Source: Bradyrhizobium sp. AZCC 2176
GTDB lineage: Bacteria; Pseudomonadota; Alphaproteobacteria; Rhizobiales; Xanthobacteraceae
Direction: 5' to 3'
DNA: 64,000 bases
Assembly: GCF_036924645.1 (NCBI RefSeq)
Contig: NZ_JAZHRX010000001.1
Span: 6,971,501-7,035,500 of the forward strand
Position numbers and translations under genes: made by a program. Positions 1 to 64,000 of this stretch are shown one piece after another. The first letter of the stretch is position 1; every line of letters begins with the position of its first letter. Below the pieces are notes generated by a model that was not told the DNA's origin, did not search any database, and saw nothing but the letters and a program-made list of their open reading frames with translations.

Positions 1-80
1 GCTGATCCGGGGCCCACGCGCGTAGCATTATGATGGGTCCCGGTTCTGCGAAGCACTGCTTCGCGCTGCATCGCGTCGGC

Positions 81-1067
81 TCAACTACTGAACGTGCCGC
101 TGCGGTCGCTGAAGAGGTCGAGCCGGCCGGGAGCGCGAACCTCAGGCGTTGCCGATGCGACCTTGCCCCACAATTCCTGCACCGCAGGCGAGATCGGCTG
201 CGCGCGTTCGCCGGCCTGGAACAGTGAGCGAAAGATCGGCTCGGGTGACGCAGCGGCAGTCTGCGACGTTGCCGCCACCGGCGTCACCGCGCGCTGATCC
301 GGGAAGCTCGATAGATAGGCCGCGTTGTCGATCGCCGTCATCGCCGGCGCGGCGCTCGCGACGGTGATGCGCCTTGGAAGATCGCCGCCGGCGGCCGCCA
401 TGGCCGTGCGCGTCACCGGCGAATTGGCGGCGGCTGCGTAGCGCGTGTTCAGCACCGAATACACTTGCGAGACGCTGCGTGCCTGTCCCGAGCGGTCGTA
501 GAAGATCGACTGGTTGGCCGCAGCCGCGTTCGGAAACATCCGCGCGGCGGAAGCGTTCGGATTGTCCTCGGCGCTCTGGATCAGCTTGCCGGCGCCGCCG
601 ACGCCCATGAAATGCGCCATATAAAGTTCGGCGTCGGTCGGACGGCGGCCGATCTTGCCGGTCAGCTTGAAGCTGTTAGATTGCGTCAGCACCGCCGCCA
701 TCGACGAGGCGGCGTCCGGATCGTCGCGCAGCTTCATGATCGCGGCGCGCGCGGTGGGATCGTCGACCGAATAGCTGCCGGAGGGATTTTTGGTGATGGC
801 GTCGGCATATTGGCTATAGCCGAGATGGACGCCCGCCTCTTTCACCGTGCCGAGCCAGGTCTGGTCGATGAACTGAAACAGCCCGCGCGCCGACGAGGTG
901 GTGGCGGCAGCCTTCGGGTTGAAGTTGGATTCCATCTTCGCGGTGGCGAGCAGATATTCGAAGCTGGCGCCGGTGGTCGAGGCGGCCTGCCTGATCGAGC
1001 CAGCGATCCTCGCGCGCGTGGGATCGACACCTGCCGCAGCCGTGGCGCTTGATGTGTCGACCGCCAT
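81..1067 (-). CDS. lytic transglycosylase (SLT-domain) protein
   Basis: Predicted peptidoglycan lytic transglycosylase of 328 residues. An SLT-type fold lies near the N-terminus: the segment with KMESNFNP carries the likely catalytic Glu at about residue 46, followed by GLFQF (residues 62-66), the usual second motif of the family. A later stretch with ELYMAHFMGVGGA fits the C-terminal part of the lysozyme-like domain. The rest is Ala/Pro/Ser-rich and looks disordered. No clear Sec signal peptide is visible, as in rhizobial relatives that act with flagellar or secretion machinery. That role is inference only. It stands alone, with hisI transcribed in the same direction after a palindromic repeat. 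Confidence 0.85.
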   Translation of the reverse strand: MAVDTSSATAAAGVDPTRARIAGSIRQAASTTGASFEYLLATAKMESNFNPKAAATTSSARGLFQFIDQTWLGTVKEAGVHLGYSQYADAITKNPSGSYSVDDPTARAAIMKLRDDPDAASSMAAVLTQSNSFKLTGKIGRRPTDAELYMAHFMGVGGAGKLIQSAEDNPNASAARMFPNAAAANQSIFYDRSGQARSVSQVYSVLNTRYAAAANSPVTRTAMAAAGGDLPRRITVASAAPAMTAIDNAAYLSSFPDQRAVTPVAATSQTAAASPEPIFRSLFQAGERAQPISPAVQELWGKVASATPEVRAPGRLDLFSDRSGTFSS

Positions 1068-1187
1068 GTCTCAGGTGCCCCGCTCCTCGCGAAATCTCGC
1101 GCGGGCTCTCAAGGCACCAGCAATCAGTGCCTATACGCGGTCGAGACTGCCGCAATTATGGTTAATGGCGGGTTAAGGTCTATCTCG

Positions 1188-1272
1188 CGCCGTCATTCCG
1201 GGCGCGCCTTGCGCGAACCCGGAATCTCGAGATTCCGGGTTCAGCCCTGCGGGCTGCCCCGGAATGACGGCG
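1188..1272. repeat. composite palindromic intergenic repeat
   Basis: The outer arms are a perfect 14-bp inverted repeat beginning CGCCGTCATTCCGG (1188-1201, matched at 1259-1272). The inner part holds a perfect 26-bp palindrome at 1216-1241 centred on CTCGAG. It abuts the hisI stop codon, so it could also work as a transcript end. Related elements with TCATTCCGG ends occur at 3189-3228 and 62516-62637. Confidence 0.8.
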
Positions 1273-1701
1273 TCATTTCTGATAGACCTGCGCCGGATCG
1301 AACTGCCTCTCAGCATCGACGAACGACAGGCGCGTGCCGCCATCGGCCGCCTCGACTTTGCGGTAGAAACACGAGCGCCGGCCGGTGTGACAGGCGGCGC
1401 CGGTCTGCTCGACCCTGATCCAGACCGCGTCCTGATCGCAATCCAGGCGCATCTCGACCACGCGCTGGGTCTGACCCGATGTCTCGCCTTTTCGCCATAA
1501 CGCATTGCGCGACCGGCTGAAGTACCAGGCATCGCCGGTTGCGATCGTCTTGCGCAGCGCCTCGTCGTTCATGTGCGCGACCATCAACACGTCACCGGTC
1601 GCGGCATCGGTCGCGACACAGGTCACGAGCCCGGCCGCGTCGAATTTGGGCTGGAAGGCCAGCCCCTCTTCGCGCTCGTTAGCATCGACGGATGTGGACA
1701 C
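1273..1701 (-). CDS. hisI: phosphoribosyl-AMP cyclohydrolase HisI
   Basis: Third step of histidine biosynthesis: opens the adenine ring of phosphoribosyl-AMP in the cytoplasm. The 142 residues match the usual stand-alone HisI length. Diagnostic segments are [31 protein letters not shown] and [13 protein letters not shown]. The metal-binding Asp/Cys residues are in DCDQDA, and the later Cys residues are in [13 protein letters not shown]. No HisE (pyrophosphohydrolase) domain is fused. It lies 28 bp downstream of folE on the same strand, so the two are probably co-transcribed, a pairing often seen in related alphaproteobacteria. Confidence 0.97.
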
Positions 1702-1729
1702 GACAGGCCTCGCAAATATTCAAGCGAGG

Positions 1730-2497
1730 TTACCGGGTCGGTCCTCGCACCAGTGACAGGAAACGCTGCTGCTCCGCCGGATTGTCGCGGAACATGCCGG
1801 TGAACCGGCTGGTGAACGTCATCGCGCCATGCTTGGCGACGCCGCGCACCGACATGCAGGTATGCTCCGCCTCGATCAGCACGGCAACGCCACGGGGCTT
1901 CAGAACCTCGTCGATCGCGGCCGCGATCTGGGCGGTCAGGTGCTCCTGGGTCTGCAGGCGGCGCGCGAAGATGTCGGTCAGCCGCGCCAGCTTGGACAAG
2001 CCCACCACCCGCTCCACCGGCGTATAGGCGATATGCGCCCTGCCGTAGAACGGCATCATGTGGTGCTCGCATTGCGAGGTGAATTCGATATCGCGAACCA
2101 GGACGAAATCGTCATAGCCCGCGGTTTCGCCAAAGGTGCGGTCCAGCACCTCGGCCGGGCACTGGTGATAGCCCTGATAGAGCTCGTCGAAAGCTTCGAC
2201 CACCCGGCGCGGCGTATCCAGCAGGCCCTCGCGGCCCGGGTTCTCGCCGATATAGCTGAGCAGCGTCTGCACCGCATGTTCGGCCTCCGCACGCGAGGGG
2301 CGCGGCAGGTCGGCGCGAACCGCAGCCGCCAGGAACTCGGCCGGATCGAGCTCGGTCGGGCGGGTTTCAGGGGCCACATCGGGCGATTTCAGTTCGGAAG
2401 GCTTGACGTCAGAAGGTTTGATTTCAGGAGCCTTGATTTCAGGAGCCTTGATTTCAGGCGCCTTGCCTGGGCGGAGGGATTTGATCAATGCGTCCAT
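1730..2497 (-). CDS. folE: GTP cyclohydrolase I FolE with a repeat-bearing N-terminal extension
   Basis: Converts GTP to 7,8-dihydroneopterin triphosphate, the first step of folate (tetrahydropterin) synthesis. The core after about residue 65 is canonical: [19 protein letters not shown], then [18 protein letters not shown] with the zinc-binding Cys and His, then [12 protein letters not shown] with the second zinc Cys. The 255-residue protein is longer than the usual 190-220 because of an N-terminal tail containing APEIK three times plus related [10 protein letters not shown] units, encoded by a 15-bp tandem repeat. The tail is probably disordered. Transcribed towards hisI; an iron-sulfur scaffold gene lies divergently upstream. 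Confidence 0.96.
2418..2462. repeat. three tandem 15-bp repeats inside folE
   Basis: Three copies of a 15-bp unit (plus strand TTGATTTCAGGAGCC) at 2418-2432, 2433-2447 and 2448-2462; the last differs by one base. On the coding strand they give the pentapeptide repeat in the FolE N-terminal tail. Being a multiple of three, copy-number change would alter only tail length. Confidence 0.9.
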
Positions 2498-2729
2498 GTC
2501 TTCTCCGTTCGACCGGCCGCAAAGACCGGAGTGTCACCGGGCAGACGGGGCGGGCATTGCCGCCGGGCGCCTGAGTCCCATCCACAACAATTGGCAGCCG
2601 AACCGGTTTCCGTTTCGGCCAGCCTTCGGCAAACGGCTGGGCTGTTTTTCCGCCGTTCCTGTCCATATATAGGACGAGGAAACCCAGCCGCCAAGGGCGC
2701 TCGGACCGCCGCCCGGGACACCGATTCTC

Positions 2730-3179
2730 ATGCTGAACGACATCTACAATAAGCGGATCATCGAACTGGCGGGCAATATCCCCCGCCTCGGCCGCCTCCC
2801 CGACCCCCACGCCAGCGCCACCGCCCACTCCAAGCTGTGCGGCTCGACCGTCAAGGTCGACCTCAAGATGGACGGGCCGGTGGTCACCGACTTCGCGCAT
2901 GACGTGAAGGCCTGCGCGCTCGGCCAGGCCTCCTCCTCGATCATGGCAAGCCATGTGGTCGGCTCGACGGCTGGCGAGTTACGTGAATTGCGAGAAACCG
3001 TGCGCAAGATGTTGAAGGAAAACGGCGGTCCGCCGCAAGGCAAATGGGCCGACATCGCCCTGCTCGAACCGGTGCGCGACTACAAGGCCCGCCACGCCTC
3101 GACCATGCTGACCTTCGACGCCGTGGTCGACGCCATCGGCCAGATCGAGGCCAGGACGAAGCAGACGGCGCAGGCGTGA
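2730..3179 (+). CDS. NifU/IscU-like iron-sulfur cluster scaffold protein
   Basis: A 149-residue cytoplasmic protein of the IscU/SufU/NifU-N scaffold fold. The first ligand motif is seen as KLCGST (about residue 37) and the second as KACALGQASSS (about 63), both in the expected context. The place of the third cluster-binding Cys, near PVRDYKARHAS, has no Cys. Alphaproteobacterial paralogues of this kind share this feature, so cluster assembly may differ from classical IscU. It is divergent from folE-hisI, and yidD lies further downstream, a neighbourhood common in the order. No cysteine desulfurase is nearby. Confidence 0.88.
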   Translation: MLNDIYNKRIIELAGNIPRLGRLPDPHASATAHSKLCGSTVKVDLKMDGPVVTDFAHDVKACALGQASSSIMASHVVGSTAGELRELRETVRKMLKENGGPPQGKWADIALLEPVRDYKARHASTMLTFDAVVDAIGQIEARTKQTAQA

Positions 3180-3188
3180 GGCTGGCTC

Positions 3189-3228
3189 GTCATTCCGGGT
3201 TCGATGCTTCGCATCGCCCCGGAATGAC
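3189..3228. repeat. short TCATTCCGG-type palindromic repeat
   Basis: Arms GTCATTCCGG (3189-3198) and CCGGAATGAC (3219-3228) are perfectly complementary. The inner arms CGATGC and GCATCG add a second stem. It lies between convergent genes, just after the scaffold gene, and could end transcription from either side. Confidence 0.8.
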
Positions 3229-3240
3229 TCCACTTGAAAC

Positions 3241-4188
3241 TTACTTCTGCGGCTGAGCCGGCTGCGGCGTCGTGGTCGTCGCAGAGCCGCCGGTCGGAGC
3301 CGCGGCTTCGGCGGTCTTGGTGGACTTGCCAACCTGTTGTTGCGGATCGCCCTCGACGGCGGAACTGGCGAAGCGGTCCTGCGGCTTGGCAGGCTTGGCC
3401 TCGGCCATCGGCACCGACGAATTGTCCTGCGGGAGCACATCGGCGACCGCATCGGTCGTGATCAGGTTAGCCAGACGCAATTCACTGCGCGACAATTCGT
3501 GCAGATCTTCCCACGGCGGCACGCTGAGCGCGAGCGACAGCAGATCGCCGGTGCCGCCCATGTCGAAGGTGTATTTGGTCAGGCGGCCGATATCACGCTG
3601 AACGATCATCAGATCCTGCGCGGTGTAGCTCGAGGCCTTGGCATCGTCGGCGCGATCGCCCATCCAGATCTGGTGCACCCGAACATGCGCGACCGGCGGC
3701 ACGTAACGGGTCTTACCTCCAAGAAGCAGGAACACGCACATCGACTCGCAGTGGGCTTCCGGCGCCACACTGACGCGTTCGCCCTGCGGGGTCCTCGTGC
3801 GCACGGTAGTGCCGACCGTGGTCAGCGCGCCGAGGCTGCGGAACCGCCGGCCAAGCGCAATGGAATCGTTGACCGAGCCGCCGCTGGAATCCAGCACGAT
3901 GGTCGCGCCGGCGAGCTGGCGACCTTTCGCAAATTCGTCGAACTCCCTCGGACTATCCGATGTGACGATGCCGACGGCCGAGACCCAGCCCCTGCAATCG
4001 GGCTGGCACGCATTCCACTTGAAATGCATCGGCTGCTTGCGCTCTTCGAGGGTCCCGCCGGCGTGCGCCGAGTTGTCCAGCGCCGTGATCGCGCCAGGCA
4101 ATGCGAGACAAAAGGCGGTGGCGCCAAGGAGCGCCCAGCCGCGAAATTTCAGCGACCTCACTAACCTCAATTTGGTTCCTTCCCCCAA
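3241..4188 (-). CDS. predicted periplasmic ClpP/crotonase-fold protein, unknown function
   Basis: A 315-residue protein with an N-terminal hydrophobic segment (WALLGATAFCLALPGAI) followed by mature sequence, so probably exported. The middle resembles the predicted periplasmic family COG3904: ATIVLDSSGGSVNDSIALGRRFR looks like the oxyanion strand and helix of ClpP-like folds. It is followed by AHCESMCVFLLLGG, where a Ser sits at the position of a nucleophile, and by a His-containing VHQIW segment. The C-terminal 60 residues are Ala/Pro/Thr-rich. The enzyme activity is unproven; it could be a degenerate protease fold. Single gene, transcribed away from yidD. Confidence 0.7.
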   Translation of the reverse strand: MGEGTKLRLVRSLKFRGWALLGATAFCLALPGAITALDNSAHAGGTLEERKQPMHFKWNACQPDCRGWVSAVGIVTSDSPREFDEFAKGRQLAGATIVLDSSGGSVNDSIALGRRFRSLGALTTVGTTVRTRTPQGERVSVAPEAHCESMCVFLLLGGKTRYVPPVAHVRVHQIWMGDRADDAKASSYTAQDLMIVQRDIGRLTKYTFDMGGTGDLLSLALSVPPWEDLHELSRSELRLANLITTDAVADVLPQDNSSVPMAEAKPAKPQDRFASSAVEGDPQQQVGKSTKTAEAAAPTGGSATTTTPQPAQPQK

Positions 4189-4406
4189 GCCCCTTCAGGG
4201 AGCGATGGCAACGGCCCCACTTCAACGCGACATGATTCTGTCATCGAAGCGTTGCTGAAACGGTAACCGTACTGTTCTGTGTCGTCCATAATACCTTGGC
4301 GTGCTCCGGTATACTGCGGTGCGATAGTTGCGAACTGTGGCGTAAATATCTGCACGCATTGAGTTCCTTGCTTGGGAACACCCGCAAAACTACGTACATA
4401 GTCGGC

Positions 4407-4760
4407 ATGGCACCTGCAGATCATTCATCGTCACCTCGAAAACAAAGCACGGATTGTGCCAACACCGCCCGTCGTCTGCCGCGCAATGCGGGGCGCGCGC
4501 TGATCTGGATCTACCGGCATTCGCTGTCGCTGCTGGTCGGCTACAACTGCCGGCACCTGCCGACATGCTCGGTGTATGGCGACGAAGCGATCGAGCGCTT
4601 CGGCCTGTGGGGCGGCGGATGGATGACGCTGGCGCGGATTTTGCGATGCCACCCCTGGGGCACATCCGGCATCGATAACGTGCCGCTGACGACGCCTGCG
4701 GGGGCGCGATGGTATCTGCCGTGGCGCTACGGACGCTGGCGCGGAGTCAACGAATCGTGA
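4407..4760 (+). CDS. yidD: membrane protein insertion efficiency factor YidD
   Basis: A small YidD-family (DUF37) protein that assists YidC-dependent insertion of membrane proteins. The core is clear: LIWIYRHSLSLLVGYNCRHLPTCSVYGDEAIERFG, with the family Cys pair in CRHLPTC, then GGWMTLARILRCHPWG. The ATG at 4407 is preferred over the ATG at 4296 because it gives 117 residues, close to family length, and drops a tail with no similarity to YidD. A basic C-terminal end (WRYGRWRGVNES) is as expected for an amphipathic membrane-bound protein. Confidence 0.93.
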   Translation: MAPADHSSSPRKQSTDCANTARRLPRNAGRALIWIYRHSLSLLVGYNCRHLPTCSVYGDEAIERFGLWGGGWMTLARILRCHPWGTSGIDNVPLTTPAGARWYLPWRYGRWRGVNES

Positions 4761-4794
4761 AGACGGAACTTGCAACCAGCCTGTGTTCCGCCGC

Positions 4795-6021
4795 TCACCG
4801 CCAGAAGAAGAATCCGCCTCTCGGCTGCGGCCCGACATCGACAGGCGGTCTCAGCTTTCGCACGCGCGGCGGCGGCGGCGGTGGCGGGGTTTCGGTCAAC
4901 GACGTCGCATCGGAACTCGCCGGGCCGTCGTCCGGCAACCGTACCGACAGCAGCAAATTCGATTCATTGGTGCGCCAGCGGTAGCCGATGCCGAAATCGA
5001 TCGGCTGCGCGCGCCGGAACAGCGCGGCATAAGATTCCTGGTAGCGTCCCGCGAACTCGTCGATCGGTCCCAAATAGCGGCCGAACGGAAACAAGCGCCA
5101 TTTCTTCGTGCCGTAATGGGCAAGCGGGATTCCGGAATCGTCTTGAATGACGGTGGCGCTGTTGGCGAGCAGGAAGTCGCGCACCGTGGTGAAGTTGCCG
5201 GAATGCAGCAGATAGGAGGCGCTCTTGATCAGGCTGTTGCCGGGCGCGAGCGTCGCGCAGAATTTCAGGAAGCCGCTCGCCTTCACGCCGGAGTTGGAAA
5301 GATCGGTCGAGAAGTAATACAGCGTCTTTTCCTGACCGTCGCTGCCGGCGAACATGATGCGCACGCCGCGCACGGCATTCGGTCCGGCATTCTCGCCGGC
5401 GAAATACGCCGCGCCCTGCTCGCCCAGCGCGATCGGAGTGACGCTCTTCACGGTCATGCCGGAGCGCGCCAGGAACACGTAGAGGATCGGCAACGTCCCG
5501 CTGATCTGGCCCGCCTGCAGGTCGGTCTTCATCTGCTTGGTGATGAAGAAACTGAAGCTCAGGATCGATCCGAGCGAGCGCTCGACATTGTAGAGCGCCG
5601 ACGCAATGCCGCCGCGCGGCAATCTCGAAAGGTCGGGCACCGCGCCGACCGGCTCGAGCGCACTCAGCACATAGGTCGACGCCCTGGAATAGAACACGTT
5701 CGCATAGAGAAAATCAGGGCCTGAGAACATGTAGAACATGGTCGGTCGCGGCGCCGCCAGGTTGGTATCCGCCCAGGCGCGGATCCGCGACAACTGGCGC
5801 TGCTCGAGTTTCTCGAACGCGCTGTCGAAGAATTTGGCGTGACGTTGCCAGGCCGGCTCCTTGGTGAGCGGCACAAGCGGCGAATCCGCCGACGGCATCA
5901 TGCCCGCCAGAAACTTCGCGGTATCGTCCACCGTTGCGGTTTGGGCGTGGACGCCAGCCACGGCCGCCAGCAGCATGACGGCCGCAAGCGTCGCCGTTCT
6001 CAGGGAGTGCAGCATGTTCAT
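4795..6021 (-). CDS. secreted protein of unknown function
   Basis: A 408-residue protein with a clear Sec signal peptide (LRTATLAAVMLLAAVAGVHAQ, cleavage near residue 25). The mature part has hydrophobic patches such as SLGSILSFSFFITKQM and LPILYVFLARSGMTV and ends in a Pro-rich tail (six consecutive Pro) before RKLRPPVDVGPQPRGGFFFWR. I do not recognise a domain. Similar proteins occur as uncharacterised rhizobial genes. The ATG at 6019-6021 overlaps the stop of the upstream amino acid permease in an ATGA arrangement, so the two genes are translationally coupled. The longer open frame to 6957 is shadow of the permease. A role linked to the permease substrate is only a guess. Confidence 0.75.
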   Translation of the reverse strand: MNMLHSLRTATLAAVMLLAAVAGVHAQTATVDDTAKFLAGMMPSADSPLVPLTKEPAWQRHAKFFDSAFEKLEQRQLSRIRAWADTNLAAPRPTMFYMFSGPDFLYANVFYSRASTYVLSALEPVGAVPDLSRLPRGGIASALYNVERSLGSILSFSFFITKQMKTDLQAGQISGTLPILYVFLARSGMTVKSVTPIALGEQGAAYFAGENAGPNAVRGVRIMFAGSDGQEKTLYYFSTDLSNSGVKASGFLKFCATLAPGNSLIKSASYLLHSGNFTTVRDFLLANSATVIQDDSGIPLAHYGTKKWRLFPFGRYLGPIDEFAGRYQESYAALFRRAQPIDFGIGYRWRTNESNLLLSVRLPDDGPASSDATSLTETPPPPPPPRVRKLRPPVDVGPQPRGGFFFWR

Positions 6022-7430
6022 TCGCGACCCGAGGATACGGCCGCGGGGAGTTGACCTGCCCGCTTGCGGAAGACGGCGTAAATCAGCAGACCTGAAAGCA
6101 TGATCAGAAGACCCAGCAGCGACTGCAACGGCCGTTCGGTCAAAAGGTAGTACATCATGAATCCGGTCACGAGCAGGAAAACCACAGGGGTCACGGGGTA
6201 TCCCCAGGCGCGGTAGGGCCGCGGCAGGTCCGGCTGCGTGATGCGCAGCTTGATCACGCCGAGCACGGTGAAGAACGAGCAGAACAGCAGCGCGAACTGG
6301 ATGAAGTCGAGCACGGCCTCGAAGCTGCGCGTAAACAGCATCAGGCTCGCGACCGTGAGCTGAAATAGAATGGCGTAAGCCGGCGCGCCGCCGGTCGACC
6401 TTCGGGAGAACGGCCGCAGCACCGGAAGGTCCTCGCCCATCGTCATCATGACGCGTGGCCCGATCCACATCATCGCGCTGATCGAGGAGATCAGCCCGAA
6501 GCAGATCATCGCGCCGACGATGCGGCCGCCTAATTCGCCGAAGATGTAGCTGCCGGAAATCCGGGCGACGTCGAGCTGCCCGGCCAGCTTGTCGATCGGC
6601 GCGGTGTGCAGGAACACCGCGTTGAGCGCGACATACAGCACCAGCACGATCAGCGTTCCGATCAGCATCGCCCGCGGCACATTGCGCTCCGGCAATCTCA
6701 CCTCGCCGATGATGTAGGTCGCCGCGTTCCACCCCGAGAACGAATACATCACGAAGACGAGGCTGATCGCGAACGGCGCGCTGACGATATGGGTGAAGTC
6801 GGAAGCCGACGGCGTGAACGATACCGGCTGCCCGGAGCCGATCACGAAGCCGCTGACCAGGAAGGCCACGATCAGCACCACCTTCAGGAGGGTGGAGATC
6901 AGTTGAAAGGTGGAGGAATGGCGCACGCCGGTGAGTTGCACCAGCGACACCAGCCACACCACGCCGACCGCAAGCACGAGCGGCGGCGCATTGGGCAGGA
7001 TCGACTTGCCGTACTCGCCGAACGCCATGGCGGCAAGCGCTACGGGTGCGGCAAAGCCGACGGTTGCCGACACCCAGCCCGCCACAAACCCGAAGGCCGG
7101 GTGATAGGCCCGGCCAAGCAGGTTGTACTCGCCGCTCGAGCGCGGAAACATCGCGCCGAGTTCACCGTAGGAAAACACCCCGCACAGCGCGACGATGCCG
7201 CCTATCGTCCACAGCAACAGGATCGAAAAGCCGGAGGGGATGTCCTTGACCTGGAAGCCGAGGCTGGTGAAGACGCCAACGCCGACCATGTCGGCAACGA
7301 CGATGGCAACCGCCACCAGGACCGAAACGGTGGAGCCGCTGCCGGAGAGCGAGCCGGGCCACGCCGGGCTTCCCGTTTCTGATGCCGCCATCTCGGACCG
7401 TACCTTCAGCGCCGCAGCCAGGAGCTGCAT
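6018..7430 (-). CDS. APC-family amino acid permease
   Basis: A 470-residue inner-membrane transporter of the amino acid-polyamine-organocation superfamily. TM1 shows the unwound helix motif expected (VADMVGVGVFTSLGF), followed by about twelve hydrophobic segments, including GIVALCGVFSYGELGAMFPRSSG, which resembles the TM2-TM3 region of LAT/AAT carriers. The substrate cannot be read from sequence. Start: ATG at 7428-7430 gives the full frame; MAAS at 7391 is an alternative. The stop overlaps the start of the next gene by 4 bp. A 9-bp inverted repeat lies about 115 bp upstream. Confidence 0.9.
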   Translation of the reverse strand: MQLLAAALKVRSEMAASETGSPAWPGSLSGSGSTVSVLVAVAIVVADMVGVGVFTSLGFQVKDIPSGFSILLLWTIGGIVALCGVFSYGELGAMFPRSSGEYNLLGRAYHPAFGFVAGWVSATVGFAAPVALAAMAFGEYGKSILPNAPPLVLAVGVVWLVSLVQLTGVRHSSTFQLISTLLKVVLIVAFLVSGFVIGSGQPVSFTPSASDFTHIVSAPFAISLVFVMYSFSGWNAATYIIGEVRLPERNVPRAMLIGTLIVLVLYVALNAVFLHTAPIDKLAGQLDVARISGSYIFGELGGRIVGAMICFGLISSISAMMWIGPRVMMTMGEDLPVLRPFSRRSTGGAPAYAILFQLTVASLMLFTRSFEAVLDFIQFALLFCSFFTVLGVIKLRITQPDLPRPYRAWGYPVTPVVFLLVTGFMMYYLLTERPLQSLLGLLIMLSGLLIYAVFRKRAGQLPAAVSSGRE

Positions 7431-7544
7431 CGTGCAGGCTGACGCTGCTCAATTCAAGCAATGTTAACAATGGTTTAAATCGAGAGACAAAATAGGTTCT
7501 ATAATACCTCAATTGACACCGTGCCACTACTGGATTGCGAAAAC

Positions 7545-7574
7545 ATCGTGTCGGTCCCACAATCGCGACACGAT
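7545..7574. promoter_or_regulatory. inverted repeat in the divergent permease/hydrolase spacer
   Basis: Arms ATCGTGTCG (7545-7553) and CGACACGAT (7566-7574) are perfectly complementary with a 12-base spacer. They sit between two divergent genes (starts near 7430 and 7656), so an operator controlling one or both is plausible. The surrounding 225 bp are noticeably AT-richer than the genes. No single promoter stands out. Confidence 0.4.
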
Positions 7575-7655
7575 TGCATGGTCTCCTCGGGCTTCCGGAC
7601 GTGGGGAGTTTTTCCGGACGCTTAACGTCGCCTAACGCGTGCGAGCTAACGCCGG

Positions 7656-9008
7656 TTGACGGTGGATCTTGGGGCATTGGGGTGGATGGTCGGAGCAATT
7701 CCGAAATTCCTGACAGTTGATCGCGCCAGCCGGGCGACGTGCCCGGTCGTGCCGCGTCGCACCTTGCCGTTCCCTTTGCCATTGCGATGGCACTGGGTTG
7801 CGATGGCTGCGCTGTGCGTGCCGCTGTCCTTTGTCCTGGTTCAATGCGGCAAGGCGCCGAACGCCGGAATGCTGGCGGCGAACACGGAAGGCGCAAAATC
7901 CCGGGCTGCGACGTCCCGGACTTCGATCGATACGTTCGACGACCGTTTTCCCCAGCCGCAATTTGCCGACCGTTTCCCGACCGCCAGTGAAAGCCTGCCG
8001 CAGGTCCAGCGCCAGGCTGCGCTGGCGCCGCAACCGCGCGCCGTGCGGACCGAGCCCGTGCGGGTCGCGTCGCTGACGCCGACGCTGACACTTCCCCGCA
8101 GCGAGCGCGAGGAATCGACCGCGCTGGTCAGCATGAAGTCCTCGGCCTTCCCCTACTTCGGCACCAATCCGCGCTCCGAAGAGCCGTTCCTCAACATCTC
8201 CAAGGGCGACCGCAAGGGCCACCGCAGCTATGGCGGCCGGGTCTATTGGCAGGACGAGACCTACAACGACAGCCGCGTGCTGGTGCATGTCCCCGAGACG
8301 TTCGATGTCAGGAAGCCGGGCGTGATCGTGGTGTTCTTCCATGGCAACGGCGCGACGCTGGAGCGCGATGTCCGCGACCGGCAACTGGTGCCGCAGCAGA
8401 TCTCGGATTCCGGCGTCAACGCCGTGCTGCTCGCGCCGCAAATGGCGGTTAATGCCGCCGACTCCAGCGCGGGCAAGTTCTGGCAGCCGGGCGGCTTCAA
8501 GCGCTTCATCGATGAGTCGGCGAGCCACCTCGCCCGCCTCTACGGCGACCCGAAGTCGGCACAGGCGTTCGCGAACCTGCCGATCGTGATCGTCGGCTAT
8601 AGCGGCGGCTTCCTGCCGACCGCCTGGAGCCTCGAGGTCGGCGGGCTCCCCAACCGGGTCCGCGGCGTGTTCCTGCTCGACGCCGTCTATGGCGAACTCG
8701 ACAAGTTCGCCTCCTGGATCGAGAAAAACCGGACCGGCTTCTTCGTCTCTTCGTATACCCGCTACACCAAACGGCACGACCAGGAACTGATGCAGATGCT
8801 CCGCGACAGGGGCATCACCGTCACCGAGAGCATGGACGGGCCGCTGCGGCCCGGCAGCGTGGTATTCGTGCAGACGCCTGATGGCGTCACCCATCGCGAC
8901 TACGTCACGCAGGCCTGGACCGAGCATCCGGTCAAGGACGTGCTGGTCAAGATGGCGGCAACGCCCGCTTTGACCCGGGTCGCCAGCACGCCCTACGCAG
9001 GCCGGTAG
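7656..9008 (+). CDS. alpha/beta-hydrolase-fold exported or anchored protein
   Basis: A 450-residue protein with a hydrophobic N-terminal segment (WVAMAALCVPLSFVLVQCG) that could be a signal anchor or, with the following Cys, a lipoprotein-like signal. A low-complexity region up to about residue 165 precedes a hydrolase-like domain. That domain has VIVVFFHGNGATLERDV (oxyanion loop HGNG), IVIVGYSGGFLPTAW (nucleophile elbow G-Y-S-G-G) and a late His in GVTHRDYV that may complete the triad. Uncharacterised relatives exist in Bradyrhizobium; the substrate is unknown. The exact start is uncertain, as ATG 7656 lacks a strong ribosome site. Convergent with the MFS gene. Confidence 0.75.
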   Translation: MTVDLGALGWMVGAIPKFLTVDRASRATCPVVPRRTLPFPLPLRWHWVAMAALCVPLSFVLVQCGKAPNAGMLAANTEGAKSRAATSRTSIDTFDDRFPQPQFADRFPTASESLPQVQRQAALAPQPRAVRTEPVRVASLTPTLTLPRSEREESTALVSMKSSAFPYFGTNPRSEEPFLNISKGDRKGHRSYGGRVYWQDETYNDSRVLVHVPETFDVRKPGVIVVFFHGNGATLERDVRDRQLVPQQISDSGVNAVLLAPQMAVNAADSSAGKFWQPGGFKRFIDESASHLARLYGDPKSAQAFANLPIVIVGYSGGFLPTAWSLEVGGLPNRVRGVFLLDAVYGELDKFASWIEKNRTGFFVSSYTRYTKRHDQELMQMLRDRGITVTESMDGPLRPGSVVFVQTPDGVTHRDYVTQAWTEHPVKDVLVKMAATPALTRVASTPYAGR

Positions 9009-9017
9009 CCGCCTCTT

Positions 9018-9035
9018 CGCCGCGCCATCGCGGCG
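9018..9035. terminator. hairpin between convergent genes
   Basis: A perfect 7-bp stem CGCCGCG/CGCGGCG with a CCAT loop. It lies 10 bp after the hydrolase stop and 33 bp before the MFS stop. No T-tract, so it is at best a weak shared terminator. Confidence 0.4.
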
Positions 9036-9067
9036 TGCCAGCCATCACCTGCTTTGATCATGTTCGG

Positions 9068-10243
9068 CTAAAAACTCTTTTTCGGCCGGGTCACGATCAC
9101 CGTCGCCAGTGCCAGCGCGACGAAGGCCGCCCCGACATAGCCCGCGGCGTAGAGGAGATCGTGCACGTATAGAAAACCGCCGATCGCCGATCCCACCGCC
9201 TGCCCGATGTAGAGGACCGATGTGTTGAGCGACACCGAGGCGGATGCGAGCGAAGGTGCCGCCCCGACCAGCCGCACCTGCTGCATCGAGTTAGTGGAAG
9301 CAAAACCGAGGCCCCAGATCGCGACCGACACGGCCATCAACGGATAAATCCCGGCGCTCAACGCCCAGCCGGCGAGGCCTGCCAGCAACACCAGGGTGAA
9401 CAGAAGCGAGGTCTTCCAGGCGCCCCAGGAATCGACGATGCGGGTTCCGATCGCCGTGCCGATGACGCCGCACACGCCATAGACGGCAAATACCAGCCCG
9501 ATCGCATCCGGCCCTGCCCCCGTCAGCCTCGCCAGCAGCGGCCCCATGAAGGTGAACACCACGAACTGGCCGGACATCTGCAGCGTGGTGATTAACAGCA
9601 ACAACACGATCAGCCGGTTGCGGCCGATAGCGGCCCATGTCTTGAGGTCGACCGGCGCGCCCATCAGCCCGCGCGGCAGACGCGATGCCAGAAGCAGGAA
9701 GCTTACGCAGCCCATCAGGCCAATGCTGCCATAGGCCGCGCGCCAGCCATATCGGCTGGCGATGAAGGTGATCAGCGGCAGGCCGACCGCCGCCGCCAGC
9801 GACCAGCCGAGAAAGATGTAGGCGATGGTGCTGCCGCGCTTTTGCTCCGGTACGATCAGCCCGGCCGTTCCCGCCGCCTGCGGTGTGTAGAGCGCGCCGA
9901 CCGCGAGCATGACCAGACGGATGAAGAGCAGGCTGGTGTAATCGGGCGCCAAGGCGGAGGCGAAGTTGGTAAGCGCAAGCACTGCGAGCGTCGCCGTAAG
10001 CAAGTTGCGGCGATCGATCCTGGAAGTCAGCCACGCCGTAACCGGCGAGCCGATGCAAAGCATGATCGCGCCGAAGGTGATCAGAAGACCCGCGGTCCGG
10101 ATGCTGATATCGAGACCGGAGGACAATTCGCCGAGCATGCCTGCCGGCGCCAGCACCGAGCAGCCGGTGACAATGTTGCCGAGCATGAGTGCGGTCGGCG
10201 CGAAGCGGCGTTCGGTGTGGACGGGCACGGACACATGTTTCAT
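9068..10243 (-). CDS. MFS transporter (drug/sugar efflux type)
   Basis: A 391-residue inner-membrane protein with twelve hydrophobic segments. It has the motif A-like loop AWLTSRIDRRNLL after TM2 and AVGALYTPQAAGTAGLIVPEQKRG around TM4-5, typical of the AraJ/YdhP-like DHA1 exporter subgroup. The substrate is unknown. The ATG at 10243 (MKHVSVPVHTERRFAPT) is preferred; a TTG at 10273 and an ATG at 10249 are also in frame and no strong ribosome site decides. No regulator gene is adjacent. Upstream and divergent is thrS. Confidence 0.88.
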   Translation of the reverse strand: MKHVSVPVHTERRFAPTALMLGNIVTGCSVLAPAGMLGELSSGLDISIRTAGLLITFGAIMLCIGSPVTAWLTSRIDRRNLLTATLAVLALTNFASALAPDYTSLLFIRLVMLAVGALYTPQAAGTAGLIVPEQKRGSTIAYIFLGWSLAAAVGLPLITFIASRYGWRAAYGSIGLMGCVSFLLLASRLPRGLMGAPVDLKTWAAIGRNRLIVLLLLITTLQMSGQFVVFTFMGPLLARLTGAGPDAIGLVFAVYGVCGVIGTAIGTRIVDSWGAWKTSLLFTLVLLAGLAGWALSAGIYPLMAVSVAIWGLGFASTNSMQQVRLVGAAPSLASASVSLNTSVLYIGQAVGSAIGGFLYVHDLLYAAGYVGAAFVALALATVIVTRPKKSF

Positions 10244-10397
10244 GCACATGCATGTACGCAGCGAGCCCGCCAAGAAAAGGCCGCGATGCCGGATTATTTG
10301 TCATCGCTGTCATGAGATTTATTGATTTGATGCCGCTGATGCCTCGCGGGCTCTGCGCGCGCTATTTGGCTTTGAAGTAATCCGTTTCCGGGCAATG

Positions 10398-10424
10398 AGC
10401 CCCCGGCTGTAGCTCCCCGGGGCT
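10398..10424 (+). promoter_or_regulatory. GC-rich hairpin in the thrS leader region
   Basis: Arms AGCCCC (10398-10403) and GGGGCT (10419-10424) pair, and two more G-C pairs form after a bulged C. It sits about 120 bp before the thrS start in a 300-bp spacer. No T-box or E. coli-style operator is recognisable, so any regulatory function is open. The rest of the spacer holds nothing I can assign. Confidence 0.3.
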
Positions 10425-10541
10425 GCTTCCATTCATGCCCTGTTTGGCAAATTGCCCGATTGCAGGCGCCGAATCCCCTGCTATACCGCTGCTTTCCGCT
10501 TACCTGCGCTCGTTCGCAGGAGTGAGCTTTAGGAGAATGAT

Positions 10542-12594
10542 ATGCCTGACCAAAATACGCCGGCATCGGGATTCCAGTTTGGCCTTGCCAATTTGAAACC
10601 GGCCGAACCCCTGGAAAAGATCACCCTCACCTTCCCCGACGGCGCCAAGCGCGAATATGCCAAGGACACCACCGGGCTCGATATCGCCAAGGGCATCTCG
10701 CCCTCGCTGGCCAAGCGCACGGTGGCGATGGCGCTCGACGGCGAGGTCTGCGACCTCAACGATCCGATTTCGGGCGATGCGAAGATCGAGCTCATCAACC
10801 GCGACGATGCGCGCGCGCTGGAATTGATCCGCCATGACTGCGCGCACGTGCTGGCGGAAGCCGTGCAGTCGCTATGGCCGGGCACGCAGGTGACGATCGG
10901 CCCGGTGATCGAGAACGGTTTCTACTACGACTTCTTCCGCAACGAGCCGTTCACGCCGGAAGACTTTGCTGCGATCGAAAAGCGGATGCGCGAAATCATC
11001 GCAGCGCGACAAGCCGTTCACCAAGGAAGTGTGGGACCGCGAGAAGACCAAGCAGGTGTTCCGCGACAAGGGCGAGGCCTTCAAGGTCGAGCTGGTCGAC
11101 GCCATTCCCGGCGACGAGCCGATCAAGATCTATTTCCAGGGCGACTGGTTCGACCTCTGCCGCGGCCCGCATATGAGTTCGACCGGCAAGGTCGGCAATG
11201 CGTTCAAGCTGATGAAGGTGGCGGGTGCCTATTGGCGCGGCGACAGCAACAATCCGATGCTGACGCGCATCTACGGCACGGCGTTCGCGAAACAGGAAGA
11301 GCTCGACGCCTACCTCAAGCAGATCGAGGAAGCCGAGAAGCGCGACCACCGCAAGCTCGGCCGCGAGCTCGACCTGTTCCACTTCCAGGAGGAAGGCCCC
11401 GGCGTGGTGTTCTGGCACCCGAAGGGCTGGACGGTGTTCCAGGCGCTGATCGCCTATATGCGCCGCCGGCTGACCGGCGACTACAGCGAGGTCAACGCGC
11501 CGCAGATCCTCGACAAGGTGTTGTGGGAGACTTCCGGCCACTGGGACTGGTACCGCGAGAACATGTTCGCGGCGCAGTCGGCCGGCGACGAGGCCGAGGA
11601 CAAGCGCTGGTTTGCGCTCAAGCCGATGAACTGTCCGGGCCATGTGCAGATCTTCAAGCACGGCCTGAAGAGCTACCGCGACCTGCCCTTGCGCCTTGCC
11701 GAATTCGGCGTGGTACATCGCTACGAGCCGTCGGGCGCCATGCACGGCCTGATGCGCGTGCGCGGCTTTACCCAGGACGACGCGCACGTGTTCTGCACCG
11801 AGGCCCAGCTTGCCGACGAGTGTCTCAAGATCAACGAGTTGATCCTGTCGACCTATGCCGATTTCGGCTTCGAGGGCGAACTCACGGTCAAGCTCTCGAC
11901 CCGGCCGGAGAAGCGCGTCGGCACCGACGAGATGTGGGAGCATGCCGAGCGCGTGATGGCGACCGTGCTGGCGGAAATTCAGGCCAGCGGCAGCAATCGC
12001 ATCAAGACTGCGATCAATCCCGGCGAAGGCGCGTTCTACGGGCCGAAGTTCGAGTACGTGCTGCGCGACGCCATCGGCCGCGACTGGCAATGCGGCACCA
12101 CGCAGGTCGACTTCAACCTGCCGGAGCGTTTCGGCGCGTTCTATATCGACGCCGACGGCTCGAAGAAGGCGCCGGTGATGGTGCACCGTGCGATCTGCGG
12201 CTCGATGGAGCGCTTCATCGGCATCCTGATCGAGCACTTCGCCGGCAACTTCCCGCTCTGGCTGGCGCCGACCCAGGTCGTGGTCACGACGATCACCTCC
12301 GAAGGCGACGAATACGCCAAGGTGGTCGCCGCCGCCGCGCGGCGTGCCGGCTTGCGCGTCGAGATCGACCTGCGCAACGAGAAGATCAACTACAAGGTCC
12401 GCGAGCACTCGCTGGCAAAAATCCCGGCCCTTCTCGTCGTCGGCAAGAAGGAAGCCGAGACCCATTCGGTCTCGATCCGCCGGCTCGGCAGCGACGGCCA
12501 GAACGTGATGGTGATGCCGACCGAGGAGGCGCTGGCTGCGCTCGTCGAGGAAGCAACCCCGCCGGATGTGAAGCGGGTGCGGTCGGCGGTCTGA
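10542..12594 (+). CDS. thrS: threonyl-tRNA synthetase ThrS, frame broken by a one-base insertion at about 11003
   Basis: Charges tRNA-Thr with threonine in the cytoplasm. The TGS domain (about residues 25-90), the editing-domain motif HDCAH and ENGFYYDFF are read in the frame of the ATG at 10542, which has a good AGGAG site 5 bases upstream. From [12 protein letters not shown] on, the protein continues in another frame: editing-domain CRGPH, class II motif 2 around [13 protein letters not shown], then the anticodon-binding domain to the stop at 12594. Deleting the A at 11003 (CGCAGCGCGAC to CGCGCGCGAC) restores [16 protein letters not shown], giving a full protein of about 683 residues. As this gene is normally essential and all motifs are intact, a read error is likely. 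Confidence 0.93.
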
Positions 12595-12627
12595 TCATAA
12601 TCGGTCTAAATCCGCTTCCGCTGGAGC

Positions 12628-12654
12628 GGCTGTGCCACTATCTCTGGCACAGCC
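12628..12654 (+). terminator. thrS terminator hairpin
   Basis: A perfect 10-bp stem GGCTGTGCCA/TGGCACAGCC with a 7-base loop begins 34 bp after the thrS stop. It is followed only by ATTTCC, so the T-run is weak. It overlaps an upstream ATG (12632) of the nitroreductase frame, which argues that translation of that gene begins further down at GTG 12677. Confidence 0.7.
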
Positions 12655-12676
12655 ATTTCCGACGAAAGAGACCCTT

Positions 12677-13240
12677 GTGCCCGACGCCATCGAACTCCTG
12701 AAGATCCGCCGCTCGGTCAAGCCACGTGAGATGAGCGGACCCGGCCCCACGGCTGCCGAACTCGAGACCATCCTGACCATCGGGGCGCGGGTGCCGGACC
12801 ATGGCAAGCTGACGCCGTGGCGCTTCATCGTGTTCGAGGGCGACGCACGCGCCCGGGCCGGCGACGTCATTGCGCGGGTGTTCGCGAAGAAGAATCCCTC
12901 TGCCCCCACCGCCGACATCGAGATGGAAAAGCGCCGGCTGATGGACGCGCCGCTGGTGATCGCCGTGGTCAGCTTCACCCGGCCGCATCCGAAGGTGCCG
13001 GCCTGGGAGCAGGAATTGTCCGCCGGCGCCAGCGCCATGAACATCGTCAACGCCGCCACCGCGCTTGGTTACGGCGCGTGCTGGCTGACCGGCTGGTTCG
13101 CCTTCGACCGCGACGTGCTCGACGGGCTCGGACTGAAAGCGGACGAAAAACTCGCCGGCTTCATCCATATCGGCAAGCCGGCAAGGCCTGCCGAGGATCG
13201 CCCGCGCCCGGCGTTGTCCGATATCGTGACGCGGTTTTGA
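12677..13240 (+). CDS. nitroreductase-family flavoprotein
   Basis: A 187-residue NAD(P)H-dependent FMN oxidoreductase of the nitroreductase superfamily, cytoplasmic, likely a dimer. FMN-binding features are seen: [12 protein letters not shown] (Arg-Arg-Ser for the phosphate), [15 protein letters not shown] and [23 protein letters not shown] with the C-terminal Gly-rich loop. This is the YdjA-like subgroup of small nitroreductases. The GTG at 12677 is chosen because GAAAGAG lies at a good distance before it, whereas the ATG at 12632 falls inside the thrS terminator stem. The natural substrate cannot be told. Confidence 0.9.
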
Positions 13241-13331
13241 AGCCGACACGCCGCGGCCAGTCGCCGGGCAAGACGATGCCGTCTGGCGGCCGGAGCAGGA
13301 TGCGATTGGGTTGGGCCGTGAAGGGCCAACT

Positions 13332-13462
13332 CGTGCCCCGGACACAAGCAGCATGAGCGCTGCGAGCCGGAGCCATCCTACTTTGCATGGGGTTGTTTTC
13401 GTAGTTTTTGTCCGGGCCCTGCGGCATACCGCCGACGGTATGCGCGCCGCGTCCGGGACACG
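13332..13462. repeat. long imperfect palindromic intergenic repeat
   Basis: The arms CGTGCCCCGGAC (13332-13343) and GTCCGGGACACG (13451-13462) match as imperfect inverted ends. An internal stem is GCATACC/GGTATGC near 13424-13443. It lies between convergent genes, and this spacer contains nothing else recognisable. This repeat class differs from the TCATTCCGG type. Confidence 0.6.
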
Positions 13463-13472
13463 AGGCGGCTAG

Positions 13473-14549
13473 CTAGCGCGCGACGACCTCGACCTCGCCG
13501 TCGACGCCGTTGACGACGTTGAAGGGACGCTCGAACACCTTGCCTTCGTTCTTGGCGATCGCGCGGTATTCGCCCTCGGACAGCACCACGCGCGGAAACG
13601 CGCCGATCGATTCCTTGATGACGTCGCCGCCCGGCGTGATCACCGACCATGCGGTGTTGGCGAGCGCCTCACCGCCGCGGTCGCTGACGAGCTTCAACGT
13701 AATGACCGCCGCGCGGTGGCTGACGGTCACGTCCGTCAGCTTGCCGGCCTGGACGCGGATGTCGGAGCGCACCACCGAATTGGCATCGCCATAGTTGGAG
13801 ATGATGTAGTAGGTGCCCTCCGGCAGCAGCGCAACGTCGCCGGCGGCCACGTTGGGCACCAGCGACTGGCGTTCGGCACCGTCGAACTGGCTGCCCTTGT
13901 AGAGTGCGAACGAAATCTGGTTCGGTGGAATCTTGCTGCTGCCGACACGGCCCTCGATACGCAGTCCGCCGGCCGGAAGCACGAAGGCCACGCGATCGGT
14001 CTCCGCTTTCAGGCTCACCGCCCGTACCGCGCTGACCAGGCCGAGGGCGACGTGGACGACGTAATTGCCGGGCGGCAGCACGATGTTCGGGGTCGCGCCG
14101 CGCTCCTCGCGGATCAGCTTGAACGTGCCGGTGTCGTCGGGCTTGTCGGCGAATACCCGCCACACCAGCCCGCCATTGATGACCGGCAGATCCTTGCCGT
14201 AGCGCGCCGTCAGCGACAGCACCCCCTGATTTGGAGCTGCGGCCCCTGGTGGAGGCGCTGCCGGCGAGATCGTCGCGATCGACGGGGGCACAATGGTGGG
14301 CTGGTTCAGCGGCGCCGGAAGCGGTGGGATCGTTCCCGTCCCCGACGGCGGCGCCAGATTCATGGCAGGCCCGGTCTGGACATCCGGAACCGTGGCCGGC
14401 GGCACCGGTGGGGGGCGGTCCGAGAACATCTGGGCCGAAGCCGGGGCGGCGAGCAGCGCCAACGCGAGCATCAGCGTCGGGAAAGGCCATCCGCCCCGCC
14501 CGAATCCAACGATACCGTTATCGCCCGAGATCATGGCCATGCTTTTCAC
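13473..14549 (-). CDS. secreted protein, beta-rich with Pro-rich N-terminal region
   Basis: A 358-residue protein with a signal peptide (PFPTLMLALALLAAPASAQ, cleavage near residue 39), then about 65 residues rich in Pro. Its C-terminal two thirds contain repeated units of the kind GGLRIEGRVGSSKIPPNQISF and YYIISNYGDANSVVRSDIRV, suggesting several beta-sandwich (carboxypeptidase-regulatory-like) modules. Conserved uncharacterised proteins of this sort occur in rhizobia. Function unknown; a cell-envelope binding or structural role is a guess. Starts GTG 14549; the patatin gene is divergent. Confidence 0.75.
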   Translation of the reverse strand: MKSMAMISGDNGIVGFGRGGWPFPTLMLALALLAAPASAQMFSDRPPPVPPATVPDVQTGPAMNLAPPSGTGTIPPLPAPLNQPTIVPPSIATISPAAPPPGAAAPNQGVLSLTARYGKDLPVINGGLVWRVFADKPDDTGTFKLIREERGATPNIVLPPGNYVVHVALGLVSAVRAVSLKAETDRVAFVLPAGGLRIEGRVGSSKIPPNQISFALYKGSQFDGAERQSLVPNVAAGDVALLPEGTYYIISNYGDANSVVRSDIRVQAGKLTDVTVSHRAAVITLKLVSDRGGEALANTAWSVITPGGDVIKESIGAFPRVVLSEGEYRAIAKNEGKVFERPFNVVNGVDGEVEVVAR

Positions 14550-14768
14550 CGAAAACGCGGCAAATTCAAGCCTCCGTAGTGGAAGTTCGGCCGGACAGCG
14601 GTGGCGGAACCGGCTCCGGCACCCAATGTTAATCCTGCGGTCGCGGTCCAGTCACATTCCCCGCCTAGGCCGCTTTCGCCGAGCATAAACCATGCATACG
14701 GATCGAAATGAACGATTCTGGCGCGGCCGCGCCGCGGTGGCTATCGTTGAAGCCGCAGGAGAGTTTGC

Positions 14769-15851
14769 GTGTTGGATAGCTGGATGGGCCGCGGCCAAAA
14801 AGGCTCCGATGCCCGAGAAAAGGCCCAAGAAAAGGCCCAAGACAAGGTAGGGCTCGGCAGTATCCGCCGGCCGGTGATCGGGCTGGCGCTGGGCGGCGGC
14901 GCCGCGCGCGGCTTTGCCCATATCGGAATCGTCCGGACGCTGGTGGCCCACGGCATCATTCCCAACGTCGTGGTTGGAACGTCGATCGGCGCCGTAGTCG
15001 GCGGCGCCTATGCCGCGGGACATCTCGACACGCTGGAAGACTGGGCGCGAAGCCTGCAGCCGCGAAGCGTCCTCTCCTATCTCGACATCCGCCTGAACGG
15101 GTCGGGCCTGATCGGCGGCGCCAAGCTTGCGGCCCAACTGGAGGCCGCGCTGGGCCAGAGCCTGATCGAGGATCTGCCGGTGAAATTTGCCACCGTGGCG
15201 ACCGAAGTGCGCACCGGCCACGAGATCTGGCTGACCCATGGCCCGATGGTGGATGCGATGCGCGCCTCCTATGCGCTGCCGGGAATATTCTCGCCGATAA
15301 TGGTCGGCGACCGTTGGCTGGTCGATGGCGCCCTGGTCAATCCGGTCCCGGTGTCGGCGGCACGCGCGCTCGGTGCGGAAATCGTCATCGCAGCCAATCT
15401 TTCCAGCGACGTCTTCACGCACTCCACGACGATCTATTCCCACGGTCCGACGGCCGGCGTTTCGGTATCGGTGATGCCGGAAGCGCTGCCTGAAGCCGAA
15501 CCGCGGAAACGCGGCATCGGAAAATTCTTCTCCGCCGAGCGCACCATGAAGCGTGAGTTCTTCGGCGGCGGCGGACGGCCGGGCATCTCCTCGGTCATGG
15601 TCGATGCCTTCAACATCATGCAGGACCGCATCACCCGTGCGCGGCTGGCCGGCGATCCGCCGGATCTGTTGATCTCGCCCCGCGTCGGCAAGATCGGCTG
15701 GTTCGATTTTCACCGCGCCGACGACCTGATCGCCCACGGTATGCGCGCAGCCGAGCGTGCGATCGACTCGATCCAGGAGGCGATCCACATTCTGGCGCCG
15801 CCGGTGGCGGGCGAAGCCGAGCAGGCGGTCGAAAAGGCCGACAAGGAATAG
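14769..15851 (+). CDS. patatin-like phospholipase (RssA type)
   Basis: A 360-residue Ser-Asp dyad lipid acyl hydrolase. Seen in order: oxyanion loop LALGGGAARGFAH (residues about 39-51), nucleophile elbow GTSIG with Ser72, and the catalytic Asp in WLVDGALVNPVP, all as in RssA/YchK. An N-terminal 30-residue basic tail carries a short duplicated EKAQ unit. No signal peptide, so cytoplasmic or peripheral. The GTG start at 14769 is supported by CAGGAGAG about 6 bases upstream. The substrate is unknown; the family cleaves phospholipid or lysophospholipid acyl chains. Confidence 0.9.
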   Translation: MLDSWMGRGQKGSDAREKAQEKAQDKVGLGSIRRPVIGLALGGGAARGFAHIGIVRTLVAHGIIPNVVVGTSIGAVVGGAYAAGHLDTLEDWARSLQPRSVLSYLDIRLNGSGLIGGAKLAAQLEAALGQSLIEDLPVKFATVATEVRTGHEIWLTHGPMVDAMRASYALPGIFSPIMVGDRWLVDGALVNPVPVSAARALGAEIVIAANLSSDVFTHSTTIYSHGPTAGVSVSVMPEALPEAEPRKRGIGKFFSAERTMKREFFGGGGRPGISSVMVDAFNIMQDRITRARLAGDPPDLLISPRVGKIGWFDFHRADDLIAHGMRAAERAIDSIQEAIHILAPPVAGEAEQAVEKADKE

Positions 15852-15855
15852 CGTA

Positions 15856-15899
15856 GCGTTTTCAAGCGAAGTGGTTACCGGTTCGCGCTAAGAAAACGC
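15856..15899 (+). terminator. GCGTTTTC/GAAAACGC hairpin repeat
   Basis: Arms GCGTTTTC (15856-15863) and GAAAACGC (15892-15899) pair, with inner pairing between AGCGAA and TTCGC. This element type is widely scattered after genes in Bradyrhizobium genomes (recognised by eye). It lies between the convergent patatin and CBS genes and may end both transcripts. Confidence 0.55.
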
Positions 15900-15911
15900 G
15901 TCAAAACAAGA

Positions 15912-16340
15912 TCAGGCCGTCTTGATGTAGTCGCGCAGCGCTTCCTGCTCGGCTTCGTATTCCTGGACGCGGCGCTTGACGATGTCGCCGATCGAAATCA
16001 GGCCCACCACCTTGCCGTCCTCGACCACGGGCAAGTGGCGGAACTTGCCGATCGTCATCATTTCCATGATGCCGGAGACGGTGTCGGACTCCCGGCAGCT
16101 CACGACCTTGCGCGTCATGACCGCGCTGACGGGCTCCTCGAGCACCCTCGCGCCGCGCTCCCCCAACGCCCGGACAATATCGCGTTCCGACAAAATGCCT
16201 TCAAGACGTCCCTGGTTCATCACCAGCACGGCGCCGATTTTGCGTTCGCCAAGGATCTTGACCGCCGCCGAAAGCTTGGCTTCCGGCTCGATGCTCTCGA
16301 TCTGATGACCCTTGGTGTCGAGAATTGAACGTACCGTCAT
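15912..16340 (-). CDS. tandem CBS-domain protein
   Basis: A 142-residue protein consisting of two CBS motifs and little else: AVKILGERKIGAVLVMNQGRLEGILSERDIVRAL for the first and GIMEMMTIGKFRHLPVVEDGKVVGLISIGDIVK for the second. Such Bateman modules bind adenine nucleotides and act as energy-state sensors, usually as partners of other proteins. The target is unknown. It lies downstream of the rhomboid gene on the same strand with a 189-bp gap. Confidence 0.92.
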   Translation of the reverse strand: MTVRSILDTKGHQIESIEPEAKLSAAVKILGERKIGAVLVMNQGRLEGILSERDIVRALGERGARVLEEPVSAVMTRKVVSCRESDTVSGIMEMMTIGKFRHLPVVEDGKVVGLISIGDIVKRRVQEYEAEQEALRDYIKTA

Positions 16341-16529
16341 TGTCGCCTCCCTGAATCCGTCCGCGCCCCCGAGAGCCCGACTTGTTCACGAGTCTTCAAT
16401 CAACAGTTCCGCGCCGGCTTCGTTCGGGACACGGCCTACAAGTGCGGCTGTCCTGCACGGCAGCGGCACCGGCTTGCGTTACAACTTGTGTGGATGATGG
16501 ATGAAATCGTCGCTCGCCGCAAGCGGCGA

Positions 16530-17345
16530 TCAGACGCGGCCAGGTTCGTCCGGCGATGAAACGTCCGCCGCATGCGGCGTCGCACGCGGCACCGGATCGA
16601 ACAGCGAAAACAACATCAGGCCGGCGAGGAATCCGCCGATATGCGCCTGCCAGGCCACGCTGGCGCCGTCCGTGCCGAGAGAAATCGACCCGAGGCCAAA
16701 GATGATGTTGACGCCGAACCACACCGCCAGAAATCCCAGCACGCGCGTGTTGCGCAACGCCCGGGCAAGCGACAGCGCTGGAACCTTCGCTGCGGCATCC
16801 GCATCACCCCGGGTGAACGAAAGAAAACTTCCCTGCACGAAGGCGAAGCGGATGGCGGCGGCCATGGCGCCGGATACCGAGGCCGAGGCACCGATCATCG
16901 GCGCGATCGCGTGCTCATGGGTGACGAGGTGCGCCAGCGCGCCCGCCACGGCCGTCACCGCCATGAATGCGAAGAACCTGACAGGACCGAACCGGCGGGC
17001 CAGCGCGCTGCCGAACGGCAGCAGCCATAGCACGTTGAAGCCGATATGGCTGAGATTGGCATGCAGCAGCGAATAGGTGACGAAGGTCCAGACCTTGGCG
17101 CCGGCCCCGCCGGGAAAGCGGATGTTGAGCAGTGTGGAATCGTAGCGCTTCGGAATGAAGCCGAAGACGTCGATGGTCCAGTTCTCCAACTCCGCCGGCA
17201 GCAGCAGGCGCAAATGAATCGCAGCGATCAGCGCGATATAGGCGGTCAGCGCGCCCGGAAGCGTCAGGATCGGCTCACGCGGGGTGTCCGGCGGCTCGAC
17301 CAGGGATGGGTAAGGCTGGGATTCCAAGGGGCCAGGACCTTGCAA
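16530..17345 (-). CDS. rhomboid-family intramembrane serine protease
   Basis: A 271-residue membrane protein with six or seven hydrophobic segments. Rhomboid signatures: LLHANLSHIGFNVLWL in TM2, nucleophile Ser154 within the GASASVSG stretch of TM4, and His235 in AWQAHIGGFLAG of TM6, forming the Ser-His dyad. The C-terminal tail is short and hydrophilic. The insertion FVQGSFLSFTRGDADAAAKVP between TM4 and TM5 is common in alphaproteobacterial members. The substrate is unknown. The natural role in this group has not been settled. Confidence 0.93.
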   Translation of the reverse strand: MQGPGPLESQPYPSLVEPPDTPREPILTLPGALTAYIALIAAIHLRLLLPAELENWTIDVFGFIPKRYDSTLLNIRFPGGAGAKVWTFVTYSLLHANLSHIGFNVLWLLPFGSALARRFGPVRFFAFMAVTAVAGALAHLVTHEHAIAPMIGASASVSGAMAAAIRFAFVQGSFLSFTRGDADAAAKVPALSLARALRNTRVLGFLAVWFGVNIIFGLGSISLGTDGASVAWQAHIGGFLAGLMLFSLFDPVPRATPHAADVSSPDEPGRV

Positions 17346-17526
17346 GGCGGCTTTGATGCGTATTGGCCCAGATAGGCGGCTTTACCCGCCTTGTGCAAGT
17401 GCACAATCGGAATTCCGGGCCGACCCGTATCGCGGGAGCGGTATGCTGGAACTGCTTCTGACAAACCCCTGGACCCGCACCGCCAGTGCGCCGCGTTCGG
17501 GACACGATGTCGCCGTCAAAACGAAA

Positions 17527-17555
17527 AAGGGAGGATGCTGAGAACATCCTCCCTT
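17527..17555 (-). terminator. strong intrinsic terminator, minus strand
   Basis: A perfect 11-bp stem AAGGGAGGATG/CATCCTCCCTT with a 7-base loop, followed on the minus strand by a T5 run. It lies 265 bp downstream of the HlyD adaptor stop and probably ends the type I secretion transcript, although a small RNA ending here cannot be excluded. The rest of 17346-17819 holds no convincing gene, only Arg/Gly/Pro-rich frames. Confidence 0.75.
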
Positions 17556-17819
17556 GTCTTGCTGATCTTCTCGCGCCCCGGGAGCCGGGATCACATCCCC
17601 GCCCTCCCCGCGCGATGACCAAACTGTTTGACGCCACCTGTGTACCAACTGCGCCGAGAACCTTCAGATAAGCCGGCGCCGTCTGATGCGTTCCACTCTA
17701 CGCAGGCAACGCGCCGATCGCCAACATCATCGTTAATTTAGGGTTAACGACACGGCACTCGCCCCTATCCGCAAGCATCTGTCTTGACTCAGGTATTTGG
17801 TGAAGCGAGGTGCGAGCAA

Positions 17820-19730
17820 CTACCGCTCGACAAACGCGCGATTCATCTGCTCGGTGATCGGCTTCAGCAAATAGTTCAGCATGGTCCGGCTGCCGGTCTG
17901 CATGAAGACCTCGGCCGGCATGCCCGGCACGAGTTGCAGGCCACCCAGCCGGCGGCGCTCATCATCGGGCAACACGACCCTCACCGTGAAATAGGATGCA
18001 TTGGTCTGTGGATCATGGCTGGTATCGGCCGACACCAGGGACACCGCGCCGGCGAGCTGCGGCGTCACCCGCTGGTTAAAGGCTGAGAAGCGGACGAATG
18101 CCTTTTGGCCCGGACGAACCTGATCGATGTCCTGCGGCTGCAACCTTGCTTCGACAAGCAGGTCGTCCGTATCGGGCACGATTTCCATGATGACGTCGCC
18201 GGGGCGGATGACCCCGCCGATGGTATGCGCGGAAAGCTTGTGGATCACGCCCGACGTCGGCGCCCGCATTTCGATGCGGTCGAGCAGGTCCCGCGCGGCG
18301 ACGCCGCGCTCGACGAGTTCGGCTTCCTTGCCCTGCGTCTCGCCGAGTTCCTTGACCACCTCGGTGCGAAAATCCTGATCGAGGCGCGCGATCTGAAGCT
18401 GTGTCTCGCCGACCTTTGATTTCGTCTCGGCGATCGAGGATATCAATTGCCCGCGCTCGCCTTCGATCCGCGCGGTCTCGCGCTGTAACGTCGTGAGACG
18501 CGTCAGCGGCACCAGTCGCTTGTCGTAGAGGTCCTGGACCCCCACGAGCTCGCCTGCAATCAGCTCAAGCTGCCTGGCCTTGGAATCCACCTGGGCCTCC
18601 AGCCCCGAAGTCTCCTGGCCGAGCTGCCCGATCTTGCTCTGCAAGACGTCCCTTTGGCTGTTGCGCCCTTCGGATCGGGCCTTGAACAGTGAAACCTCCG
18701 ACGCCAGCAGACTTCGGATGCTGTCCTCGCCGGTGCGCGCCTTCAATGCGGCGGGGAATTCCGGCTGGCTCAGGCCGTCGCGCTCGGCGGTCAATCGCGC
18801 GATCCGCGCGCGCAACTCGTCGAGCTGCTTGCTCACGATCTGAAGGCTGGCCTGGGCCTGGGTGGCGTCGAGCCGCAACAGCAAATCGCCGGCGGCCACG
18901 TGCGCGCCGTTGGCGACCTTGATCTCCGCAACGACCCCGCCGGTGGGATGCTGGACGGTCTTGACATTGGATTGCACGACGAGATTTCCGGGCACCACGA
19001 CGGCGCCTGCAAGCGGCACGAGCGCAAGCCAGCCGCCGCCCAACACGGTGGCTAGGAGCAGAATTCGAAGGCCGGTCCGCAACTCATTTTCAAACGACCA
19101 TCCGGCGTGCTTCATTAAACCAGCATCGGCCGCATCATTCGCCGGGTCGTGAGCGTTGCGATTGATCAGGAAGGAACCCGCAGCGATCAGGCCGGCGCTG
19201 CCACTTCGAACCAGGCGCCCGACGGTCGTTGCCGGCGCGGGCGGACCCGAAAGCTTGAGCTGCGGATTCGGGAGAACCATCGATTGGTGCGCGGCATCCG
19301 GCGCCGGGATTGCCGGCCCGGGTTTTGTCAAATCCATCGGCAACGGACGGCACGGTACGAGGCTCGGACTCGGATGGCGCGGCGTGACGTGAGCCTCGTC
19401 CGGCGGCTCTATCCTGCGCTCGGCAGGCGCGGCCGACTTGAATCCGACCTGTTCAAGACAGAAGTCGATAACCCGCCCCATCCTGCTCTTTTTGCGGCGC
19501 TTGGGCCGGCGGGCTTGGGCACGAATGGGACGCGCCGAGGCATCAGGCGCCGTGCGCCGCGCCCGCTGTGCGTGCTGATGACCGCGAATCTCGCTGTCAA
19601 AGGCGCGGCTCAAACGTTGCAATTCGAGTATCAGGGCTGCGCCCTGCGATCCGAACGCGTCCGGGTTTGGATCGCGGGCCGCGCGCTGCACGGCGTCATT
19701 GGAATCTGGCGCGTTCTGCCTGGGCCGCAT
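17820..19730 (-). CDS. HlyD-family type I secretion adaptor with long N-terminal extension
   Basis: Periplasmic adaptor (membrane fusion protein) of a type I secretion system. One TM helix (LRTGLRILLLATVLGGGWLALVPLAG) is followed by the barrel-sandwich half GGVVAEIKVANGAHVAAGDLLLRLD, a long coiled-coil hairpin, then RAPTSGVIHKL and the conserved C-terminal GLQLVPGMPAEVFMQTGSRT of the PrtE/LapC group. Unusually, about 210 residues precede the TM segment; they are Arg/Pro-rich and look disordered. The ATG at 19730 follows the ABC stop by two bases (a TTG at 19736 is also possible). The internal Met shortly before the TM segment is an alternative start that would remove the extension. No TolC-like outer-membrane gene is in the window. 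Confidence 0.88.
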   Translation of the reverse strand: MRPRQNAPDSNDAVQRAARDPNPDAFGSQGAALILELQRLSRAFDSEIRGHQHAQRARRTAPDASARPIRAQARRPKRRKKSRMGRVIDFCLEQVGFKSAAPAERRIEPPDEAHVTPRHPSPSLVPCRPLPMDLTKPGPAIPAPDAAHQSMVLPNPQLKLSGPPAPATTVGRLVRSGSAGLIAAGSFLINRNAHDPANDAADAGLMKHAGWSFENELRTGLRILLLATVLGGGWLALVPLAGAVVVPGNLVVQSNVKTVQHPTGGVVAEIKVANGAHVAAGDLLLRLDATQAQASLQIVSKQLDELRARIARLTAERDGLSQPEFPAALKARTGEDSIRSLLASEVSLFKARSEGRNSQRDVLQSKIGQLGQETSGLEAQVDSKARQLELIAGELVGVQDLYDKRLVPLTRLTTLQRETARIEGERGQLISSIAETKSKVGETQLQIARLDQDFRTEVVKELGETQGKEAELVERGVAARDLLDRIEMRAPTSGVIHKLSAHTIGGVIRPGDVIMEIVPDTDDLLVEARLQPQDIDQVRPGQKAFVRFSAFNQRVTPQLAGAVSLVSADTSHDPQTNASYFTVRVVLPDDERRRLGGLQLVPGMPAEVFMQTGSRTMLNYLLKPITEQMNRAFVER

Positions 19731-19732
19731 GT

Positions 19733-21586
19733 TCAAGCGCTCCCCGCAACTGCCGCGCGACGGACCCGAGGCGCGGTCCGTATGGCCGCCGCTTGTGCAG
19801 CAGTCGCTGCCCGGCCCGGCGCGTTTCGAACGCGCGCAAATACCTCTTCGCTTGGACCGAACGCGATCGCCCTGCCCTCGTAGAGCACCATCGCCATATT
19901 CAGTGAGGCAAGCGCGCTGGGGCGGTGCGACACGACGATGACGATGCTTCCGTTGCTGCGCAGGGTCTGAATGGCACGCCCGAGGGAATTCTCGCCGTCG
20001 GTGTCGAGGTTCGCATTCGGCTCATCGAGCACGACCAGAAACGGGTCGCCGAAGACGGCTCGCGCAAGGCCGATCCGCTGGCGCTGGCCTGCGGAGAGCG
20101 ACATGCCGCCCTGGCCGATGCGCGTCGCGTATCCCTGCGGCAGGCGCAGGATGATGTCGTGCACGCCGGCAATCTGCGCGGCCTTCAGGATCGCATCCGA
20201 TGTCGCCCCCGCGTCGAACCGGCAGATGTTTTCGGCCACCGTACCCTCGAGCAGTGCCACGTCCTGAGGCAGGTATCCGATATGGCGCCCCAAATCCTCG
20301 TTGCGCCATTGATCGATGGCCGCTCCGTCGAGCCGCACCACGCCATCCTTGGCCGGCCAGATTCCGACCAGCGCCCTCGACAGCGAGGTCTTGCCGGAAG
20401 CGCTGGCGCCGAGCAGCACGAGCCCCATGCCGGCCTTCAGCGAAAACGAAATGTTGGACACGATGGGCTTGTCCATGCCTGGCGCTGCGACGGAGAGATC
20501 CTCTACCGAGAGCTCGCGGCAAGGACGCGGCAACGCCACCGGCGGTGCAGCCGGCTTTGCCGTCACCTTGCAGATGTCGCGCAGGCGGACGAGCCCCTGG
20601 CGCGCGGTGACAAGCTGCTTCCAGTTGCCGAGCGCAATTTCAACCGGCGCCAACGCACGGCCCATCATGATCGACGAAGCGATCATGATGCCGCCCGAGG
20701 CCTTGTCGGCCACCACAAGATAGGCGCCAATCCCCAGCATGCCCGACTGCAGCACGTAGCGCAGGAGTTTGGCGCCCGATCCGAGGTTGGCATATAGATC
20801 GGTGGCCCGGATATTTTCGCGCAGATACCGCTCATTGGCCTGCGACCAGCGCGCCGTGAATCGATCAAGCATGCCAAGCGCCCGGATGACCTCGGCGTTG
20901 CGCTGGGTGGTATCCGCCAGCACCTGCCGGCGGGCGCTTGAGTCCATCGCGGCCTTGGCCGCGCCGCGCGACAGCCGTTCTGTCAGCAACGTCATCGCGA
21001 TGATCGCAATCGTTCCGAGCAGCGCCGTGGCGCCGATTGCGGGATGAAACAGAAAGAGCGCGATCAGAAAAATGGGAATCCAGGGCATGTCCAGAAACGC
21101 CGTCGGTCCCATCCCCGACATGAAGGTACGAATCTGGTCGAGATCGCGCAGCGGCTGCTGCAGCAACACCGGGTTCGCGCCACGGAGTGGCAGCGTGGCA
21201 AGCGCGGTATGGATCGATTCCTGCATGCCGACATCGAACATGGTTGCCACCCGGCACAGCATGCGCGTGCGCAACGCCTCGAAATATGCCTGGATCAGGT
21301 AAGCGAGCAGCACCATCAGCGAGAGGCCGAGCAAGGTCGCGATGTTGCGGCTCGGAATCACCCGGTCATAAACCTGCAGCATGTAGAGAGAGCCTGCTAG
21401 CATCAGGATGTTCACCACACCGCTGAAGCCTGCGATGCCGACCATTCGTCGCGCGCTTTCGCGCAGGCCGACAGCCACAGGATCATCGCCCGCCACCGTG
21501 GGCAGCGGATTCCGCAAGCTGAAGGATGGCATTATTCGCATGCGATCTTGAGCAACACTCGGTTGCATCCCCCCTTGATCGATCAA
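19733..21586 (-). CDS. type I secretion ABC transporter (permease-ATPase, PrtD family)
   Basis: A 617-residue half-transporter with six TM helices in the first 320 residues and a nucleotide-binding domain after. Walker A GASASGKTS, signature LSAGQRQRIGLARA, Walker B FLVVLDEPNANLD and the switch His in VVSHRPSA are all intact, so it should hydrolyse ATP. There is no N-terminal C39 or C39-like peptidase domain, as in PrtD/AprD exporters of proteins with uncleaved C-terminal signals. It is directly followed by the HlyD adaptor and preceded, 332 bp upstream, by the GH114-like gene, the obvious candidate substrate. Confidence 0.94.
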   Translation of the reverse strand: MIDQGGMQPSVAQDRMRIMPSFSLRNPLPTVAGDDPVAVGLRESARRMVGIAGFSGVVNILMLAGSLYMLQVYDRVIPSRNIATLLGLSLMVLLAYLIQAYFEALRTRMLCRVATMFDVGMQESIHTALATLPLRGANPVLLQQPLRDLDQIRTFMSGMGPTAFLDMPWIPIFLIALFLFHPAIGATALLGTIAIIAMTLLTERLSRGAAKAAMDSSARRQVLADTTQRNAEVIRALGMLDRFTARWSQANERYLRENIRATDLYANLGSGAKLLRYVLQSGMLGIGAYLVVADKASGGIMIASSIMMGRALAPVEIALGNWKQLVTARQGLVRLRDICKVTAKPAAPPVALPRPCRELSVEDLSVAAPGMDKPIVSNISFSLKAGMGLVLLGASASGKTSLSRALVGIWPAKDGVVRLDGAAIDQWRNEDLGRHIGYLPQDVALLEGTVAENICRFDAGATSDAILKAAQIAGVHDIILRLPQGYATRIGQGGMSLSAGQRQRIGLARAVFGDPFLVVLDEPNANLDTDGENSLGRAIQTLRSNGSIVIVVSHRPSALASLNMAMVLYEGRAIAFGPSEEVFARVRNAPGRAATAAQAAAIRTAPRVRRAAVAGSA

Positions 21587-21766
21587 AGTTCCATGAATTC
21601 CAAGAATGCAACTTCCAAGAATGCGACCGCTGAAAACTTACGCAGGCGATTCCGAAACCAGACGACCTTCCGGCGGTCAGGCCGCCGTTGATTTGGTCGT
21701 CACATGCGCGCGCTGGAATTTGCGCGTCTCAATCATGGCTCGGTGATGAGAGCCATCGGAAAACAT

Positions 21767-21812
21767 CCTGTCTGAGGGGTTGGGCTCTGACACCTCAATC
21801 CTCTCAGACAGG
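21767..21812 (-). promoter_or_regulatory. long hairpin upstream of the type I exporter gene
   Basis: Arms CCTGTCTGAG (21767-21776) and CTCAGACAGG (21803-21812) are complementary, and pairing extends inward through G-U and G-C pairs towards the loop. It lies 180 bp before the ABC start in the putative operon, where it could lower exporter expression relative to the upstream gene. Confidence 0.55.
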
Positions 21813-21831
21813 AGGTGGCCGTCACCACCTC
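21812..21831 (-). promoter_or_regulatory. second hairpin in the same spacer
   Basis: A perfect 7-bp stem GAGGTGG (21812-21818) and CCACCTC (21825-21831) with a 6-base loop, touching the previous hairpin by one base. The two structures may compete or stack. Confidence 0.45.
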
Positions 21832-21873
21832 AACCGCCTTGCCTGCGGCTTCGTTCAATTCTCAATCCCGAAG

Positions 21874-21911
21874 GGCTGTCTTCTGACAAGTGTTGTCGGA
21901 AGACAGACCCT
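21874..21911 (-). terminator. strong hairpin directly after the GH114-like gene
   Basis: Long stem with arms 21874-21890 and 21894-21911, nearly fully complementary with one G-U pair and one bulge, and a 3-base loop. It begins 8 bp after the stop at 21919. There is no long T-run, so partial termination with read-through to the exporter genes is plausible. Confidence 0.65.
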
Positions 21912-21918
21912 CCGACTC

Positions 21919-23127
21919 CTAGTGGTGCCAGAAGTTCGCGTAATAGTCGTGTTTGGTCGTGCTGTGCCAGTCGCAGCTCTGCTGGAAGCTGTCCGACACG
22001 GTCGTCGTTGATTGGGTAGCCGACTGGTACCAGTCCTGTTTGGTCATGTGGTGCCAGTCGTAGCTCGATCCGCCTGAAGTCGAGTCCGGCGCGGTCGTCG
22101 TCGATGTACCGCCCGTAGTCGTAGATGTACCACTCGTGGTCCCGGACGTACCGCTCGTGGTTGTGCTCGTCGTATCCGAGCCCGTGGCAGTCGTCGTGTC
22201 CGATCCAGTCGGGGTCGTCGTCGTACCGGTGGTTGTCGTCGTACCGGTGGTGGTCGTCCCAGCATCGGTGGTCGACGTCGTTGGTGTGGTGGTGGTGGTG
22301 GTGGTGGTGGTCGTCGATCCGCTTGTTTCGAGTGGATGCACCGTCTGCCCCGGTAGAACGCCGTCGAGGTCGATGCCGTTCAGATCGAGATGCCCGATAT
22401 AGGACCCGACGCCGTCATGCGCGGCCTGCGCGTGAACGTCATCGATCTTGGTCGCACCATCCACATATTCGATGACCACGACAGGCTTGCCGGCGTCGGT
22501 GGCCTTGTGGAGATTTTCGAGCGTGTATTGCGTCTCGGCGATCGGCTGCTTTTTGCCGCTGTCCGTGTAGTACACCTCCTCTTTGAACATCCCGTCGATC
22601 GCACTGACATAGTCGGGATGATCGAGCAGTTCTTCGGCCCCGTTGACCCAGACCTTGAAGTCCGGATCCTTCGACGTCGCGTACTGCTTCAGCGACTCGA
22701 TGAGATTGACCATGTCCTGTTCGGAATTCGAATCGTGGCTCGTCGCCCACGATGAGTAATATTCGTCAACCACGTCGAAATAGATGCCGTCGTAACCCGC
22801 AGTGATCATCTTATCGATGGCTTGTTGCGCGACAGCCTTCCATTCCGGCGTCCAAAAGGCGACCTGAAAATTGCCGGCCCAGTCCGGGTCCTCGGGACCG
22901 ACGACCGACTTTGACAGCGAGCTGAAATAGTCCCTGTAATTCTCGGCCTCGCCGAGATTGAAATAGCCGAGCACCTCGCTGCCGCCGCTCTTCATGAGCT
23001 GGACCTGCGCAGCGGTGAACGCAACGCCGGAATCATTCTCGGTTTCGACCACCTGAACGTCGAACGGCGCGGTTGCGATTTGTTGCGGATTGACACCTTG
23101 CAGAACATAATCTGCCGTAATCGTCAT
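21919..23127 (-). CDS. GH114-like extracellular glycosidase with Thr-rich linker, likely type I secretion substrate
   Basis: A 402-residue protein. Residues about 8-265 resemble the endo-alpha-1,4-polygalactosaminidase (GH114/TM1410-like) TIM barrel: VLGYFNLGEAENYRDYF, then AGYDGIYFDVVDEYYSSW with acidic residues where catalytic ones are expected, then EEVYYTD and VVVIEYVD. Residues 268-355 are an almost pure Thr/Ser/Gly linker. Residues 357-367 and 386-396 repeat the motif DWHxxTKxDxY. The N-terminus has no signal peptide, and there are no RTX nonapeptides. The ATG at 23127 has GGAGAGAAG upstream. Position ahead of the exporter genes suggests export by them. Family assignment is by eye; catalytic activity is inferred. 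Confidence 0.72.
   Translation of the reverse strand: MTITADYVLQGVNPQQIATAPFDVQVVETENDSGVAFTAAQVQLMKSGGSEVLGYFNLGEAENYRDYFSSLSKSVVGPEDPDWAGNFQVAFWTPEWKAVAQQAIDKMITAGYDGIYFDVVDEYYSSWATSHDSNSEQDMVNLIESLKQYATSKDPDFKVWVNGAEELLDHPDYVSAIDGMFKEEVYYTDSGKKQPIAETQYTLENLHKATDAGKPVVVIEYVDGATKIDDVHAQAAHDGVGSYIGHLDLNGIDLDGVLPGQTVHPLETSGSTTTTTTTTTTPTTSTTDAGTTTTGTTTTTGTTTTPTGSDTTTATGSDTTSTTTSGTSGTTSGTSTTTGGTSTTTAPDSTSGGSSYDWHHMTKQDWYQSATQSTTTVSDSFQQSCDWHSTTKHDYYANFWHH
22287..22310. repeat. (TGG)8 trinucleotide microsatellite
   Basis: Eight perfect TGG units encoding consecutive Thr codons (ACC) in the linker of the GH114-like protein. The surrounding 22100-22320 is a looser array of Thr/Ser/Gly codons. Slippage would keep frame and change linker length. 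Confidence 0.9.
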
Positions 23128-23291
23128 GAGCTTCTCTCCATCCATCATTGTCCCCACGGTCTGGCTGAGCAAAAAACGCGGCTGAATGAAGGTCGCTTCA
23201 AGATGAGATGAAGGCCATGTCACGGCGGTGACGTTGAAATTGTTGCAGTATCAATCAGTGCTTGCGGAGCCCCGCCGCGGTTGTCGGCGAT

Positions 23292-23462
23292 GCAGAGGGT
23301 CGTCACCGCGTTCGTCGACTCAAAACCAAGGACCATCAGATGGCCCTTCGTGTTGAGCGCTGGCAACGTCGTCACGCGTTGAGCAGGATCGATATCGGCC
23401 CATATCAAACGCGCGGTCTCCGTCTTGCGAGAGCCGGCAAAAAGCAGCCTGCGAAGCAAGTC
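23292..23462 (-). pseudogene. remnant of a tyrosine recombinase (integrase)
   Basis: Translated on the minus strand, this segment reads LLRRLLFAGSRKTETARLIWADIDP followed by a TLPA-type strand. This is the typical environment of the first catalytic Arg (G-x-R-x-x-E) in phage-type integrases. The C-terminal box with His-x-x-Arg and the Tyr are not found in continuation, and the N-terminal domain is missing, so it is a fragment. The rest of 23128-24180 holds only frames I cannot assign, including a 95-residue one at 23623-23910. The block looks like decayed mobile DNA next to the secretion locus. Confidence 0.5.
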
Positions 23463-24180
23463 ACGCTGCACGCTACCCGGATCATCTCTGCTCATCTCTT
23501 GGAAGCGCACGCGCAGCTTCCCGCGGGCACGCGGCTCGTGCGGCGCTACTTTGCAAACCACTGCTCTTCGTATTGCGGCTGTTGAACGGGGACATGGTGG
23601 CAGAGTGACACCGCTCCTGGCGTTACAACCTTCGAGTTGACCAAGCCGATGTTGCCACCGTGTGTCTGCTTTTTCGCCCAACTTTGTTCGGGAGATCACG
23701 TCGCGCGATGGAATCATTGCCCCTGGTTTCGGCCAGGAACTGAACACCGAAGGCCTTGACGAGCGTGCCGAAGTTCGCCTTCTCGCCGCCACGCTGTGGC
23801 ATCCGCAACTTGTCCACGAACGCTCGGATCAACTTCTCGACCGGCATGCCGTCGCCCTTGAGGGTGTAGCGGCGCCAACGCGGCAATCTCCGCCTGTGGG
23901 GCCGGCACACGGCGCTTCAGCCGATGCACTTTAATGGCTCGAAAGCGCTTCACGGCAAAAAAGCCACGAGATCAATAACCTGTCGCGTGAGGTTCAACGC
24001 CGAAGGGAGGCGCGGCTTGGTTAATTTAACGTTAACAACACAAAGCGGCGCCTGAAGCCGCCAAATCGCGTCCCCGGCATGGACGCTGCAAAGCCTGTCC
24101 TGCACAACGAACCAGGGAAGGCGCGTGCGCAAAAGCGGGACAGATGTGTCCCGCCAAGGCAAGCCGGGGAAAAGGTAAGC

Positions 24181-24735
24181 ATGAAACACCCATCAAGCCG
24201 CGAGTTCTTCGCCTATTGGGATACGAAGCGCGGCGATGCGCGGGCGCCGGACCGCAGCGAGATCGAACCCGGTGCGGTGCGCGAACTGCTCGGCGACATT
24301 TTCGTGCTGTCCTACGACAACGAGGCCGGCTACCCGTTTCGCGTCGCCGGAACGCGGGTTTCTGCCCTGCTCGGCCGCGACCTGAAGGATTCGAGCTTCT
24401 CTGCGCTGTTCACGGCGGACAGCCGCCGCGAGATCGAGGAAATCATCAGCTACGTCGCGGAGGAAATGCTGGCGGCGATTGCCGGCATCACTGCAACGTC
24501 GGAAGACGGTACGACGGCGCATCTCGAGTTGCTGCTGCTGCCATTCAACAACCGCGCACATGCGCCGATCAGTCTGACCGGATCGCTGGCGCCGTTCGAA
24601 GGCGACCTCGGCACGATCAGGGATTTCAAGGTGACGTCGTGGCGTTATCTGCACCGGCCGCAAAAGCTCGTTCCGCGCGCCTTGCGCAAGCTCGCCATCG
24701 CGCGCGGCTTCATGGTCTATGAGGGCCTGCGGTAA
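24181..24735 (+). CDS. PAS-like domain protein (PAS_5/DUF1457 type)
   Basis: A 184-residue soluble protein resembling the alphaproteobacterial PAS_5 family. The order is REFFAYWDTKRGDARAPDRSEIEP, DIFVLSYDNEAGYPFRVAGTRVSALLGRDLKDSSF and FNNRAHAPISLTGSLAPFE, all typical of this family. Its members are single-domain sensors of unknown ligand. ATG 24181 is chosen over 24079 because the family begins at this position and GGAAAAGGTAAGC precedes it. It stands alone between the integrase scar and the amino acid importer. Confidence 0.8.
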   Translation: MKHPSSREFFAYWDTKRGDARAPDRSEIEPGAVRELLGDIFVLSYDNEAGYPFRVAGTRVSALLGRDLKDSSFSALFTADSRREIEEIISYVAEEMLAAIAGITATSEDGTTAHLELLLLPFNNRAHAPISLTGSLAPFEGDLGTIRDFKVTSWRYLHRPQKLVPRALRKLAIARGFMVYEGLR

Positions 24736-24773
24736 TCACCAACCGACAGGTTCAACGAGCGCCGCAGCACAAT

Positions 24774-24793
24774 GCATGGTCGTATGACCATGC
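24774..24793. promoter_or_regulatory. 8-bp inverted repeat before the amino acid importer operon
   Basis: GCATGGTC (24774-24781) and GACCATGC (24786-24793) with a 4-base loop. It could be a terminator of the PAS-like gene or an operator for the operon starting at 24963. A second small hairpin CCGAGA/TCTCGG with a GGAA loop sits at 24911-24926 in the leader. Confidence 0.4.
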
Positions 24794-24962
24794 TCGAAAA
24801 CGACCCACAAAAAGCCTCCAAAAAAAGCACCGCCAAGCATTGCCTAAATGCGAGGCGTCAGGCAGGGTCGAATCGCGACGTGGAGCCGGGCCACATCAGC
24901 GGAATACGCGCCGAGAGGAATCTCGGAGGCACTTGTTCGCCGTAACCTCGGAGATCTTAAGA

Positions 24963-25739
24963 ATGCTGTTGAAGAGATTGATGCTTGCTGCCGCACTGGC
25001 CACTGCCGCGGTGGCGACGCAGGCCCATGCCGACGCGCTTGATTCCATCATGAAGTCGAAGGTGATCAAGATCGCGGTGCCGCAGGATTTTGCGCCGTTC
25101 GGCTCCGCCGGCCTCGATCTCAAGCCACAGGGCTACGACATCGACATGGCCAACCTGATCGGCAAGGAACTCGGGGTGAAGACCGAGATCATTCCGGTGA
25201 CCAGCGCCAACCGCATTCCCTATTTGCAGACCAACAAGGCCGATCTCGTGATCTCCAGCCTCGGCAAGAACGAGGAGCGCGAAAAGGTCATCGACTTCTC
25301 GATCGCGTATGCGCCGTTCTTCTCGGGCGTGTTCGGCACCAAGGCGATCGCGGTGACGAGCGCCGCCGATCTCAAGGGCAAGACCATCGGCGCGACCCGC
25401 GGTGCGATCGAGGAACAGGCGCTGACCGCCTCGGCCCCGGACGCCACCGTCAAGCGCTTCGAGGACAACAACGCGACCATCGCCGCCTTCGTATCGGGCC
25501 AGGTCGACCTGATCGCCACCGGCAACACGGTGGCGGCCGCTATCGCCGAAAAGGTCCCTGCCCGCGCGCCGGCGCTGAAATTCGTGATCAAGGACAGCCC
25601 CTGCTATGTCGGGGTCAACAAGAACGAGCCGGCGCTGCTCGCCAAGGTCAATGAGATCATCACCAAGGCCAAGGCGTCGGGCGAGATCGGCAAACTGTCA
25701 GAGAAGTGGCTGAAGGCGCCGTTACCGCCCGGCTTCTAG
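24963..25739 (+). CDS. polar amino acid ABC transporter, periplasmic binding protein
   Basis: A 258-residue solute-binding protein (family 3, PBPb fold). The signal peptide MLLKRLMLAAALATAAVATQAHA is visible, cleaved before DALDSI. Family features are IKIAVPQDFAPFGSAGLDLKPQGYDIDMANLIGKELGV and ISSLGKNEEREKVIDFSIAYAPFF. ATG 24963 is chosen for the signal peptide and the GGAG site 9 bases upstream. First gene of a four-gene importer operon with two permeases and an ATPase. The ligand cannot be read; the family binds polar or basic amino acids. Confidence 0.93.
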   Translation: MLLKRLMLAAALATAAVATQAHADALDSIMKSKVIKIAVPQDFAPFGSAGLDLKPQGYDIDMANLIGKELGVKTEIIPVTSANRIPYLQTNKADLVISSLGKNEEREKVIDFSIAYAPFFSGVFGTKAIAVTSAADLKGKTIGATRGAIEEQALTASAPDATVKRFEDNNATIAAFVSGQVDLIATGNTVAAAIAEKVPARAPALKFVIKDSPCYVGVNKNEPALLAKVNEIITKAKASGEIGKLSEKWLKAPLPPGF

Positions 25740-25766
25740 CCTCGCGAAGCGCTGGGGGACGCCACG

Positions 25767-26429
25767 GTGACGTACAAACTGCAATTCGCCGAACTGCTGC
25801 CCTACTGGAACGTGCTTCTGTACGGACTGGTCTTCACGATCGTGCTGACGGTCGTGTCGACGGTTGCCGGCATCGCCGTCGGCACCGCGGGCGCCTCGGC
25901 GCGCACTTTCGGGCCGGCGTGGCTCGGCCGCATCGTTGCGCTCTATGTCGAATTGATCCGCAACACGCCGTTTATCGTGCAGTTGTTCTTCATCTTCTTC
26001 GGCCTGCCGGCGCTAGGGCTGAAGCTCAGCGAGACCACCGCTGCCTTCCTCGCCATGGTGATCAATCTCGGTGCCTACTCGACCGAGATCATCCGCGCCG
26101 GCATCGAGGCGGTGCCAAAGGGTCATATCGAGGCCGGCCTCAGCCTCGCGATGAACAAATGGGAGGTGCTGCGCCATATCGTGCTCAACCAGGCTTTTCG
26201 AAAAATCTATCCGGCGCTGTCGTCGCAGATCATCATCGTGATGCTTGGTTCGGCGGTGGTGTCGCAGATCTCCGCGGAAGACCTCACCTATGCCGCGAAC
26301 TTCGTGGCGTCGCGGAACTTCCGCAACTTCGAAGTCTATCTCATGGTCGCGCTGGCCTACCTCCTGCTTGCGATGCTGACGCGTTCGCTGTTGCGCGCGC
26401 TCGGCCGCGTCATCTTCAAGGCGAGGTGA
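25767..26429 (+). CDS. polar amino acid ABC transporter permease
   Basis: A 220-residue inner-membrane permease of the HisMQ type with about five TM helices. It contains YVELIRNTPFIVQLFFIFFGLP and the cytoplasmic EAA-type loop EIIRAGIEAVPKGHIEAGLSLAMNKWEVLRHIVLNQA that docks on the ATPase. GTG start at 25767, 27 bp after the binding-protein stop. Probably pairs with the next permease. Confidence 0.93.
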   Translation: MTYKLQFAELLPYWNVLLYGLVFTIVLTVVSTVAGIAVGTAGASARTFGPAWLGRIVALYVELIRNTPFIVQLFFIFFGLPALGLKLSETTAAFLAMVINLGAYSTEIIRAGIEAVPKGHIEAGLSLAMNKWEVLRHIVLNQAFRKIYPALSSQIIIVMLGSAVVSQISAEDLTYAANFVASRNFRNFEVYLMVALAYLLLAMLTRSLLRALGRVIFKAR

Positions 26430-26432
26430 GCC

Positions 26433-27083
26433 ATGCTGCAGTTCAGCTTCTGGGATATCCTCTCGAACCTCCTGATTGCCACGCAGTGGACGGTCGTGCT
26501 GTCGCTGATCGCGTTTTTCTGCGGCGGCATCGTCGGCCTGGTCCTGTTGTTCATGCGGACGTCGCAGATCGCGCCGCTGGAATGGTTCACCAAGGTCTAT
26601 ATCGAGTTCTTCCAGGGCACCCCGCTCCTGATGCAGCTCTTTCTGTTTTTCTTCGGCATCGCACTGTTCGGTGTCGAGGTCTCGCCGTGGATGGCGGCGA
26701 CGCTGGCGCTGACGTTCTGGACCAGCGCATTCCTGACCGAGATCTGGCGCGGCTGCGTCGAATCGATCCCGAAGGGCCAGTGGGAGGCGTCCTCCAGCTT
26801 GGCGCTCAGCTACATCGAGCAAATGCGCCACGTCATCCTGCCGCAAGCCTCGCGCATCGCGGTCGCGCCGACCGTGGGTTTCTCCGTGCAGGTCATCAAG
26901 GGCACCGCGCTCGCTTCGATCATCGGCTTCGTCGAGCTGACCAAGGCCGGCACCATGCTCAACAACGCGACCTTCCGGCCGTTCCTGGTCTACTCGCTGG
27001 TCGCGCTGATCTATTTCTGCCTGTGTTTCCCGCTGTCCTGGTGGGCGAAGAAAATCGAAGGCCGCCTCAATGTCGCTCGTTAG
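26433..27083 (+). CDS. polar amino acid ABC transporter permease
   Basis: Second HisMQ-type permease of the importer, 216 residues. Conserved blocks: TKVYIEFFQGTPLLMQLFLFFFG and the EAA loop EIWRGCVESIPKGQWEASSSLALSYIEQMRHVILPQA. Starts 3 bp after the previous stop and overlaps the ATPase gene by 14 bp, so the set is tightly coupled. Confidence 0.93.
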   Translation: MLQFSFWDILSNLLIATQWTVVLSLIAFFCGGIVGLVLLFMRTSQIAPLEWFTKVYIEFFQGTPLLMQLFLFFFGIALFGVEVSPWMAATLALTFWTSAFLTEIWRGCVESIPKGQWEASSSLALSYIEQMRHVILPQASRIAVAPTVGFSVQVIKGTALASIIGFVELTKAGTMLNNATFRPFLVYSLVALIYFCLCFPLSWWAKKIEGRLNVAR

Positions 27084-27798
27084 CATCCGTGACGTCAGGA
27101 AGAGTTTTGGCCCGAACGAGGTGCTGAAGGGCGTCTCGCTGGATATCGCCAAGGGCGACGTGGTCGCGATCATCGGCCGCTCCGGCTCCGGCAAGAGCAC
27201 CCTGCTGCGCTGTATCAACGGGCTGGAGACGTATCAGTCCGGTGCCATCGTCGCCGACGGGATCGAGGTCGGTAGCGCCAGCACCAATCTGCGCGAGCTG
27301 CGTCGCCATGTCGGCATGGTGTTCCAGCAGTTCAACCTGTTTCCGCACCTGACGGCGGCCGAGAACGTCATGCTGGCGCCGACCGTCGTCAACAAGGTGT
27401 CGAAGGCGGAAGCCCGCGCTACCGCCGCCGAAGTGCTGGCCAAGGTGGGATTGTCGGAAAAGATGGATGCCTATCCGAGCGAACTCTCCGGCGGACAGCA
27501 GCAGCGCGTCGCCATTGCCCGTTCGCTCGCGATGCGGCCGAAGGTGCTGCTATGCGACGAAATCACCTCGGCGCTCGATCCCGAGTTGGTCAATGAGGTG
27601 CTGCGCGTGGTCGAGCAGTTGGCGCGCGAAGGCATGACGCTGATCCTGGTCACGCATGAAATGCGCTTCGCGCGCGACGTCGGCACCAAGCTGGTCTTCA
27701 TGCACCATGGCAAGGTACATGAGGAAGGCGTTCCGAAGGAGGTGTTCGCCGCGCCGCGGACGCCGGAACTGCAGCAATTCGTCGGCCAGGTCGGCTGA
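27070..27798 (+). CDS. polar amino acid ABC transporter ATP-binding protein
   Basis: A 242-residue ATPase of the GlnQ/HisP type. Walker A GRSGSGKST, Q-loop VFQQFNLFPHLT, signature LSGGQQQRVAIARSLA, Walker B VLLCDEITSALDPE and switch His in VTHEM are all present. Energises the two permeases encoded just upstream. Last gene of the operon; its stop is 2 bp from the stop of a convergent gene. Confidence 0.95.
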   Translation: MSLVSIRDVRKSFGPNEVLKGVSLDIAKGDVVAIIGRSGSGKSTLLRCINGLETYQSGAIVADGIEVGSASTNLRELRRHVGMVFQQFNLFPHLTAAENVMLAPTVVNKVSKAEARATAAEVLAKVGLSEKMDAYPSELSGGQQQRVAIARSLAMRPKVLLCDEITSALDPELVNEVLRVVEQLAREGMTLILVTHEMRFARDVGTKLVFMHHGKVHEEGVPKEVFAAPRTPELQQFVGQVG

Positions 27799-27800
27799 AC

Positions 27801-28361
27801 TCAAGACCGCGCTACATTGTCGAGGAATGGCCTCCAGGAGAGCGCCTCACTGTCGGCCTTGTTAAATTGTCCGTCTTCTAAAAGCTTGCCGACACATCTT
27901 AAATATTCACAAAGGAACGACGCATCCGGCAATTGGTACACGTGCTCATCCGGGACCCACAGATGAAATTTCCTGGCAGAGCCAAATGCAGACATGATTG
28001 CAGGTTTGAGATCACGCACATTCTCCGGCCATCCCGACGACGCGCTCCGAATTTTGATGCTGTCTGAAAGGCTGCGAAATTTGGAGCCAAGGCTCCGGAG
28101 CTCGGAGGCTTTTTTGTCATCCGACTTCCGGTTCAACCATTCTATTGAGATGCCAAGCACCAATCCGGTCAAAAAGACCACCGCAAATTTGAACCAACGC
28201 TGTTGTCCCAGTGCGACAAGGTTATCAAAAGCGGTCGTGGCCACATCGTTAGGATCGGAGAAGACGTTTTCCTCGAACCATTTTTTGAGGACAGGCGTGA
28301 TCAGTGGGATCAGCAGAAGGCCCCAAATTCCAAACAGAAACTGTTTAAGCCATTTGGACAT
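27801..28361 (-). CDS. membrane-anchored protein of unknown function
   Basis: A 186-residue protein with two hydrophobic segments, FLFGIWGLLLIPLITPVL near the N-terminus and FKFAVVFLTGLVLGISIEWL at about residues 57-76, then a soluble C-terminal part containing WVPDEHVYQLPDASFLCEYLRCVG. No family recognised. Base composition is clearly less GC-rich than its neighbours and codon use is more mixed, which suggests acquisition by transfer. It is wedged tail-to-tail against the amino acid ATPase gene. Confidence 0.65.
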   Translation of the reverse strand: MSKWLKQFLFGIWGLLLIPLITPVLKKWFEENVFSDPNDVATTAFDNLVALGQQRWFKFAVVFLTGLVLGISIEWLNRKSDDKKASELRSLGSKFRSLSDSIKIRSASSGWPENVRDLKPAIMSAFGSARKFHLWVPDEHVYQLPDASFLCEYLRCVGKLLEDGQFNKADSEALSWRPFLDNVARS

Positions 28362-28428
28362 GGAGCCTTATTGTTTTTCACACTGAACAACTATCCGGCC
28401 GAATCAAAGTTGCACCCAAGTGCACTTC

Positions 28429-30165
28429 CTAGCGCGACAGCAAATTGGTCTTGGCCACGTCGATCACCTCGTCGCCGCGGCCGCTCATCACTGCGCGAAG
28501 CACCCAGAGGCTAAAACCCTTGATCTGTTCTGCGGTGATCGTCGGCGGCATCGACAATTCCTGTGTCGCGGTGACGACATCGAGCACGGCGGGACCGTCA
28601 TGGGCCAGCACGTCCCGGATTGCGTTTGCGAGTTCGCCCGGATCCTCCACCCGCACCGCATGAATCCCCATGGCACCCGCCATCGCCGCAAAATCTGGGT
28701 TGTTGAGATCGACGCCGGTTTCGATGAAGCCGGAGGCCTTCATCTCCATCGCCACGAAACCCAGCACGCCATTGTTGAAGATCACGACCTTCACCGGCAG
28801 CTTCATCTGCGTCAGCGTGATCAGATCGCCCATCAGCATGGCGAAGCCGCCATCGCCCGACATCGAGATCACCTGCCGCCCCTTCTGCGAGGCCTGCGCG
28901 CCAATGGCGTGCGCCATGGCGTTGGCCATCGAGCCGTGAACCCAGGAGCCGATGAGGCGCCGGCGGCCGTTCATCGCGAGATAGCGCGCTGCCCAGATCG
29001 TCGGCGTGCCGACATCGGCCGTGAACACCGCGTCTTGTGACGCCTGCTCGCTGAGGAGGCGCGCCAGATATTGCGGATGGATCGGCTTTTGGCCAGGTGT
29101 GCCCTGCGCGAGTTCGTCGAGGCCGGCGCGGGCCTTCTTGTAGTGAGCCAGGCTGTCGTCGAGATGCTTGCGATCCACCTTCGCCTTCAGTTTCGGCAGC
29201 AACGCGCCAATCGTGGCTCCGACATCACCGACAAGGCCGAGATCGAGCTTGCAGCGGCGGCCGAGATTCTCGGGGCGGATGTCCACTTGCACGATCTTCG
29301 CGTCTGTCGGCAAAAACTGCTTGTAGGGAAAGTCCGTGCCCAGCATCAGCAATACTTCACAGGCATGCATAGCCGCGTAGCCGGACGAGAAGCCGATGAA
29401 GCCGGTCATGCCGACATCGTAGGGATTCTCGAACTCGACATGCTCCTTGCCGCCGAGCGCATGCACGATCGGGCTCTTGAGCGTCTCGGCAAGCCGCATC
29501 AGCGCGTCATGGGCGCCGGCACAACCGCGGCCGCAGAACAGCGTGACGCGCTTGGCGCCATTAAGGAGTTTAGCCAGCGCCTCCAGTTCGGCTTCGGCCG
29601 GCCGAACGATCGGCGGAGCCGGCAGCAGCCCCGGATTCGGCGAGATGCCGCGCTTCGGCGCTGATCGCAGCGCGACGTCGCCGGGGATGACGATAACCGC
29701 GACGCCGCGCCGCCCCACGGCCGCGCGAATGGCGTTTTCCAGGACGTAAGGCAATTGCGCCGGATCGGAAACCAGTTCGCAATAGTGGCTGCATTCGCGG
29801 AACAGATCCTGCGGGCGCGTCTCCTGAAAATAGCCGCCGCCGATTTCGGCGGACGGAATCTGCGCGGCGATGGCGAGTACCGGCGTGCGGCTGCGGTGCG
29901 CATCGAACAGGCCGTTGATGAGATGCAGATTGCCGGGACCGCACGACCCCGCGCATACCGCGAGCTCGCCGGTAATCTGCGCTTCGCCCGCGGCGGCAAA
30001 GGCTGCGACCTCCTCATGCCGGACATGAATCCAGTCGATCGCCTTTCGCTTGCGCAGCGCGTCGGTGAGGCCATTCAGGCTGTCGCCGACCACGCCGAAG
30101 ATGCGCTTGACGCCGGCTTGCGCGAGCGTCTCTGCGATGAGGTCCGCGACATTGTCGATCTTCAT
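28429..30165 (-). CDS. poxB: ThDP-dependent pyruvate oxidase/dehydrogenase (PoxB-like)
   Basis: A 578-residue thiamine-diphosphate enzyme matching PoxB (572 in E. coli), which decarboxylates pyruvate to acetate and CO2 and passes electrons to ubiquinone at the membrane. The catalytic Glu lies in [16 protein letters not shown], the central FAD-type domain carries [20 protein letters not shown], and the ThDP motif is GDGGFAM ending in VIFNNG. The C-terminal membrane-binding peptide of E. coli PoxB is not clearly conserved. ATG 30165 drops an unrelated upstream frame. It starts 16 bp after a crotonase gene on the same strand. Confidence 0.88.
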
Positions 30166-30181
30166 GCTGCATGATCCCTTC

Positions 30182-30955
30182 TCAGCGTCCGGAGAACACC
30201 GCCGTACGTTTCTCGAGGAAGGCGTTGCGCCCCTCCACCGCATCGGCACTCAGGCGAATCTCGGCCTGCGTTTCGATCTCGCGGCGGAACTGATCGGCAT
30301 AGCTGGCGTGCTCGCTCTCGTCGATCAGGCGGCGCGTCGCGACCAGCGCGCGCGTCGGCCCGCTCGCGAGCTTGCGCGCCAGCGAAAGCGCGCCGTCACG
30401 AAGCGCCGCATCGTCGAACACTTCGCGGACCAGCCCCCACTCCTTGGCCTGATCGGCCGAAAGCGGCTCGTTGGTCATCATCAATTCCAGCGCGCGCTGC
30501 CGGCCGACGAGCCGCGGCAACAGCCAGGTCGAACCGAGATCGGGGACCAGCGCGATGCGACTGAACACCTGAATGAAGCGCGCCGAGCGCGCCGCAACGA
30601 TCATGTCGCCCGCCATCGCAAGGCTGAACCCGCCGCCCGCCGCCACGCCGTTGACCGCCACCACAACCGGCACGCGGCACTCGCGCAACGCCTTGAAGGT
30701 CGGCCAGTAAAACTTCATCACGCCGGCGGCGATGTCGTCGCCGAGGATTTGCGCCGCCTTGAGGTTCTGGCCCGAGCAGAAGCCGCGCCCGGCGCCCGTC
30801 AGCACCAGCGCTCTCACCCGCGGATCATCGTTAATCTCGCCGACGGCTGTCGCGAGATCGCCCAGCAGATCGGGCGTCATCGCATTCAGCGTTTCAGGCT
30901 CGTCCAACGTCAGCACGCCGACGCTGTCGTCACGTTCCCGCTTAACTCCCGGCAT
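30182..30955 (-). CDS. enoyl-CoA hydratase/isomerase (crotonase) family protein
   Basis: A 257-residue crotonase-fold enzyme acting on acyl-CoA. Oxyanion-hole segments: [18 protein letters not shown] and [22 protein letters not shown]. The catalytic region [20 protein letters not shown] has Asp and Gly where hydratases have Glu, as in PaaG-type isomerases (phenylacetate pathway). The exact reaction is therefore uncertain. ATG 30955 has GGAGG at a good distance. Followed at 16 bp by poxB, so probably an operon, though the metabolic link is not obvious. Confidence 0.9.
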
Positions 30956-31030
30956 TCGGTTCCTCCGTCCGCTCGCATTTTCGGCCGGCGCGAGAGTAAC
31001 CCTAATGCCACCGCGCGCAACACTGCGTGA

Positions 31031-31510
31031 CGTCACGACCGCTTTTACGCCTTCGTCGAACGAACGTGGATGTGGCAGCAATTGCCCTGGGCGATTCTGT
31101 TCCTCGTCGTCGGCGGATGGAGCTGGCTGGTCTGGGGCATCTTTGTCCGGGTCAGCGTCTGCGTGACTGGTCACTGGCTGATCGGTCACTTCTCTCATCG
31201 ACGAGGCGGTCAAAGCTGGATCATCGATGGCGTGGCCGCCCAAGGCTACAATGTCGGACCAGCCGGGCTGATCAGCATGGGCGAAAGCTAGCACAACAAC
31301 CATCACGCCTTCCCGGGGTCAGCCAGGATGGGCCTGTTTCCGGGGCAGATCGATCTCGGCTGGTGGCTGATCAAAACGTTCGAGACAGTCGGCCTCGCAA
31401 CCAACGTCAAGACGCCGGACGACCTGCCGAGGCGGCCTGGCTTGGGGCGCTTGCGGGGTCCGGAGAACGCCGACGCGCCCGTTCTCGGCGAGTCCGGCGC
31501 ACGACCGTGA
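31031..31510 (+). pseudogene. acyl-CoA (delta-9 type) desaturase remnant with an in-frame nonsense codon
   Basis: A 5'-truncated desaturase gene. In one frame from 31031 it reads RFYAFVERTWMWQQLPWAIL, TGHWLIGHFSHRRG and GYNVGPAGLISMGES, then a TAG at 31289-31291, then HNNHHAFPGSARMGLFPGQIDLGWW in the same frame. The family has Trp at this point (S-W-H-N-N-H-H), so TGG to TAG is the simplest event. The His box HNNHH after the stop is intact. The N-terminal half of the enzyme, including the first His boxes, is absent. No start codon is supported. Confidence 0.85.
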
Positions 31511-31643
31511 GATCGGAAAACGTCCGGGATCGCCGCCGCGACCGCAGGCCGCGTGAGCGCCTGCACTTCATGCAACCGCCGCTAACACATCGTTAACCCT
31601 GTCGGCCTTAGGGTCTTTCCGACGCCGAAGGACCGGCTGTCTG

Positions 31644-32270
31644 GTGGCGAAGATGTCGTTTGCGCAAAAGAAAACAACCACTGTCCCGTCCGCCGAGGAG
31701 CGACGGCGCTTCCAGCGCGTCAAGGTCCACCTGCTCGGCCGCTATATGCTGCCGGACCGCCGCGAATTTCCTTGCCAGATTGTTAACATGTCGCCGGGCG
31801 GACTGGCGCTGCTGGCGCCCGGCATCGGCAATGTCGGCGACCGCGTGATCGCCTATCTCGACCATATCGGCCGGGTCGAGGGCAAAATCACCCGCATCAT
31901 CGACAACGGCTTTGCCATGACGGTGGGCGCGACCGCGCGCAAGCGCGACAAGCTCGCCGCCCAGCTCACCTGGCTCGCCAACCGTGATATCCTCAATCTG
32001 CCGGAAGACCGCCGCCACGACCGTATCGTGCCGCGCAACCCGATTGCGCTGCTCACGCTCGAGGACGGCAGCAAGATGACCTGCCGCATCATCGACCTGT
32101 CGCTGTCGGGCGCCGCGATCGCCGCAGAGAACCGCCCGCCCCTGAAATCGCTGGTCATGCTCGGCAAAGTCCAGTCCCGCGTGGTGCGAAACGTCGAAGA
32201 AGGTTTTGCGCTCGAGTTCGTCCACGAGCAGATTGCCGAGACGCTCGAAGATGCAGTTACCGCGCGGTAA
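31644..32270 (+). CDS. tandem PilZ-domain protein (putative c-di-GMP receptor)
   Basis: A 208-residue soluble protein with two PilZ domains. The first has RRFQRVKV (R-x-x-x-R) and CQIVNMSPGGLAL; the second has RRHDRIVPR and CRIIDLSLSGAAI. Both keep the Arg-x-x-x-Arg and D/N-x-S-x-x-G motifs that bind cyclic di-GMP. No output domain is attached, so it probably acts by protein contact. Start GTG 31644 or ATG 31653. Followed by a terminator, then by a BTLCP protease gene, another family tied to cyclic di-GMP control in other bacteria. Confidence 0.88.
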   Translation: MAKMSFAQKKTTTVPSAEERRRFQRVKVHLLGRYMLPDRREFPCQIVNMSPGGLALLAPGIGNVGDRVIAYLDHIGRVEGKITRIIDNGFAMTVGATARKRDKLAAQLTWLANRDILNLPEDRRHDRIVPRNPIALLTLEDGSKMTCRIIDLSLSGAAIAAENRPPLKSLVMLGKVQSRVVRNVEEGFALEFVHEQIAETLEDAVTAR

Positions 32271-32307
32271 AGCGCCTCCAGCCAAAAATCCCTGATTTTT
32301 CAGCCTC

Positions 32308-32343
32308 AAAAGGCGGTATCCGCGTCACCGGATGCCGCCTTTT
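32308..32343 (+). terminator. intrinsic terminator after the PilZ gene
   Basis: A 15-bp stem with one G-U pair: arms 32308-32322 (AAAAGGCGGTATCCG) and 32329-32343, with a 6-base loop and a CCTTTT end. It begins 37 bp after the stop. Confidence 0.8.
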
Positions 32344-32428
32344 CCCTGTCCGGCACCGGCCAAAGTCGGTTAACGCGCAGCACTTTTCGGGCGCATCCGC
32401 TGCTAATGCAGCCTACAGGTGTTAATAG

Positions 32429-32495
32429 CTAAAATTTGAATCAATTGCAGTTGTTTCAAATTTTAGTCAAATTCGATTCAAGTATAGATCGAATT
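32429..32495. promoter_or_regulatory. two adjacent AT-rich inverted repeats upstream of the BTLCP gene
   Basis: First pair: CTAAAATTTGAA (32429-32440) with TTCAAATTTTAG (32455-32466), perfect over 12 bp. Second pair: AATTCGAT (32470-32477) with ATCGAATT (32488-32495), perfect over 8 bp. They lie 105-170 bp before ATG 32600 in a stretch of unusually low GC. Either protein-binding operators or leader RNA structure is possible. The rest of the 32344-32599 spacer holds nothing else that I can assign. Confidence 0.5.
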
Positions 32496-32599
32496 AGCCG
32501 CTAGCTTTACTAGTATTCACGTCAAATGTACTTGCCTGACTTAGCGGCGGCGCAAATCCTTTGTGCGAAAAATGGTCCCAACAAGAAACAGGGGCCACA

Positions 32600-33229
32600 A
32601 TGTTGTTCAGGGGACAGGGGAAGGGACTGGCGGTCATCGCCGTCCTGTTGGGGTTAAACGCTTCGATGGGCGTCTCGGTGAAAGCCGGCGAGGCTCTCTA
32701 TGCCAGCCTGGGCGAGACCGCACGTTCGCCGATCGGCTGGGTCGAATTCTGCGCCGAGAACGCCGGCGAATGCCGCGGCGGCGCGTCACAGCCGCGCGAC
32801 ATCGTGATGTCGCAGACGGCGTGGCGGGATCTGCTGCGGGTCAACAAGTGGGTCAACGAGACCATTAAGCCGATCACCGACATGGATCATTGGGGTGTGA
32901 TCGAGAAATGGTCGTTGCCGACGGACGGATACGGTGACTGCGAGGACTATGTGCTTCTGAAGCGCAAGATGCTGATTGACGCCGGATGGCCGCGCGAGGC
33001 GCTGCTGATCACGGTGGTGCGCGACAAGAAGGGCGACGGCCACGCGGTGCTGACGGTGAAGACCGACAAGGGCGAGTTCGTTCTCGACAACCAGAACGAA
33101 AACGTCCTGGCCTGGACCGACACCGGCTACCGCTTCGTCAAGCGTCAGTCGCAGAGCGATCCCAATGTGTGGGTCTCGCTCGGTGACAGCCGTCCGGCGG
33201 TCGCTACCGCCTCGTCACGCGATAGATAA
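32600..33229 (+). CDS. bacterial transglutaminase-like cysteine protease (BTLCP/LapG family)
   Basis: A 209-residue exported protein. A signal peptide-like segment (GLAVIAVLLGLNASMGVSVKAG) precedes the catalytic domain. The triad is readable: Cys in GYGDCEDYVLLK, His in GDGHAVLTV and Asp in FVLDNQNENV. The family includes LapG, the periplasmic protease that releases large type I-secreted adhesins when cyclic di-GMP is low. Here neither LapD nor an adhesin gene is adjacent, so the substrate is open. ATG 32600 has CAGGGG upstream. A strong terminator follows. Confidence 0.87.
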   Translation: MLFRGQGKGLAVIAVLLGLNASMGVSVKAGEALYASLGETARSPIGWVEFCAENAGECRGGASQPRDIVMSQTAWRDLLRVNKWVNETIKPITDMDHWGVIEKWSLPTDGYGDCEDYVLLKRKMLIDAGWPREALLITVVRDKKGDGHAVLTVKTDKGEFVLDNQNENVLAWTDTGYRFVKRQSQSDPNVWVSLGDSRPAVATASSRDR

Positions 33230-33300
33230 CGAACAAAGGATCTTACGAACCCGCGACCCGGTCACATCCCCACCCCTCCCCGTCCCAGACCGGTTCGCGC

Positions 33301-33339
33301 GCGGCCACCCTTCCCCCAAAGGGTGGCCGCACCTTTTTT
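33301..33339 (+). terminator. strong intrinsic terminator after the BTLCP gene
   Basis: A perfect 12-bp stem GCGGCCACCCTT/AAGGGTGGCCGC with a 6-base loop, then ACC and six T residues (33334-33339). Located 72 bp after the stop at 33229. Confidence 0.93.
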
Positions 33340-33360
33340 GGGATACCGGCAGCGCGACGC

Positions 33361-33679
33361 CTACGCCGCCAGCGCTACGCGCGATGTGGACTTCTGCCGC
33401 ATCGGCTTGCCGCCGGGCGGTCCCGGCGGTTTGTGGTCGAGCATCGAAAGCGCTTCGAGGATCTCGTCGATCGTCACGATGCGTCTTGTGCCTGCCAGTT
33501 CGCGCAGCAGCGGGATTCGAAGCCACCGCCGCCGCATCGGAGGCCCAGGACGCCAGGATCGCGCGCTTTTCGCTAAGTGAAAGAGTCGGGTCGGCGACTA
33601 CGTCGCGAGGGTGATCGAACTCGGTTGCCGGATGCAGCACCGCATTCAAATCAAAAACGTTGCCGGTCTGGTCGATCAT
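33361..33679 (-). pseudogene. small conserved rhizobial protein, frame broken by one extra base at 33516/33517
   Basis: The first part reads MIDQTGNVFDLNAVLHPATEF then DHPRDVVADPTLSLSEKRAILASWASDAAAVAS in the frame of ATG 33679, which has GGGGAGGAC upstream. The expected continuation IPLLRELAGTRRIVTIDEILEALSMLD, ending KSTSRVALAA before the stop at 33361, is in the next frame. Removing one T of ATTCG at 33516/33517 on the plus strand joins them into a 105-residue protein. The family is uncharacterised and common in Bradyrhizobium. It may be a read error or a real lesion. Confidence 0.78.
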
Positions 33680-33899
33680 CGGTTTGTCCTCCCCCCAAGA
33701 GTGGAAACGCTGCCCGCCCGCATCGGGCCGAGCCCTTCGGTCCCATTGCAAGGCGCGGCGGGCTTAAGCCGCCTTCGCCTCGAGCGGTGGCAGCGAAAAA
33801 ATCGGAAAACCGCCATTTGGTTTCAAGAGCCTCGCAAAAATTTTCGGCTCCCTCCCGGCTCCTGTCGGCTACGTTTTTGTGCTGCACGAACGATGTGCC

Positions 33900-34820
33900 A
33901 TGATGACCGGCCTCCACCGGGAGAACACAACCTTGGCACAGAGCGAGATCGACGCCATCCGCGCATTGCTGGGCTCGAAGCCGCGGCCGGTCGGCTGGTC
34001 GGAGCGGCGGCAACGTATCAATGAGGTCGGATCGACCTGGCCGGTGGCGTCCGACGTGACATGCGAGGCGGTCGATTGCGACGGCGTCGCCGGTGAATGG
34101 TCGATCGTTCCGGGCAGCGAGCCTTCGCGTGTGCTGCTGTATTTCCACGGTGGCGGATATTGCTCCGGCTCGATCGTAAGCCACCGCCGCCTGGTGACGG
34201 AGGCTGGGCGCGCGGCACGAATCCGGACGCTTGCGATCGACTATCGGCTTGCCCCCGAACATCCCTACCCCGCCGCCCATGAAGACGCGCTCACCGCGTG
34301 GCGCTTTCTGCGCCGGCAAGGCATTGCAGCGACGCGTATCGCAGTCGGCGGCGACAGCGCCGGCGGCAACCTGACGCTCGCCTTGATCAACCGGTTGCGC
34401 GCGGCCGGCGAGGCATTGCCGGCATGCGCGTGGTTGGTCTCGCCCTGGACCGACCTCACGATGTCAGGCAGCACGCTAGGGACCAAGGACGCCGTCGATC
34501 CGCTGATCCACAAGGCCTATCTCGACGAGCTCGCGGATGCCTACGCGCCGCCATCCGTCGATCGCAGGAATCCGCTGATCTCGCCGCTGCTTGCCGACCT
34601 CGCGGGCTTTCCGCCGGTCCTGATCCAGGTCGGATCGGCCGAGACGTTGCTGGCAGACGCAACGCGGCTTGCCGAGGCAGCGGGGGTGGCCGACGTCGAT
34701 GTGACGCTGCAGATCTGGCCGCACATGATCCATGCGTGGCCGGTCTGGAATGCGAATCTCAAGGACGGCCGCCGCGCGCTGGCCGACGCCGGCCAATTCA
34801 TGCGGGCGCATATCCGATAG
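33900..34820 (+). CDS. alpha/beta hydrolase of the hormone-sensitive lipase family
   Basis: A 306-residue esterase or lipase-like protein. The HSL oxyanion motif is seen in VLLYFHGGGYCSGS, the family motif IDYRLAPEHPYPAA follows, and the nucleophile elbow is GGDSAGGN. The Asp and His are likely in the VGSAETLLADA region and in HMIHAWPV, near the C-terminus. No signal peptide. The start lies among ATGs at 33879, 33900 and 33903. Substrate unknown; members cleave short acyl esters. Single gene. Confidence 0.9.
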   Translation: MMTGLHRENTTLAQSEIDAIRALLGSKPRPVGWSERRQRINEVGSTWPVASDVTCEAVDCDGVAGEWSIVPGSEPSRVLLYFHGGGYCSGSIVSHRRLVTEAGRAARIRTLAIDYRLAPEHPYPAAHEDALTAWRFLRRQGIAATRIAVGGDSAGGNLTLALINRLRAAGEALPACAWLVSPWTDLTMSGSTLGTKDAVDPLIHKAYLDELADAYAPPSVDRRNPLISPLLADLAGFPPVLIQVGSAETLLADATRLAEAAGVADVDVTLQIWPHMIHAWPVWNANLKDGRRALADAGQFMRAHIR

Positions 34821-34986
34821 CGGCATTGGTGCCGGGAATGTCCTGTAAGCCCACTTTGGCCGAGAAAATCACGATATTTTCGGCTGTTCTTCCCGAAATC
34901 CCCACGTGCCCGGCAAATCCCGGGTTTTAGCGCCGCCGCGCCCGTGGTATTCGGGAACATTGAATCACGTCCGGATTTGGAGTCGC

Positions 34987-35493
34987 ATGATCGAACTCGC
35001 CCCCCGGAGTGCCAGCCCCATCGCGCGTTTCGGCGAACAGCCGATTGCGATCGCCGCTGCGGCCCTGGTCATCGTTGTGCTTGGCGTAAGTTCTATCGCG
35101 CTGTGGCGTGCCTATACCGGCAGCGCGCCTGAGAGCGATCGCGCGGTCGCGACCCGGCAATTGCAGGCGCGCGCCACGCAGGCGTCCGAACAACTGGTCG
35201 AGAAGACCAAGGGTCTGGAAGCGACGCAGCAGGAATCGATCGATCAGTTGCAGGTGGTGCAGGATCAGCTGCTGACCGTGCGCCGCCTGCTCGCCGCGCA
35301 GCAGGCTGACACCAGGAAGCTTTCCGAGCAGGTCGGAACGCTGACGGAAGCGATCGACGGCTTGCGGCAATCCTTTGCCAGCGCGCAGGCCTCCGAACCC
35401 TCCGCGGCTCCCGCGCCGCGCAAGCGATCAGCCAAGGCAAAGCCCCGCTCGAACAGGACGGCGAACCGCAGCCGGGCCAAGGCGCGCGGCTGA
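34987..35493 (+). CDS. single-TM coiled-coil membrane protein, unknown function
   Basis: A 168-residue protein with one TM helix (AIAAAALVIVVLGVSSIALW, about residues 20-40), a predicted coiled coil from about 50 to 130 rich in Gln/Glu/Leu heptads (QLQVVQDQLLTVRRLLAAQQ), and a very basic Lys/Arg/Ala-rich tail. The topology suggests a cytoplasmic or periplasmic stalk anchored in the inner membrane. Similar uncharacterised proteins are frequent in Bradyrhizobium. ATG 34987 is chosen because the frame upstream has no conserved look. Confidence 0.75.
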   Translation: MIELAPRSASPIARFGEQPIAIAAAALVIVVLGVSSIALWRAYTGSAPESDRAVATRQLQARATQASEQLVEKTKGLEATQQESIDQLQVVQDQLLTVRRLLAAQQADTRKLSEQVGTLTEAIDGLRQSFASAQASEPSAAPAPRKRSAKAKPRSNRTANRSRAKARG

Positions 35494-35585
35494 CCGGTCC
35501 GGACGGCGCTTGGCGATAAAGTCCCGCGCAGCGGGCCGACGCCCGGCCAGCCGAAATTACACGTTGATCAGTACTTGCCTGTCCA

Positions 35586-35629
35586 GCCGCCTCACAAGGA
35601 CCGCCATTGCATGTACTTTGTGAGGCGGC
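35586..35629. promoter_or_regulatory. 12-bp inverted repeat in a 474-bp spacer
   Basis: GCCGCCTCACAA (35586-35597) and TTGTGAGGCGGC (35618-35629) are perfectly complementary with a 20-base gap. Possible terminator of the coiled-coil gene or a large operator. Confidence 0.5.
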
Positions 35630-35715
35630 CCAATCGGGTCACTGCAACCATGCGGCCGGACGACGGGATATTTTCCACCGTTGCGGCACGCGTTGCCGCA
35701 ACTTTTTTCCGCGTT

Positions 35716-35731
35716 TGTGAACTGGTTCACA
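35716..35731. promoter_or_regulatory. perfect CRP/FNR-type palindrome
   Basis: TGTGAACTGGTTCACA is a perfect 16-bp palindrome fitting TGTGA-N6-TCACA, the consensus bound by CRP-type regulators. It lies about 237 bp upstream of the dienelactone hydrolase ATG and 73 bp upstream of an orphan terminator stem. Binding is inferred from the motif alone. Confidence 0.55.
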
Positions 35732-35803
35732 TATCGCCGCAGGAATCCGGGGCATCGTGAAATTCACCGGATGGCGTGAGCCGATTTTAATATCCGGGGC
35801 TGG

Positions 35804-35845
35804 CAAGGTCGTTGACGGTATACTGCGTCGACGGCCTTGTTTTTT
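35804..35845 (+). terminator. orphan intrinsic terminator, possible end of a small RNA
   Basis: A stem of at least 13 bp with two G-U pairs: arms 35804-35816 (CAAGGTCGTTGAC) and 35827-35839, followed by six T residues (35840-35845). No plus-strand gene ends nearby; the closest stops at 35493. It may end a short transcript starting after the CRP-like site, or act as an attenuator in the leader of the next gene. Confidence 0.65.
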
Positions 35846-35967
35846 GTGCCCGATTTTTGGGCTGGTGCGCTGCGCGCCTCCCAACCGGTCCACATCTCGC
35901 AAGCAGGTGATTTGCGTTCGCACCGGTTTGCAAGCTGAATGCGCCTCCCAAAAAAAGGAGGGCTGCC

Positions 35968-36855
35968 ATGAGCGCCGAACCCCTGCCAACCTCCGACGTC
36001 ATCGGGCTGACCAAGGTCGCGCCATTCTCGCGACGCGGCTTCATGACCGCGTCGGCCGCCGTGACGGCCGGCTACACGCTTGCGGCCGGACCGGTGCGCG
36101 CCGACGTGATCAAGACCGACACCAGTGGCCTGACTATCGGCGACGCAAGGATAAAGGTCACCGACGGCGAGATGCCCGGCTATTTCGCGCGGCCGGTCGG
36201 CGTCAGCAACCCGCCAGTGGTGCTGGTGGCGATGGAGATTTTCGGCCTGCACGAATACATCAAGGATGTGACGCGGCGCCTCGCCAAGCTCGGCGCGTTC
36301 GCGGTGGCGCCGGATTACTATTTTCGCAAGGGCGCCGACCTGACCAGGATCACGGATATCCCGCAGCTACTCCCGATCGTGAATTCGAAACCGGACGCCG
36401 AACTATTATCCGATCTCGACAGCACCGTTGCCTGGGCGAGGTCGGAGGGCGGCGACACGTCGAGACTGGGCATCATCGGGTTCTGCCGCGGCGGACGCAC
36501 GGTCTGGGAATATGCCGCCCACAGCAGCACTCTCAAGGCAGGCGCCGCGTTCTACGGTCCGCTGGTCGATCCGCCGAACCCGGTTTGGCCGAAGAGCCCG
36601 ACGCAGCTCGCACCCGAGCTGAAGGCGCCCGTCCTCGGCCTCTACGGCGAGGCCGACACCGGCATTCCCGTCGCAACGGTGGAAGCCTTCAAAGCGGCTC
36701 TGGCGGCCAACAAGAAGACTGCCGAGTTCAAGATCTATCCCGCTGCACCGCACGGCTTTCACGCCGACTATCGCCCGAGCTACCGCAAGGACGCGGCCGA
36801 GGACGCCTGGAGCCAGATGCAGACCTGGTTCAGGAAGTACGGGGTGTTGAGCTAG
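35968..36855 (+). CDS. Tat-exported dienelactone hydrolase family protein
   Basis: A 295-residue alpha/beta hydrolase. The Tat signal SRRGFMTASAAVTAGYTLAAG (from residue 21) indicates export in folded form. In the DLH fold, the Cys nucleophile is in IIGFCRGGRTVW, the Asp lies near LYGEADTGIP and the His in AAPHGFHADYRPSY. The Glu of EIFGLHEYI, which activates the Cys in this family, is also present. Cytoplasmic DLH enzymes open dienelactones in chloroaromatic degradation; the exported form has no agreed substrate. Good AGGAGGG site before ATG 35968. Confidence 0.92.
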   Translation: MSAEPLPTSDVIGLTKVAPFSRRGFMTASAAVTAGYTLAAGPVRADVIKTDTSGLTIGDARIKVTDGEMPGYFARPVGVSNPPVVLVAMEIFGLHEYIKDVTRRLAKLGAFAVAPDYYFRKGADLTRITDIPQLLPIVNSKPDAELLSDLDSTVAWARSEGGDTSRLGIIGFCRGGRTVWEYAAHSSTLKAGAAFYGPLVDPPNPVWPKSPTQLAPELKAPVLGLYGEADTGIPVATVEAFKAALAANKKTAEFKIYPAAPHGFHADYRPSYRKDAAEDAWSQMQTWFRKYGVLS

Positions 36856-37138
36856 CCCGAAATCTGTGAGCTGAAACAGGGGCGCTCAATAGCTTACCGA
36901 CGCCTGCAGCGATACGCGCCAAGATGGAGTCGCGCTGGGAAAACAGATCCCGCTCCACCCGACGTCAGCCAGCAGGAACGGCCCCAGCGTGCCCGGCATC
37001 CATGAGAGCATGCTGGGCATCGAGACGTAGAGCGTAGAGCGAGTTGCGCAGGATCATGGCCTGGCCGACCGCACTGTCTGCGGGAGACCGGCAGACTCCG
37101 GCTATCGCGAGGAACGTGAACTGTGCGCGGTGTCGGGC

Positions 37139-37300
37139 CTATCCGAGTCGATCGCCCCTGCGATGAGGTCTCGCCATCCGACGCGGCCTGGACTTCATCT
37201 GTTCGATCTCCCAGAACATCCAGATGAAAGCTGCACCCAGCGCAATCACGACAATCAAAAACATCAATGTCAACGCAGGCGTTGTGAGCATGTTCAACAT
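37139..37300 (-). CDS. small single-TM membrane protein
   Basis: A 53-residue protein: a hydrophobic helix (TLMFLIVVIALGAAFIWMFWEI, about residues 11-32) and a basic C-terminal tail rich in Arg. The ATG at 37300 is supported by a GGGGGAT site. No family recognised. Single small membrane proteins of this type often belong to envelope stress or respiratory complexes, but nothing here shows which. The region 36856-37138 contains no other gene I can support. Confidence 0.55.
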   Translation of the reverse strand: MLNMLTTPALTLMFLIVVIALGAAFIWMFWEIEQMKSRPRRMARPHRRGDRLG

Positions 37301-37518
37301 CCCCCGATGTGACGCGAACGGCATTTCCTCCAAACAACGGTCTCGGTAACATCGCGGCGCGGCTTTCCTCCCGCCGTGGTCTTGGCCTCGACGAAGTCGA
37401 CGCACTCGCCGCCGGACCCTCGCGGGTCCGCCGTCAAGCCTAGAACGATTTCTCGGAGATGGCTTGCGCTATTTTGGGCTGTTTTGCGCGCTTCCTTGAA
37501 GCGGGCCGGAAAGCGATA

Positions 37519-37956
37519 TCAGCAGCCGCGGCAGATGCCCTTGATCTTGCGGTCGACTTGCTTGTTCTCCTCATTGATCTCGGCGTCGCCGCTCGTCTGC
37601 GCCGGTCTTCCCGAGCCCGTTGTGACACCGCTGCCAGGGCCTGACGACTGTGCGGTGCCGGCACTGTTGGTGCCCGGCGGAGGCGGCGACGCAAGCCCGG
37701 ACGGGTTCGCCGTGCCACCTGGACTTTGACCGGCATTGGGAGCGGCGGGCCCGGGCACGCCGCTGATGCCTTGCGTGCCGGTCCCGGTCGTGCCGGCCCC
37801 GGTAGAGCCCGCACCCGGCGCGCCCGCGGCGCTGCCGCTGCTGCTACCGGACGATGACCCACCAGCGGATCCGCCCACGCTCTGAGCAAACGATACGATC
37901 GGGGATATCAGGATTGTGATCGCCGCAACTGCGGCGGCTGCAGATGCCAGCTTCAT
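37519..37956 (-). CDS. secreted Gly/Ser/Pro-rich low-complexity protein
   Basis: A 145-residue protein with a signal peptide (KLASAAAAVAAITILISPIVSFAQ). The mature part is almost wholly Gly, Ser, Ala, Thr and Pro and ends in a short charged block INEENKQVDRKIKGICRGC. The two Cys in the last four residues are the only ones. It resembles small exported proteins common in Bradyrhizobium, with unknown function. AAAGGAGAG precedes the ATG at 37956. Confidence 0.75.
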   Translation of the reverse strand: MKLASAAAAVAAITILISPIVSFAQSVGGSAGGSSSGSSSGSAAGAPGAGSTGAGTTGTGTQGISGVPGPAAPNAGQSPGGTANPSGLASPPPPGTNSAGTAQSSGPGSGVTTGSGRPAQTSGDAEINEENKQVDRKIKGICRGC

Positions 37957-38067
37957 CGGAACTCTCCTTTTCTGGAGCAACGATGGCGTCCCGCCGTTGT
38001 TCCTGCCGGAACAATTCCGCCGCCGGATCATTCATTCACATCCGCTCGACGCCCGGAGGGGCAGCGC

Positions 38068-38295
38068 TTGCGCAAATTGATCGCCTTCGACGATGACACG
38101 CTCGACAAGCTCACCCAGCTTGCACGCGACCGGATGGCGACGTTTCAGGAACTGGCCGACGAAGCCTTTGCGGACCTGCTCAAGAAGCACGGCATTCCCA
38201 TCGACCTCAAGGATGCGCTGCGAAAGAGTGCGGGGGTCTCGAAGACGGCGACGCCGAAGAATACAAGATGGAAAACCGGAAAGACGCCATCATGA
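38068..38295 (+). CDS. small protein, possibly ribbon-helix-helix-like
   Basis: A 75-residue protein starting at TTG 38068, with GGAGG 8 bases upstream. The sequence RKLIAFDDDTLDKLTQLARDRMATFQELADEAFADLLKKHG has the strand-helix-helix pattern of small MetJ/Arc-type DNA-binding proteins, but similarity is weak. The tail is basic. Its stop overlaps the ATG of the next small gene (ATGA), so the two are translated together. Confidence 0.65.
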   Translation: MRKLIAFDDDTLDKLTQLARDRMATFQELADEAFADLLKKHGIPIDLKDALRKSAGVSKTATPKNTRWKTGKTPS

Positions 38296-38459
38296 ATTCC
38301 GACCCGGACCCTTTCGAGCAGGGCCAGCGCGCCGCACGCCAGAACATTCCGGCGGAAGCCAATCCGTATCACGATGGCAGCGAGGAACATGCGCTCTGGG
38401 CCGCCGGCCATGAAAAGGTCGCCGGCGCCAGCAAGGCGAACGAGAGCGAAGGCACCTGA
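38292..38459 (+). CDS. small RMF/CrpP-like protein
   Basis: A 55-residue hydrophilic protein. Its centre FEQGQRAARQNIPAEANPYHDGSEEHALWAAGHEKV resembles the short ribosome modulation factor/CrpP-type pattern (G-x-x-A-A-R, then N-P-Y, then W-x-x-G). That link is by eye and tentative. ATG 38292 overlaps the preceding stop by 4 bp. Confidence 0.6.
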   Translation: MNSDPDPFEQGQRAARQNIPAEANPYHDGSEEHALWAAGHEKVAGASKANESEGT

Positions 38460-38474
38460 GCCGGGCCGCCACCT

Positions 38475-39005
38475 TCAGCCGATCTTCTTCAGCCCGTTTT
38501 TGAATCGCGGACCGTTGAGCGCATAGAATTTTGCCGCACTTCCCATCGCCGTCACCTGCTCCGGCGTCAGCGTGCGAACCACGCGCGCGGGCGAACCGAT
38601 GATGAGGGAATATTCGGGATATTCCTTGCCTTCGGTGATGACCGATCCCGCGCCGACAATGCTGCCGCGGCGTATCCTGGCGCCGTTCATCACGATCGAT
38701 CCCATGCCGACCAGCGCGTCGTCTTCGAGCGTACAGCCATGCAGGATGACATTGTGGCCGACGGTGCAGTTCTTGCCGATCGTGAGGGGAAAGTCGCGGT
38801 CGGTGTGGCAGGTGGAATTGTCCTGCACGTTGGATCCTTCGCCGATCTCGATCCACTCATTGTCGCCACGCAGCACCGCGCCGAACCACACGCTGGCCGA
38901 ATTCAGAAGGCGCACCTTGCCGATCACGACGGCAGTATCTGCGATGAAATAGTTTCCGTCTCCGGGGAGTTCAGGCCCCTGTCCATCGAGTTCGTAGATC
39001 GCCAT
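38475..39005 (-). CDS. gamma carbonic anhydrase-like hexapeptide protein
   Basis: A 176-residue left-handed beta-helix protein of the gamma-CA/PaaY/YrdA family. Hexapeptide turns run from [29 protein letters not shown] through [11 protein letters not shown] to [30 protein letters not shown]. The His ligands for the metal are seen in STCHTD and [12 protein letters not shown]-terminal helix follows. Works as a trimer; activity may be carbonic anhydrase or acyl-CoA thioesterase. The gene is transcribed towards the RMF-like gene. Confidence 0.92.
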
Positions 39006-39077
39006 AACAAAAAGGTCTCCGTTGGCGGAGACCTTGGCACAGCCGCTGGCGCGGGATCAAGCGAGCAGACCCGGCCT

Positions 39078-39407
39078 TTAGGTCAGCACGCCGGCGGCAC
39101 GCAGGGTCATCAGGAAGAACGTGCCGGACATCAAGCTCCAGAAGCCTGAAAGCACGGTCGCCATCATCACGAATTCGAAACGGCGGCGTTCGATCTTCGC
39201 GCCGCGCAGCGTGTTGCGCATGATGATGAAGGGTGCGGCGAAAACCAGAAACGGCACCGCCGCAAACGTCTTCGGCGCCACGCCTTCCCCAAGCAGCCCG
39301 AAGCCCGCCGGCCGCGCCGCCATCGCCTGATAGCCGCTGGCGAGCGCGCCTGCGAACGCAAAGCCGATGCACAGGGAGAACAGGGAATTCAACGCATCGG
39401 GCGACAT
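39078..39407 (-). CDS. small integral membrane protein, unknown function
   Basis: A 109-residue protein with three hydrophobic segments: LFSLCIGFAFAGALASGY, TFAAVPFLVFAAPFIIM and FVMMATVLSGFWSLMSGTFF. Related to uncharacterised rhizobial membrane proteins (DUF6949 type, by eye). ATG 39407 has AAGGGAAG upstream; the longer frame to 39470 has no conserved look. Sits upstream of the gamma-CA gene with 72 bp between. Confidence 0.72.
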   Translation of the reverse strand: MSPDALNSLFSLCIGFAFAGALASGYQAMAARPAGFGLLGEGVAPKTFAAVPFLVFAAPFIIMRNTLRGAKIERRRFEFVMMATVLSGFWSLMSGTFFLMTLRAAGVLT

Positions 39408-39571
39408 GGCAACTTCCCTTAACTCGACAAACCGCGCCCTGCTTTCGCAAAATTGGGCGGCGGCCGCCACAGCATCCTTAAGGAAAGGTTAATAACCGGC
39501 CGCCGAGACTTCGTTTGCGCATGGCTGTCGGGGCCGGACCCTCGCGAAATCATGAGGAAATCACGCACCGC

Positions 39572-40339
39572 ATGGCATATTCGCGGGATGATTCGCCTGC
39601 CTCTTCCTCGACCGATGCTTCGTTCATGACCCTGCTTTCGACGGCCCAGCACCTTGCCCGCGACACCCGCAGGGACCCGCGCTCGCACATGATCCTGATC
39701 ATCGTCGCGATAACCATTGCTGCGGGCGCCGTTGCGCTGGTCGCCTATTTGCTGTGGCCGACCTGGGTGGCGCGGCCTTCCAGCGCGCCGGCACGGTTGC
39801 CGGTCAGCGTCGGCGCCACGCTTTTCAACGTGCCGACGGCCGCAATCCGCCGCAAGATCCAGCGCCACTCCGGGCCGCAGGAGCGAGTCGATCTCAGCTT
39901 CGTCTTCCCATCGCTGGAACCGCCGGATGCGCCGAAGCATGTCAGCGCCGATACGATCGAAGAGAAGGTGCAGCCGATCGACCGAATCTTCGTATCTATA
40001 TCAGCCCATCACGACGCGCTGGCGCCCGACATGCGGGTCCGCACGATCTATCCGCGCTACCTTGAGCAGGCCGCGACACCGGTCGATGGCGGATTGACGA
40101 TGCGCGCCTTTCGCGAAGGCTCGCCCTACGCCAACGAAGACCTGTTCTCCGCGAACGCGTCGAACCTCAACGCGCGCTGCACGCGCGATGGCCTGACGCC
40201 CGGCATGTGCCTGAGCGAGCGCCGCGTCGACGGCGCCGACCTGACGTTCCGCTTTCCGCGGAGCTGGCTGTCGCAATGGCGCGACGTCGCGAATGCGATG
40301 GATCGCTTGACGGCGCAGATGCGCGGGTCGAAAGGCTAG
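39572..40339 (+). CDS. single-TM protein of unknown function
   Basis: A 255-residue protein with one TM helix (LIIVAITIAAGAVALVAYLLW, about residues 42-62) and a C-terminal domain outside it, likely periplasmic. That part contains RVDLSFVFPSLEPPDAP, then RIFVSISAHHDALAPDMRVRTIYPRYLE and two Cys in ARCTRDGLTPGMCL that could form a disulfide. No family recognised, though similar proteins occur in Bradyrhizobium. Start ATG 39572 is tentative; ATG 39515 is in frame. Confidence 0.7.
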   Translation: MAYSRDDSPASSSTDASFMTLLSTAQHLARDTRRDPRSHMILIIVAITIAAGAVALVAYLLWPTWVARPSSAPARLPVSVGATLFNVPTAAIRRKIQRHSGPQERVDLSFVFPSLEPPDAPKHVSADTIEEKVQPIDRIFVSISAHHDALAPDMRVRTIYPRYLEQAATPVDGGLTMRAFREGSPYANEDLFSANASNLNARCTRDGLTPGMCLSERRVDGADLTFRFPRSWLSQWRDVANAMDRLTAQMRGSKG

Positions 40340-40366
40340 CGAGCCGCCGAGCATCGAATTCGCGGG

Positions 40367-40397
40367 GTGGGCAGAGGCGCGCTTGCGCCGTGCCCAC
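40367..40397. repeat. GTGGGCA/TGCCCAC hairpin repeat
   Basis: Arms GTGGGCA (40367-40373) and TGCCCAC (40391-40397) with an inner GGCGC/GCGCC stem. A common Bradyrhizobium intergenic hairpin (recognised by eye). Between two convergent genes, so a possible shared terminator. Confidence 0.65.
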
Positions 40398-40480
40398 CAT
40401 CGCAATCACGAACTGCGAGAAAAAGTTGGTGGGCACGCTACGCTTTGCCCCCTACGGCACTTCTACGGCGGACAAGTCAC

Positions 40481-40699
40481 TCACCCGACGTCGGCCAGGT
40501 CTTCCTCGAGGATCGCCATCTGAAACTGGAACGAGCGATCATCGTCCTCGTCATCGACGAACAGCACACCGATGAACTCCTCGCCGATATAGACTTCGGC
40601 GGAGTCGTCCTTTTTCGGCCGCGGCACGACGCGGATCTTGGGATTGCCGAATACGCGCTTGAGATAGGCGTCGAGCTTCCTGACTTCCTGAACGTCCAC
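40481..40699 (-). CDS. DUF3126 family protein
   Basis: A 72-residue cytoplasmic protein of the alphaproteobacterial DUF3126 family, recognised from EVRKLDAYLKRVFGNPKIRVVPRPKKDD and EVYIGEEFIGVLFVDDEDDDRSFQFQMAILEEDL. Function unknown; very conserved in the class. GTG 40699 is preferred to TTG 40711 because the family begins with this residue context and GGAG precedes it. Lies 107 bp upstream of cysE's far end... the cysE stop is at 40807, so the two are read in the same direction with cysE first. Confidence 0.92.
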   Translation of the reverse strand: MDVQEVRKLDAYLKRVFGNPKIRVVPRPKKDDSAEVYIGEEFIGVLFVDDEDDDRSFQFQMAILEEDLADVG

Positions 40700-40806
40700 G
40701 GCGGTCTCCAATCGGATTCTTTGAATTTCCGGGAGGTTTTTAGGACGAGACGGCGCAGACTACCAGCCGTAACTTCACAAATACGGCTGCGAGAAAGTGT
40801 GGAAAA

Positions 40807-41634
40807 TCAAAGCCCGATTGCGCCGAGCATCTGATCCATGGTGCGCGAAGGCTCCGCACAACCGGCCTCGCCGACGATCTTGGCGGGAACGCCGGCCACC
40901 GTGACGTTGTGAGGCACCGGCTTGACCACCACCGAGCCTGCGGCGATGCGCGCGCAATGGCCGATCTCGATATTGCCGAGAATTTTTGCGCCCGCCCCGA
41001 TCAGCACGCCGCGGCGGATCTTCGGATGACGGTCCTCGTTCTCCTTGCCGGTGCCGCCGAGCGTAACGCCGTGCAGGATGGAAACGTCGTCGTCGATCAC
41101 GGCGGTCTCGCCGCAGACGAAGCCGGTCGCGTGATCGAGGAAAATACCGCGGCCGATTTTGGCGGCGGGGTTGATGTCGGTCTGAAACACCGCCGACGAC
41201 CGGCTCTGCAGATAATAGGCAAAATCCTTGCGGCCCTTTTGATAGAGCCAGTGCGCGAGGCGATGGGTCTGCAGCGCGTGAAAACCCTTGAAGTAGAGCA
41301 ACGGATCGATGAAGCGCGAGGTTGCAGGATCGCGGTCGTAGACCGCAACCAGGTCGGCGCGAAACGCATTGCCCAGATCAGGCTCGTCGCGCAGTGCCTC
41401 GTCGTAGGTCTGGCGGATCAAATCGCCCGACAGCGCCGAATGATCGAGCCGCTCGGCGAGACGATGCACCACCGAATCTTCGAGGCGCTCATGATGCAGC
41501 ACGGTCGAATAGATGAAGGAAGCGAGCTCAGGCTCGCGGCGGACGATGTCCTCCGCCTCGCCCCGGACGCGGTCCCAGATCGGATCGAGTGCGGCGAGCT
41601 TCGAGGATTGCGGATTGACCTGATGCACTGCCAT
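40807..41634 (-). CDS. cysE: serine O-acetyltransferase CysE
   Basis: Makes O-acetylserine from serine and acetyl-CoA, the first committed step of cysteine synthesis. 275 residues: an N-terminal helical domain (DPIWDRVRGEAEDIVRREPELASFIYSTVLHHERLED), then the hexapeptide beta-helix with FLDHATGFVCGETAVIDDDVSILHGVTLGGTGKENEDRHPKI, which holds the active-site His/Asp and the cofactor loop, then GSVVVKPVPHNVTVAGVPAKIVG. The C-terminal tail ends in MLGAIGL, with the terminal Ile-Gly-Leu seen where cysteine synthase docks in other species (Ile ending). Followed by the DUF3126 gene. Confidence 0.96.
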   Translation of the reverse strand: MAVHQVNPQSSKLAALDPIWDRVRGEAEDIVRREPELASFIYSTVLHHERLEDSVVHRLAERLDHSALSGDLIRQTYDEALRDEPDLGNAFRADLVAVYDRDPATSRFIDPLLYFKGFHALQTHRLAHWLYQKGRKDFAYYLQSRSSAVFQTDINPAAKIGRGIFLDHATGFVCGETAVIDDDVSILHGVTLGGTGKENEDRHPKIRRGVLIGAGAKILGNIEIGHCARIAAGSVVVKPVPHNVTVAGVPAKIVGEAGCAEPSRTMDQMLGAIGL

Positions 41635-41839
41635 GATTGCTCTCGCAAATTCTCTGATTTCGTTGCTACTATAGCACGGCGGGCGGACGGCTGTCCCCGG
41701 CAGGCTTCGGCAAAGGAAACCCCCGCCGAATGCCCCTGGGGTCAGTTCAAGGTGGTCAGCGATTTCGGGAAATCAAGCCGGCGGGCGTCCGACTATTGGT
41801 GAATTTCGGCGGACCCGCCATTCGGCAGATGCTGCCCTG

Positions 41840-43228
41840 ATGGGGGAAAGCCAGATCAGCACGCAGGTATTGCGGGCGCGGACCGCTGCGGATTCGCGCT
41901 CCGCCTGGATCGCCGCCATCGCCATCCCATTGATGTTGCTGGCCCCCGCCCTGTGGAATGGCTATCCCCTGCTCCAGTGGGATACCGGCGGCTACCTGGC
42001 ACGGTGGTATGAAGGCTACCTGGTGCCCAGCCGCTCCACCACGTTCGGCCTCTATCTGCATTTCGGCGAGGATTCGAGCTTCTGGATCAACCTCGGGATC
42101 AACGCGCTGGCGACACTGTGGATCCTGCAGTTGACGCTGCGCGTGCTCGGCATGCCCCAGCCATTGCGGCTCCTGGCCATGAGCCTCGTCTTGGTCCTGA
42201 CCACGTCGCTGCCGTGGCTCGCCAGCATGCTGCTGACCGATATTTTCTCCGGGCTGTCCGTGCTTGCGCTCTTCATCCTGGTCGCGCTTGGCGAACGGAC
42301 TTCGATCCCCGAGAAATGCCTGTTGTTCGGCCTCACCGCATTCGCCGCCGCAACGCACAGCGCAACGCTCGCCGTGCTGCTCGGACTGTGCTGTGTGGGC
42401 TGGATCGCGCGTCCCTTTCTGCGCGGGCGGATTTCCGTTTCCGGACTGACGCAGGGCAGCCTCACCATCGTCGCCGGAGCTGCGCTATTACTGTCGACCA
42501 ATTTCGCATTGTCCGGAAAACTGGCGTGGACGCCCGGCGGTTATGGCGTAGCCTTCGGGCGGATGCTGCAGGATGGGATCGTCGCAAAGTATTTGCGCGA
42601 TCATTGTCCGAAGCAGAATTTCAAGCTCTGCCCCCACCGCGATCAACTGCCCGCCACCGCCGACCAGTTCCTGTGGGGCAACAGCATGTTCAACACGCTC
42701 GGCCGCTTTCAGGGACTGGGCGACGAGATGGGCTTTATCGTGCTGCATTCGCTGGCCGAATATCCGGCCTGGCAGGCCAAGGCGGCGCTGACGGCAACTG
42801 TGCAGCAACTCGGCCAGGTCGCCACCGGTGAAGGCGTCGGTGTCTGGGTCGGCCATACCTACGGCATCATCGAGCGTTTCCTTCCGGCACAGGTGAAGCC
42901 GATGCGCGCGGCGCAGCAGCAGCGCTGGCATTTCGACTTCACCGCGATCAACCGAATTCACGTTCCAGTCGCACTGGCGTCGATGCTGCTGGCCGCGATC
43001 CTGTTCGGTCACGGCGTGCTGCGCCGGTCGTTCGACGATCTCACTTTGCTCGCCGGCACGGTTTCGTTCGCCCTGCTCGGCAACGCCTTCATCTGTGCCG
43101 TGATATCCGGCCCGCACGATCGCTACGGCGCGCGGATGGCGTGGCTTGCGACCACGGTGGTGCTGATCGCGGCGATCCGGCATTTCACCGGCGAAGAGCC
43201 ATCGCGCGATCGCTCATTGCCGGCGTGA
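41840..43228 (+). CDS. polytopic membrane protein, unknown function
   Basis: A 462-residue inner-membrane protein with nine or ten hydrophobic segments. A periplasm-facing first loop has WNGYPLLQWDTGGYLARWYEG, an arrangement with acidic residues after TM1 that recalls GT-C type glycosyltransferases, although this is weak. It also has GLYLHFGEDSSFWINLGINALATL and a long loop around residues 230-340. Uncharacterised relatives exist in Bradyrhizobium and Rhodopseudomonas. Its 3' end overlaps the convergent hydrolase gene by 15 bp. Confidence 0.75.
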   Translation: MGESQISTQVLRARTAADSRSAWIAAIAIPLMLLAPALWNGYPLLQWDTGGYLARWYEGYLVPSRSTTFGLYLHFGEDSSFWINLGINALATLWILQLTLRVLGMPQPLRLLAMSLVLVLTTSLPWLASMLLTDIFSGLSVLALFILVALGERTSIPEKCLLFGLTAFAAATHSATLAVLLGLCCVGWIARPFLRGRISVSGLTQGSLTIVAGAALLLSTNFALSGKLAWTPGGYGVAFGRMLQDGIVAKYLRDHCPKQNFKLCPHRDQLPATADQFLWGNSMFNTLGRFQGLGDEMGFIVLHSLAEYPAWQAKAALTATVQQLGQVATGEGVGVWVGHTYGIIERFLPAQVKPMRAAQQQRWHFDFTAINRIHVPVALASMLLAAILFGHGVLRRSFDDLTLLAGTVSFALLGNAFICAVISGPHDRYGARMAWLATTVVLIAAIRHFTGEEPSRDRSLPA

Positions 43229-43978
43229 CAGGAAGTCGGTGACTCCCGTCTTGTAGACTTTGTCACCGACCGCGCGCATGTGATCGCGGTTCGGAATGTC
43301 GAGCACCTCGGCGCCCGGAATGATTTTCCCGAGCGCAGTTGCGGAGCCCGCGATTTCGTCCCTGGTGCCGACTGCGATCAGGACCGGCACGCCGATGCCG
43401 GAGGCCTCTTCCGATGTCATCAGCCGCCGCGAACCGCGCAGGCAGGCGGCAAGCGCCCGGCGGTCGGAGCGGGTCTGGTCGGCGAAAGCGCGAAACGTCC
43501 GCCCGACCGGATCGGTGACGTCCTCCAGAGACGGCGCTTCAAGCGCGATGGCCACGTTCTCGCCGGGACCGCCGCCCTCGATCAGCCCGATACCGATGCC
43601 ACCGAGAATCGCCGAACGCAACCGCTGCGGCTGCTCGCGCGCCAATATCGCCGTCATTCGCGATCCCAGCGAATAGCCCATGATGTCGGCGCGCTCGATT
43701 CCCAGATGATCCAGCAGCGCGATGACGTCGCTTGCCATGATCGCAATTTCGTAAGCAGCGGAATCGTACAGCTTTTCGGAATCGCCGTGGCCACGATTGT
43801 CGAGCGCGATCACGCGACGGCCGTCCTTCCTTAAGTCGGAGACCCAGGTCGGATAGACCCAGTTGACGTTCTTGCTGGAGGCAAAGCCGTGCACGAGAAC
43901 GATCGGATCGCCCTCGCCTTCGTCGAGATAGGCAATTTCGACAGCGCCGTTGTGAAAACTCGGCATCATCAGTTCCAT
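43214..43978 (-). CDS. alpha/beta hydrolase
   Basis: A 254-residue cytoplasmic hydrolase. Motifs: oxyanion region IVLVHGFASSKNVNW, DNRGHGDSEK, nucleophile elbow MGYSLGSRM with Ser, an Asp in VGTRDEIAG and His in NRDHMRAVGDKVYK. Substrate unknown. Its stop overlaps the end of the convergent membrane protein gene by 15 bp, so the two transcripts are antisense at their tails. A gene of unknown function lies 44 bp upstream in the same direction. Confidence 0.9.
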   Translation of the reverse strand: MELMMPSFHNGAVEIAYLDEGEGDPIVLVHGFASSKNVNWVYPTWVSDLRKDGRRVIALDNRGHGDSEKLYDSAAYEIAIMASDVIALLDHLGIERADIMGYSLGSRMTAILAREQPQRLRSAILGGIGIGLIEGGGPGENVAIALEAPSLEDVTDPVGRTFRAFADQTRSDRRALAACLRGSRRLMTSEEASGIGVPVLIAVGTRDEIAGSATALGKIIPGAEVLDIPNRDHMRAVGDKVYKTGVTDFLSRRQ

Positions 43979-44022
43979 TTATTGGGGGGATTGGAATGAA
44001 CGATCTTGCAATGGCTGCACGT

Positions 44023-45180
44023 CTAGCCCTGCGCGACTGCACCTGCCAGAGCCGGGCCGGATGGCGCACCTGCCACGACCTGCCGTCTCAATCGCCGCGC
44101 CTTGCTGCGACGCAGCCACGCTTCGGTGGCCCGCTCAGTGGTCGCCTTGATCGACGACAGAAAACCGAACAGCGCCAGCAGCGCACCGAACACCCACATC
44201 GTCAGATTGAAGGCGCCGGCAGCCAACAGCAGCGCGCCGCGGCCGAGCACCTTCAGAATCGCGCGGGTCTGACCACCCTTGGATTCGGCAAGCCGTGCGG
44301 CGCGAGCAATATCCTTCGGCCCTTGCGCGATCCGCAGCGTATCAAGCGCCCCGCGCGTGCCGGCCTTTTCGCCGACGCGTCCGACGTCCTTCGCCAGCCG
44401 CACCAGCGCGCCGGCCTTCTCGGCGCGGAACGCCGCCTTGATCGCGCTGATGGTCTCGCCGGGCCGCAACACCGAGCCCTTCGCGACCGCCTGCTGCAGG
44501 ACGGGCGCATCGACGACTTCGCGTACCGAGCGGCCGGCCCATTGCGTCAGCCCCTCGCCCAGCCGCCCGACCTTGCGGGCATCCTTGACCATGGAAAGAC
44601 CGGCGCGCAGCGGCCCGACGCCGCCGACGGATACGTAGGTCGCGGCGGTCACCGCGAGGCCCACCGTCGCAAGTCCCAGCACCAGGCGGTCCACCTCCTC
44701 GCCCGTCGCCAAATGCTTGCCTTCGCGCACGACGTCCCTGATGTCGCCGAACACGAACAGATCGCCGGCGACCGTGCCTGACAGGCTCGCGACGTCGTCG
44801 GCATTGCCGGTCACCAGCCCCGTGGCGAAGCGCTTGGCAAAATGCGACGCCGAGCCTGCGTCAGTAACGGCATCGCTGACGCGCTTCGACAGTTCGTCGC
44901 TGACGGCAATGCCCTTGTCACGGGCGAGTTCGACGAAGCTGTTGGCGAGATCGGAATCACCCTCCGCGAGCGCCGCCTCGATATGGCCGGCGACCAGCGC
45001 CTGATTGCTCCGCAGGGCGGAATGGATGTGGATGTCGGACAGCGCCGCGGGGTCGTCCTGCGCCGCCAGAATGGCTGTGGCCTCGCGGGCGTGCGGCCAC
45101 AGCGCCGCGCATACCGCCACGCTGAGCGCCATGCAACCTAACGCCCCCGCCAGAGTTGATCCGAGCCTCAACCGCCTCAT
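44023..45180 (-). CDS. membrane protein with N-terminal anchor, unknown function
   Basis: A 385-residue protein. The N-terminal hydrophobic helix (TLAGALGCMALSVAVCAALW) is followed by a helical, mainly Ala/Leu/Val-rich domain; two more hydrophobic segments are LVLGLATVGLAVTAATYVSVGG and ILKVLGRGALLLAAGAFNLTMWVFGALLALFGFL. The tail is basic. Uncharacterised relatives occur in Bradyrhizobium. The 44-bp spacing to the hydrolase gene suggests the two are co-transcribed. Confidence 0.72.
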   Translation of the reverse strand: MRRLRLGSTLAGALGCMALSVAVCAALWPHAREATAILAAQDDPAALSDIHIHSALRSNQALVAGHIEAALAEGDSDLANSFVELARDKGIAVSDELSKRVSDAVTDAGSASHFAKRFATGLVTGNADDVASLSGTVAGDLFVFGDIRDVVREGKHLATGEEVDRLVLGLATVGLAVTAATYVSVGGVGPLRAGLSMVKDARKVGRLGEGLTQWAGRSVREVVDAPVLQQAVAKGSVLRPGETISAIKAAFRAEKAGALVRLAKDVGRVGEKAGTRGALDTLRIAQGPKDIARAARLAESKGGQTRAILKVLGRGALLLAAGAFNLTMWVFGALLALFGFLSSIKATTERATEAWLRRSKARRLRRQVVAGAPSGPALAGAVAQG

Positions 45181-45429
45181 CCCAAAAAGCCCAATGTTTT
45201 AGTCTTTCTCAAGATGGTATGCCGTTTTTAAGACACAACTGCCCCGACGAAAGAAGGGCTTTTCTCCCACGACAAGATTGTGTCGAATTTGCATGAGCGA
45301 ATGTGCGGCGGGGAGCTCCCGAATCGGCTCTAGGAATCATCGGCACCCCCCACTATGGTGCGCGGCATTTCGAAATTGCCGCGTCGCATTGATTGCGTAC
45401 GCCCATCGTTGCTATCCAAGGTGAAACTG

Positions 45430-45675
45430 ATGTCCGACCATGTCGTCCCGCATTTCCATAACGACGCCGGAGTCTCGGTAATCGAGATCGGCTCGCAGGA
45501 ATTCATGTGCGTGGGCGCCAATCCGCCGTTCGACCATCCGCACGTCTTTCTCGACCTTGGCAACGACAACGAGATCATCTGCCCTTATTGTTCGACGCTG
45601 TTCCGATTTGCCGCCGACCTCGCCGCCGGTGAGGCCCGCCCGCCGGAATGCGTCCTGAAGGACAAGGTCGCCTGA
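45430..45675 (+). CDS. NDUFS6-like zinc-finger protein
   Basis: An 81-residue protein with the CHCC zinc-finger pattern: EFMCVGANPPFDHPHVFLDLG then EIICPYCSTLFRF. This matches the bacterial counterparts of complex I subunit NDUFS6 (zf-CHCC family). No complex I genes are nearby. ATG 45430 is chosen because family members start here and AAGGTGAAAC precedes it. Followed after 7 bp by the FAD monooxygenase gene, so they are probably co-transcribed. Confidence 0.88.
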   Translation: MSDHVVPHFHNDAGVSVIEIGSQEFMCVGANPPFDHPHVFLDLGNDNEIICPYCSTLFRFAADLAAGEARPPECVLKDKVA

Positions 45676-45682
45676 CCTTTCG

Positions 45683-46885
45683 GTGGCTGCCGCGCGCACC
45701 ATCATCGTTGCTGGTGCCGGGATCGGGGGACTGACGGCAGCGCTATCGCTCGCAGCGAAGGGCTTTCGCGTCATCATCCTGGAGAAGGCCGAGCGGCTGG
45801 AGGAAGCCGGCGCCGGCCTGCAGCTTTCGCCCAATGCCAGCCGAATCCTGGTCGACCTCGGCCTGCGGCCACGGCTCGCGACCCGCGCCGTGACTCCCGA
45901 AGCCGTTAACATCATGAGCGCGCGGGCGGGCGGCCAGATCACCCGCCTGCCGCTCGGCGAAGCCGCCGGCCTTCGCGCCGGCGCGCCCTATTGGGTGATG
46001 CACCGCGCCGATCTGCAAGGCGCTTTGCAGGCAGTGGTCAACGACCATCCGGACATCGATCTCAGGCTCGGCTGCCAGTTCGAGGACGTGACCTCGCACG
46101 CCAAGGGGCTGACCGTGGTCCAGCGCCGCGGCAACACACGGCAGCAGGAGCTTGCGGTGGCGCTGGTCGGCGCGGACGGCATCTGGTCGGCGGTGCGGAA
46201 CCATTTGTTCCCGGGGGTGCAGCCGCAATTTTCCGGCTTGATCGCCTGGCGTGGAACCCTCGATGCGACGGCGCTGCCGCGCGAATACACCTCGCCGCGT
46301 GTGCAGCTCTGGATGGGGCCGGACGCGCATCTGGTTGCCTACCCGATTTCGGCGGCGCGGCAGATCAACGTGGTCGCGATCGTGCCGGGAACCTGGAACA
46401 GGCCGGGCTGGAGCGCGCCCGGCGATGCCAACGAACTCAAGAACGCGTTCGCCTCGCAACGCTGGCCTCCCACTGCGCGGATGCTGATCGGGGCCGTCGA
46501 CGGCTGGCGGCGATGGGCGCTGTTCACGCTGCCCGACATCGGCGAATGGACGGACGGCGCGATCGCGCTGCTCGGCGACGCTGCACATGCGATGCTGCCC
46601 TTTGCTGCGCAAGGCGCAGGAATGGCGATCGAGGACGCCGCCGTGCTCGCCAAATGTTTGGGCGAAAGCCCGCGCGACAATATCGCGGGCATCCCGGCGG
46701 CGCTGAAGCATTATGGCCGGCTGCGGCGCGGCCGCGTGCTGCGGGTGGCACGCGCGGCGCGGCAACAGGGACTTATCTATCATCTCACCGGACCGCTGGC
46801 GCTGGCGCGCGACCTCGCCATCAAGGCGATGGGCCCCGAGCGCATGCTGGCGCGGCAGGATTGGATTTACAATTGGCGGGTGTGA
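45683..46885 (+). CDS. FAD-dependent aromatic monooxygenase (salicylate hydroxylase type)
   Basis: A 400-residue class A flavoprotein monooxygenase. Rossmann fingerprint IIVAGAGIGGLTAALSLAAKG at the N-terminus, then LVGADGIWSAVRNHLF and the second FAD motif IALLGDAAHAMLPFAAQGAGMAIEDA near residue 300. No C-terminal thioredoxin-like domain. Substrate unknown: salicylate- or ubiquinone-ring-like compounds are likely for this subgroup. GTG start at 45683, 7 bp after the zinc-finger gene. Confidence 0.92.
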   Translation: MAAARTIIVAGAGIGGLTAALSLAAKGFRVIILEKAERLEEAGAGLQLSPNASRILVDLGLRPRLATRAVTPEAVNIMSARAGGQITRLPLGEAAGLRAGAPYWVMHRADLQGALQAVVNDHPDIDLRLGCQFEDVTSHAKGLTVVQRRGNTRQQELAVALVGADGIWSAVRNHLFPGVQPQFSGLIAWRGTLDATALPREYTSPRVQLWMGPDAHLVAYPISAARQINVVAIVPGTWNRPGWSAPGDANELKNAFASQRWPPTARMLIGAVDGWRRWALFTLPDIGEWTDGAIALLGDAAHAMLPFAAQGAGMAIEDAAVLAKCLGESPRDNIAGIPAALKHYGRLRRGRVLRVARAARQQGLIYHLTGPLALARDLAIKAMGPERMLARQDWIYNWRV

Positions 46886-46901
46886 GCAGGAAATCCTGTA
46901 A

Positions 46902-47321
46902 TCAGTTCGCGCTACGGCTCGCCTTCGAGCGGCCACCCTTCGCGGATGCGGCCGGGGCTGCTGCTTCCGGCTTCGACTCCTGGCACCTGTTCTTCTGCCA
47001 GGCTTCATCGGCGAGCTTCGACTGGCCGCGCAGCGCAATGTACTCATTGCGATAGGCCATCTCCGCCACCAGGGGACCGGCGACGCCGGTTTCGGCCTTC
47101 GTCATCAGGCCCTGCAATTCCGCGGTACGGGCGGCAAGGCTCTTGCGCTCCGGCTCGAGCTGCTTGCAATCGTAGAGGTCGTATTTGGCGGGGTCGGCGA
47201 AGGCCGGGGAAATGGCATCGCTCACCCCGGCGCAGCCGGACAGGCCGGCCCCGAGCGCAACCAGCGCCAGCGCGGCAAGGCTGCGTTGAAATGACCGGCA
47301 GTGGGGCGGCGATATCGGCAT
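46902..47321 (-). CDS. lipoprotein-like secreted protein
   Basis: A 139-residue protein with a signal peptide ending in a lipobox (LGAGLSGCAGVSD, Cys at about residue 30), so a membrane-anchored lipoprotein is likely. The mature part has CKQLEPERKSLAARTAELQGLMTKAETG and a later CQES, giving two further Cys, and ends in a basic tail. Family recognised only as uncharacterised rhizobial. ATG 47321 is chosen because the signal peptide starts there. Confidence 0.75.
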   Translation of the reverse strand: MPISPPHCRSFQRSLAALALVALGAGLSGCAGVSDAISPAFADPAKYDLYDCKQLEPERKSLAARTAELQGLMTKAETGVAGPLVAEMAYRNEYIALRGQSKLADEAWQKNRCQESKPEAAAPAASAKGGRSKASRSAN

Positions 47322-47495
47322 CGGACCTTCGTTAGGCGGACAATGTTGAGATTGCCTAAAACAGGCCCAAGTGTCCGCATTGAGGCTTTGCTTTGGCAGA
47401 CGCGCTCGCTTAAAGCAAAGGATGCGTTCGACCTGGGAACAAGCCAATTCCACTTCTCCGGTAAACGCGCTAAGTATCTGATCTCGTGAGACTAA

Positions 47496-47582
47496 GCGGA
47501 CGTGGCGGAACTGGTAGACGCAAGGGACTTAAAATCCCTCGATGGCAACGTCGTGTGGGTTCGAGTCCCACCGCCCGCACCA
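47496..47582 (+). tRNA. tRNA-Leu (anticodon TAA)
   Basis: 87 bases including the encoded 3' CCA. The D-arm context, an AGGGA/TCCCT anticodon stem with loop CTTAAAA (anticodon at 47530-47532), a long type II variable arm and T-arm GTGGG-TTCGAGT-CCCAC are all present. It reads UUA codons. The acceptor stem is complete except for an A-C opposition at the fifth pair. Confidence 0.95.
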
Positions 47583-47611
47583 GCCTTCGCTCGCGAAGCG
47601 AGGGAAGGCTG
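47581..47611 (+). terminator. hairpin directly after tRNA-Leu
   Basis: Arms CAGCCTTC (47581-47588) and GAAGGCTG (47604-47611), with inner pairing of CTCGC and GCGAG. It begins inside the encoded CCA end, so it probably ends the tRNA transcript. No T-run. Confidence 0.5.
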
Positions 47612-47684
47612 CCGCGTCGAAACCGATAGGCGAAGGCGGGCTTTGCGTCCGCGAGCTACGGCTTGGCAAGCCACCGCCCTGACG

Positions 47685-47703
47685 GGCTACGCGTGGCGTA
47701 GCC
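47685..47703. repeat. GGCTACGC/GCGTAGCC hairpin
   Basis: Perfect 8-bp stem with a GTG loop in the spacer between the tRNA and the TMEM175 gene. Neighbouring sequence repeats the GCGTAGC unit. No gene is visible in 47583-47783. Confidence 0.6.
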
Positions 47704-47783
47704 ATGCGTAGCGGTCGGGACCAAGCGTGTCCGGTGTAGCTTGAGCGCAGCGAAAGCGTAGACGGACTGGTGAGGCAGTGGGG

Positions 47784-48377
47784 ATGGGGGCAACATTGCC
47801 GCAAATCGGTCTTTTCGAAATGCGCCGGCTGGAGATGCTGAGCAACACCATATTCGGCGTTGCCATGACGCTGCTCGCCTATGATTTGCCAAAGGCTTCC
47901 AGCTTCACGCACGCGCCCGACTGGATCGACCTGGTTCGCGTCTATGCGCAACCGGTCATCGCACTGATGATCAGCTTCATCGTCGCCGGCATGTTCTGGT
48001 TCAGCCATCACCGCCGGCTTGCGGTTGCTCCGGAGGGCAGCCGGGGCGTGGTGTTCCTCAATCTGTTTTTTCTGCTTTCGATCATCATCCTGCCGGTGAC
48101 GAACGGACTCTACGGCGCCTACCGGCTCGATGGCGTGCTGGCTGTCCTCTATGGGTTTCACCTGACCATCATCGCCGCGCTGAACGCGGCGCTATGGGTT
48201 CTTGCGCTGAGGGGCCGCAACGACGCGTATTTGCTGGTGACGGCGCTATTTCCGGTGCTCGTGTTCGTCCTCGGGACGGCCATGGCGTTGGTAGCCCCGC
48301 GAATTGCGCAGTTCATCTGGTGCCTGGCTTTTCTGGCGCCGCTGGCGGGCTGGATCGCCGGGCGTCGTGCCGGCTAG
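47784..48377 (+). CDS. TMEM175-family (DUF1211) potassium channel-like membrane protein
   Basis: A 197-residue protein with six hydrophobic segments, one TMEM175 repeat as in bacterial members, which assemble as tetramers. The signature around RLEMLSNTIFGVAMTLLAYDLP corresponds to the conserved R-x-x-x-F-S-D region of TM1, here changed to L-S-N. Then VIALMISFIVAGMFWFSHHRR and LFFLLSIIILPVTNGL follow. With the signature altered, K+ selectivity is uncertain. ATG 47784 or GTG 47778 may start it. Confidence 0.8.
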   Translation: MGATLPQIGLFEMRRLEMLSNTIFGVAMTLLAYDLPKASSFTHAPDWIDLVRVYAQPVIALMISFIVAGMFWFSHHRRLAVAPEGSRGVVFLNLFFLLSIIILPVTNGLYGAYRLDGVLAVLYGFHLTIIAALNAALWVLALRGRNDAYLLVTALFPVLVFVLGTAMALVAPRIAQFIWCLAFLAPLAGWIAGRRAG

Positions 48378-48387
48378 GCGGCATGTC

Positions 48388-49140
48388 TCATCGCGTCAGG
48401 GGCCGACGCGCAACCTTCGTCTTGGTCACCGTGAGCAGCCGGTTCGCCTCGTCGGCAATCATCCGCTCCATCTTTTCCTGAAATTCCTTGCGCGGCAGGC
48501 CCGGCCCGATCGGCGGGAGGAACGACAGCGTGATGGTGCCCGAGTGCATCAACAGGGTCTTCTTGCCCCAGAACAGGCCGGAATTGCACGCCGCGGGAAC
48601 GACAGGGACGTCGAGGTTGGTGTAGAGCGCGGAGATCCCAGCCGACTGGAACTTCACAGGCTCGTCGATCGCCTGCCGCGTGCCTTGCGGAAACAAGAGC
48701 ACCTTGCGCCCGTCGCCAGCCGCGCGCCTCGCCTCATCGACCATCTGGCGCAGTGCCTGGCGGCCCGCCGCGCGATCAACCAGGATCATCGGATAGCGCT
48801 CGAGAAACCAGCCGACGAGCGGCAGCTTCCTCAACTCCTTCTTGGCGACGATGCTGGCATCGGGAAAGATCACGCAGAGCGCGGCTGTTTCCCACAGCGA
48901 TTGATGATTGCAGGCGATGATACAGGGTCCGTCGGGAACGTGCGCGCGCCCCTCGACGCGATAATCGAGCCCCACCACGTACTTCATCAGGAACATGATG
49001 CCGTTGGCCCAGACCTGGGAGACCGCGCGCACCGTCGCGCTGCTCGCATTGAACAGCGCCATGAACGGCACCGACAGCGACACGATGACCGTCAGGATCA
49101 CCACGGCGGCATCGAATAAGATAGACCTCAGATAATGCAA
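48388..49140 (-). CDS. 1-acyl-sn-glycerol-3-phosphate acyltransferase (PlsC type)
   Basis: A 250-residue inner-membrane acyltransferase that makes phosphatidic acid. One or two N-terminal TM helices (FDAAVVILTVIVSLSVPFMAL) precede motif I CIIACNHQSLWETAAL, which shows H-x4-E in place of H-x4-D, as in many alphaproteobacterial members. Motif II is near ASIVAKKELRKLPLVGWF and motif III is LLFPQGTRQAIDE. TTG start at 49140 with GAGGGACGG upstream gives family length; the longer frame is not conserved. Divergent from the hydrolase gene at 49267. Confidence 0.9.
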   Translation of the reverse strand: MHYLRSILFDAAVVILTVIVSLSVPFMALFNASSATVRAVSQVWANGIMFLMKYVVGLDYRVEGRAHVPDGPCIIACNHQSLWETAALCVIFPDASIVAKKELRKLPLVGWFLERYPMILVDRAAGRQALRQMVDEARRAAGDGRKVLLFPQGTRQAIDEPVKFQSAGISALYTNLDVPVVPAACNSGLFWGKKTLLMHSGTITLSFLPPIGPGLPRKEFQEKMERMIADEANRLLTVTKTKVARRPLTR

Positions 49141-49266
49141 ACGTCCGTCCCTCGGGCCTCTATGCGGCTTCCAATACAGCAATTTTCCCGGGTTGCACAA
49201 TTCCGGCACGCCCGCTGAAATATGACCCACCATGGATCGGCCCGATTGCCCATCCAGGGTCGCCCC

Positions 49267-50124
49267 ATGCCCACCTTCGAAAAGATCACCATCGCGCCGC
49301 ATCTCGTCTTCGATGCCATCACCGCCGGTCCACCCGGGGCGCCGCTGGTGTTGCTGCTGCACGGTTTTGCGGAATCAATGCATTGCTGGCGCGCGCAGGT
49401 GACTGCGCTCGGCGACATGGGCTATCGCGCCATCGCGCCAAGCCAGCGCGGCTATTCGCCGGGCGCCCGGCCGGATCCGCGCCAGTTTTCGCACTATCTG
49501 ATCGACCGCCTGATGGACGACGCGATGGCGATCGCGGCGGCCGCGGGCTATGGCGAGGCGCGCTTTCATCTCGTTGGCCACGACTGGGGCGGCAGTATCG
49601 CCTGGGGCATCGCCGACCGCCACCACGAGCGGCTGGCCTCGCTTACCATTCTCTCGCGACCGCATCCGAATGCGTTCAACCGAGCGCTGGCAACCGACGG
49701 CGAGCAGGCGCAGCGCTCAAAGCACCACAAGGCGTTTCTGGAACCGGATGCCGCCGATATCGTGCTGGCGGACGACGCCAAATGGCTGCGTGATCGTCTC
49801 GCCGCCAACGGTGTTCCCGCAGAGGCAATCGAGGCGCATCTTGCCGTGCTCGGCAACGAGGATGCGATGGAAGCGGCGCTGGGCTGGTATCGCGCCCTCG
49901 GCGCGATCCGCGGGCCGCTCGGTCCGATCCGGGTGCCGACGCTTTATATCTGGGGCGACGCCGACGACACCGTCGGCCGCACCGCCGCAGAAGGCACGGT
50001 TGATTTCATTGCCGCACCCTATCATTTCGAGGTGCTGCCCGGCGTCGGGCATTTTGCGGCGGATCAGGCGCCGGAAAAGGTCAGTGAGTTGATGCTGGAA
50101 CATCTCGCCGCGCATCCGGTGTGA
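49267..50124 (+). CDS. alpha/beta hydrolase (epoxide hydrolase-like)
   Basis: A 285-residue cytoplasmic hydrolase. Oxyanion region LVLLLHGFAESMHCWR, then the nucleophile elbow LVGHDWGGSIAW with Asp where epoxide hydrolases and haloalkane dehalogenases have it. The base pair Asp (YIWGDADDTVG) and His (LPGVGHFAADQAPEKV) are present. An Asp nucleophile makes epoxide or haloalkane substrates likelier than esters. ATG 49267 fits the usual start. Confidence 0.9.
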   Translation: MPTFEKITIAPHLVFDAITAGPPGAPLVLLLHGFAESMHCWRAQVTALGDMGYRAIAPSQRGYSPGARPDPRQFSHYLIDRLMDDAMAIAAAAGYGEARFHLVGHDWGGSIAWGIADRHHERLASLTILSRPHPNAFNRALATDGEQAQRSKHHKAFLEPDAADIVLADDAKWLRDRLAANGVPAEAIEAHLAVLGNEDAMEAALGWYRALGAIRGPLGPIRVPTLYIWGDADDTVGRTAAEGTVDFIAAPYHFEVLPGVGHFAADQAPEKVSELMLEHLAAHPV

Positions 50125-50176
50125 GGAACGCAACGTCCGCAAAAATGTTGTCGTGCACAAAAAGGAGTATGACGAC

Positions 50177-50323
50177 ATGGCCAGCGAACAACCCTCGGAC
50201 AAGCCTGCCGCAACCGGGCGCAAATCGCCCCCGGATCGGCGGCCCTCCCAGCCGCAACAACCGCAAATCCCCTCGCCGCTGGCGAACGACGGCCCGGAAC
50301 TGGTGCGGGATAGCCACTGCTGA
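50177..50323 (+). CDS. small Pro/Gln-rich protein, uncertain
   Basis: A 48-residue hydrophilic frame from ATG 50177 (MASEQPSDKPAATGRKSPPD and on to LVRDSHC), preceded by AAAGGAG at 9 bases. Composition suggests disorder. No family recognised. Another ATG at 50170 opens a different frame with poorer coding look. It could be real or chance. Confidence 0.45.
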   Translation: MASEQPSDKPAATGRKSPPDRRPSQPQQPQIPSPLANDGPELVRDSHC

Positions 50324-50331
50324 CGTTCACG

Positions 50332-50408
50332 GTCATTGCAAGCGAAGCAATCCAGCCGTCTTCACGGAAGAGAATGGATTGCTTCGCTCGGCGCTCGACA
50401 GCAATGAC
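50332..50408. repeat. TCATTGC-type palindromic repeat
   Basis: Outer arms GTCATTGC (50332-50339) and GCAATGAC (50401-50408). Inner arms GCGAAGCAATCCA and TGGATTGCTTCGC form a perfect 13-bp stem. A related element is at 57118-57180. It sits between convergent transcripts. Confidence 0.75.
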
Positions 50409-50440
50409 GAGAGGACCGCGTGGGGTCAACGCGACCGCCA

Positions 50441-52057
50441 TTACGCGATAGCGGCAAATTGCTGATGCCGGCCGGGCGCGGCGTCGAACAGTGCCCTGGT
50501 GTATTCGTGCTGGGGCGCGGCAAAAACATCTGCCGTGGCACCCTGCTCGACAATCACCCCGCGCTGCATGACCGCGATCCTGTCGCAGACCTGGGCGGCC
50601 ACCCGCAGATCGTGGGTGATGAACAGCACCGCCAGATTGAACTTGCGGCGCACTTCGTCCAGGAGCTTCAGCACCTGATCCTGCACAGACACGTCGAGCG
50701 CCGACACTGGCTCGTCGCCGATCAGCAACTCCGGCTCCATCGCCAGCGCCCGCGCGATGCATATCCTCTGACGCTGGCCGCCGGAGAACTGATGCGGGAA
50801 ACGGTCGATCGCAGCCGGCGGCAGATGCACCACGGCCATCAGATCGCGCGCGCGCTGCAACGCCTCCTTGCGGCTGAGGCCAAAATTCATCGGCCCCTCG
50901 ATGATCGCCTCGCCGACCGTGCGGCGCGGGTTGAGCGATCGGTACGGGTCCTGGAAGATGAACTGAATGCGCCGGCGCATCGGGCGGAATTTTGCTTCCC
51001 GCATCGCCGCGATATCGACCCCGTCGATCTTGATGCCGCCGGCTGACGTATCGACCAGCCGCGCGACGCAGCGCGCCACCGTCGATTTGCCGGAACCGGA
51101 CTCGCCGACAATGCCCAGCGTTTCGCCGCGCCGGATCGTCAGCGAGACGTCCTTGACCGCGGCCACCACGCGCGCCTTCGGCTGGAACAGCGAGCGCTTG
51201 CCATAGGTCTTGAAAAGATTCTCGGTCTGCAGAACCACCGGTCCGGTCACCGGCGACCGCTTCGGCGGCGTCATGCTTGGCACCGCGCCCAAGAGCATTC
51301 TTGTATAGTCCTCGCGCGGATTCCGCAGTACCTCCTCGCAGGGGCCCTGCTCCACGATCCGGCCCATCTGCATCACCACGACGCGGTCGGCGATCTCGGA
51401 AACGACGCCGAAATCATGGGTGATGAACAGCACGCCGGTTTTGGTGCGGCCCTGCATTTCCCGCACGAGCTTGAGGATCTGCGCCTGCGTGGTGACGTCA
51501 AGCGCGGTGGTCGGCTCGTCGGCAATCAGCAGCGCGGGATCGAGCACCAGCGCCGCCGCGATCATGATCCGCTGGCGCTGGCCGCCGGAGAGCTGATGCG
51601 GATAGGCGTCGATCATCTGTTCGGGATCGGGCAGATGCACCGCGCGCATGATCTCGAGCACGCGCGCACGCTGTTCCTTCTGGTCGAGGCCGGTGTGGAC
51701 CTCCAGCACTTCGCGGATCTGGTCGCCGACCCGCTCGACCGGATTGAGCGCGGTCATCGGCTCCTGGAACACCATGGCCATGCGGGTGCCGCGAATCGCG
51801 CGCAGCTCGGCGTCGGATCTGGTGAGCAGTTGATCGCCCTGCAGCCGGATCGAGCCGCTTTCGACCCGCATCGCTCCCTTCGGCAGCAGGCCCATGACAG
51901 CCTGCGCCGTCACCGATTTGCCGGACCCGGATTCCCCCACCACGCAAACGATCTCGTCGGCGCCGACGGTCAGGTTGATGCCCTGCACGGCATGCGTCCG
52001 GTCGCCTCCGTTGATGGCGACACTAAGATTCGAAATTTCGAGGACGGTATTGCTCAC
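50441..52057 (-). CDS. fused double ATP-binding subunit of a peptide ABC importer (DppD-DppF type)
   Basis: A 538-residue protein of two complete ATPase modules, as in GsiA-type subunits. Each half has Walker A GESGSGKS, a signature (LSGGQRQRI in the first, FSGGQRQRI in the second), Walker B (LLIADEPTTALD and LLIGDEPVSALD) and a switch His in FITHD. Between them is a linker with the OppD/F C-terminal segment EDYTRMLLGAVPS. Energises the two permeases encoded just upstream. The GTG at 52057 starts 1 base after the permease stop (TGA-C-GTG); the longer frame to 52249 is not supported. Confidence 0.95.
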   Translation of the reverse strand: MSNTVLEISNLSVAINGGDRTHAVQGINLTVGADEIVCVVGESGSGKSVTAQAVMGLLPKGAMRVESGSIRLQGDQLLTRSDAELRAIRGTRMAMVFQEPMTALNPVERVGDQIREVLEVHTGLDQKEQRARVLEIMRAVHLPDPEQMIDAYPHQLSGGQRQRIMIAAALVLDPALLIADEPTTALDVTTQAQILKLVREMQGRTKTGVLFITHDFGVVSEIADRVVVMQMGRIVEQGPCEEVLRNPREDYTRMLLGAVPSMTPPKRSPVTGPVVLQTENLFKTYGKRSLFQPKARVVAAVKDVSLTIRRGETLGIVGESGSGKSTVARCVARLVDTSAGGIKIDGVDIAAMREAKFRPMRRRIQFIFQDPYRSLNPRRTVGEAIIEGPMNFGLSRKEALQRARDLMAVVHLPPAAIDRFPHQFSGGQRQRICIARALAMEPELLIGDEPVSALDVSVQDQVLKLLDEVRRKFNLAVLFITHDLRVAAQVCDRIAVMQRGVIVEQGATADVFAAPQHEYTRALFDAAPGRHQQFAAIA

Positions 52058-52058
52058 G

Positions 52059-52982
52059 TCACACCCGCTTCGCCATTCTGGGATCGAGCGTATCGCGCAA
52101 GCCGTCGCCGAGAACGTTGACGGCAAGGATGGTGAGCGCAAGGCATACGCCGGGATAGATGATGTTGTGCGGATACAGGCTGAAGACCTGCCGGCCCTCG
52201 GCCATGATGTTGCCCCAGGTCGGCACCTCCGGCGGCACGCCGATGCCAAGGAAGGACAGGATGGCTTCGATGAGGATGGCGGACGCGCAGATGAACGTGC
52301 CTTGCACGATCATGGGCGCGATCGTGTTGGGCAAAACATGCCGCCACAGCAGTTTCGGGGTCGAAGTGCCGAGCGTCACCGCCGCCTCGACATAGGGCTC
52401 CTCGCGCACGCTGAGCACGATGGAGCGCACGAGCCGGACCACACCGGGAATCTGCGGAACGGTGATGGCGATGATCACTGTCCACACGCTGGAGCGGAAC
52501 AGCGACACCATGGCGATCGCCAGCAGGATGGCCGGAATCGCCATCAGGCCGTCCATGATCCGCATGATGATGGCGTCGAGAATGCGGAAGAAGCCGGCGA
52601 GCAGACCGATGAACAGGCCACAGGCGACGCTGATCAGCGCCACCGTGATGCCGACGAAGAGAGAGACGCGCGCGCCATAGACCACGCGGCTGTAGACGTC
52701 ACGTCCCAGGCTGTCTGTGCCGAACTTGGCGATCATCTTGATGCGTTCGCCGGTGTCCGTCCGCATCGTGATTTCCGCACCTGGGACCTTGTTTCGTGCG
52801 ATCGGGCTGATCGCCGTCGGATCGATGGTTCCGAGCCAGGGCGCCAATAGTCCCATCAGCAATACGATCGCAATGACGGCGGCGCCGAACATCACGCCCG
52901 GGTTACGCAGCAATTTGCGGTACGCGGCGGGCTTGCCCGGGCTCGCCGGCAGTACGGGTTCGAGGATCGTCGTGTCGGCCAT
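52059..52982 (-). CDS. peptide ABC importer permease (DppC/OppC type)
   Basis: A 307-residue inner-membrane permease. Conserved OppC features: an N-terminal cytoplasmic segment, TM1 with GAAVIAIVLLMGLLAPWLG, the periplasmic HxxGTD-like FGTDSLGRDVYSRVVYGARVSL, and the EAA loop VREEPYVEAAVTLGTSTPKLLWRHVLPN. Pairs with the DppB-like permease. Its start overlaps that gene's stop by a single base (TGATG-type). Confidence 0.95.
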   Translation of the reverse strand: MADTTILEPVLPASPGKPAAYRKLLRNPGVMFGAAVIAIVLLMGLLAPWLGTIDPTAISPIARNKVPGAEITMRTDTGERIKMIAKFGTDSLGRDVYSRVVYGARVSLFVGITVALISVACGLFIGLLAGFFRILDAIIMRIMDGLMAIPAILLAIAMVSLFRSSVWTVIIAITVPQIPGVVRLVRSIVLSVREEPYVEAAVTLGTSTPKLLWRHVLPNTIAPMIVQGTFICASAILIEAILSFLGIGVPPEVPTWGNIMAEGRQVFSLYPHNIIYPGVCLALTILAVNVLGDGLRDTLDPRMAKRV

Positions 52983-53923
52983 CAGTAGCGGATCCTGGGA
53001 TCGAGTACGGTGTAGATCATGTCGACCGACAGGTTGATCATGACGTAGACGAACGAAAACAGCAGAATGACGGCCTGGATCGTCGGATAGTCGCGCGCCA
53101 GCACCGCATCGACCGTGAGCCGGCCGAGGCCCGGAATCGTGAACACGCTTTCGGTGACGACGACGCCGCCGATCAGCAGCGCGACACCAAGGCCGATCAC
53201 GGTGACGATCGGCACCGCCGCATTGCGCAGCGCATGGCGGAACAGCACCTTTCGCTCGGACTGTCCCTTGGCGCGTGCGGTGCGAATGTAATCCTCCGAG
53301 AGCACTTCCAGCACGCTGGTGCGGGTCATGCGCGCGATCAGCGCAATATAAATCACCGACAAGGTCACCGACGGCAGGATCAGCCGCTGCACCCAGCCGC
53401 CAACCCCCTCCGAGATTCGCTGATAGCCCTGCACCGGCAGCCAGTTCAAATAGACCGCGAACAGGTAGATCAGGAGGTAGCCGATCACGAACACGGGCAC
53501 GGAAAAGCCGAGCACCGAAAAGCCCATTACGATGCGGTCAATCCACGAACCGTGCCGATGCGCCGCCAGCACGCCGAGCGGAACAGCGACAAACACCGCA
53601 ATCAGGATCGTGAACAAGGCGAGCGACAGGGTCGGCTCGATGCGTTCGCCGATCAGCGCGGCCACGGTCTTCCTGAAGAAGAAACTTTCGCCGAAATCGC
53701 CGGTCAGCACCCGGGCGGACCAGATGAAGAATTGCTCGATCATCGGCCGGTCGAGGCCGAGTTGGCTGCGGATCTGCGCCACCTGTTCGGTGGTGGCATT
53801 ATCGCCGGCGATGACTGCCGCCGGGTCGGACGGGGTCAGCCGCAGCATCAGAAAGATGAAGACCGCGACCACCAGCATCACGGGGACCGTGCCGAGCAAT
53901 CGCCGGAAGAAGTAGCCATACAT
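52982..53923 (-). CDS. peptide ABC importer permease (DppB/OppB type)
   Basis: A 313-residue permease with six TM helices. OppB features: MYGYFFRRLLGTVPVMLVVAVFIFLMLRLTPSDPAA at the N-terminus and the cytoplasmic EAA loop with DYIRTARAKGQSERKVLFRHALRNA near residues 210-230. Forms the membrane channel with the OppC-like partner. A hairpin separates it from the binding-protein gene upstream. Confidence 0.95.
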   Translation of the reverse strand: MYGYFFRRLLGTVPVMLVVAVFIFLMLRLTPSDPAAVIAGDNATTEQVAQIRSQLGLDRPMIEQFFIWSARVLTGDFGESFFFRKTVAALIGERIEPTLSLALFTILIAVFVAVPLGVLAAHRHGSWIDRIVMGFSVLGFSVPVFVIGYLLIYLFAVYLNWLPVQGYQRISEGVGGWVQRLILPSVTLSVIYIALIARMTRTSVLEVLSEDYIRTARAKGQSERKVLFRHALRNAAVPIVTVIGLGVALLIGGVVVTESVFTIPGLGRLTVDAVLARDYPTIQAVILLFSFVYVMINLSVDMIYTVLDPRIRY

Positions 53924-53944
53924 AGGTCGATCCCCGAAATGAAA

Positions 53945-53965
53945 CGGGCGGCGGGAAGCCGCCCG
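53945..53965 (-). terminator. hairpin between binding-protein and permease genes
   Basis: Perfect 8-bp stem CGGGCGGC/GCCGCCCG with a 5-base loop, followed on the minus strand by TTTC. In transport operons such a stem usually allows more binding protein than permease to be made. Confidence 0.7.
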
Positions 53966-53976
53966 CTTCCTTCACA

Positions 53977-55560
53977 TCACTTCGTGACCTCGATGTTCCA
54001 ATGCACCGGGACCGGCGCCATCAAAATCCCCTTGACGTTCTTGCGAATGGCAATCGGCTGGGCGTACTCGCCGACCGGGATCATGGCCGTGATCTCGATA
54101 TTGCGCTTCTGGACCGCTTCCGCGATCTCCTTCTGCTTCGCCAGATCGGATGAACGGGCGAACTCGTCGCGCAGCTTCTCCATCTCTGGATCGCAGGGCC
54201 ATCCGAACGAAGCCTTTTCGCACCCCGCATTCACATAGGCGGCAGAGACCGGGTTCATCACGTCGGCCGTGACCCAGGCCGTAAGGAAGGCATTCCAGCC
54301 ACCGGCACTCGGTGCATCCTTCTTGGCGCGGCGCGCAACAAGGGTCTGCCAGTCCATCGACTGCATGTCGACCTTGAAGCCGGCTTTTTCCATCAGTGAT
54401 TTCGCCACCGGCGCGAGGTTGGTCAGGGCTTTCAGGTCGGTGGAGTGCATCAGCAGCACGGGTGTGCCGTCATAGCCCGCTTCCTTCAGGAGTTCCTGCG
54501 CCTTCTTGGCGTTCGAGGTGAGAATTGCTTCGGTTCCCTTGGTCGTCCCGAATGGGGTGTCGCAAATGAACAGCGCCTTGCACGCTTTGATGTAGTTCTC
54601 GTCACCGATGGTCGCCATCAGGAAGTCTTCCTGATTGAAGGCGTACCAAAGCGCCTGGCGGACCTTCGGGTTGTCGAACGGCTTGTGCAGGTGGTTCGGA
54701 CGGAAGACGTACTGCGCCTTGATTTGCGGCACGTCGACGATTGCGATGTTGGTATCCTTCTTCAAGCCGCCCAGGAGATCGTGGCTGGGCTGCTCGATAT
54801 AGTCGATCTCGCCCTTTTGCAGCGCGTTGACGGCTTGCTGCGCGTCGGAAATCGCGCGCCACTCGACGCGATCCACCTTGACGACCTTGCCGCCGGCAAG
54901 ACCCGAGGCCGGCTCGGCGCGCGGCTTGTACTTGTCGAACTTAACATAGACGGTCTTGTCGCCCGGCTTCCACTCATCCCTGACGAAGACGAAGGGGCCC
55001 GATCCCGTAAAATCCTCGATCTGCTTGTTGGGGTCCGTCTCGGCGACGCGCTTGGGCATCATGAACGGCACGTTGGATGAGGGCTTCGAGAGGCCCAGCA
55101 GCACGAGGCCTGTCGGTTCCTTGAGCTTGATGGTGAAAGTCTTGGCATCGACAGCGGTCATCGAGTCGACGAACGTCATCATCTTCTGGCCGAGGGAGTC
55201 CTTCGCGGCCCAGCGCTTGATCGAGGCAATGCAATCTTCCGACGTTACCGGTTGCCCGTCATGCCATAGCAGTCCGTCGCGCAGCGTGAAGGTGTAGCCC
55301 TTACCGTCCGCCGCAGCCTCATACTTCTCCACCATCTGCGGCTTGATCTCGCCTTTTTCATCCTGCGCGAGCAGCGTGTCGTAGATCATGTAGCCGTGGT
55401 TGCGGACGATGTAGGCCGTGGTCCAGATCGGATCCAGGATCTTCAGATCCGAGTGCATGACGGCGCGCAACGTGGTCTGCGCAAGCGCAGGCACTGCCGC
55501 AACAACCATCAGGCTGCCGACGCAAGTCGCAGCAAGAATTGCTTTTCTGAACGCGTTCAT
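53977..55560 (-). CDS. ABC transporter substrate-binding protein, family 5 (DppA-like)
   Basis: A 527-residue periplasmic solute-binding protein of the oligopeptide/dipeptide class. The signal peptide FRKAILAATCVGSLMVVAAVPALAQ is visible, cleaved before TTLR. Family 5 segments are ADGKGYTFTLRDGLLWHDGQPVTSED and TGSGPFVFVRDEWKPG. The ligand cannot be deduced; family 5 also carries opines, glutathione and nickel chelates. GGAGG precedes ATG 55560, and a good promoter lies upstream. Head of the minus-strand importer operon. Confidence 0.94.
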   Translation of the reverse strand: MNAFRKAILAATCVGSLMVVAAVPALAQTTLRAVMHSDLKILDPIWTTAYIVRNHGYMIYDTLLAQDEKGEIKPQMVEKYEAAADGKGYTFTLRDGLLWHDGQPVTSEDCIASIKRWAAKDSLGQKMMTFVDSMTAVDAKTFTIKLKEPTGLVLLGLSKPSSNVPFMMPKRVAETDPNKQIEDFTGSGPFVFVRDEWKPGDKTVYVKFDKYKPRAEPASGLAGGKVVKVDRVEWRAISDAQQAVNALQKGEIDYIEQPSHDLLGGLKKDTNIAIVDVPQIKAQYVFRPNHLHKPFDNPKVRQALWYAFNQEDFLMATIGDENYIKACKALFICDTPFGTTKGTEAILTSNAKKAQELLKEAGYDGTPVLLMHSTDLKALTNLAPVAKSLMEKAGFKVDMQSMDWQTLVARRAKKDAPSAGGWNAFLTAWVTADVMNPVSAAYVNAGCEKASFGWPCDPEMEKLRDEFARSSDLAKQKEIAEAVQKRNIEITAMIPVGEYAQPIAIRKNVKGILMAPVPVHWNIEVTK

Positions 55561-55630
55561 TCCTTCACCTCCATTGTCGTCTCGACGCCCGAATGCCTAT
55601 TGTTCGGGCCCCTGCCCGGTTTCTCACCGG

Positions 55631-55658
55631 ACTATAGGGGCGATATTCAGCTTCACAA
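55631..55658 (-). promoter_or_regulatory. sigma70-type promoter for the importer operon
   Basis: On the minus strand: -35 TTGTGA (55658-55653), 16-base spacer, -10 TATAGT (55636-55631). It lies about 70 bp before ATG 55560. The remaining 55561-55964 spacer between the divergent operons has no gene; a plus-strand promoter was not found by eye. Confidence 0.55.
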
Positions 55659-55964
55659 CACCCTTTTGACCCGACGACACTGGTGACGCCGGCGCTCAGG
55701 CAGAAATCAGGACAGCCCTCCGGACAGGTCCCTCCGCGGCCGGCTTCTGCCTGCCATTGGATGGAGCGCCGCCCTGTTCAGCTCCGCCAATACGCCTCTC
55801 GCAAACTTACAATCAAGAATGATGCCAGAATTCCCGATCTCCCGACCGGATGCCGGGAAGCGTCAACCGTGCCATGTTTTTCCCTTTACAAATTCGCTGC
55901 CGATCCTTCTCGTAAAGAGCCCACACCGAAACCAAACATTCCGGCCCAACCGGGAGGACCCAAT

Positions 55965-57095
55965 ATGAATCCTGCCAACCTTCCCTTCGATTCCGAGACC
56001 ATGCTGCAGGGTTTGCGGGCCTGGGTCGAATGCGAAAGCCCAACCTGGGACGCGCGTGCAGTCGATCGTATGCTCGACCTTGCGGCGCGCGAAATGGCCA
56101 TCATGGGTGCGACCATCGAACGCATCGCCGGGCGGCAGGGCTTTGCCGGCTGCGTCCGCGCGCGCTTCCCGCATCCGAAGCAGGGCGAGCCTGGTATTCT
56201 GATCGCGGGTCATTTCGATACCGTCCATCCCGTCGGCACGCTGGAAAAGCTGGCGTGGCGGTGCGAAGGCAACAAATGCTACGGCCCGGGCATCTTCGAC
56301 ATGAAGGGCGGTAACTACCTCACTCTCGAAGCGATCCGGCAACTGGGCCGCGCCGCGTTCACGACGCCGCTGCCGATCACCGTGTTGTTCACGCCGGACG
56401 AAGAGGTCGGCACACCGTCGACCCGCGACATCATCGAGGCCGAAGCCGCCCGCAACAAATATGTGCTGGTTCCGGAGCCGGGCCGCGCCAACAACGGCGT
56501 GGTGACCGGGCGATATGCCATTGCCCGCTTCAATCTCGAAGCCATCGGCAAGCCGAGCCATGCCGGCGCCACGCTCTCCGCCGGCCGTTCCGCGATCCGC
56601 GAAATGGCACGCCAGATTATCACTATCGACGGCATGACGACCGAAGATTGCACCTTTTCGGTCGGCGTCGTGCATGGCGGCCAATGGGTCAATTGCGTCG
56701 CCACCACCTGCACCGGCGAGGCGCTCAGCATGGCCAAGCGACAGGCCGACCTCGATCGCGGCGTCGAACGGATGCTGGCGCTTTCCGGGAGCAGCAATGA
56801 TGTCACGTTCAAGGTCACCCGTGGTGTGACCCGGCCGGTATGGGAACCCGATGCCGGCACGATGGCGCTCTACGAACACGCGCGTAGCGTGGCCAGGCAA
56901 ATGGGCGTCGAGCTTCCGCATGGCAGCGCCGGCGGCGGCTCCGACGGCAATTTCACGGGCGCGATGGGCATCCCTACCCTTGATGGCTTGGGTGTTCGTG
57001 GCGCCGACGCTCATACGCTCAACGAACATATCGAGGTCGACAGTCTCGCCGAGCGCGGCCGTTTGATGGCGGGCTTGCTGGCGACGCTGACGTGA
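55965..57095 (+). CDS. M20 family metallopeptidase (carboxypeptidase G2-like)
   Basis: A 376-residue zinc peptidase. Metal and catalytic motifs: ILIAGHFDTVHPVG (first His and catalytic Asp), GPGIFDMKGGNYL (bridging Asp), LFTPDEEVGTPSTRD (Glu-Glu general base and ligand), then VPEPGR, and late AHTLNEHIEVDSL with the last His. A dimerisation domain lies between. Releases a C-terminal or acyl-linked amino acid. ATG 55965 has GGGAGGACC upstream; the frame before it is not conserved. First gene of the plus-strand catabolic set divergent from the importer. Confidence 0.92.
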   Translation: MNPANLPFDSETMLQGLRAWVECESPTWDARAVDRMLDLAAREMAIMGATIERIAGRQGFAGCVRARFPHPKQGEPGILIAGHFDTVHPVGTLEKLAWRCEGNKCYGPGIFDMKGGNYLTLEAIRQLGRAAFTTPLPITVLFTPDEEVGTPSTRDIIEAEAARNKYVLVPEPGRANNGVVTGRYAIARFNLEAIGKPSHAGATLSAGRSAIREMARQIITIDGMTTEDCTFSVGVVHGGQWVNCVATTCTGEALSMAKRQADLDRGVERMLALSGSSNDVTFKVTRGVTRPVWEPDAGTMALYEHARSVARQMGVELPHGSAGGGSDGNFTGAMGIPTLDGLGVRGADAHTLNEHIEVDSLAERGRLMAGLLATLT

Positions 57096-57117
57096 TCTAC
57101 GCACCGCAAGACGCAGC

Positions 57118-57180
57118 ATGGATTGCTTCCGCCTTCGCTCGTTGAGCTACGGCGGACGAGTCGCTTCGCTCGCAATGACG
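57118..57180. repeat. TCATTGC-type intergenic repeat
   Basis: An element starting ATGGATTGCTT (57118) and ending CGCAATGACG, with GCTTCGCTCGCAATGAC at its right end. Related to 50332-50408. Fills most of the 183-bp space between the M20 and M81 genes. Confidence 0.65.
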
Positions 57181-57278
57181 GTGGGGCGGCATGCAAAACG
57201 GAATTGCTCCCCGGCTTGCGCTTGCCGCGATGTCGCGCTTAACGTCCCTCCAACGAAAACCATTGGCCGAGACACTGA

Positions 57279-58808
57279 ATGACCCGCATCGCCGTTGGCG
57301 CCTTTCTGCACGAGACCAACACGTTCGCGCTAACGAAGGCGACCTATGACGATTTCGTCCATGGCGGGGGCTGGCCGTCGATGGCACATGGCGCCGATGT
57401 GCTCATGCGCAACATCAATGTCGGCCTTGCCGGCTTCGTCGAGGCAGCTGAAGCCAACGGTTGGGAGCTGGTCCCGACGATCTCGGCGGCCGCCAGCCCA
57501 TCGGCGCATGTCACCAGGGACGCCTTCGAACGCGTCATGAAGGAGATGGTCGACGGCATCGCTGCGGGCGGACCGATCGATGCCGTCTATCTCGATCTGC
57601 ACGGCGCCATGGTGACCGAACATTACGACGATGGCGAAGGCGAAACCCTTGCGCGCGTGCGCCAAGTGATCGGCAAGGACCTGCCACTGGTCGCAAGCCT
57701 CGACCTCCATGCCAACGTCTCGCCCGAGATGATGGAGCATGCAGATGCCCTCATTGCCTACCGCACCTACCCTCACGTCGACATGGCCGACACCGGCCGC
57801 GCCTGTGCAAGACACCTCGCGCTGATGCTGAAGACGAAGGCGCGCTTCGCAAAGGCGTTCCGGCAATTGCCGTTCCTGATCCCGATCTCCTGGCAATGCA
57901 CCAACGACCAGCCGAGCAGGAGCATTTACGAAAAGCTGGCAGCGCTCGAAAGCGACGCGGTGCCAACACTGTCGTTTGCGCCGGGTTTTCCGGCAGCGGA
58001 TTTCAGGGATTGCGGGCCGAGCGTCTTTGCCTATGGCCGGACGCAGGCCGACGCCGACGCTGCGGCCGACAGGATTGTCGCCCTCGTCGAGAGCCACGAG
58101 GACGATTTCGACGGCCGCATCTATTCGCCCGATGACGGCGTGCGCCTCGCGATCGAGCTGGCGAAATCGGCGACCAGGCCGATCGTCATCGCCGACACCC
58201 AAGACAATCCCGGCGCCGGCGGCGATTCCGATACCACGGGCATGCTGCGCGCGCTGGTGCGCAACAAAGCGTCCGGTGCCGCGACCGGCGTGATCTACGA
58301 TCCGCAATCGGCTATCGCTGCGCATGCGGTCGGCGTCGGCGCCACGGTTACGCTGGATCTCGGCGGCAAGTCCGGCATTCCCGGCGACGCGCCCTACAGG
58401 GAAACCTTTGTCGTCGAGAAGCTGTCCGATGGCAAATTCGTAGCTACCGGCCCCTATTACGGCGGACGCGACATGGATATGGGGCTATCGGCCTGCCTGC
58501 GCATCGGCGATGTCCGTGTGGTCGTCGGCTCCTACAAGGCGCAACTCGCCGACCAGTCGATGTACCGCTATGTCGGCATCGAGCCGACCGAACAGAAAAT
58601 CCTGGTCAACAAGAGCTCGGTGCATTTTCGCGCCGATTTCGAGCCGATCGCCGAAAAGCTCCTGATCTGCGCCGCGCCCGGCGCGATGCCGGCCGATACG
58701 GCGGCATTGCCCTGGACCCGGCTCCGTCCGGGCATCCGCATCAAGCCGAACGGCGCCGCCTTCACACCATCCGCCCCATCACTCTCGAAATCTTCAGTCA
58801 CGGGATAA
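57279..58808 (+). CDS. M81 family metallopeptidase (MlrC-like)
   Basis: A 509-residue protein matching the M81 (microcystinase C) family from its first residues: RIAVGAFLHETNTF, then VYLDLHGAMVTEHYDDGEGE and LVASLDLHANVSPEMMEHAD with zinc-ligand His/Asp. Then TYPHVDMADTGRA and, in the C-terminal half, IVIADTQDNPGAGGDSDTTG. MlrC completes linear-microcystin breakdown in sphingomonads; distant members like this one act on unknown amide substrates. Starts shortly before an M20 gene (9 bp). Confidence 0.93.
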   Translation: MTRIAVGAFLHETNTFALTKATYDDFVHGGGWPSMAHGADVLMRNINVGLAGFVEAAEANGWELVPTISAAASPSAHVTRDAFERVMKEMVDGIAAGGPIDAVYLDLHGAMVTEHYDDGEGETLARVRQVIGKDLPLVASLDLHANVSPEMMEHADALIAYRTYPHVDMADTGRACARHLALMLKTKARFAKAFRQLPFLIPISWQCTNDQPSRSIYEKLAALESDAVPTLSFAPGFPAADFRDCGPSVFAYGRTQADADAAADRIVALVESHEDDFDGRIYSPDDGVRLAIELAKSATRPIVIADTQDNPGAGGDSDTTGMLRALVRNKASGAATGVIYDPQSAIAAHAVGVGATVTLDLGGKSGIPGDAPYRETFVVEKLSDGKFVATGPYYGGRDMDMGLSACLRIGDVRVVVGSYKAQLADQSMYRYVGIEPTEQKILVNKSSVHFRADFEPIAEKLLICAAPGAMPADTAALPWTRLRPGIRIKPNGAAFTPSAPSLSKSSVTG

Positions 58809-58817
58809 CAGACATAC

Positions 58818-59990
58818 ATGCCCACCATCGACCGCATCGACGGCTATGCCGAAGAACTCACCGCGATCAGACGCGATCTGCATGCTCATCCCGAGATCGG
58901 CTTCGAAGAAGTGCGCACCTCCGGTATCGTCGCGGAGAAGCTGAAGGGATGGGGCATCGAGGTGCATCGCGGGCTCGGCGGCACCGGCGTGATCGGCGTG
59001 CTCAAGGGCAAGGGCAGTGGCGGCAAGCGCATCGGGCTGCGCGCCGACATGGACGCGCTGCCGATGGAAGAGAATACCAACCTGAAATGGCGCTCGACGA
59101 TTCCCGGCCGCTTCCACGGCTGCGGCCATGACGGCCACACCACCATGCTGCTCGGCACCGCGCGCTATCTGGCGGAGACGAAAAACTTCGACGGCACCGT
59201 CCATTTCATCTTCCAGCCCGCCGAGGAAGGCCTCGGCGGCGCGCGCGCCATGATCAAGGACGGCCTGTTCGAGAAATTCCCCTGCGACGAGGTTTATGGG
59301 CTGCATAACGCGCCCGACCTGAACCACGGCGAGATCGCGATCCTGCCGGGACCGGCGATGGCAGGCGCCGATTTCTTCGACATCAACATCCAGGGCTATG
59401 GCGCGCATGGCGCGATGCCGGAACGGTCCAAGGACGCAGTCGTGATTGCAACCACGCTTGCCCAGGCACTGCAGACCATCGTCAGCCGCAACGTCGACCC
59501 CTTGAAGTCTGCGGTGCTGTCGATCACCCAGATTCATTCCGGCTCCGCGTACAACGTGATCCCCGGCGATGCAAAACTCTGCGGCACGGTGCGCGCGTTC
59601 GACGACGGCGTCCGCGCGTTGATCCGCGAGCGGATGCGGACGATCTGCGCCGGCATCGCTGCGACCTACCAGTGCGAGATCACGGCCGATATCCGCGACA
59701 CGTTCAGCGTGCTCGTCAACAAGGAGGAACAATCGAGGGTGGTCGAGGCCGTGGCGAAGACCGTGATCGATCCCGCCAATGTGTTCACGCGCGCGACGCC
59801 GAAGATGGGCAGCGAGGATTTCGCCGACATGATGCAGGTGGTGCCTGGCGCCTATTTCTGGATCGGCCACGACGGCTCGGTGCCGGTGCACAATCCCGGC
59901 TACGTGCTCGACGACAAGATCCTGCCGATCGGCGCCAGCATGTTTGCCCGCATCATCGAAACCAGGCTCCAGGTAGGTTCGCATGCATAA
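58818..59990 (+). CDS. M20 amidohydrolase (aminoacylase/hippurate hydrolase type)
   Basis: A 390-residue M20D enzyme. Motifs: AIRRDLHAHPEIGFEE, IGLRADMDALPMEE (first ligands), GRFHGCGHDGHTTMLLG with the Cys, His and Asp metal site, and FIFQPAEEGLGGARAMI with the catalytic Glu-Glu. C-terminal MGSEDFADMMQVVPGAYFWIG completes the site. Such enzymes deacylate N-acyl amino acids or hippurate-like amides. Begins 9 bp after the M81 gene and overlaps the amidase gene by 8 bp. Confidence 0.94.
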   Translation: MPTIDRIDGYAEELTAIRRDLHAHPEIGFEEVRTSGIVAEKLKGWGIEVHRGLGGTGVIGVLKGKGSGGKRIGLRADMDALPMEENTNLKWRSTIPGRFHGCGHDGHTTMLLGTARYLAETKNFDGTVHFIFQPAEEGLGGARAMIKDGLFEKFPCDEVYGLHNAPDLNHGEIAILPGPAMAGADFFDINIQGYGAHGAMPERSKDAVVIATTLAQALQTIVSRNVDPLKSAVLSITQIHSGSAYNVIPGDAKLCGTVRAFDDGVRALIRERMRTICAGIAATYQCEITADIRDTFSVLVNKEEQSRVVEAVAKTVIDPANVFTRATPKMGSEDFADMMQVVPGAYFWIGHDGSVPVHNPGYVLDDKILPIGASMFARIIETRLQVGSHA

Positions 59991-61404
59991 ATCAACCGCC
60001 GAAGAAGAGATCACCTCGCTGCATGACCTGTCCGCCGTCGACCTGATCGCGGGCTATCGCGCCAAGCAGTTCTCGCCATCGGAAGTGCTGGAGGAAGTGA
60101 TTGAGCATGTCGCGGCGTGGGAGCCGCACATCAAGGCGCTCTATCTGTTCGATCCCGAGAGCGCGCGCGCTGCCGCGAAGGCCTCGACCGACCGCTGGCA
60201 GAAAGGCGAGCCCGTGGGCACGCTCGACGGCGTGCCCGTCACCATCAAGGACAATATCGCCACCAAGGGTCAGCCGATCCCGCTGGGCGCCGCCAGTGTC
60301 AAGCTGGTGCCGGCAGAGAAAGATGCGCCGCCCGCCGCGCGCTTGCGTGAATCCGGCGCGATCATCTTCTCCAAGACGACGATGCCGGATTACGGCATGC
60401 TGTCGTCGGGGCTCTCCAGTTTCCACCCCCTCACCCGCAATCCCTGGGACCTCAGCAAAAATCCCGGCGGCTCGTCCTCCGGCGCGGGCGCGGCAGGCGC
60501 GGCCGGCTACGGCCCGCTGCATCTCGGCACCGACATCGGCGGCTCGGTGCGGCTGCCGGCCTCGTGGTGCGGCCTCGTCGCGTTGAAGCCGAGTTTTGGG
60601 CGCGTTCCGGTCGATCCGCCCTATGTCGGTCGCGTCGCCGGGCCAATGACCCGCACTGTCGATGACGCCGCGCTGATGATGTGCGTATTGTCGAAACCGG
60701 ATCGTCGCGACGGCATGAGTCTGCCGGCGGACAGCAGCATTCACTGGAAGACACTGGATAAGTCACCGCGCAAGATGCGTATCGGCCTGATGCTCGATGC
60801 CGGCACCGGCCAGGCGCTGGAAAGCGACGTGCGAAGCGTTGCCGTCAAGGCGGCCAAGGCGTTTGAGTCCGCCGGCGCCGTGGTGACCGAGGTCGACGGC
60901 ATCCTGACACGCGAGATGCTCGATGGGATCGACAATTTCTTTCGGGCGCGGATGTGGGACGACCTCTCAAAACTTTCGCCTGAGGAACGCGGCAAGGCGC
61001 TGCCTTACATCCATACATGGGCGCAAGCCGGCGCAAGACTTTCCGGCGTCGACGTCGTCAGGGGCTTTAACGCCACGATGGCGATCCGCGCGGCGGCGGC
61101 AAAACTGTTCTGCGATCTGGACTACGTGATTTCGCCGGTATCGCCGGTGGTGAACTTCCCCGCCGAGTTTGCCGCCCCGATCAACGATCCGGACAAGCCG
61201 TTCGAGCACATTGCCTTTACCGTGCCGTGGAACATGTCTGAAAATCCCGCGATCTCGATCAATGGCGGCTATGACGAAAAGGGTTTCCCGATCGGCGTGC
61301 AGATCGTCGGCCGCCGCTTCGACGACCTCGGCGTGCTCGGCATGGCCAAGGCGTTCGAAGGCCTGCGCGGCCCGCAGCGGCCGTGGCCCTCGCCGCCGAA
61401 GTAG
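59983..61404 (+). CDS. amidase (amidase signature family)
   Basis: A 473-residue AS-family hydrolase. The Ser-cisSer-Lys triad context is seen: Lys in GVPVTIKDNIATKG, and the Gly/Ser-rich motif NPWDLSKNPGGSSSGAGAAGAAGYGPLHLGTDIGGSVRLPA with both Ser residues. C-terminal YVISPVSPVVNFPAEFAAP and the ending SINGGYDEKGFPIGVQIVG are typical. Cleaves carboxamides to acid and ammonia or amine. It overlaps the M20 gene by 8 bp, a sign of coupling. Confidence 0.95.
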   Translation: MHKSTAEEEITSLHDLSAVDLIAGYRAKQFSPSEVLEEVIEHVAAWEPHIKALYLFDPESARAAAKASTDRWQKGEPVGTLDGVPVTIKDNIATKGQPIPLGAASVKLVPAEKDAPPAARLRESGAIIFSKTTMPDYGMLSSGLSSFHPLTRNPWDLSKNPGGSSSGAGAAGAAGYGPLHLGTDIGGSVRLPASWCGLVALKPSFGRVPVDPPYVGRVAGPMTRTVDDAALMMCVLSKPDRRDGMSLPADSSIHWKTLDKSPRKMRIGLMLDAGTGQALESDVRSVAVKAAKAFESAGAVVTEVDGILTREMLDGIDNFFRARMWDDLSKLSPEERGKALPYIHTWAQAGARLSGVDVVRGFNATMAIRAAAAKLFCDLDYVISPVSPVVNFPAEFAAPINDPDKPFEHIAFTVPWNMSENPAISINGGYDEKGFPIGVQIVGRRFDDLGVLGMAKAFEGLRGPQRPWPSPPK

Positions 61405-61420
61405 TAGATTCTGGTACCTC

Positions 61421-61567
61421 CGTCATGGCCGGGCATAGCCGTCCGGAAGGACGGCGTCGCGGCCGCTCGCCTATGCCCAGCCATCCACGTCTTTACGCTG
61501 TCGGCGGAGTAAGACGTGGATGCCCGGCACATCTAGCGCGAAGACGCACTTCTGGCCGGGCATGACG
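61421..61567. repeat. complex intergenic repeat
   Basis: Ends CGTCATG (61421) and CATGACG (61567) are inverted; GGCCGGGCAT recurs near both ends. Inner arms CATCCACGTCTT (61482-61493) and AAGACGTGGATG (61511-61522) form a perfect 12-bp stem. Fills most of the amidase-crotonase spacer. Confidence 0.65.
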
Positions 61568-61614
61568 ATGTGTTGGGTAATCAAACAAGAACACACAGGA
61601 AGGAACCACACCCC

Positions 61615-62505
61615 ATGGCGTATGAAACCATCAAGTACGAGGTCGACGATCAGATTCTCACCATCACGCTGAACCGGCCCGACAAGCTCAACGCCTTCAA
61701 CGGGACCATGCAGCAGGAACTGATCGCCGCATTCGACGCGGCCGACAGCGACGACGATGTTCGCGCCATCATCGTGACCGGCGCAGGCCGCGGCTTCTGC
61801 GCCGGCGCCGATCTTTCTTCCGGCGCCAATACGTTCGACCGCGACGCCCGGCGCGGACCGGTGAAGCGGCTCGCCAGCGGCGCCGTCGACTATAGCGATC
61901 CCCAGGTGCGCGACGGCGGCGGGCAAGTGACGCTACGGATCTTCAAGTGCCTCAAGCCCGTGATCGCGGCGGTGAACGGACCGGCGGTCGGCATCGGCGT
62001 CACCATGCAGCTAGCCATGGACATCCGCATTGCGTCCGAAGCAGCGCGCTTCGGTTTCGTGTTCTCCCAGCGCGGCATCGTGCCCGAGGCCGCCTCGAGC
62101 TGGTTCCTGCCCCGCATCGTCGGCATCTCGCAGGCGCTCGAATGGTGCTATTCGGGGCGCGTCTTCCCGGCGCAGGAAGCGCTGGCCGGCCGCCTCGTCA
62201 GCAAGGTGGTACCGCCGGACGATTTGCTGCCGACCGCACGCGCGCTCGCCAAGGAATTCGCCGCCAAGACCGCTCCGGTGTCGGTGGCGCTGATCCGGCA
62301 GATGATGTGGCGCATGATGGGGGCCGACGATCCGATGGAAGCCCACAAGGTCGACAGCCGCGGCATCTACGCCCGCGGCCGTTCGGAGGACGTGAAAGAA
62401 GGTGTGGTCTCGTTCCTTGAAAAGCGCCCGGCGCAATTCAAGAACAAGGTCTCCAGCGACATGCCCGACTATTTCCCGTGGTGGCACGAGCGCGAGTATA
62501 GGTGA
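61615..62505 (+). CDS. enoyl-CoA hydratase/isomerase (crotonase) family protein
   Basis: A 296-residue crotonase. Oxyanion-hole segments [18 protein letters not shown] and VNGPAVGIGVTMQLAMDIRIAS, then FSQRGIVPEAASSWFLPRIVGISQALEW, where the catalytic Glu of hydratases lies (PEAASSW). C-terminal EFAAKTAPVSVALIRQMMW is usual. Probably hydrates the double bond of an acyl-CoA; with the amidases upstream it may handle the acid released. Good start at ATG 61615 with AGGAAGG upstream. Confidence 0.93.
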   Translation: MAYETIKYEVDDQILTITLNRPDKLNAFNGTMQQELIAAFDAADSDDDVRAIIVTGAGRGFCAGADLSSGANTFDRDARRGPVKRLASGAVDYSDPQVRDGGGQVTLRIFKCLKPVIAAVNGPAVGIGVTMQLAMDIRIASEAARFGFVFSQRGIVPEAASSWFLPRIVGISQALEWCYSGRVFPAQEALAGRLVSKVVPPDDLLPTARALAKEFAAKTAPVSVALIRQMMWRMMGADDPMEAHKVDSRGIYARGRSEDVKEGVVSFLEKRPAQFKNKVSSDMPDYFPWWHEREYR

Positions 62506-62515
62506 CTGCGCAGCA

Positions 62516-62637
62516 GTCATTCCGGGGCGATGCGAAGCATCGAGCTGTGGTGCGCAATTGCGTGCCTGAGAAGCTCGAGGTTCCCCGATGCGCAATTGCG
62601 CATCCGAGGTCTGGTGCTATGCACCATCCCGGAACGA
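62516..62637. repeat. composite TCATTCCGG-type repeat
   Basis: Outer ends GTCATTCCGG (62516-62525) and CCGGAACGAC (62628-62637, one mismatch). Contains a perfect 18-bp palindrome at 62587-62604 (GATGCGCAATTGCGCATC) and a CGATGC/GCATCG hairpin. Sits between convergent genes. Confidence 0.75.
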
Positions 62638-62647
62638 CGGCAGCAAA

Positions 62648-63622
62648 TCATTGCACCATGAGCGCCACGCGCCCGATCGCCTTGCGGTCGATCAACAGCC
62701 GCATCGCCTTGGCATAATCTTCCAGCGGCAGCCGGTGCGAGACGTTGGGTCGGATCTTTCCGGCTTCCGCCCATTCCGTCAGCGCCTTGATCCTGACCTC
62801 ACCCAGAGCTGGATTTCTCCGCACGGCTTCGCCTGCGCGGACGCCGAGCACGCTCGCGCCCTTGATCATCAGAAGATTGGTCTTCGCAAGCCCGATGCCG
62901 CCGGTGAATCCGATGATCAAAAGCCTTGCGCCCCAGTTGATACATCGCATCGAATTCTCGAATACCTCGCCGCCGACCGGATCGAACACCACGTCGGCGC
63001 CCTGCCCGCCGGTGATGCGCTTGACGGCATCGCGGAACGGCTCCTGGTCGTAACGGATGAGATGATCGGCGCCCCTCGCTTTCGCGATCGCGAGCTTCTC
63101 ATCGCTCGAGGCAGTGGCGATCACGGTCGCTCCCAACATCTTGCCGATTTCGACGGCGGCGAGCCCGACGCCGCCGCCCGCGCCGTGCACCAGCAATACC
63201 TCGCCGGGCTCAAGCCGGCCGCGGTCGATCAGCGCGTGATAGGCCGTGCCGTGACCGGCCAGAAACGTCGCGCCCTCGGCATAATCGAATGTCGACGGCA
63301 GTTTTACGAGTTGCGACGGCGTGGCGACGGCTTCATCGGAATAGGCGCCGTGCCGCATCTTGACCATGACCCTGTCACCTAGCGCAACGCCGTGCGCCTC
63401 ATTGACTTCGACCACGTCGCCGGCGGCTTCGACACCCGACGTGAACGGCAACGGCGGCTTGAGCTGATACTCACCCGCTGCCATCAGGATATCAGGAAAA
63501 TTGATGCCGGCGGCGCGGATGGCGACGCGTACCTGCCCCGGCACCAAGGCTGCTGCCTCAAACGTTTCCAGGCGCAGGCTCTCGGGCGGGCCAAGCTCGC
63601 GGCAGACGACGGCTTTCGGCAT
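62648..63622 (-). CDS. zinc-less quinone oxidoreductase-type MDR protein
   Basis: A 324-residue NADPH-dependent reductase of the QOR subgroup of the medium-chain dehydrogenase/reductase superfamily. GroES-like N-terminal domain (IRAAGINFPDILMAAGEYQLKPPLPFTSGVEAAGDVVEV), then the Rossmann motif LVHGAGGGVGLAAVEIGKMLGA. No Cys/His zinc ligands are seen at the catalytic positions, as expected for quinone reductases. Its ATG overlaps the stop of the upstream isomerase gene (ATGA). Confidence 0.93.
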   Translation of the reverse strand: MPKAVVCRELGPPESLRLETFEAAALVPGQVRVAIRAAGINFPDILMAAGEYQLKPPLPFTSGVEAAGDVVEVNEAHGVALGDRVMVKMRHGAYSDEAVATPSQLVKLPSTFDYAEGATFLAGHGTAYHALIDRGRLEPGEVLLVHGAGGGVGLAAVEIGKMLGATVIATASSDEKLAIAKARGADHLIRYDQEPFRDAVKRITGGQGADVVFDPVGGEVFENSMRCINWGARLLIIGFTGGIGLAKTNLLMIKGASVLGVRAGEAVRRNPALGEVRIKALTEWAEAGKIRPNVSHRLPLEDYAKAMRLLIDRKAIGRVALMVQ

Positions 63623-64000
63623 CAGGCGGCCCGTGCTTTGAGGCGCTCAAGCGCTTCGCGGATAAGCGGCATCCGGTCGTTGCCGAAATACATGTCGGTC
63701 TTGTCGACGAAGATGGTCGGCGAACCAAAACCGCCGCGCGCCATCACCTCATCCGTATTGGCCTTGAGCTGATCCTTGATCGCCTGCTGGCCGATGCCTT
63801 CGAAGAACTTGACGTGATCGACGCCCGCCTTCTTGCAGATTTCGGTCAGCACTGAATCCTGCGAGATGTCCTTGTCGGCGCCCCAATAGGTCTCGAATAC
63901 CGCGGTCGCGAACGGCACCATCTCCTGACCAAGCCAGATGCAGCCGCGCATCGCTTTCACGCTGTTCACCGGAAACACCGTCGGCGGCATCTTGATCGCA
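63622..64000 (-). CDS. 2-hydroxychromene-2-carboxylate isomerase family protein (partial)
   Basis: C-terminal part of a DsbA-like/HCCA isomerase-type thioredoxin-fold protein; the start lies beyond the right edge. Visible segment MRGCIWLGQEMVPFATAVFETYWGADKDISQ, then GVDHVKFFEGIGQQAIKDQL and GGFGSPTIFVDKTDMYFGNDRM. The cis-Pro loop SPTIFVDKTDMYFG is typical of this family. Family members isomerise naphthalene-pathway intermediates or conjugate with glutathione; which applies here is not clear. Stop overlaps the QOR start. Confidence 0.9.
   Translation of the reverse strand, partial: AIKMPPTVFPVNSVKAMRGCIWLGQEMVPFATAVFETYWGADKDISQDSVLTEICKKAGVDHVKFFEGIGQQAIKDQLKANTDEVMARGGFGSPTIFVDKTDMYFGNDRMPLIREALERLKARAA

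Follow-up and report, generated by a model that had tools for sequence, protein, structure and literature searches.

Does a glycosidase gene lying next to a PrtD-type exporter gene and a HlyD-type adaptor gene encode the cargo of that exporter, and which polymer would such an enzyme cut outside the cell? The locus that raises this question lies in a 64,000-nucleotide stretch of DNA from Bradyrhizobium sp. AZCC 2176, referred to here as the window. We consider it rather likely that the set is a dedicated type I export route for a GH191 endo-galactosaminidase, which would trim or disperse the bacterium's own Pel-like matrix.

The gene set and the family of the enzyme

The original prediction described a GH114-like protein, followed on one strand by a PrtD-type exporter and a HlyD-type adaptor, and this order was confirmed (Table 1). 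Both exporter families scored above their cut-offs in the window, which therefore holds a PrtD/HlyD type I pair. The two genes overlap by 4 bases, while a gap of 332 bases separates the enzyme gene from the PrtD gene. This gap folds into a stem-loop (z = -3.8 for an 80-base stretch selected around it), as does the same gap in three other Bradyrhizobium loci (z from -2.8 to -5.1), with a mean column identity of 55% across loci. None of ten proteins scanned in this part of the window is a TolC-like outer-membrane partner.

Table 1. Coordinates, strand and supporting evidence of the features of the enzyme-exporter set
Feature	Position	Strand	Evidence
GH191-like enzyme gene (cargo candidate), 402 aa	21919..23127	minus	PF03537, GH191 PDB matches
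Catalytic barrel domain, residues 1-262, net charge -29	22342..23127	minus	AF2 model, alignment
Low-complexity Thr/Ser/Gly linker, residues 263-352	22072..22341	minus	composition, pLDDT <50
His/Trp/Asp-rich C-terminal tail, residues 353-402, proposed export signal	21922..22071	minus	tail style in GH191 and sister cargos
Stem-loop between enzyme and exporter genes, possible attenuator	21767..21812	minus	folding z-score
PrtD-type ABC exporter (permease and ATPase), 617 aa	19733..21586	minus	TIGR01842 (type_I_sec_PrtD), 670.6 bits, cut-off 510.15
HlyD-type membrane-fusion adaptor, 638 aa	17820..19736	minus	TIGR01843 (type_I_hlyD), 372 bits, cut-off 208.65, residues 219-638
HlyD N-terminal extension, 218 residues	19083-19736	minus	precedes TIGR01843 match

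The profile search proposed for the enzyme gene returned Glyco_hydro_114 (PF03537; E=1.2e-28; score 100 bits, cut-off 27), in a scan that used a longer upstream start than the ATG at 23127. PF03537 spans both GH114 and GH191, the latter a family split from GH114 in 2025 (PMC12054363). The GH114-like label thus holds at the level of the superfamily, but the window enzyme is closest to GH191, both by sequence and by fold. Its best PDB sequence matches were Env-GH191 (9ep5, E=2.8e-31) and the TM1410 entries (4.5e-29 to 1.9e-28), with the PelA hydrolase (E=4e-4) and the GH114 enzyme Ega3 (E=0.017) far weaker. Foldseek likewise placed GH191 chains nearest, the PelA hydrolase at matches 12 and 13 and Ega3 at match 14, and GH114 in the strict sense was rejected on these grounds. 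The score for TIGR01370 (MJ1477/TM1410), 162.4 bits, lies below the curated cut-off of 181.25.

The AF2 model, the alignment and Foldseek agree on a modified (beta/alpha)8 barrel with a catalytic Asp/Glu pair and a loop tryptophan. The ordered part of the model reaches about residue 262; within it, the loops at residues 60-64 and 83-86 (the latter holding Trp83) are of low confidence, and pLDDT is below 50 throughout residues 263-402. Asp118, Glu183 and Trp83 align with Asp156, Glu225 and Trp121 of TmGH191, the catalytic and loop residues named in PMC12054363. Asp118 and Glu183, conserved in 24/24 and 25/25 ungapped alignment rows, respectively, are accordingly the predicted catalytic pair, and Trp83 is the predicted loop tryptophan. 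By homology the protein is probably an endo-galactosaminidase. Env-GH191 was reported to cut Pel, whereas TmGH191 showed neither activity nor binding with fungal galactosaminogalactan (PMC12054363), therefore activity of the window enzyme is not to be assumed.

No signal peptide is evident on inspection of the enzyme, as had been predicted, and its first predicted strand already occupies residues 4-8. By our reading, 33 of 41 homologues begin with the first barrel strand or only a few residues away from it, and the ATG at 23127 agrees with these start positions. Seven of the others are N-terminally cut short; in the last, P0010, the start is leader-like and the tail is missing.

Linkage to the exporter and the C-terminal tail

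PF03537 is present in 5 of 265 Bradyrhizobium genomes. The long enzyme class occurs in four of them, always as enzyme-PrtD-HlyD in a single order and strand; one cluster (G415) carries two enzyme genes and another (G264) a two-module enzyme. Outside the genus, none of 13 loci (12 Methylobacterium loci in 10 genomes and one in an Acetobacteraceae MAG) had an exporter adjoining the enzyme. The synteny is thus kept in 4/4 Bradyrhizobium carriers but at none of these 13 loci, and on this sample a dedicated exporter appears to be peculiar to Bradyrhizobium. That PF03537 proteins are linked to exporters in general was rejected, given the 12 Methylobacterium loci with no exporter nearby; in three genomes of the order sample (G012, G015, G062) the 12-16 kb fetched held distant GH domains and only weaker ABC-ATPase matches.

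The proposal that the enzyme is the cargo gains support from the complete linkage within Bradyrhizobium, the lack of an evident leader, a tail resembling that of a sister cargo, and RTX repeats on 10/41 relatives. That the exporter carries another protein, the GH191 enzyme being a cytoplasmic or otherwise exported neighbour, strikes us as very improbable. It would fit the genome's eight PrtD-type systems (the window PrtD and seven other ABC proteins above cut-off), the Methylobacterium relatives that lack an adjoining exporter, and the upstream ORF at 23220-23792, for which an origin as a mobile-element remnant was considered and to which Pfam, NCBIfam and PHROGs gave no match. However, no other likely cargo was found among the scanned neighbour proteins, and the duplicated enzyme genes or modules are kept inside the cluster; the linkage, tail and RTX repeats named above also argue against it.

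Type I cargos in general have a C-terminal signal and lack an N-terminal leader; the enzyme shows no leader on inspection, and its C-terminal tail, of a conserved style, is a candidate for such a signal. The tail has two DWHxxTKxDxY-type motifs and ends in ...ANFWHH; its style recurs in other GH191 cargos. At least four His or Trp residues fall within the last 12 positions in 17/41 homologues, and in 6 of 189 control ORFs (all of at least 200 aa, drawn from the window plus 15 Bradyrhizobium loci). Five of these six are cargo genes and the sixth encodes a PelF; the G264 cargo gene is absent from the control because a longer overlapping ORF displaced it. Pfam detected no RTX repeats (PF00353) in the window enzyme; besides the 10/41 relatives, a Methylobacterium one carries them. 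A protein search with residues 350-402 alone returned no candidate, so the tail claim stands on the GH191 relatives and on a sister exporter system of the host.

The PrtD of this sister system is 79.7% identical to that of the window and lies within 1.5 kb of its cargo gene in 25/30 loci. An H..W[G/A] tail closes the sister cargo in 29/30 loci, the host's own among them. Mean identity to the host copy is 0.80 over the last 10 residues and 0.39 over the preceding 50. The sister tail (...HHLHHMWG) differs from that of the window enzyme in residue order. Among the eight HlyD proteins of the genome that were compared, only those of the window and the sister system carry the N-terminal extension of about 200 residues. 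We suggest that the His/Trp-rich tail may serve as a non-RTX and apparently unusual type I export signal. Tentatively, the two systems might belong to a distinct type I branch, a PrtD/HlyD clade whose extended adaptor reads a short His/Trp tail instead of an RTX-type signal; the window system would be dedicated to the release of a Pel-cutting enzyme, letting pel-bearing rhizobia remodel or leave their own biofilm. If the tail is indeed the signal, type I export would gain a short tag of a non-RTX kind.

Co-occurrence with Pel and the likely substrate

The host has a pel locus (PelF 386.5 bits, PelG 261.8 bits), and PelG exceeds the cut-off in 4 of 265 Bradyrhizobium genomes, exactly the four enzyme carriers; the other 198 genomes sampled from the order have no PelG above it. 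The pel locus lies about 160 kb from the exporter in G264 and at least 1.5 Mb away in the other three carriers; not being beside the exporter, it is linked to the enzyme through co-occurrence. In Methylobacterium, where at most 14 candidates per genome were scored in the first pass, PelG was found in 15/111 genomes, which include all 10 with the leaderless enzyme class, as defined after the table had been seen by a match from query residue 3 or earlier and at least 53% identity. The remaining five of the 15 have PelG without this class. With a looser class (GH-domain match starting by residue 16) PelG accompanies the enzyme in 14/15 genomes, the exception being G525. In three Methylobacterium genomes a distance of 4.4-4.5 kb separates the enzyme from PelG on the same contig, and in the Acetobacteraceae MAG the enzyme adjoins pel genes. 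Hypergeometric values for the co-occurrence (5e-9 and 6e-11) ignore phylogeny and are not usable as probabilities.

Could this pattern stem from common descent, or from both loci having arrived together on a single mobile element, with no functional link? The carriers are few, two of them are close (G411 and G415, rpoB 97.8%), and G264 has both loci on one 294-kb contig. Nevertheless, such an origin seems quite unlikely. The four carriers fall into three separate rpoB lineages in a tree read without support values, and 78 genomes score nearer to G000 than G264 does, with PelG above cut-off in 0/78. Moreover, the loci lie ~160 kb to >1.5 Mb apart, and the pattern recurs in Methylobacterium and the Acetobacteraceae MAG, including the close enzyme-pel neighbours.

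It had been predicted that the enzyme acts on the matrix of the organism itself or of a neighbour, and the co-occurrence with the host's Pel-type locus favours the first. Use of the same export route against a foreign target, i.e. fungal galactosaminogalactan or a neighbour's Pel, for competition or feeding, appears unlikely. The related PelA hydrolase is stated to work across kingdoms (PMC12054363), and amino-sugar-type genes lie near the set in G411 and G415 (in G411, by Pfam, a BadF-type kinase, two SIS proteins and an amidohydrolase). Yet amino-sugar enzymes were 0/10 among the window proteins scanned around the set, and a distribution confined to pel-bearing genomes (PelG in 4/4 Bradyrhizobium and 10/10 Methylobacterium carriers) would not be expected of an enzyme that serves offence alone.

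For action on the bacterium's own matrix, which we favour, the PrtD/HlyD pair, together with a TolC-like partner assumed to be encoded elsewhere, would recognise the His/Trp-rich tail and export the enzyme in one step. Outside the cell, the acidic barrel might bind a Pel-type polymer of alpha-1,4-GalNAc, cationic through partial deacetylation, and cut it internally, with the Asp as nucleophile and the Glu as acid/base. The most likely substrate would be the Pel-like matrix that the bacterium makes itself, and the enzyme may thus trim chains or let cells disperse. The periplasmic PelA-type step would be left to another PF03537 hydrolase, whose gene belongs to the pel locus and whose start is leader-like. 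A second PF03537 class (~300-330 aa), which lies within this locus in G000, G264, G411 and G415, was rejected as the partner of the window exporter.

A Pel-type locus is thus shown in a few Bradyrhizobium; our literature search found none described in this genus, which the main text of PMC7112194 does not name. A testable question follows, namely whether a Pel-building bacterium also exports a Pel-cutting tool.

Comparison with known systems

PrsD of Rhizobium leguminosarum is a PrtD-type exporter. PrsDE exports the glycanases PlyA and PlyB, which cut the bacterium's own exopolysaccharide (PMC9298526). The window set resembles PrsDE-PlyA/PlyB/PlyC in combining a PrtD-type exporter with a proposed own-polysaccharide glycanase. 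The prediction that GH114-type enzymes and type I secretion are not a standard combination holds insofar as no such report was found in the literature, but rhizobia are known to send out, by the type I route, glycanases that act on their own polysaccharide. PrsDE, as described there, is one exporter for many proteins, whereas the window exporter and enzyme are adjacent; PlyA and PlyB belong to the beta-1,4-glycanases and contain a cadherin-like domain, whereas the window enzyme is GH191-like and has by Pfam no Ra/cadherin-like domain of the Rap/Ply type.

Env-GH191 and TmGH191 (TM1410) share with the window enzyme sequence, fold, the catalytic Asp/Glu and the loop Trp. TmGH191, however, has an N-terminal signal peptide, and the available part of PMC12054363 mentions neither an export tail nor an exporter for the two proteins. 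The PelA hydrolase domain (GH166) is similar in fold and presumed substrate, with weak sequence similarity, but PelA works on Pel that has yet to leave the cell (PMC12022489), while the window enzyme would act outside. To Ega3 and the GH114 endo-galactosaminidases the likeness is one of fold, the sequence match being marginal.

For a glycosidase family that has received little study, the locus would suggest both a means of delivery and a probable natural substrate. The natural tail variants of its relatives (His/Trp, RTX, Hint_2 and DUF5648) amount to tail-swapped enzymes, a ready system for studying recognition by the exporter.

Layout of the gene set and family of the enzyme

The exporter-enzyme set is real, conserved and more specific than could be seen in the original prediction, whose proposed arrangement, a GH114-like gene followed by PrtD-type exporter and HlyD-type adaptor genes on one strand, was borne out by matches to PF03537 (the Glyco_hydro_114 model), TIGR01842 and TIGR01843 (see table). 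The window corresponds to C1:6971501-7035500 of the single-contig, 7.15-Mb host genome. The enzyme and PrtD genes are separated by 332 bases, and the PrtD and HlyD genes overlap by 4 bases.

Main features of the window set and of the sister system of the host
Feature	Position	Strand	Description
HlyD-family adaptor	17820-19736	minus	TIGR01843, 372 bits
PrtD-subfamily ABC exporter	19733-21586	minus	TIGR01842, 670.6 bits
Stem-loop, strong	21767-21812	minus	between cargo and exporter genes
Enzyme gene	21919-23127	minus	402 aa; PF03537, E=1.2e-28
Sister cargo	L075:4859-6364	divergent to sister PrtD	501 aa; ends ...ELAHHLHHMWG

PF03537 is present in 5 of 265 Bradyrhizobium species genomes and the long enzyme class in four, the host (G000), G264, G411 and G415, all of which carry the enzyme, PrtD and HlyD genes in identical order and strand (the G264 locus is the same as L017 and was entered once in the counts). 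G264 has one two-module enzyme, and G415 has one single-module and one two-module gene. The gap between cargo and exporter genes, with a mean column identity of 55%, folds a stem-loop in each of the four carriers; stretches picked around it gave z values from -2.8 to -5.1. This stem-loop may lower exporter expression relative to the cargo.

Upstream of the enzyme gene, at 23220-23910, lie overlapping ORFs of remnant-like appearance, a piece of which, judged by eye, we take to resemble a tyrosine recombinase; the ORF at 23220-23792 matched no family in Pfam, NCBIfam or PHROGs. Near the set of G411 (L033:2602-6829), Pfam matches reveal amino-sugar-type genes, i.e. a BadF-type kinase, two SIS-domain proteins and an amidohydrolase, and similar ORFs occur near the set of G415 (L032). 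None were found among the ten window proteins scanned around the set.

Family GH114 was divided in 2025, giving GH191 (PMC12054363). The solved structures closest to the enzyme by sequence were 9ep5 (Env-GH191, E=2.8e-31) and TM1410 (TmGH191, E=4.5e-29), PelA (E about 4e-4) and Ega3 (GH114, E=0.017) being more distant. An AF2 model was built from 25 sequences. Its mean pLDDT was 63.6; most of residues 1-262 scored over 50, the loops 60-64 and 83-86 being weak, and residues 263-402 scored below 50. A fold search with this model gave the same picture: Env-GH191 ranked first and TmGH191 second to eleventh, followed by PelA and Ega3. TIGR01370 scored 162.4 bits and did not reach its cut-off of 181.25. 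In the alignment, Asp118 and Glu183, predicted to be catalytic, are the counterparts of Asp156/Glu225, the catalytic pair of TmGH191 (PMC12054363), and Trp83 is that of its loop Trp121. Asp118 was found in 24/24 and Glu183 in 25/25 ungapped alignment rows. The net charge of the catalytic domain, -29, fits a cationic polymer as substrate.

The C-terminal tail and the sister system

The N-terminus of the enzyme is the start of the barrel (first strand at residues 4-8 in the AF2 model), behind which follows a 140-residue Thr/Ser-rich extension whose end forms a tail bearing motifs of Asp, His and Trp. As read in 41 homologues, the N-terminus is at or near the barrel in 33 and truncated in seven; the single exception, P0010, begins with a leader-like stretch and lacks the tail. 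At least four H/W within the last 12 residues were found in 17 of the 41, and RTX repeats (PF00353, in some with PF08548) in ten. In a control set of mechanically picked, in part spurious, ORFs of at least 200 aa from the window and 15 Bradyrhizobium loci, the same H/W-type end occurred in 6/189, namely in five cargo genes of the window or sister system and one PelF. The window enzyme ends ...ANFWHH, a variant also present in G411 and G415 (...SNFWHH), while some GH191 relatives end ...QDLHHHYAHMW or ...HQHYGHLWG, close to the sister cargo tail.

Eight PrtD-type ABC proteins exceeded the cut-off in the host genome. The sister PrtD (C1:3503932, locus L075) is 79.7% identical to the window PrtD. 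Its cargo matched no Pfam or NCBIfam family and has relatives in 32 of 146 Bradyrhizobium genomes. In a sample of 30 best-matching loci (host copy included; L169-L198 among the family loci), an H..W[G/A] tail ends the cargo in all except L178 (29/30), and the sister PrtD lies at most 1.5 kb away in 25. Mean identity to the host cargo is 0.80 in the last ten residues, 0.39 in the preceding 50 and 0.58 overall. The length of this family varies from 359 to 942 aa, with the strongly conserved His/Trp tail encoded beside a long-HlyD exporter.

The window and sister HlyD proteins have 218 and 259 residues, respectively, ahead of the family core, and the six other host HlyD proteins 15-87. We infer that the His/Trp tail and the HlyD extension form a pair, in which the tail may be the signal and the extension its reader. 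Judged from these sequences, the tail is possibly a new kind of export tail. The term histidine-rich type I signal was absent from the eight of 27 literature matches listed (subscription papers were outside the scope), and to our knowledge a His/Trp-type export tail is unusual.

Association with Pel-type loci

The second PF03537 protein of the host (C1:5144534-5145457), with a leader-like N-terminus by inspection, is encoded inside a Pel-type locus (L039, C1:5132681-5151594) that includes PelF (NF038011, 386.5 bits, cut-off 100), PelG (PF16933, 261.8 bits), an NTP transferase and two epimerase-type genes, along with further genes for which no family reached its cut-off. At the head of the locus stands a 1595-aa RTX protein (L079:2682-7469), accompanied by a PrtD and HlyD of its own; it is a candidate for a matrix protein that is associated with Pel and leaves the cell by type I export. 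This protein has a 76% identical counterpart in G296 and partial matches in G264, G411, G415 and a Paracoccus MAG (L029).

PelG exceeded the cut-off in 4/265 Bradyrhizobium genomes, and these are precisely the carriers of the exporter-enzyme set; a fifth match (G332) was partial and below cut-off. Across the order sample only the host scored over cut-off (1/199), the G077 match being below it. The question arises whether mere kinship explains this co-occurrence. rpoB DNA was scored for 228 of the 265 genomes: by this score 78 are nearer the host than G264 is, and none of these has PelG over cut-off. Moreover, in an rpoB tree of 50 genes (30 best matches with the host and 20 chosen by hand), the four carriers fall, by topology alone, in three separate lineages. 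Both results argue against kinship.

G296 encodes a PF03537 protein together with the RTX-PrtD-HlyD portion of the locus, but neither PelF nor PelG was present in the fetched 19 kb, and the genome gave no PelG hit and has no long-class enzyme. Transposase-like ORFs, recognised by eye, lie beside this locus (L034:3395-7475). Neither Pel polysaccharide nor Bradyrhizobium appeared in titles or abstracts of the literature matches, again with subscription papers outside the scope.

Based on sequence comparison, we suggest that the set represents a new form of the type I export of glycanases found in rhizobia. Co-occurrence ties it to a Pel-type matrix, although the carriers in Bradyrhizobium are few. 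It is likely that the enzyme would be made in the cytoplasm, recognised by PrtD/HlyD through its tail, exported in one step and folded outside the cell, where it would cut Pel-like chains internally. A precedent for type I export of a glycanase acting on the producer's own EPS is found in R. leguminosarum, whose PlyA and PlyB exit via PrsDE and are required for a structured biofilm (PMC9298526).

Distribution outside Bradyrhizobium

The linkage to an exporter, as expected from the original prediction, holds in the Bradyrhizobium carriers but was not seen in the loci read outside the genus: no exporter was found near the Methylobacterium enzyme genes (0/12 loci from 10 genomes, three of the loci being close to contig ends and three of the five G485 copies being included) or near that of an Acetobacteraceae MAG (L019:7977-9770). 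In the latter, a leaderless GH191-type domain is joined to Hint_2, and its gene lies next to pel genes in convergent orientation. Among 111 Methylobacterium genomes, all ten with the leaderless class are within the 15 with PelG, which leaves five with PelG only; in G474, G482 and G576 the two genes share one contig, 4.4-4.5 kb apart. PelG exceeded the cut-off in 8 of 15 genomes with GH191 relatives of any kind, and the enzymes of the other seven are just 27-32% identical to the window enzyme. G485 has five copies of the leaderless class, and the three read (L157-L159) carry two RTX tails and one DUF5648.
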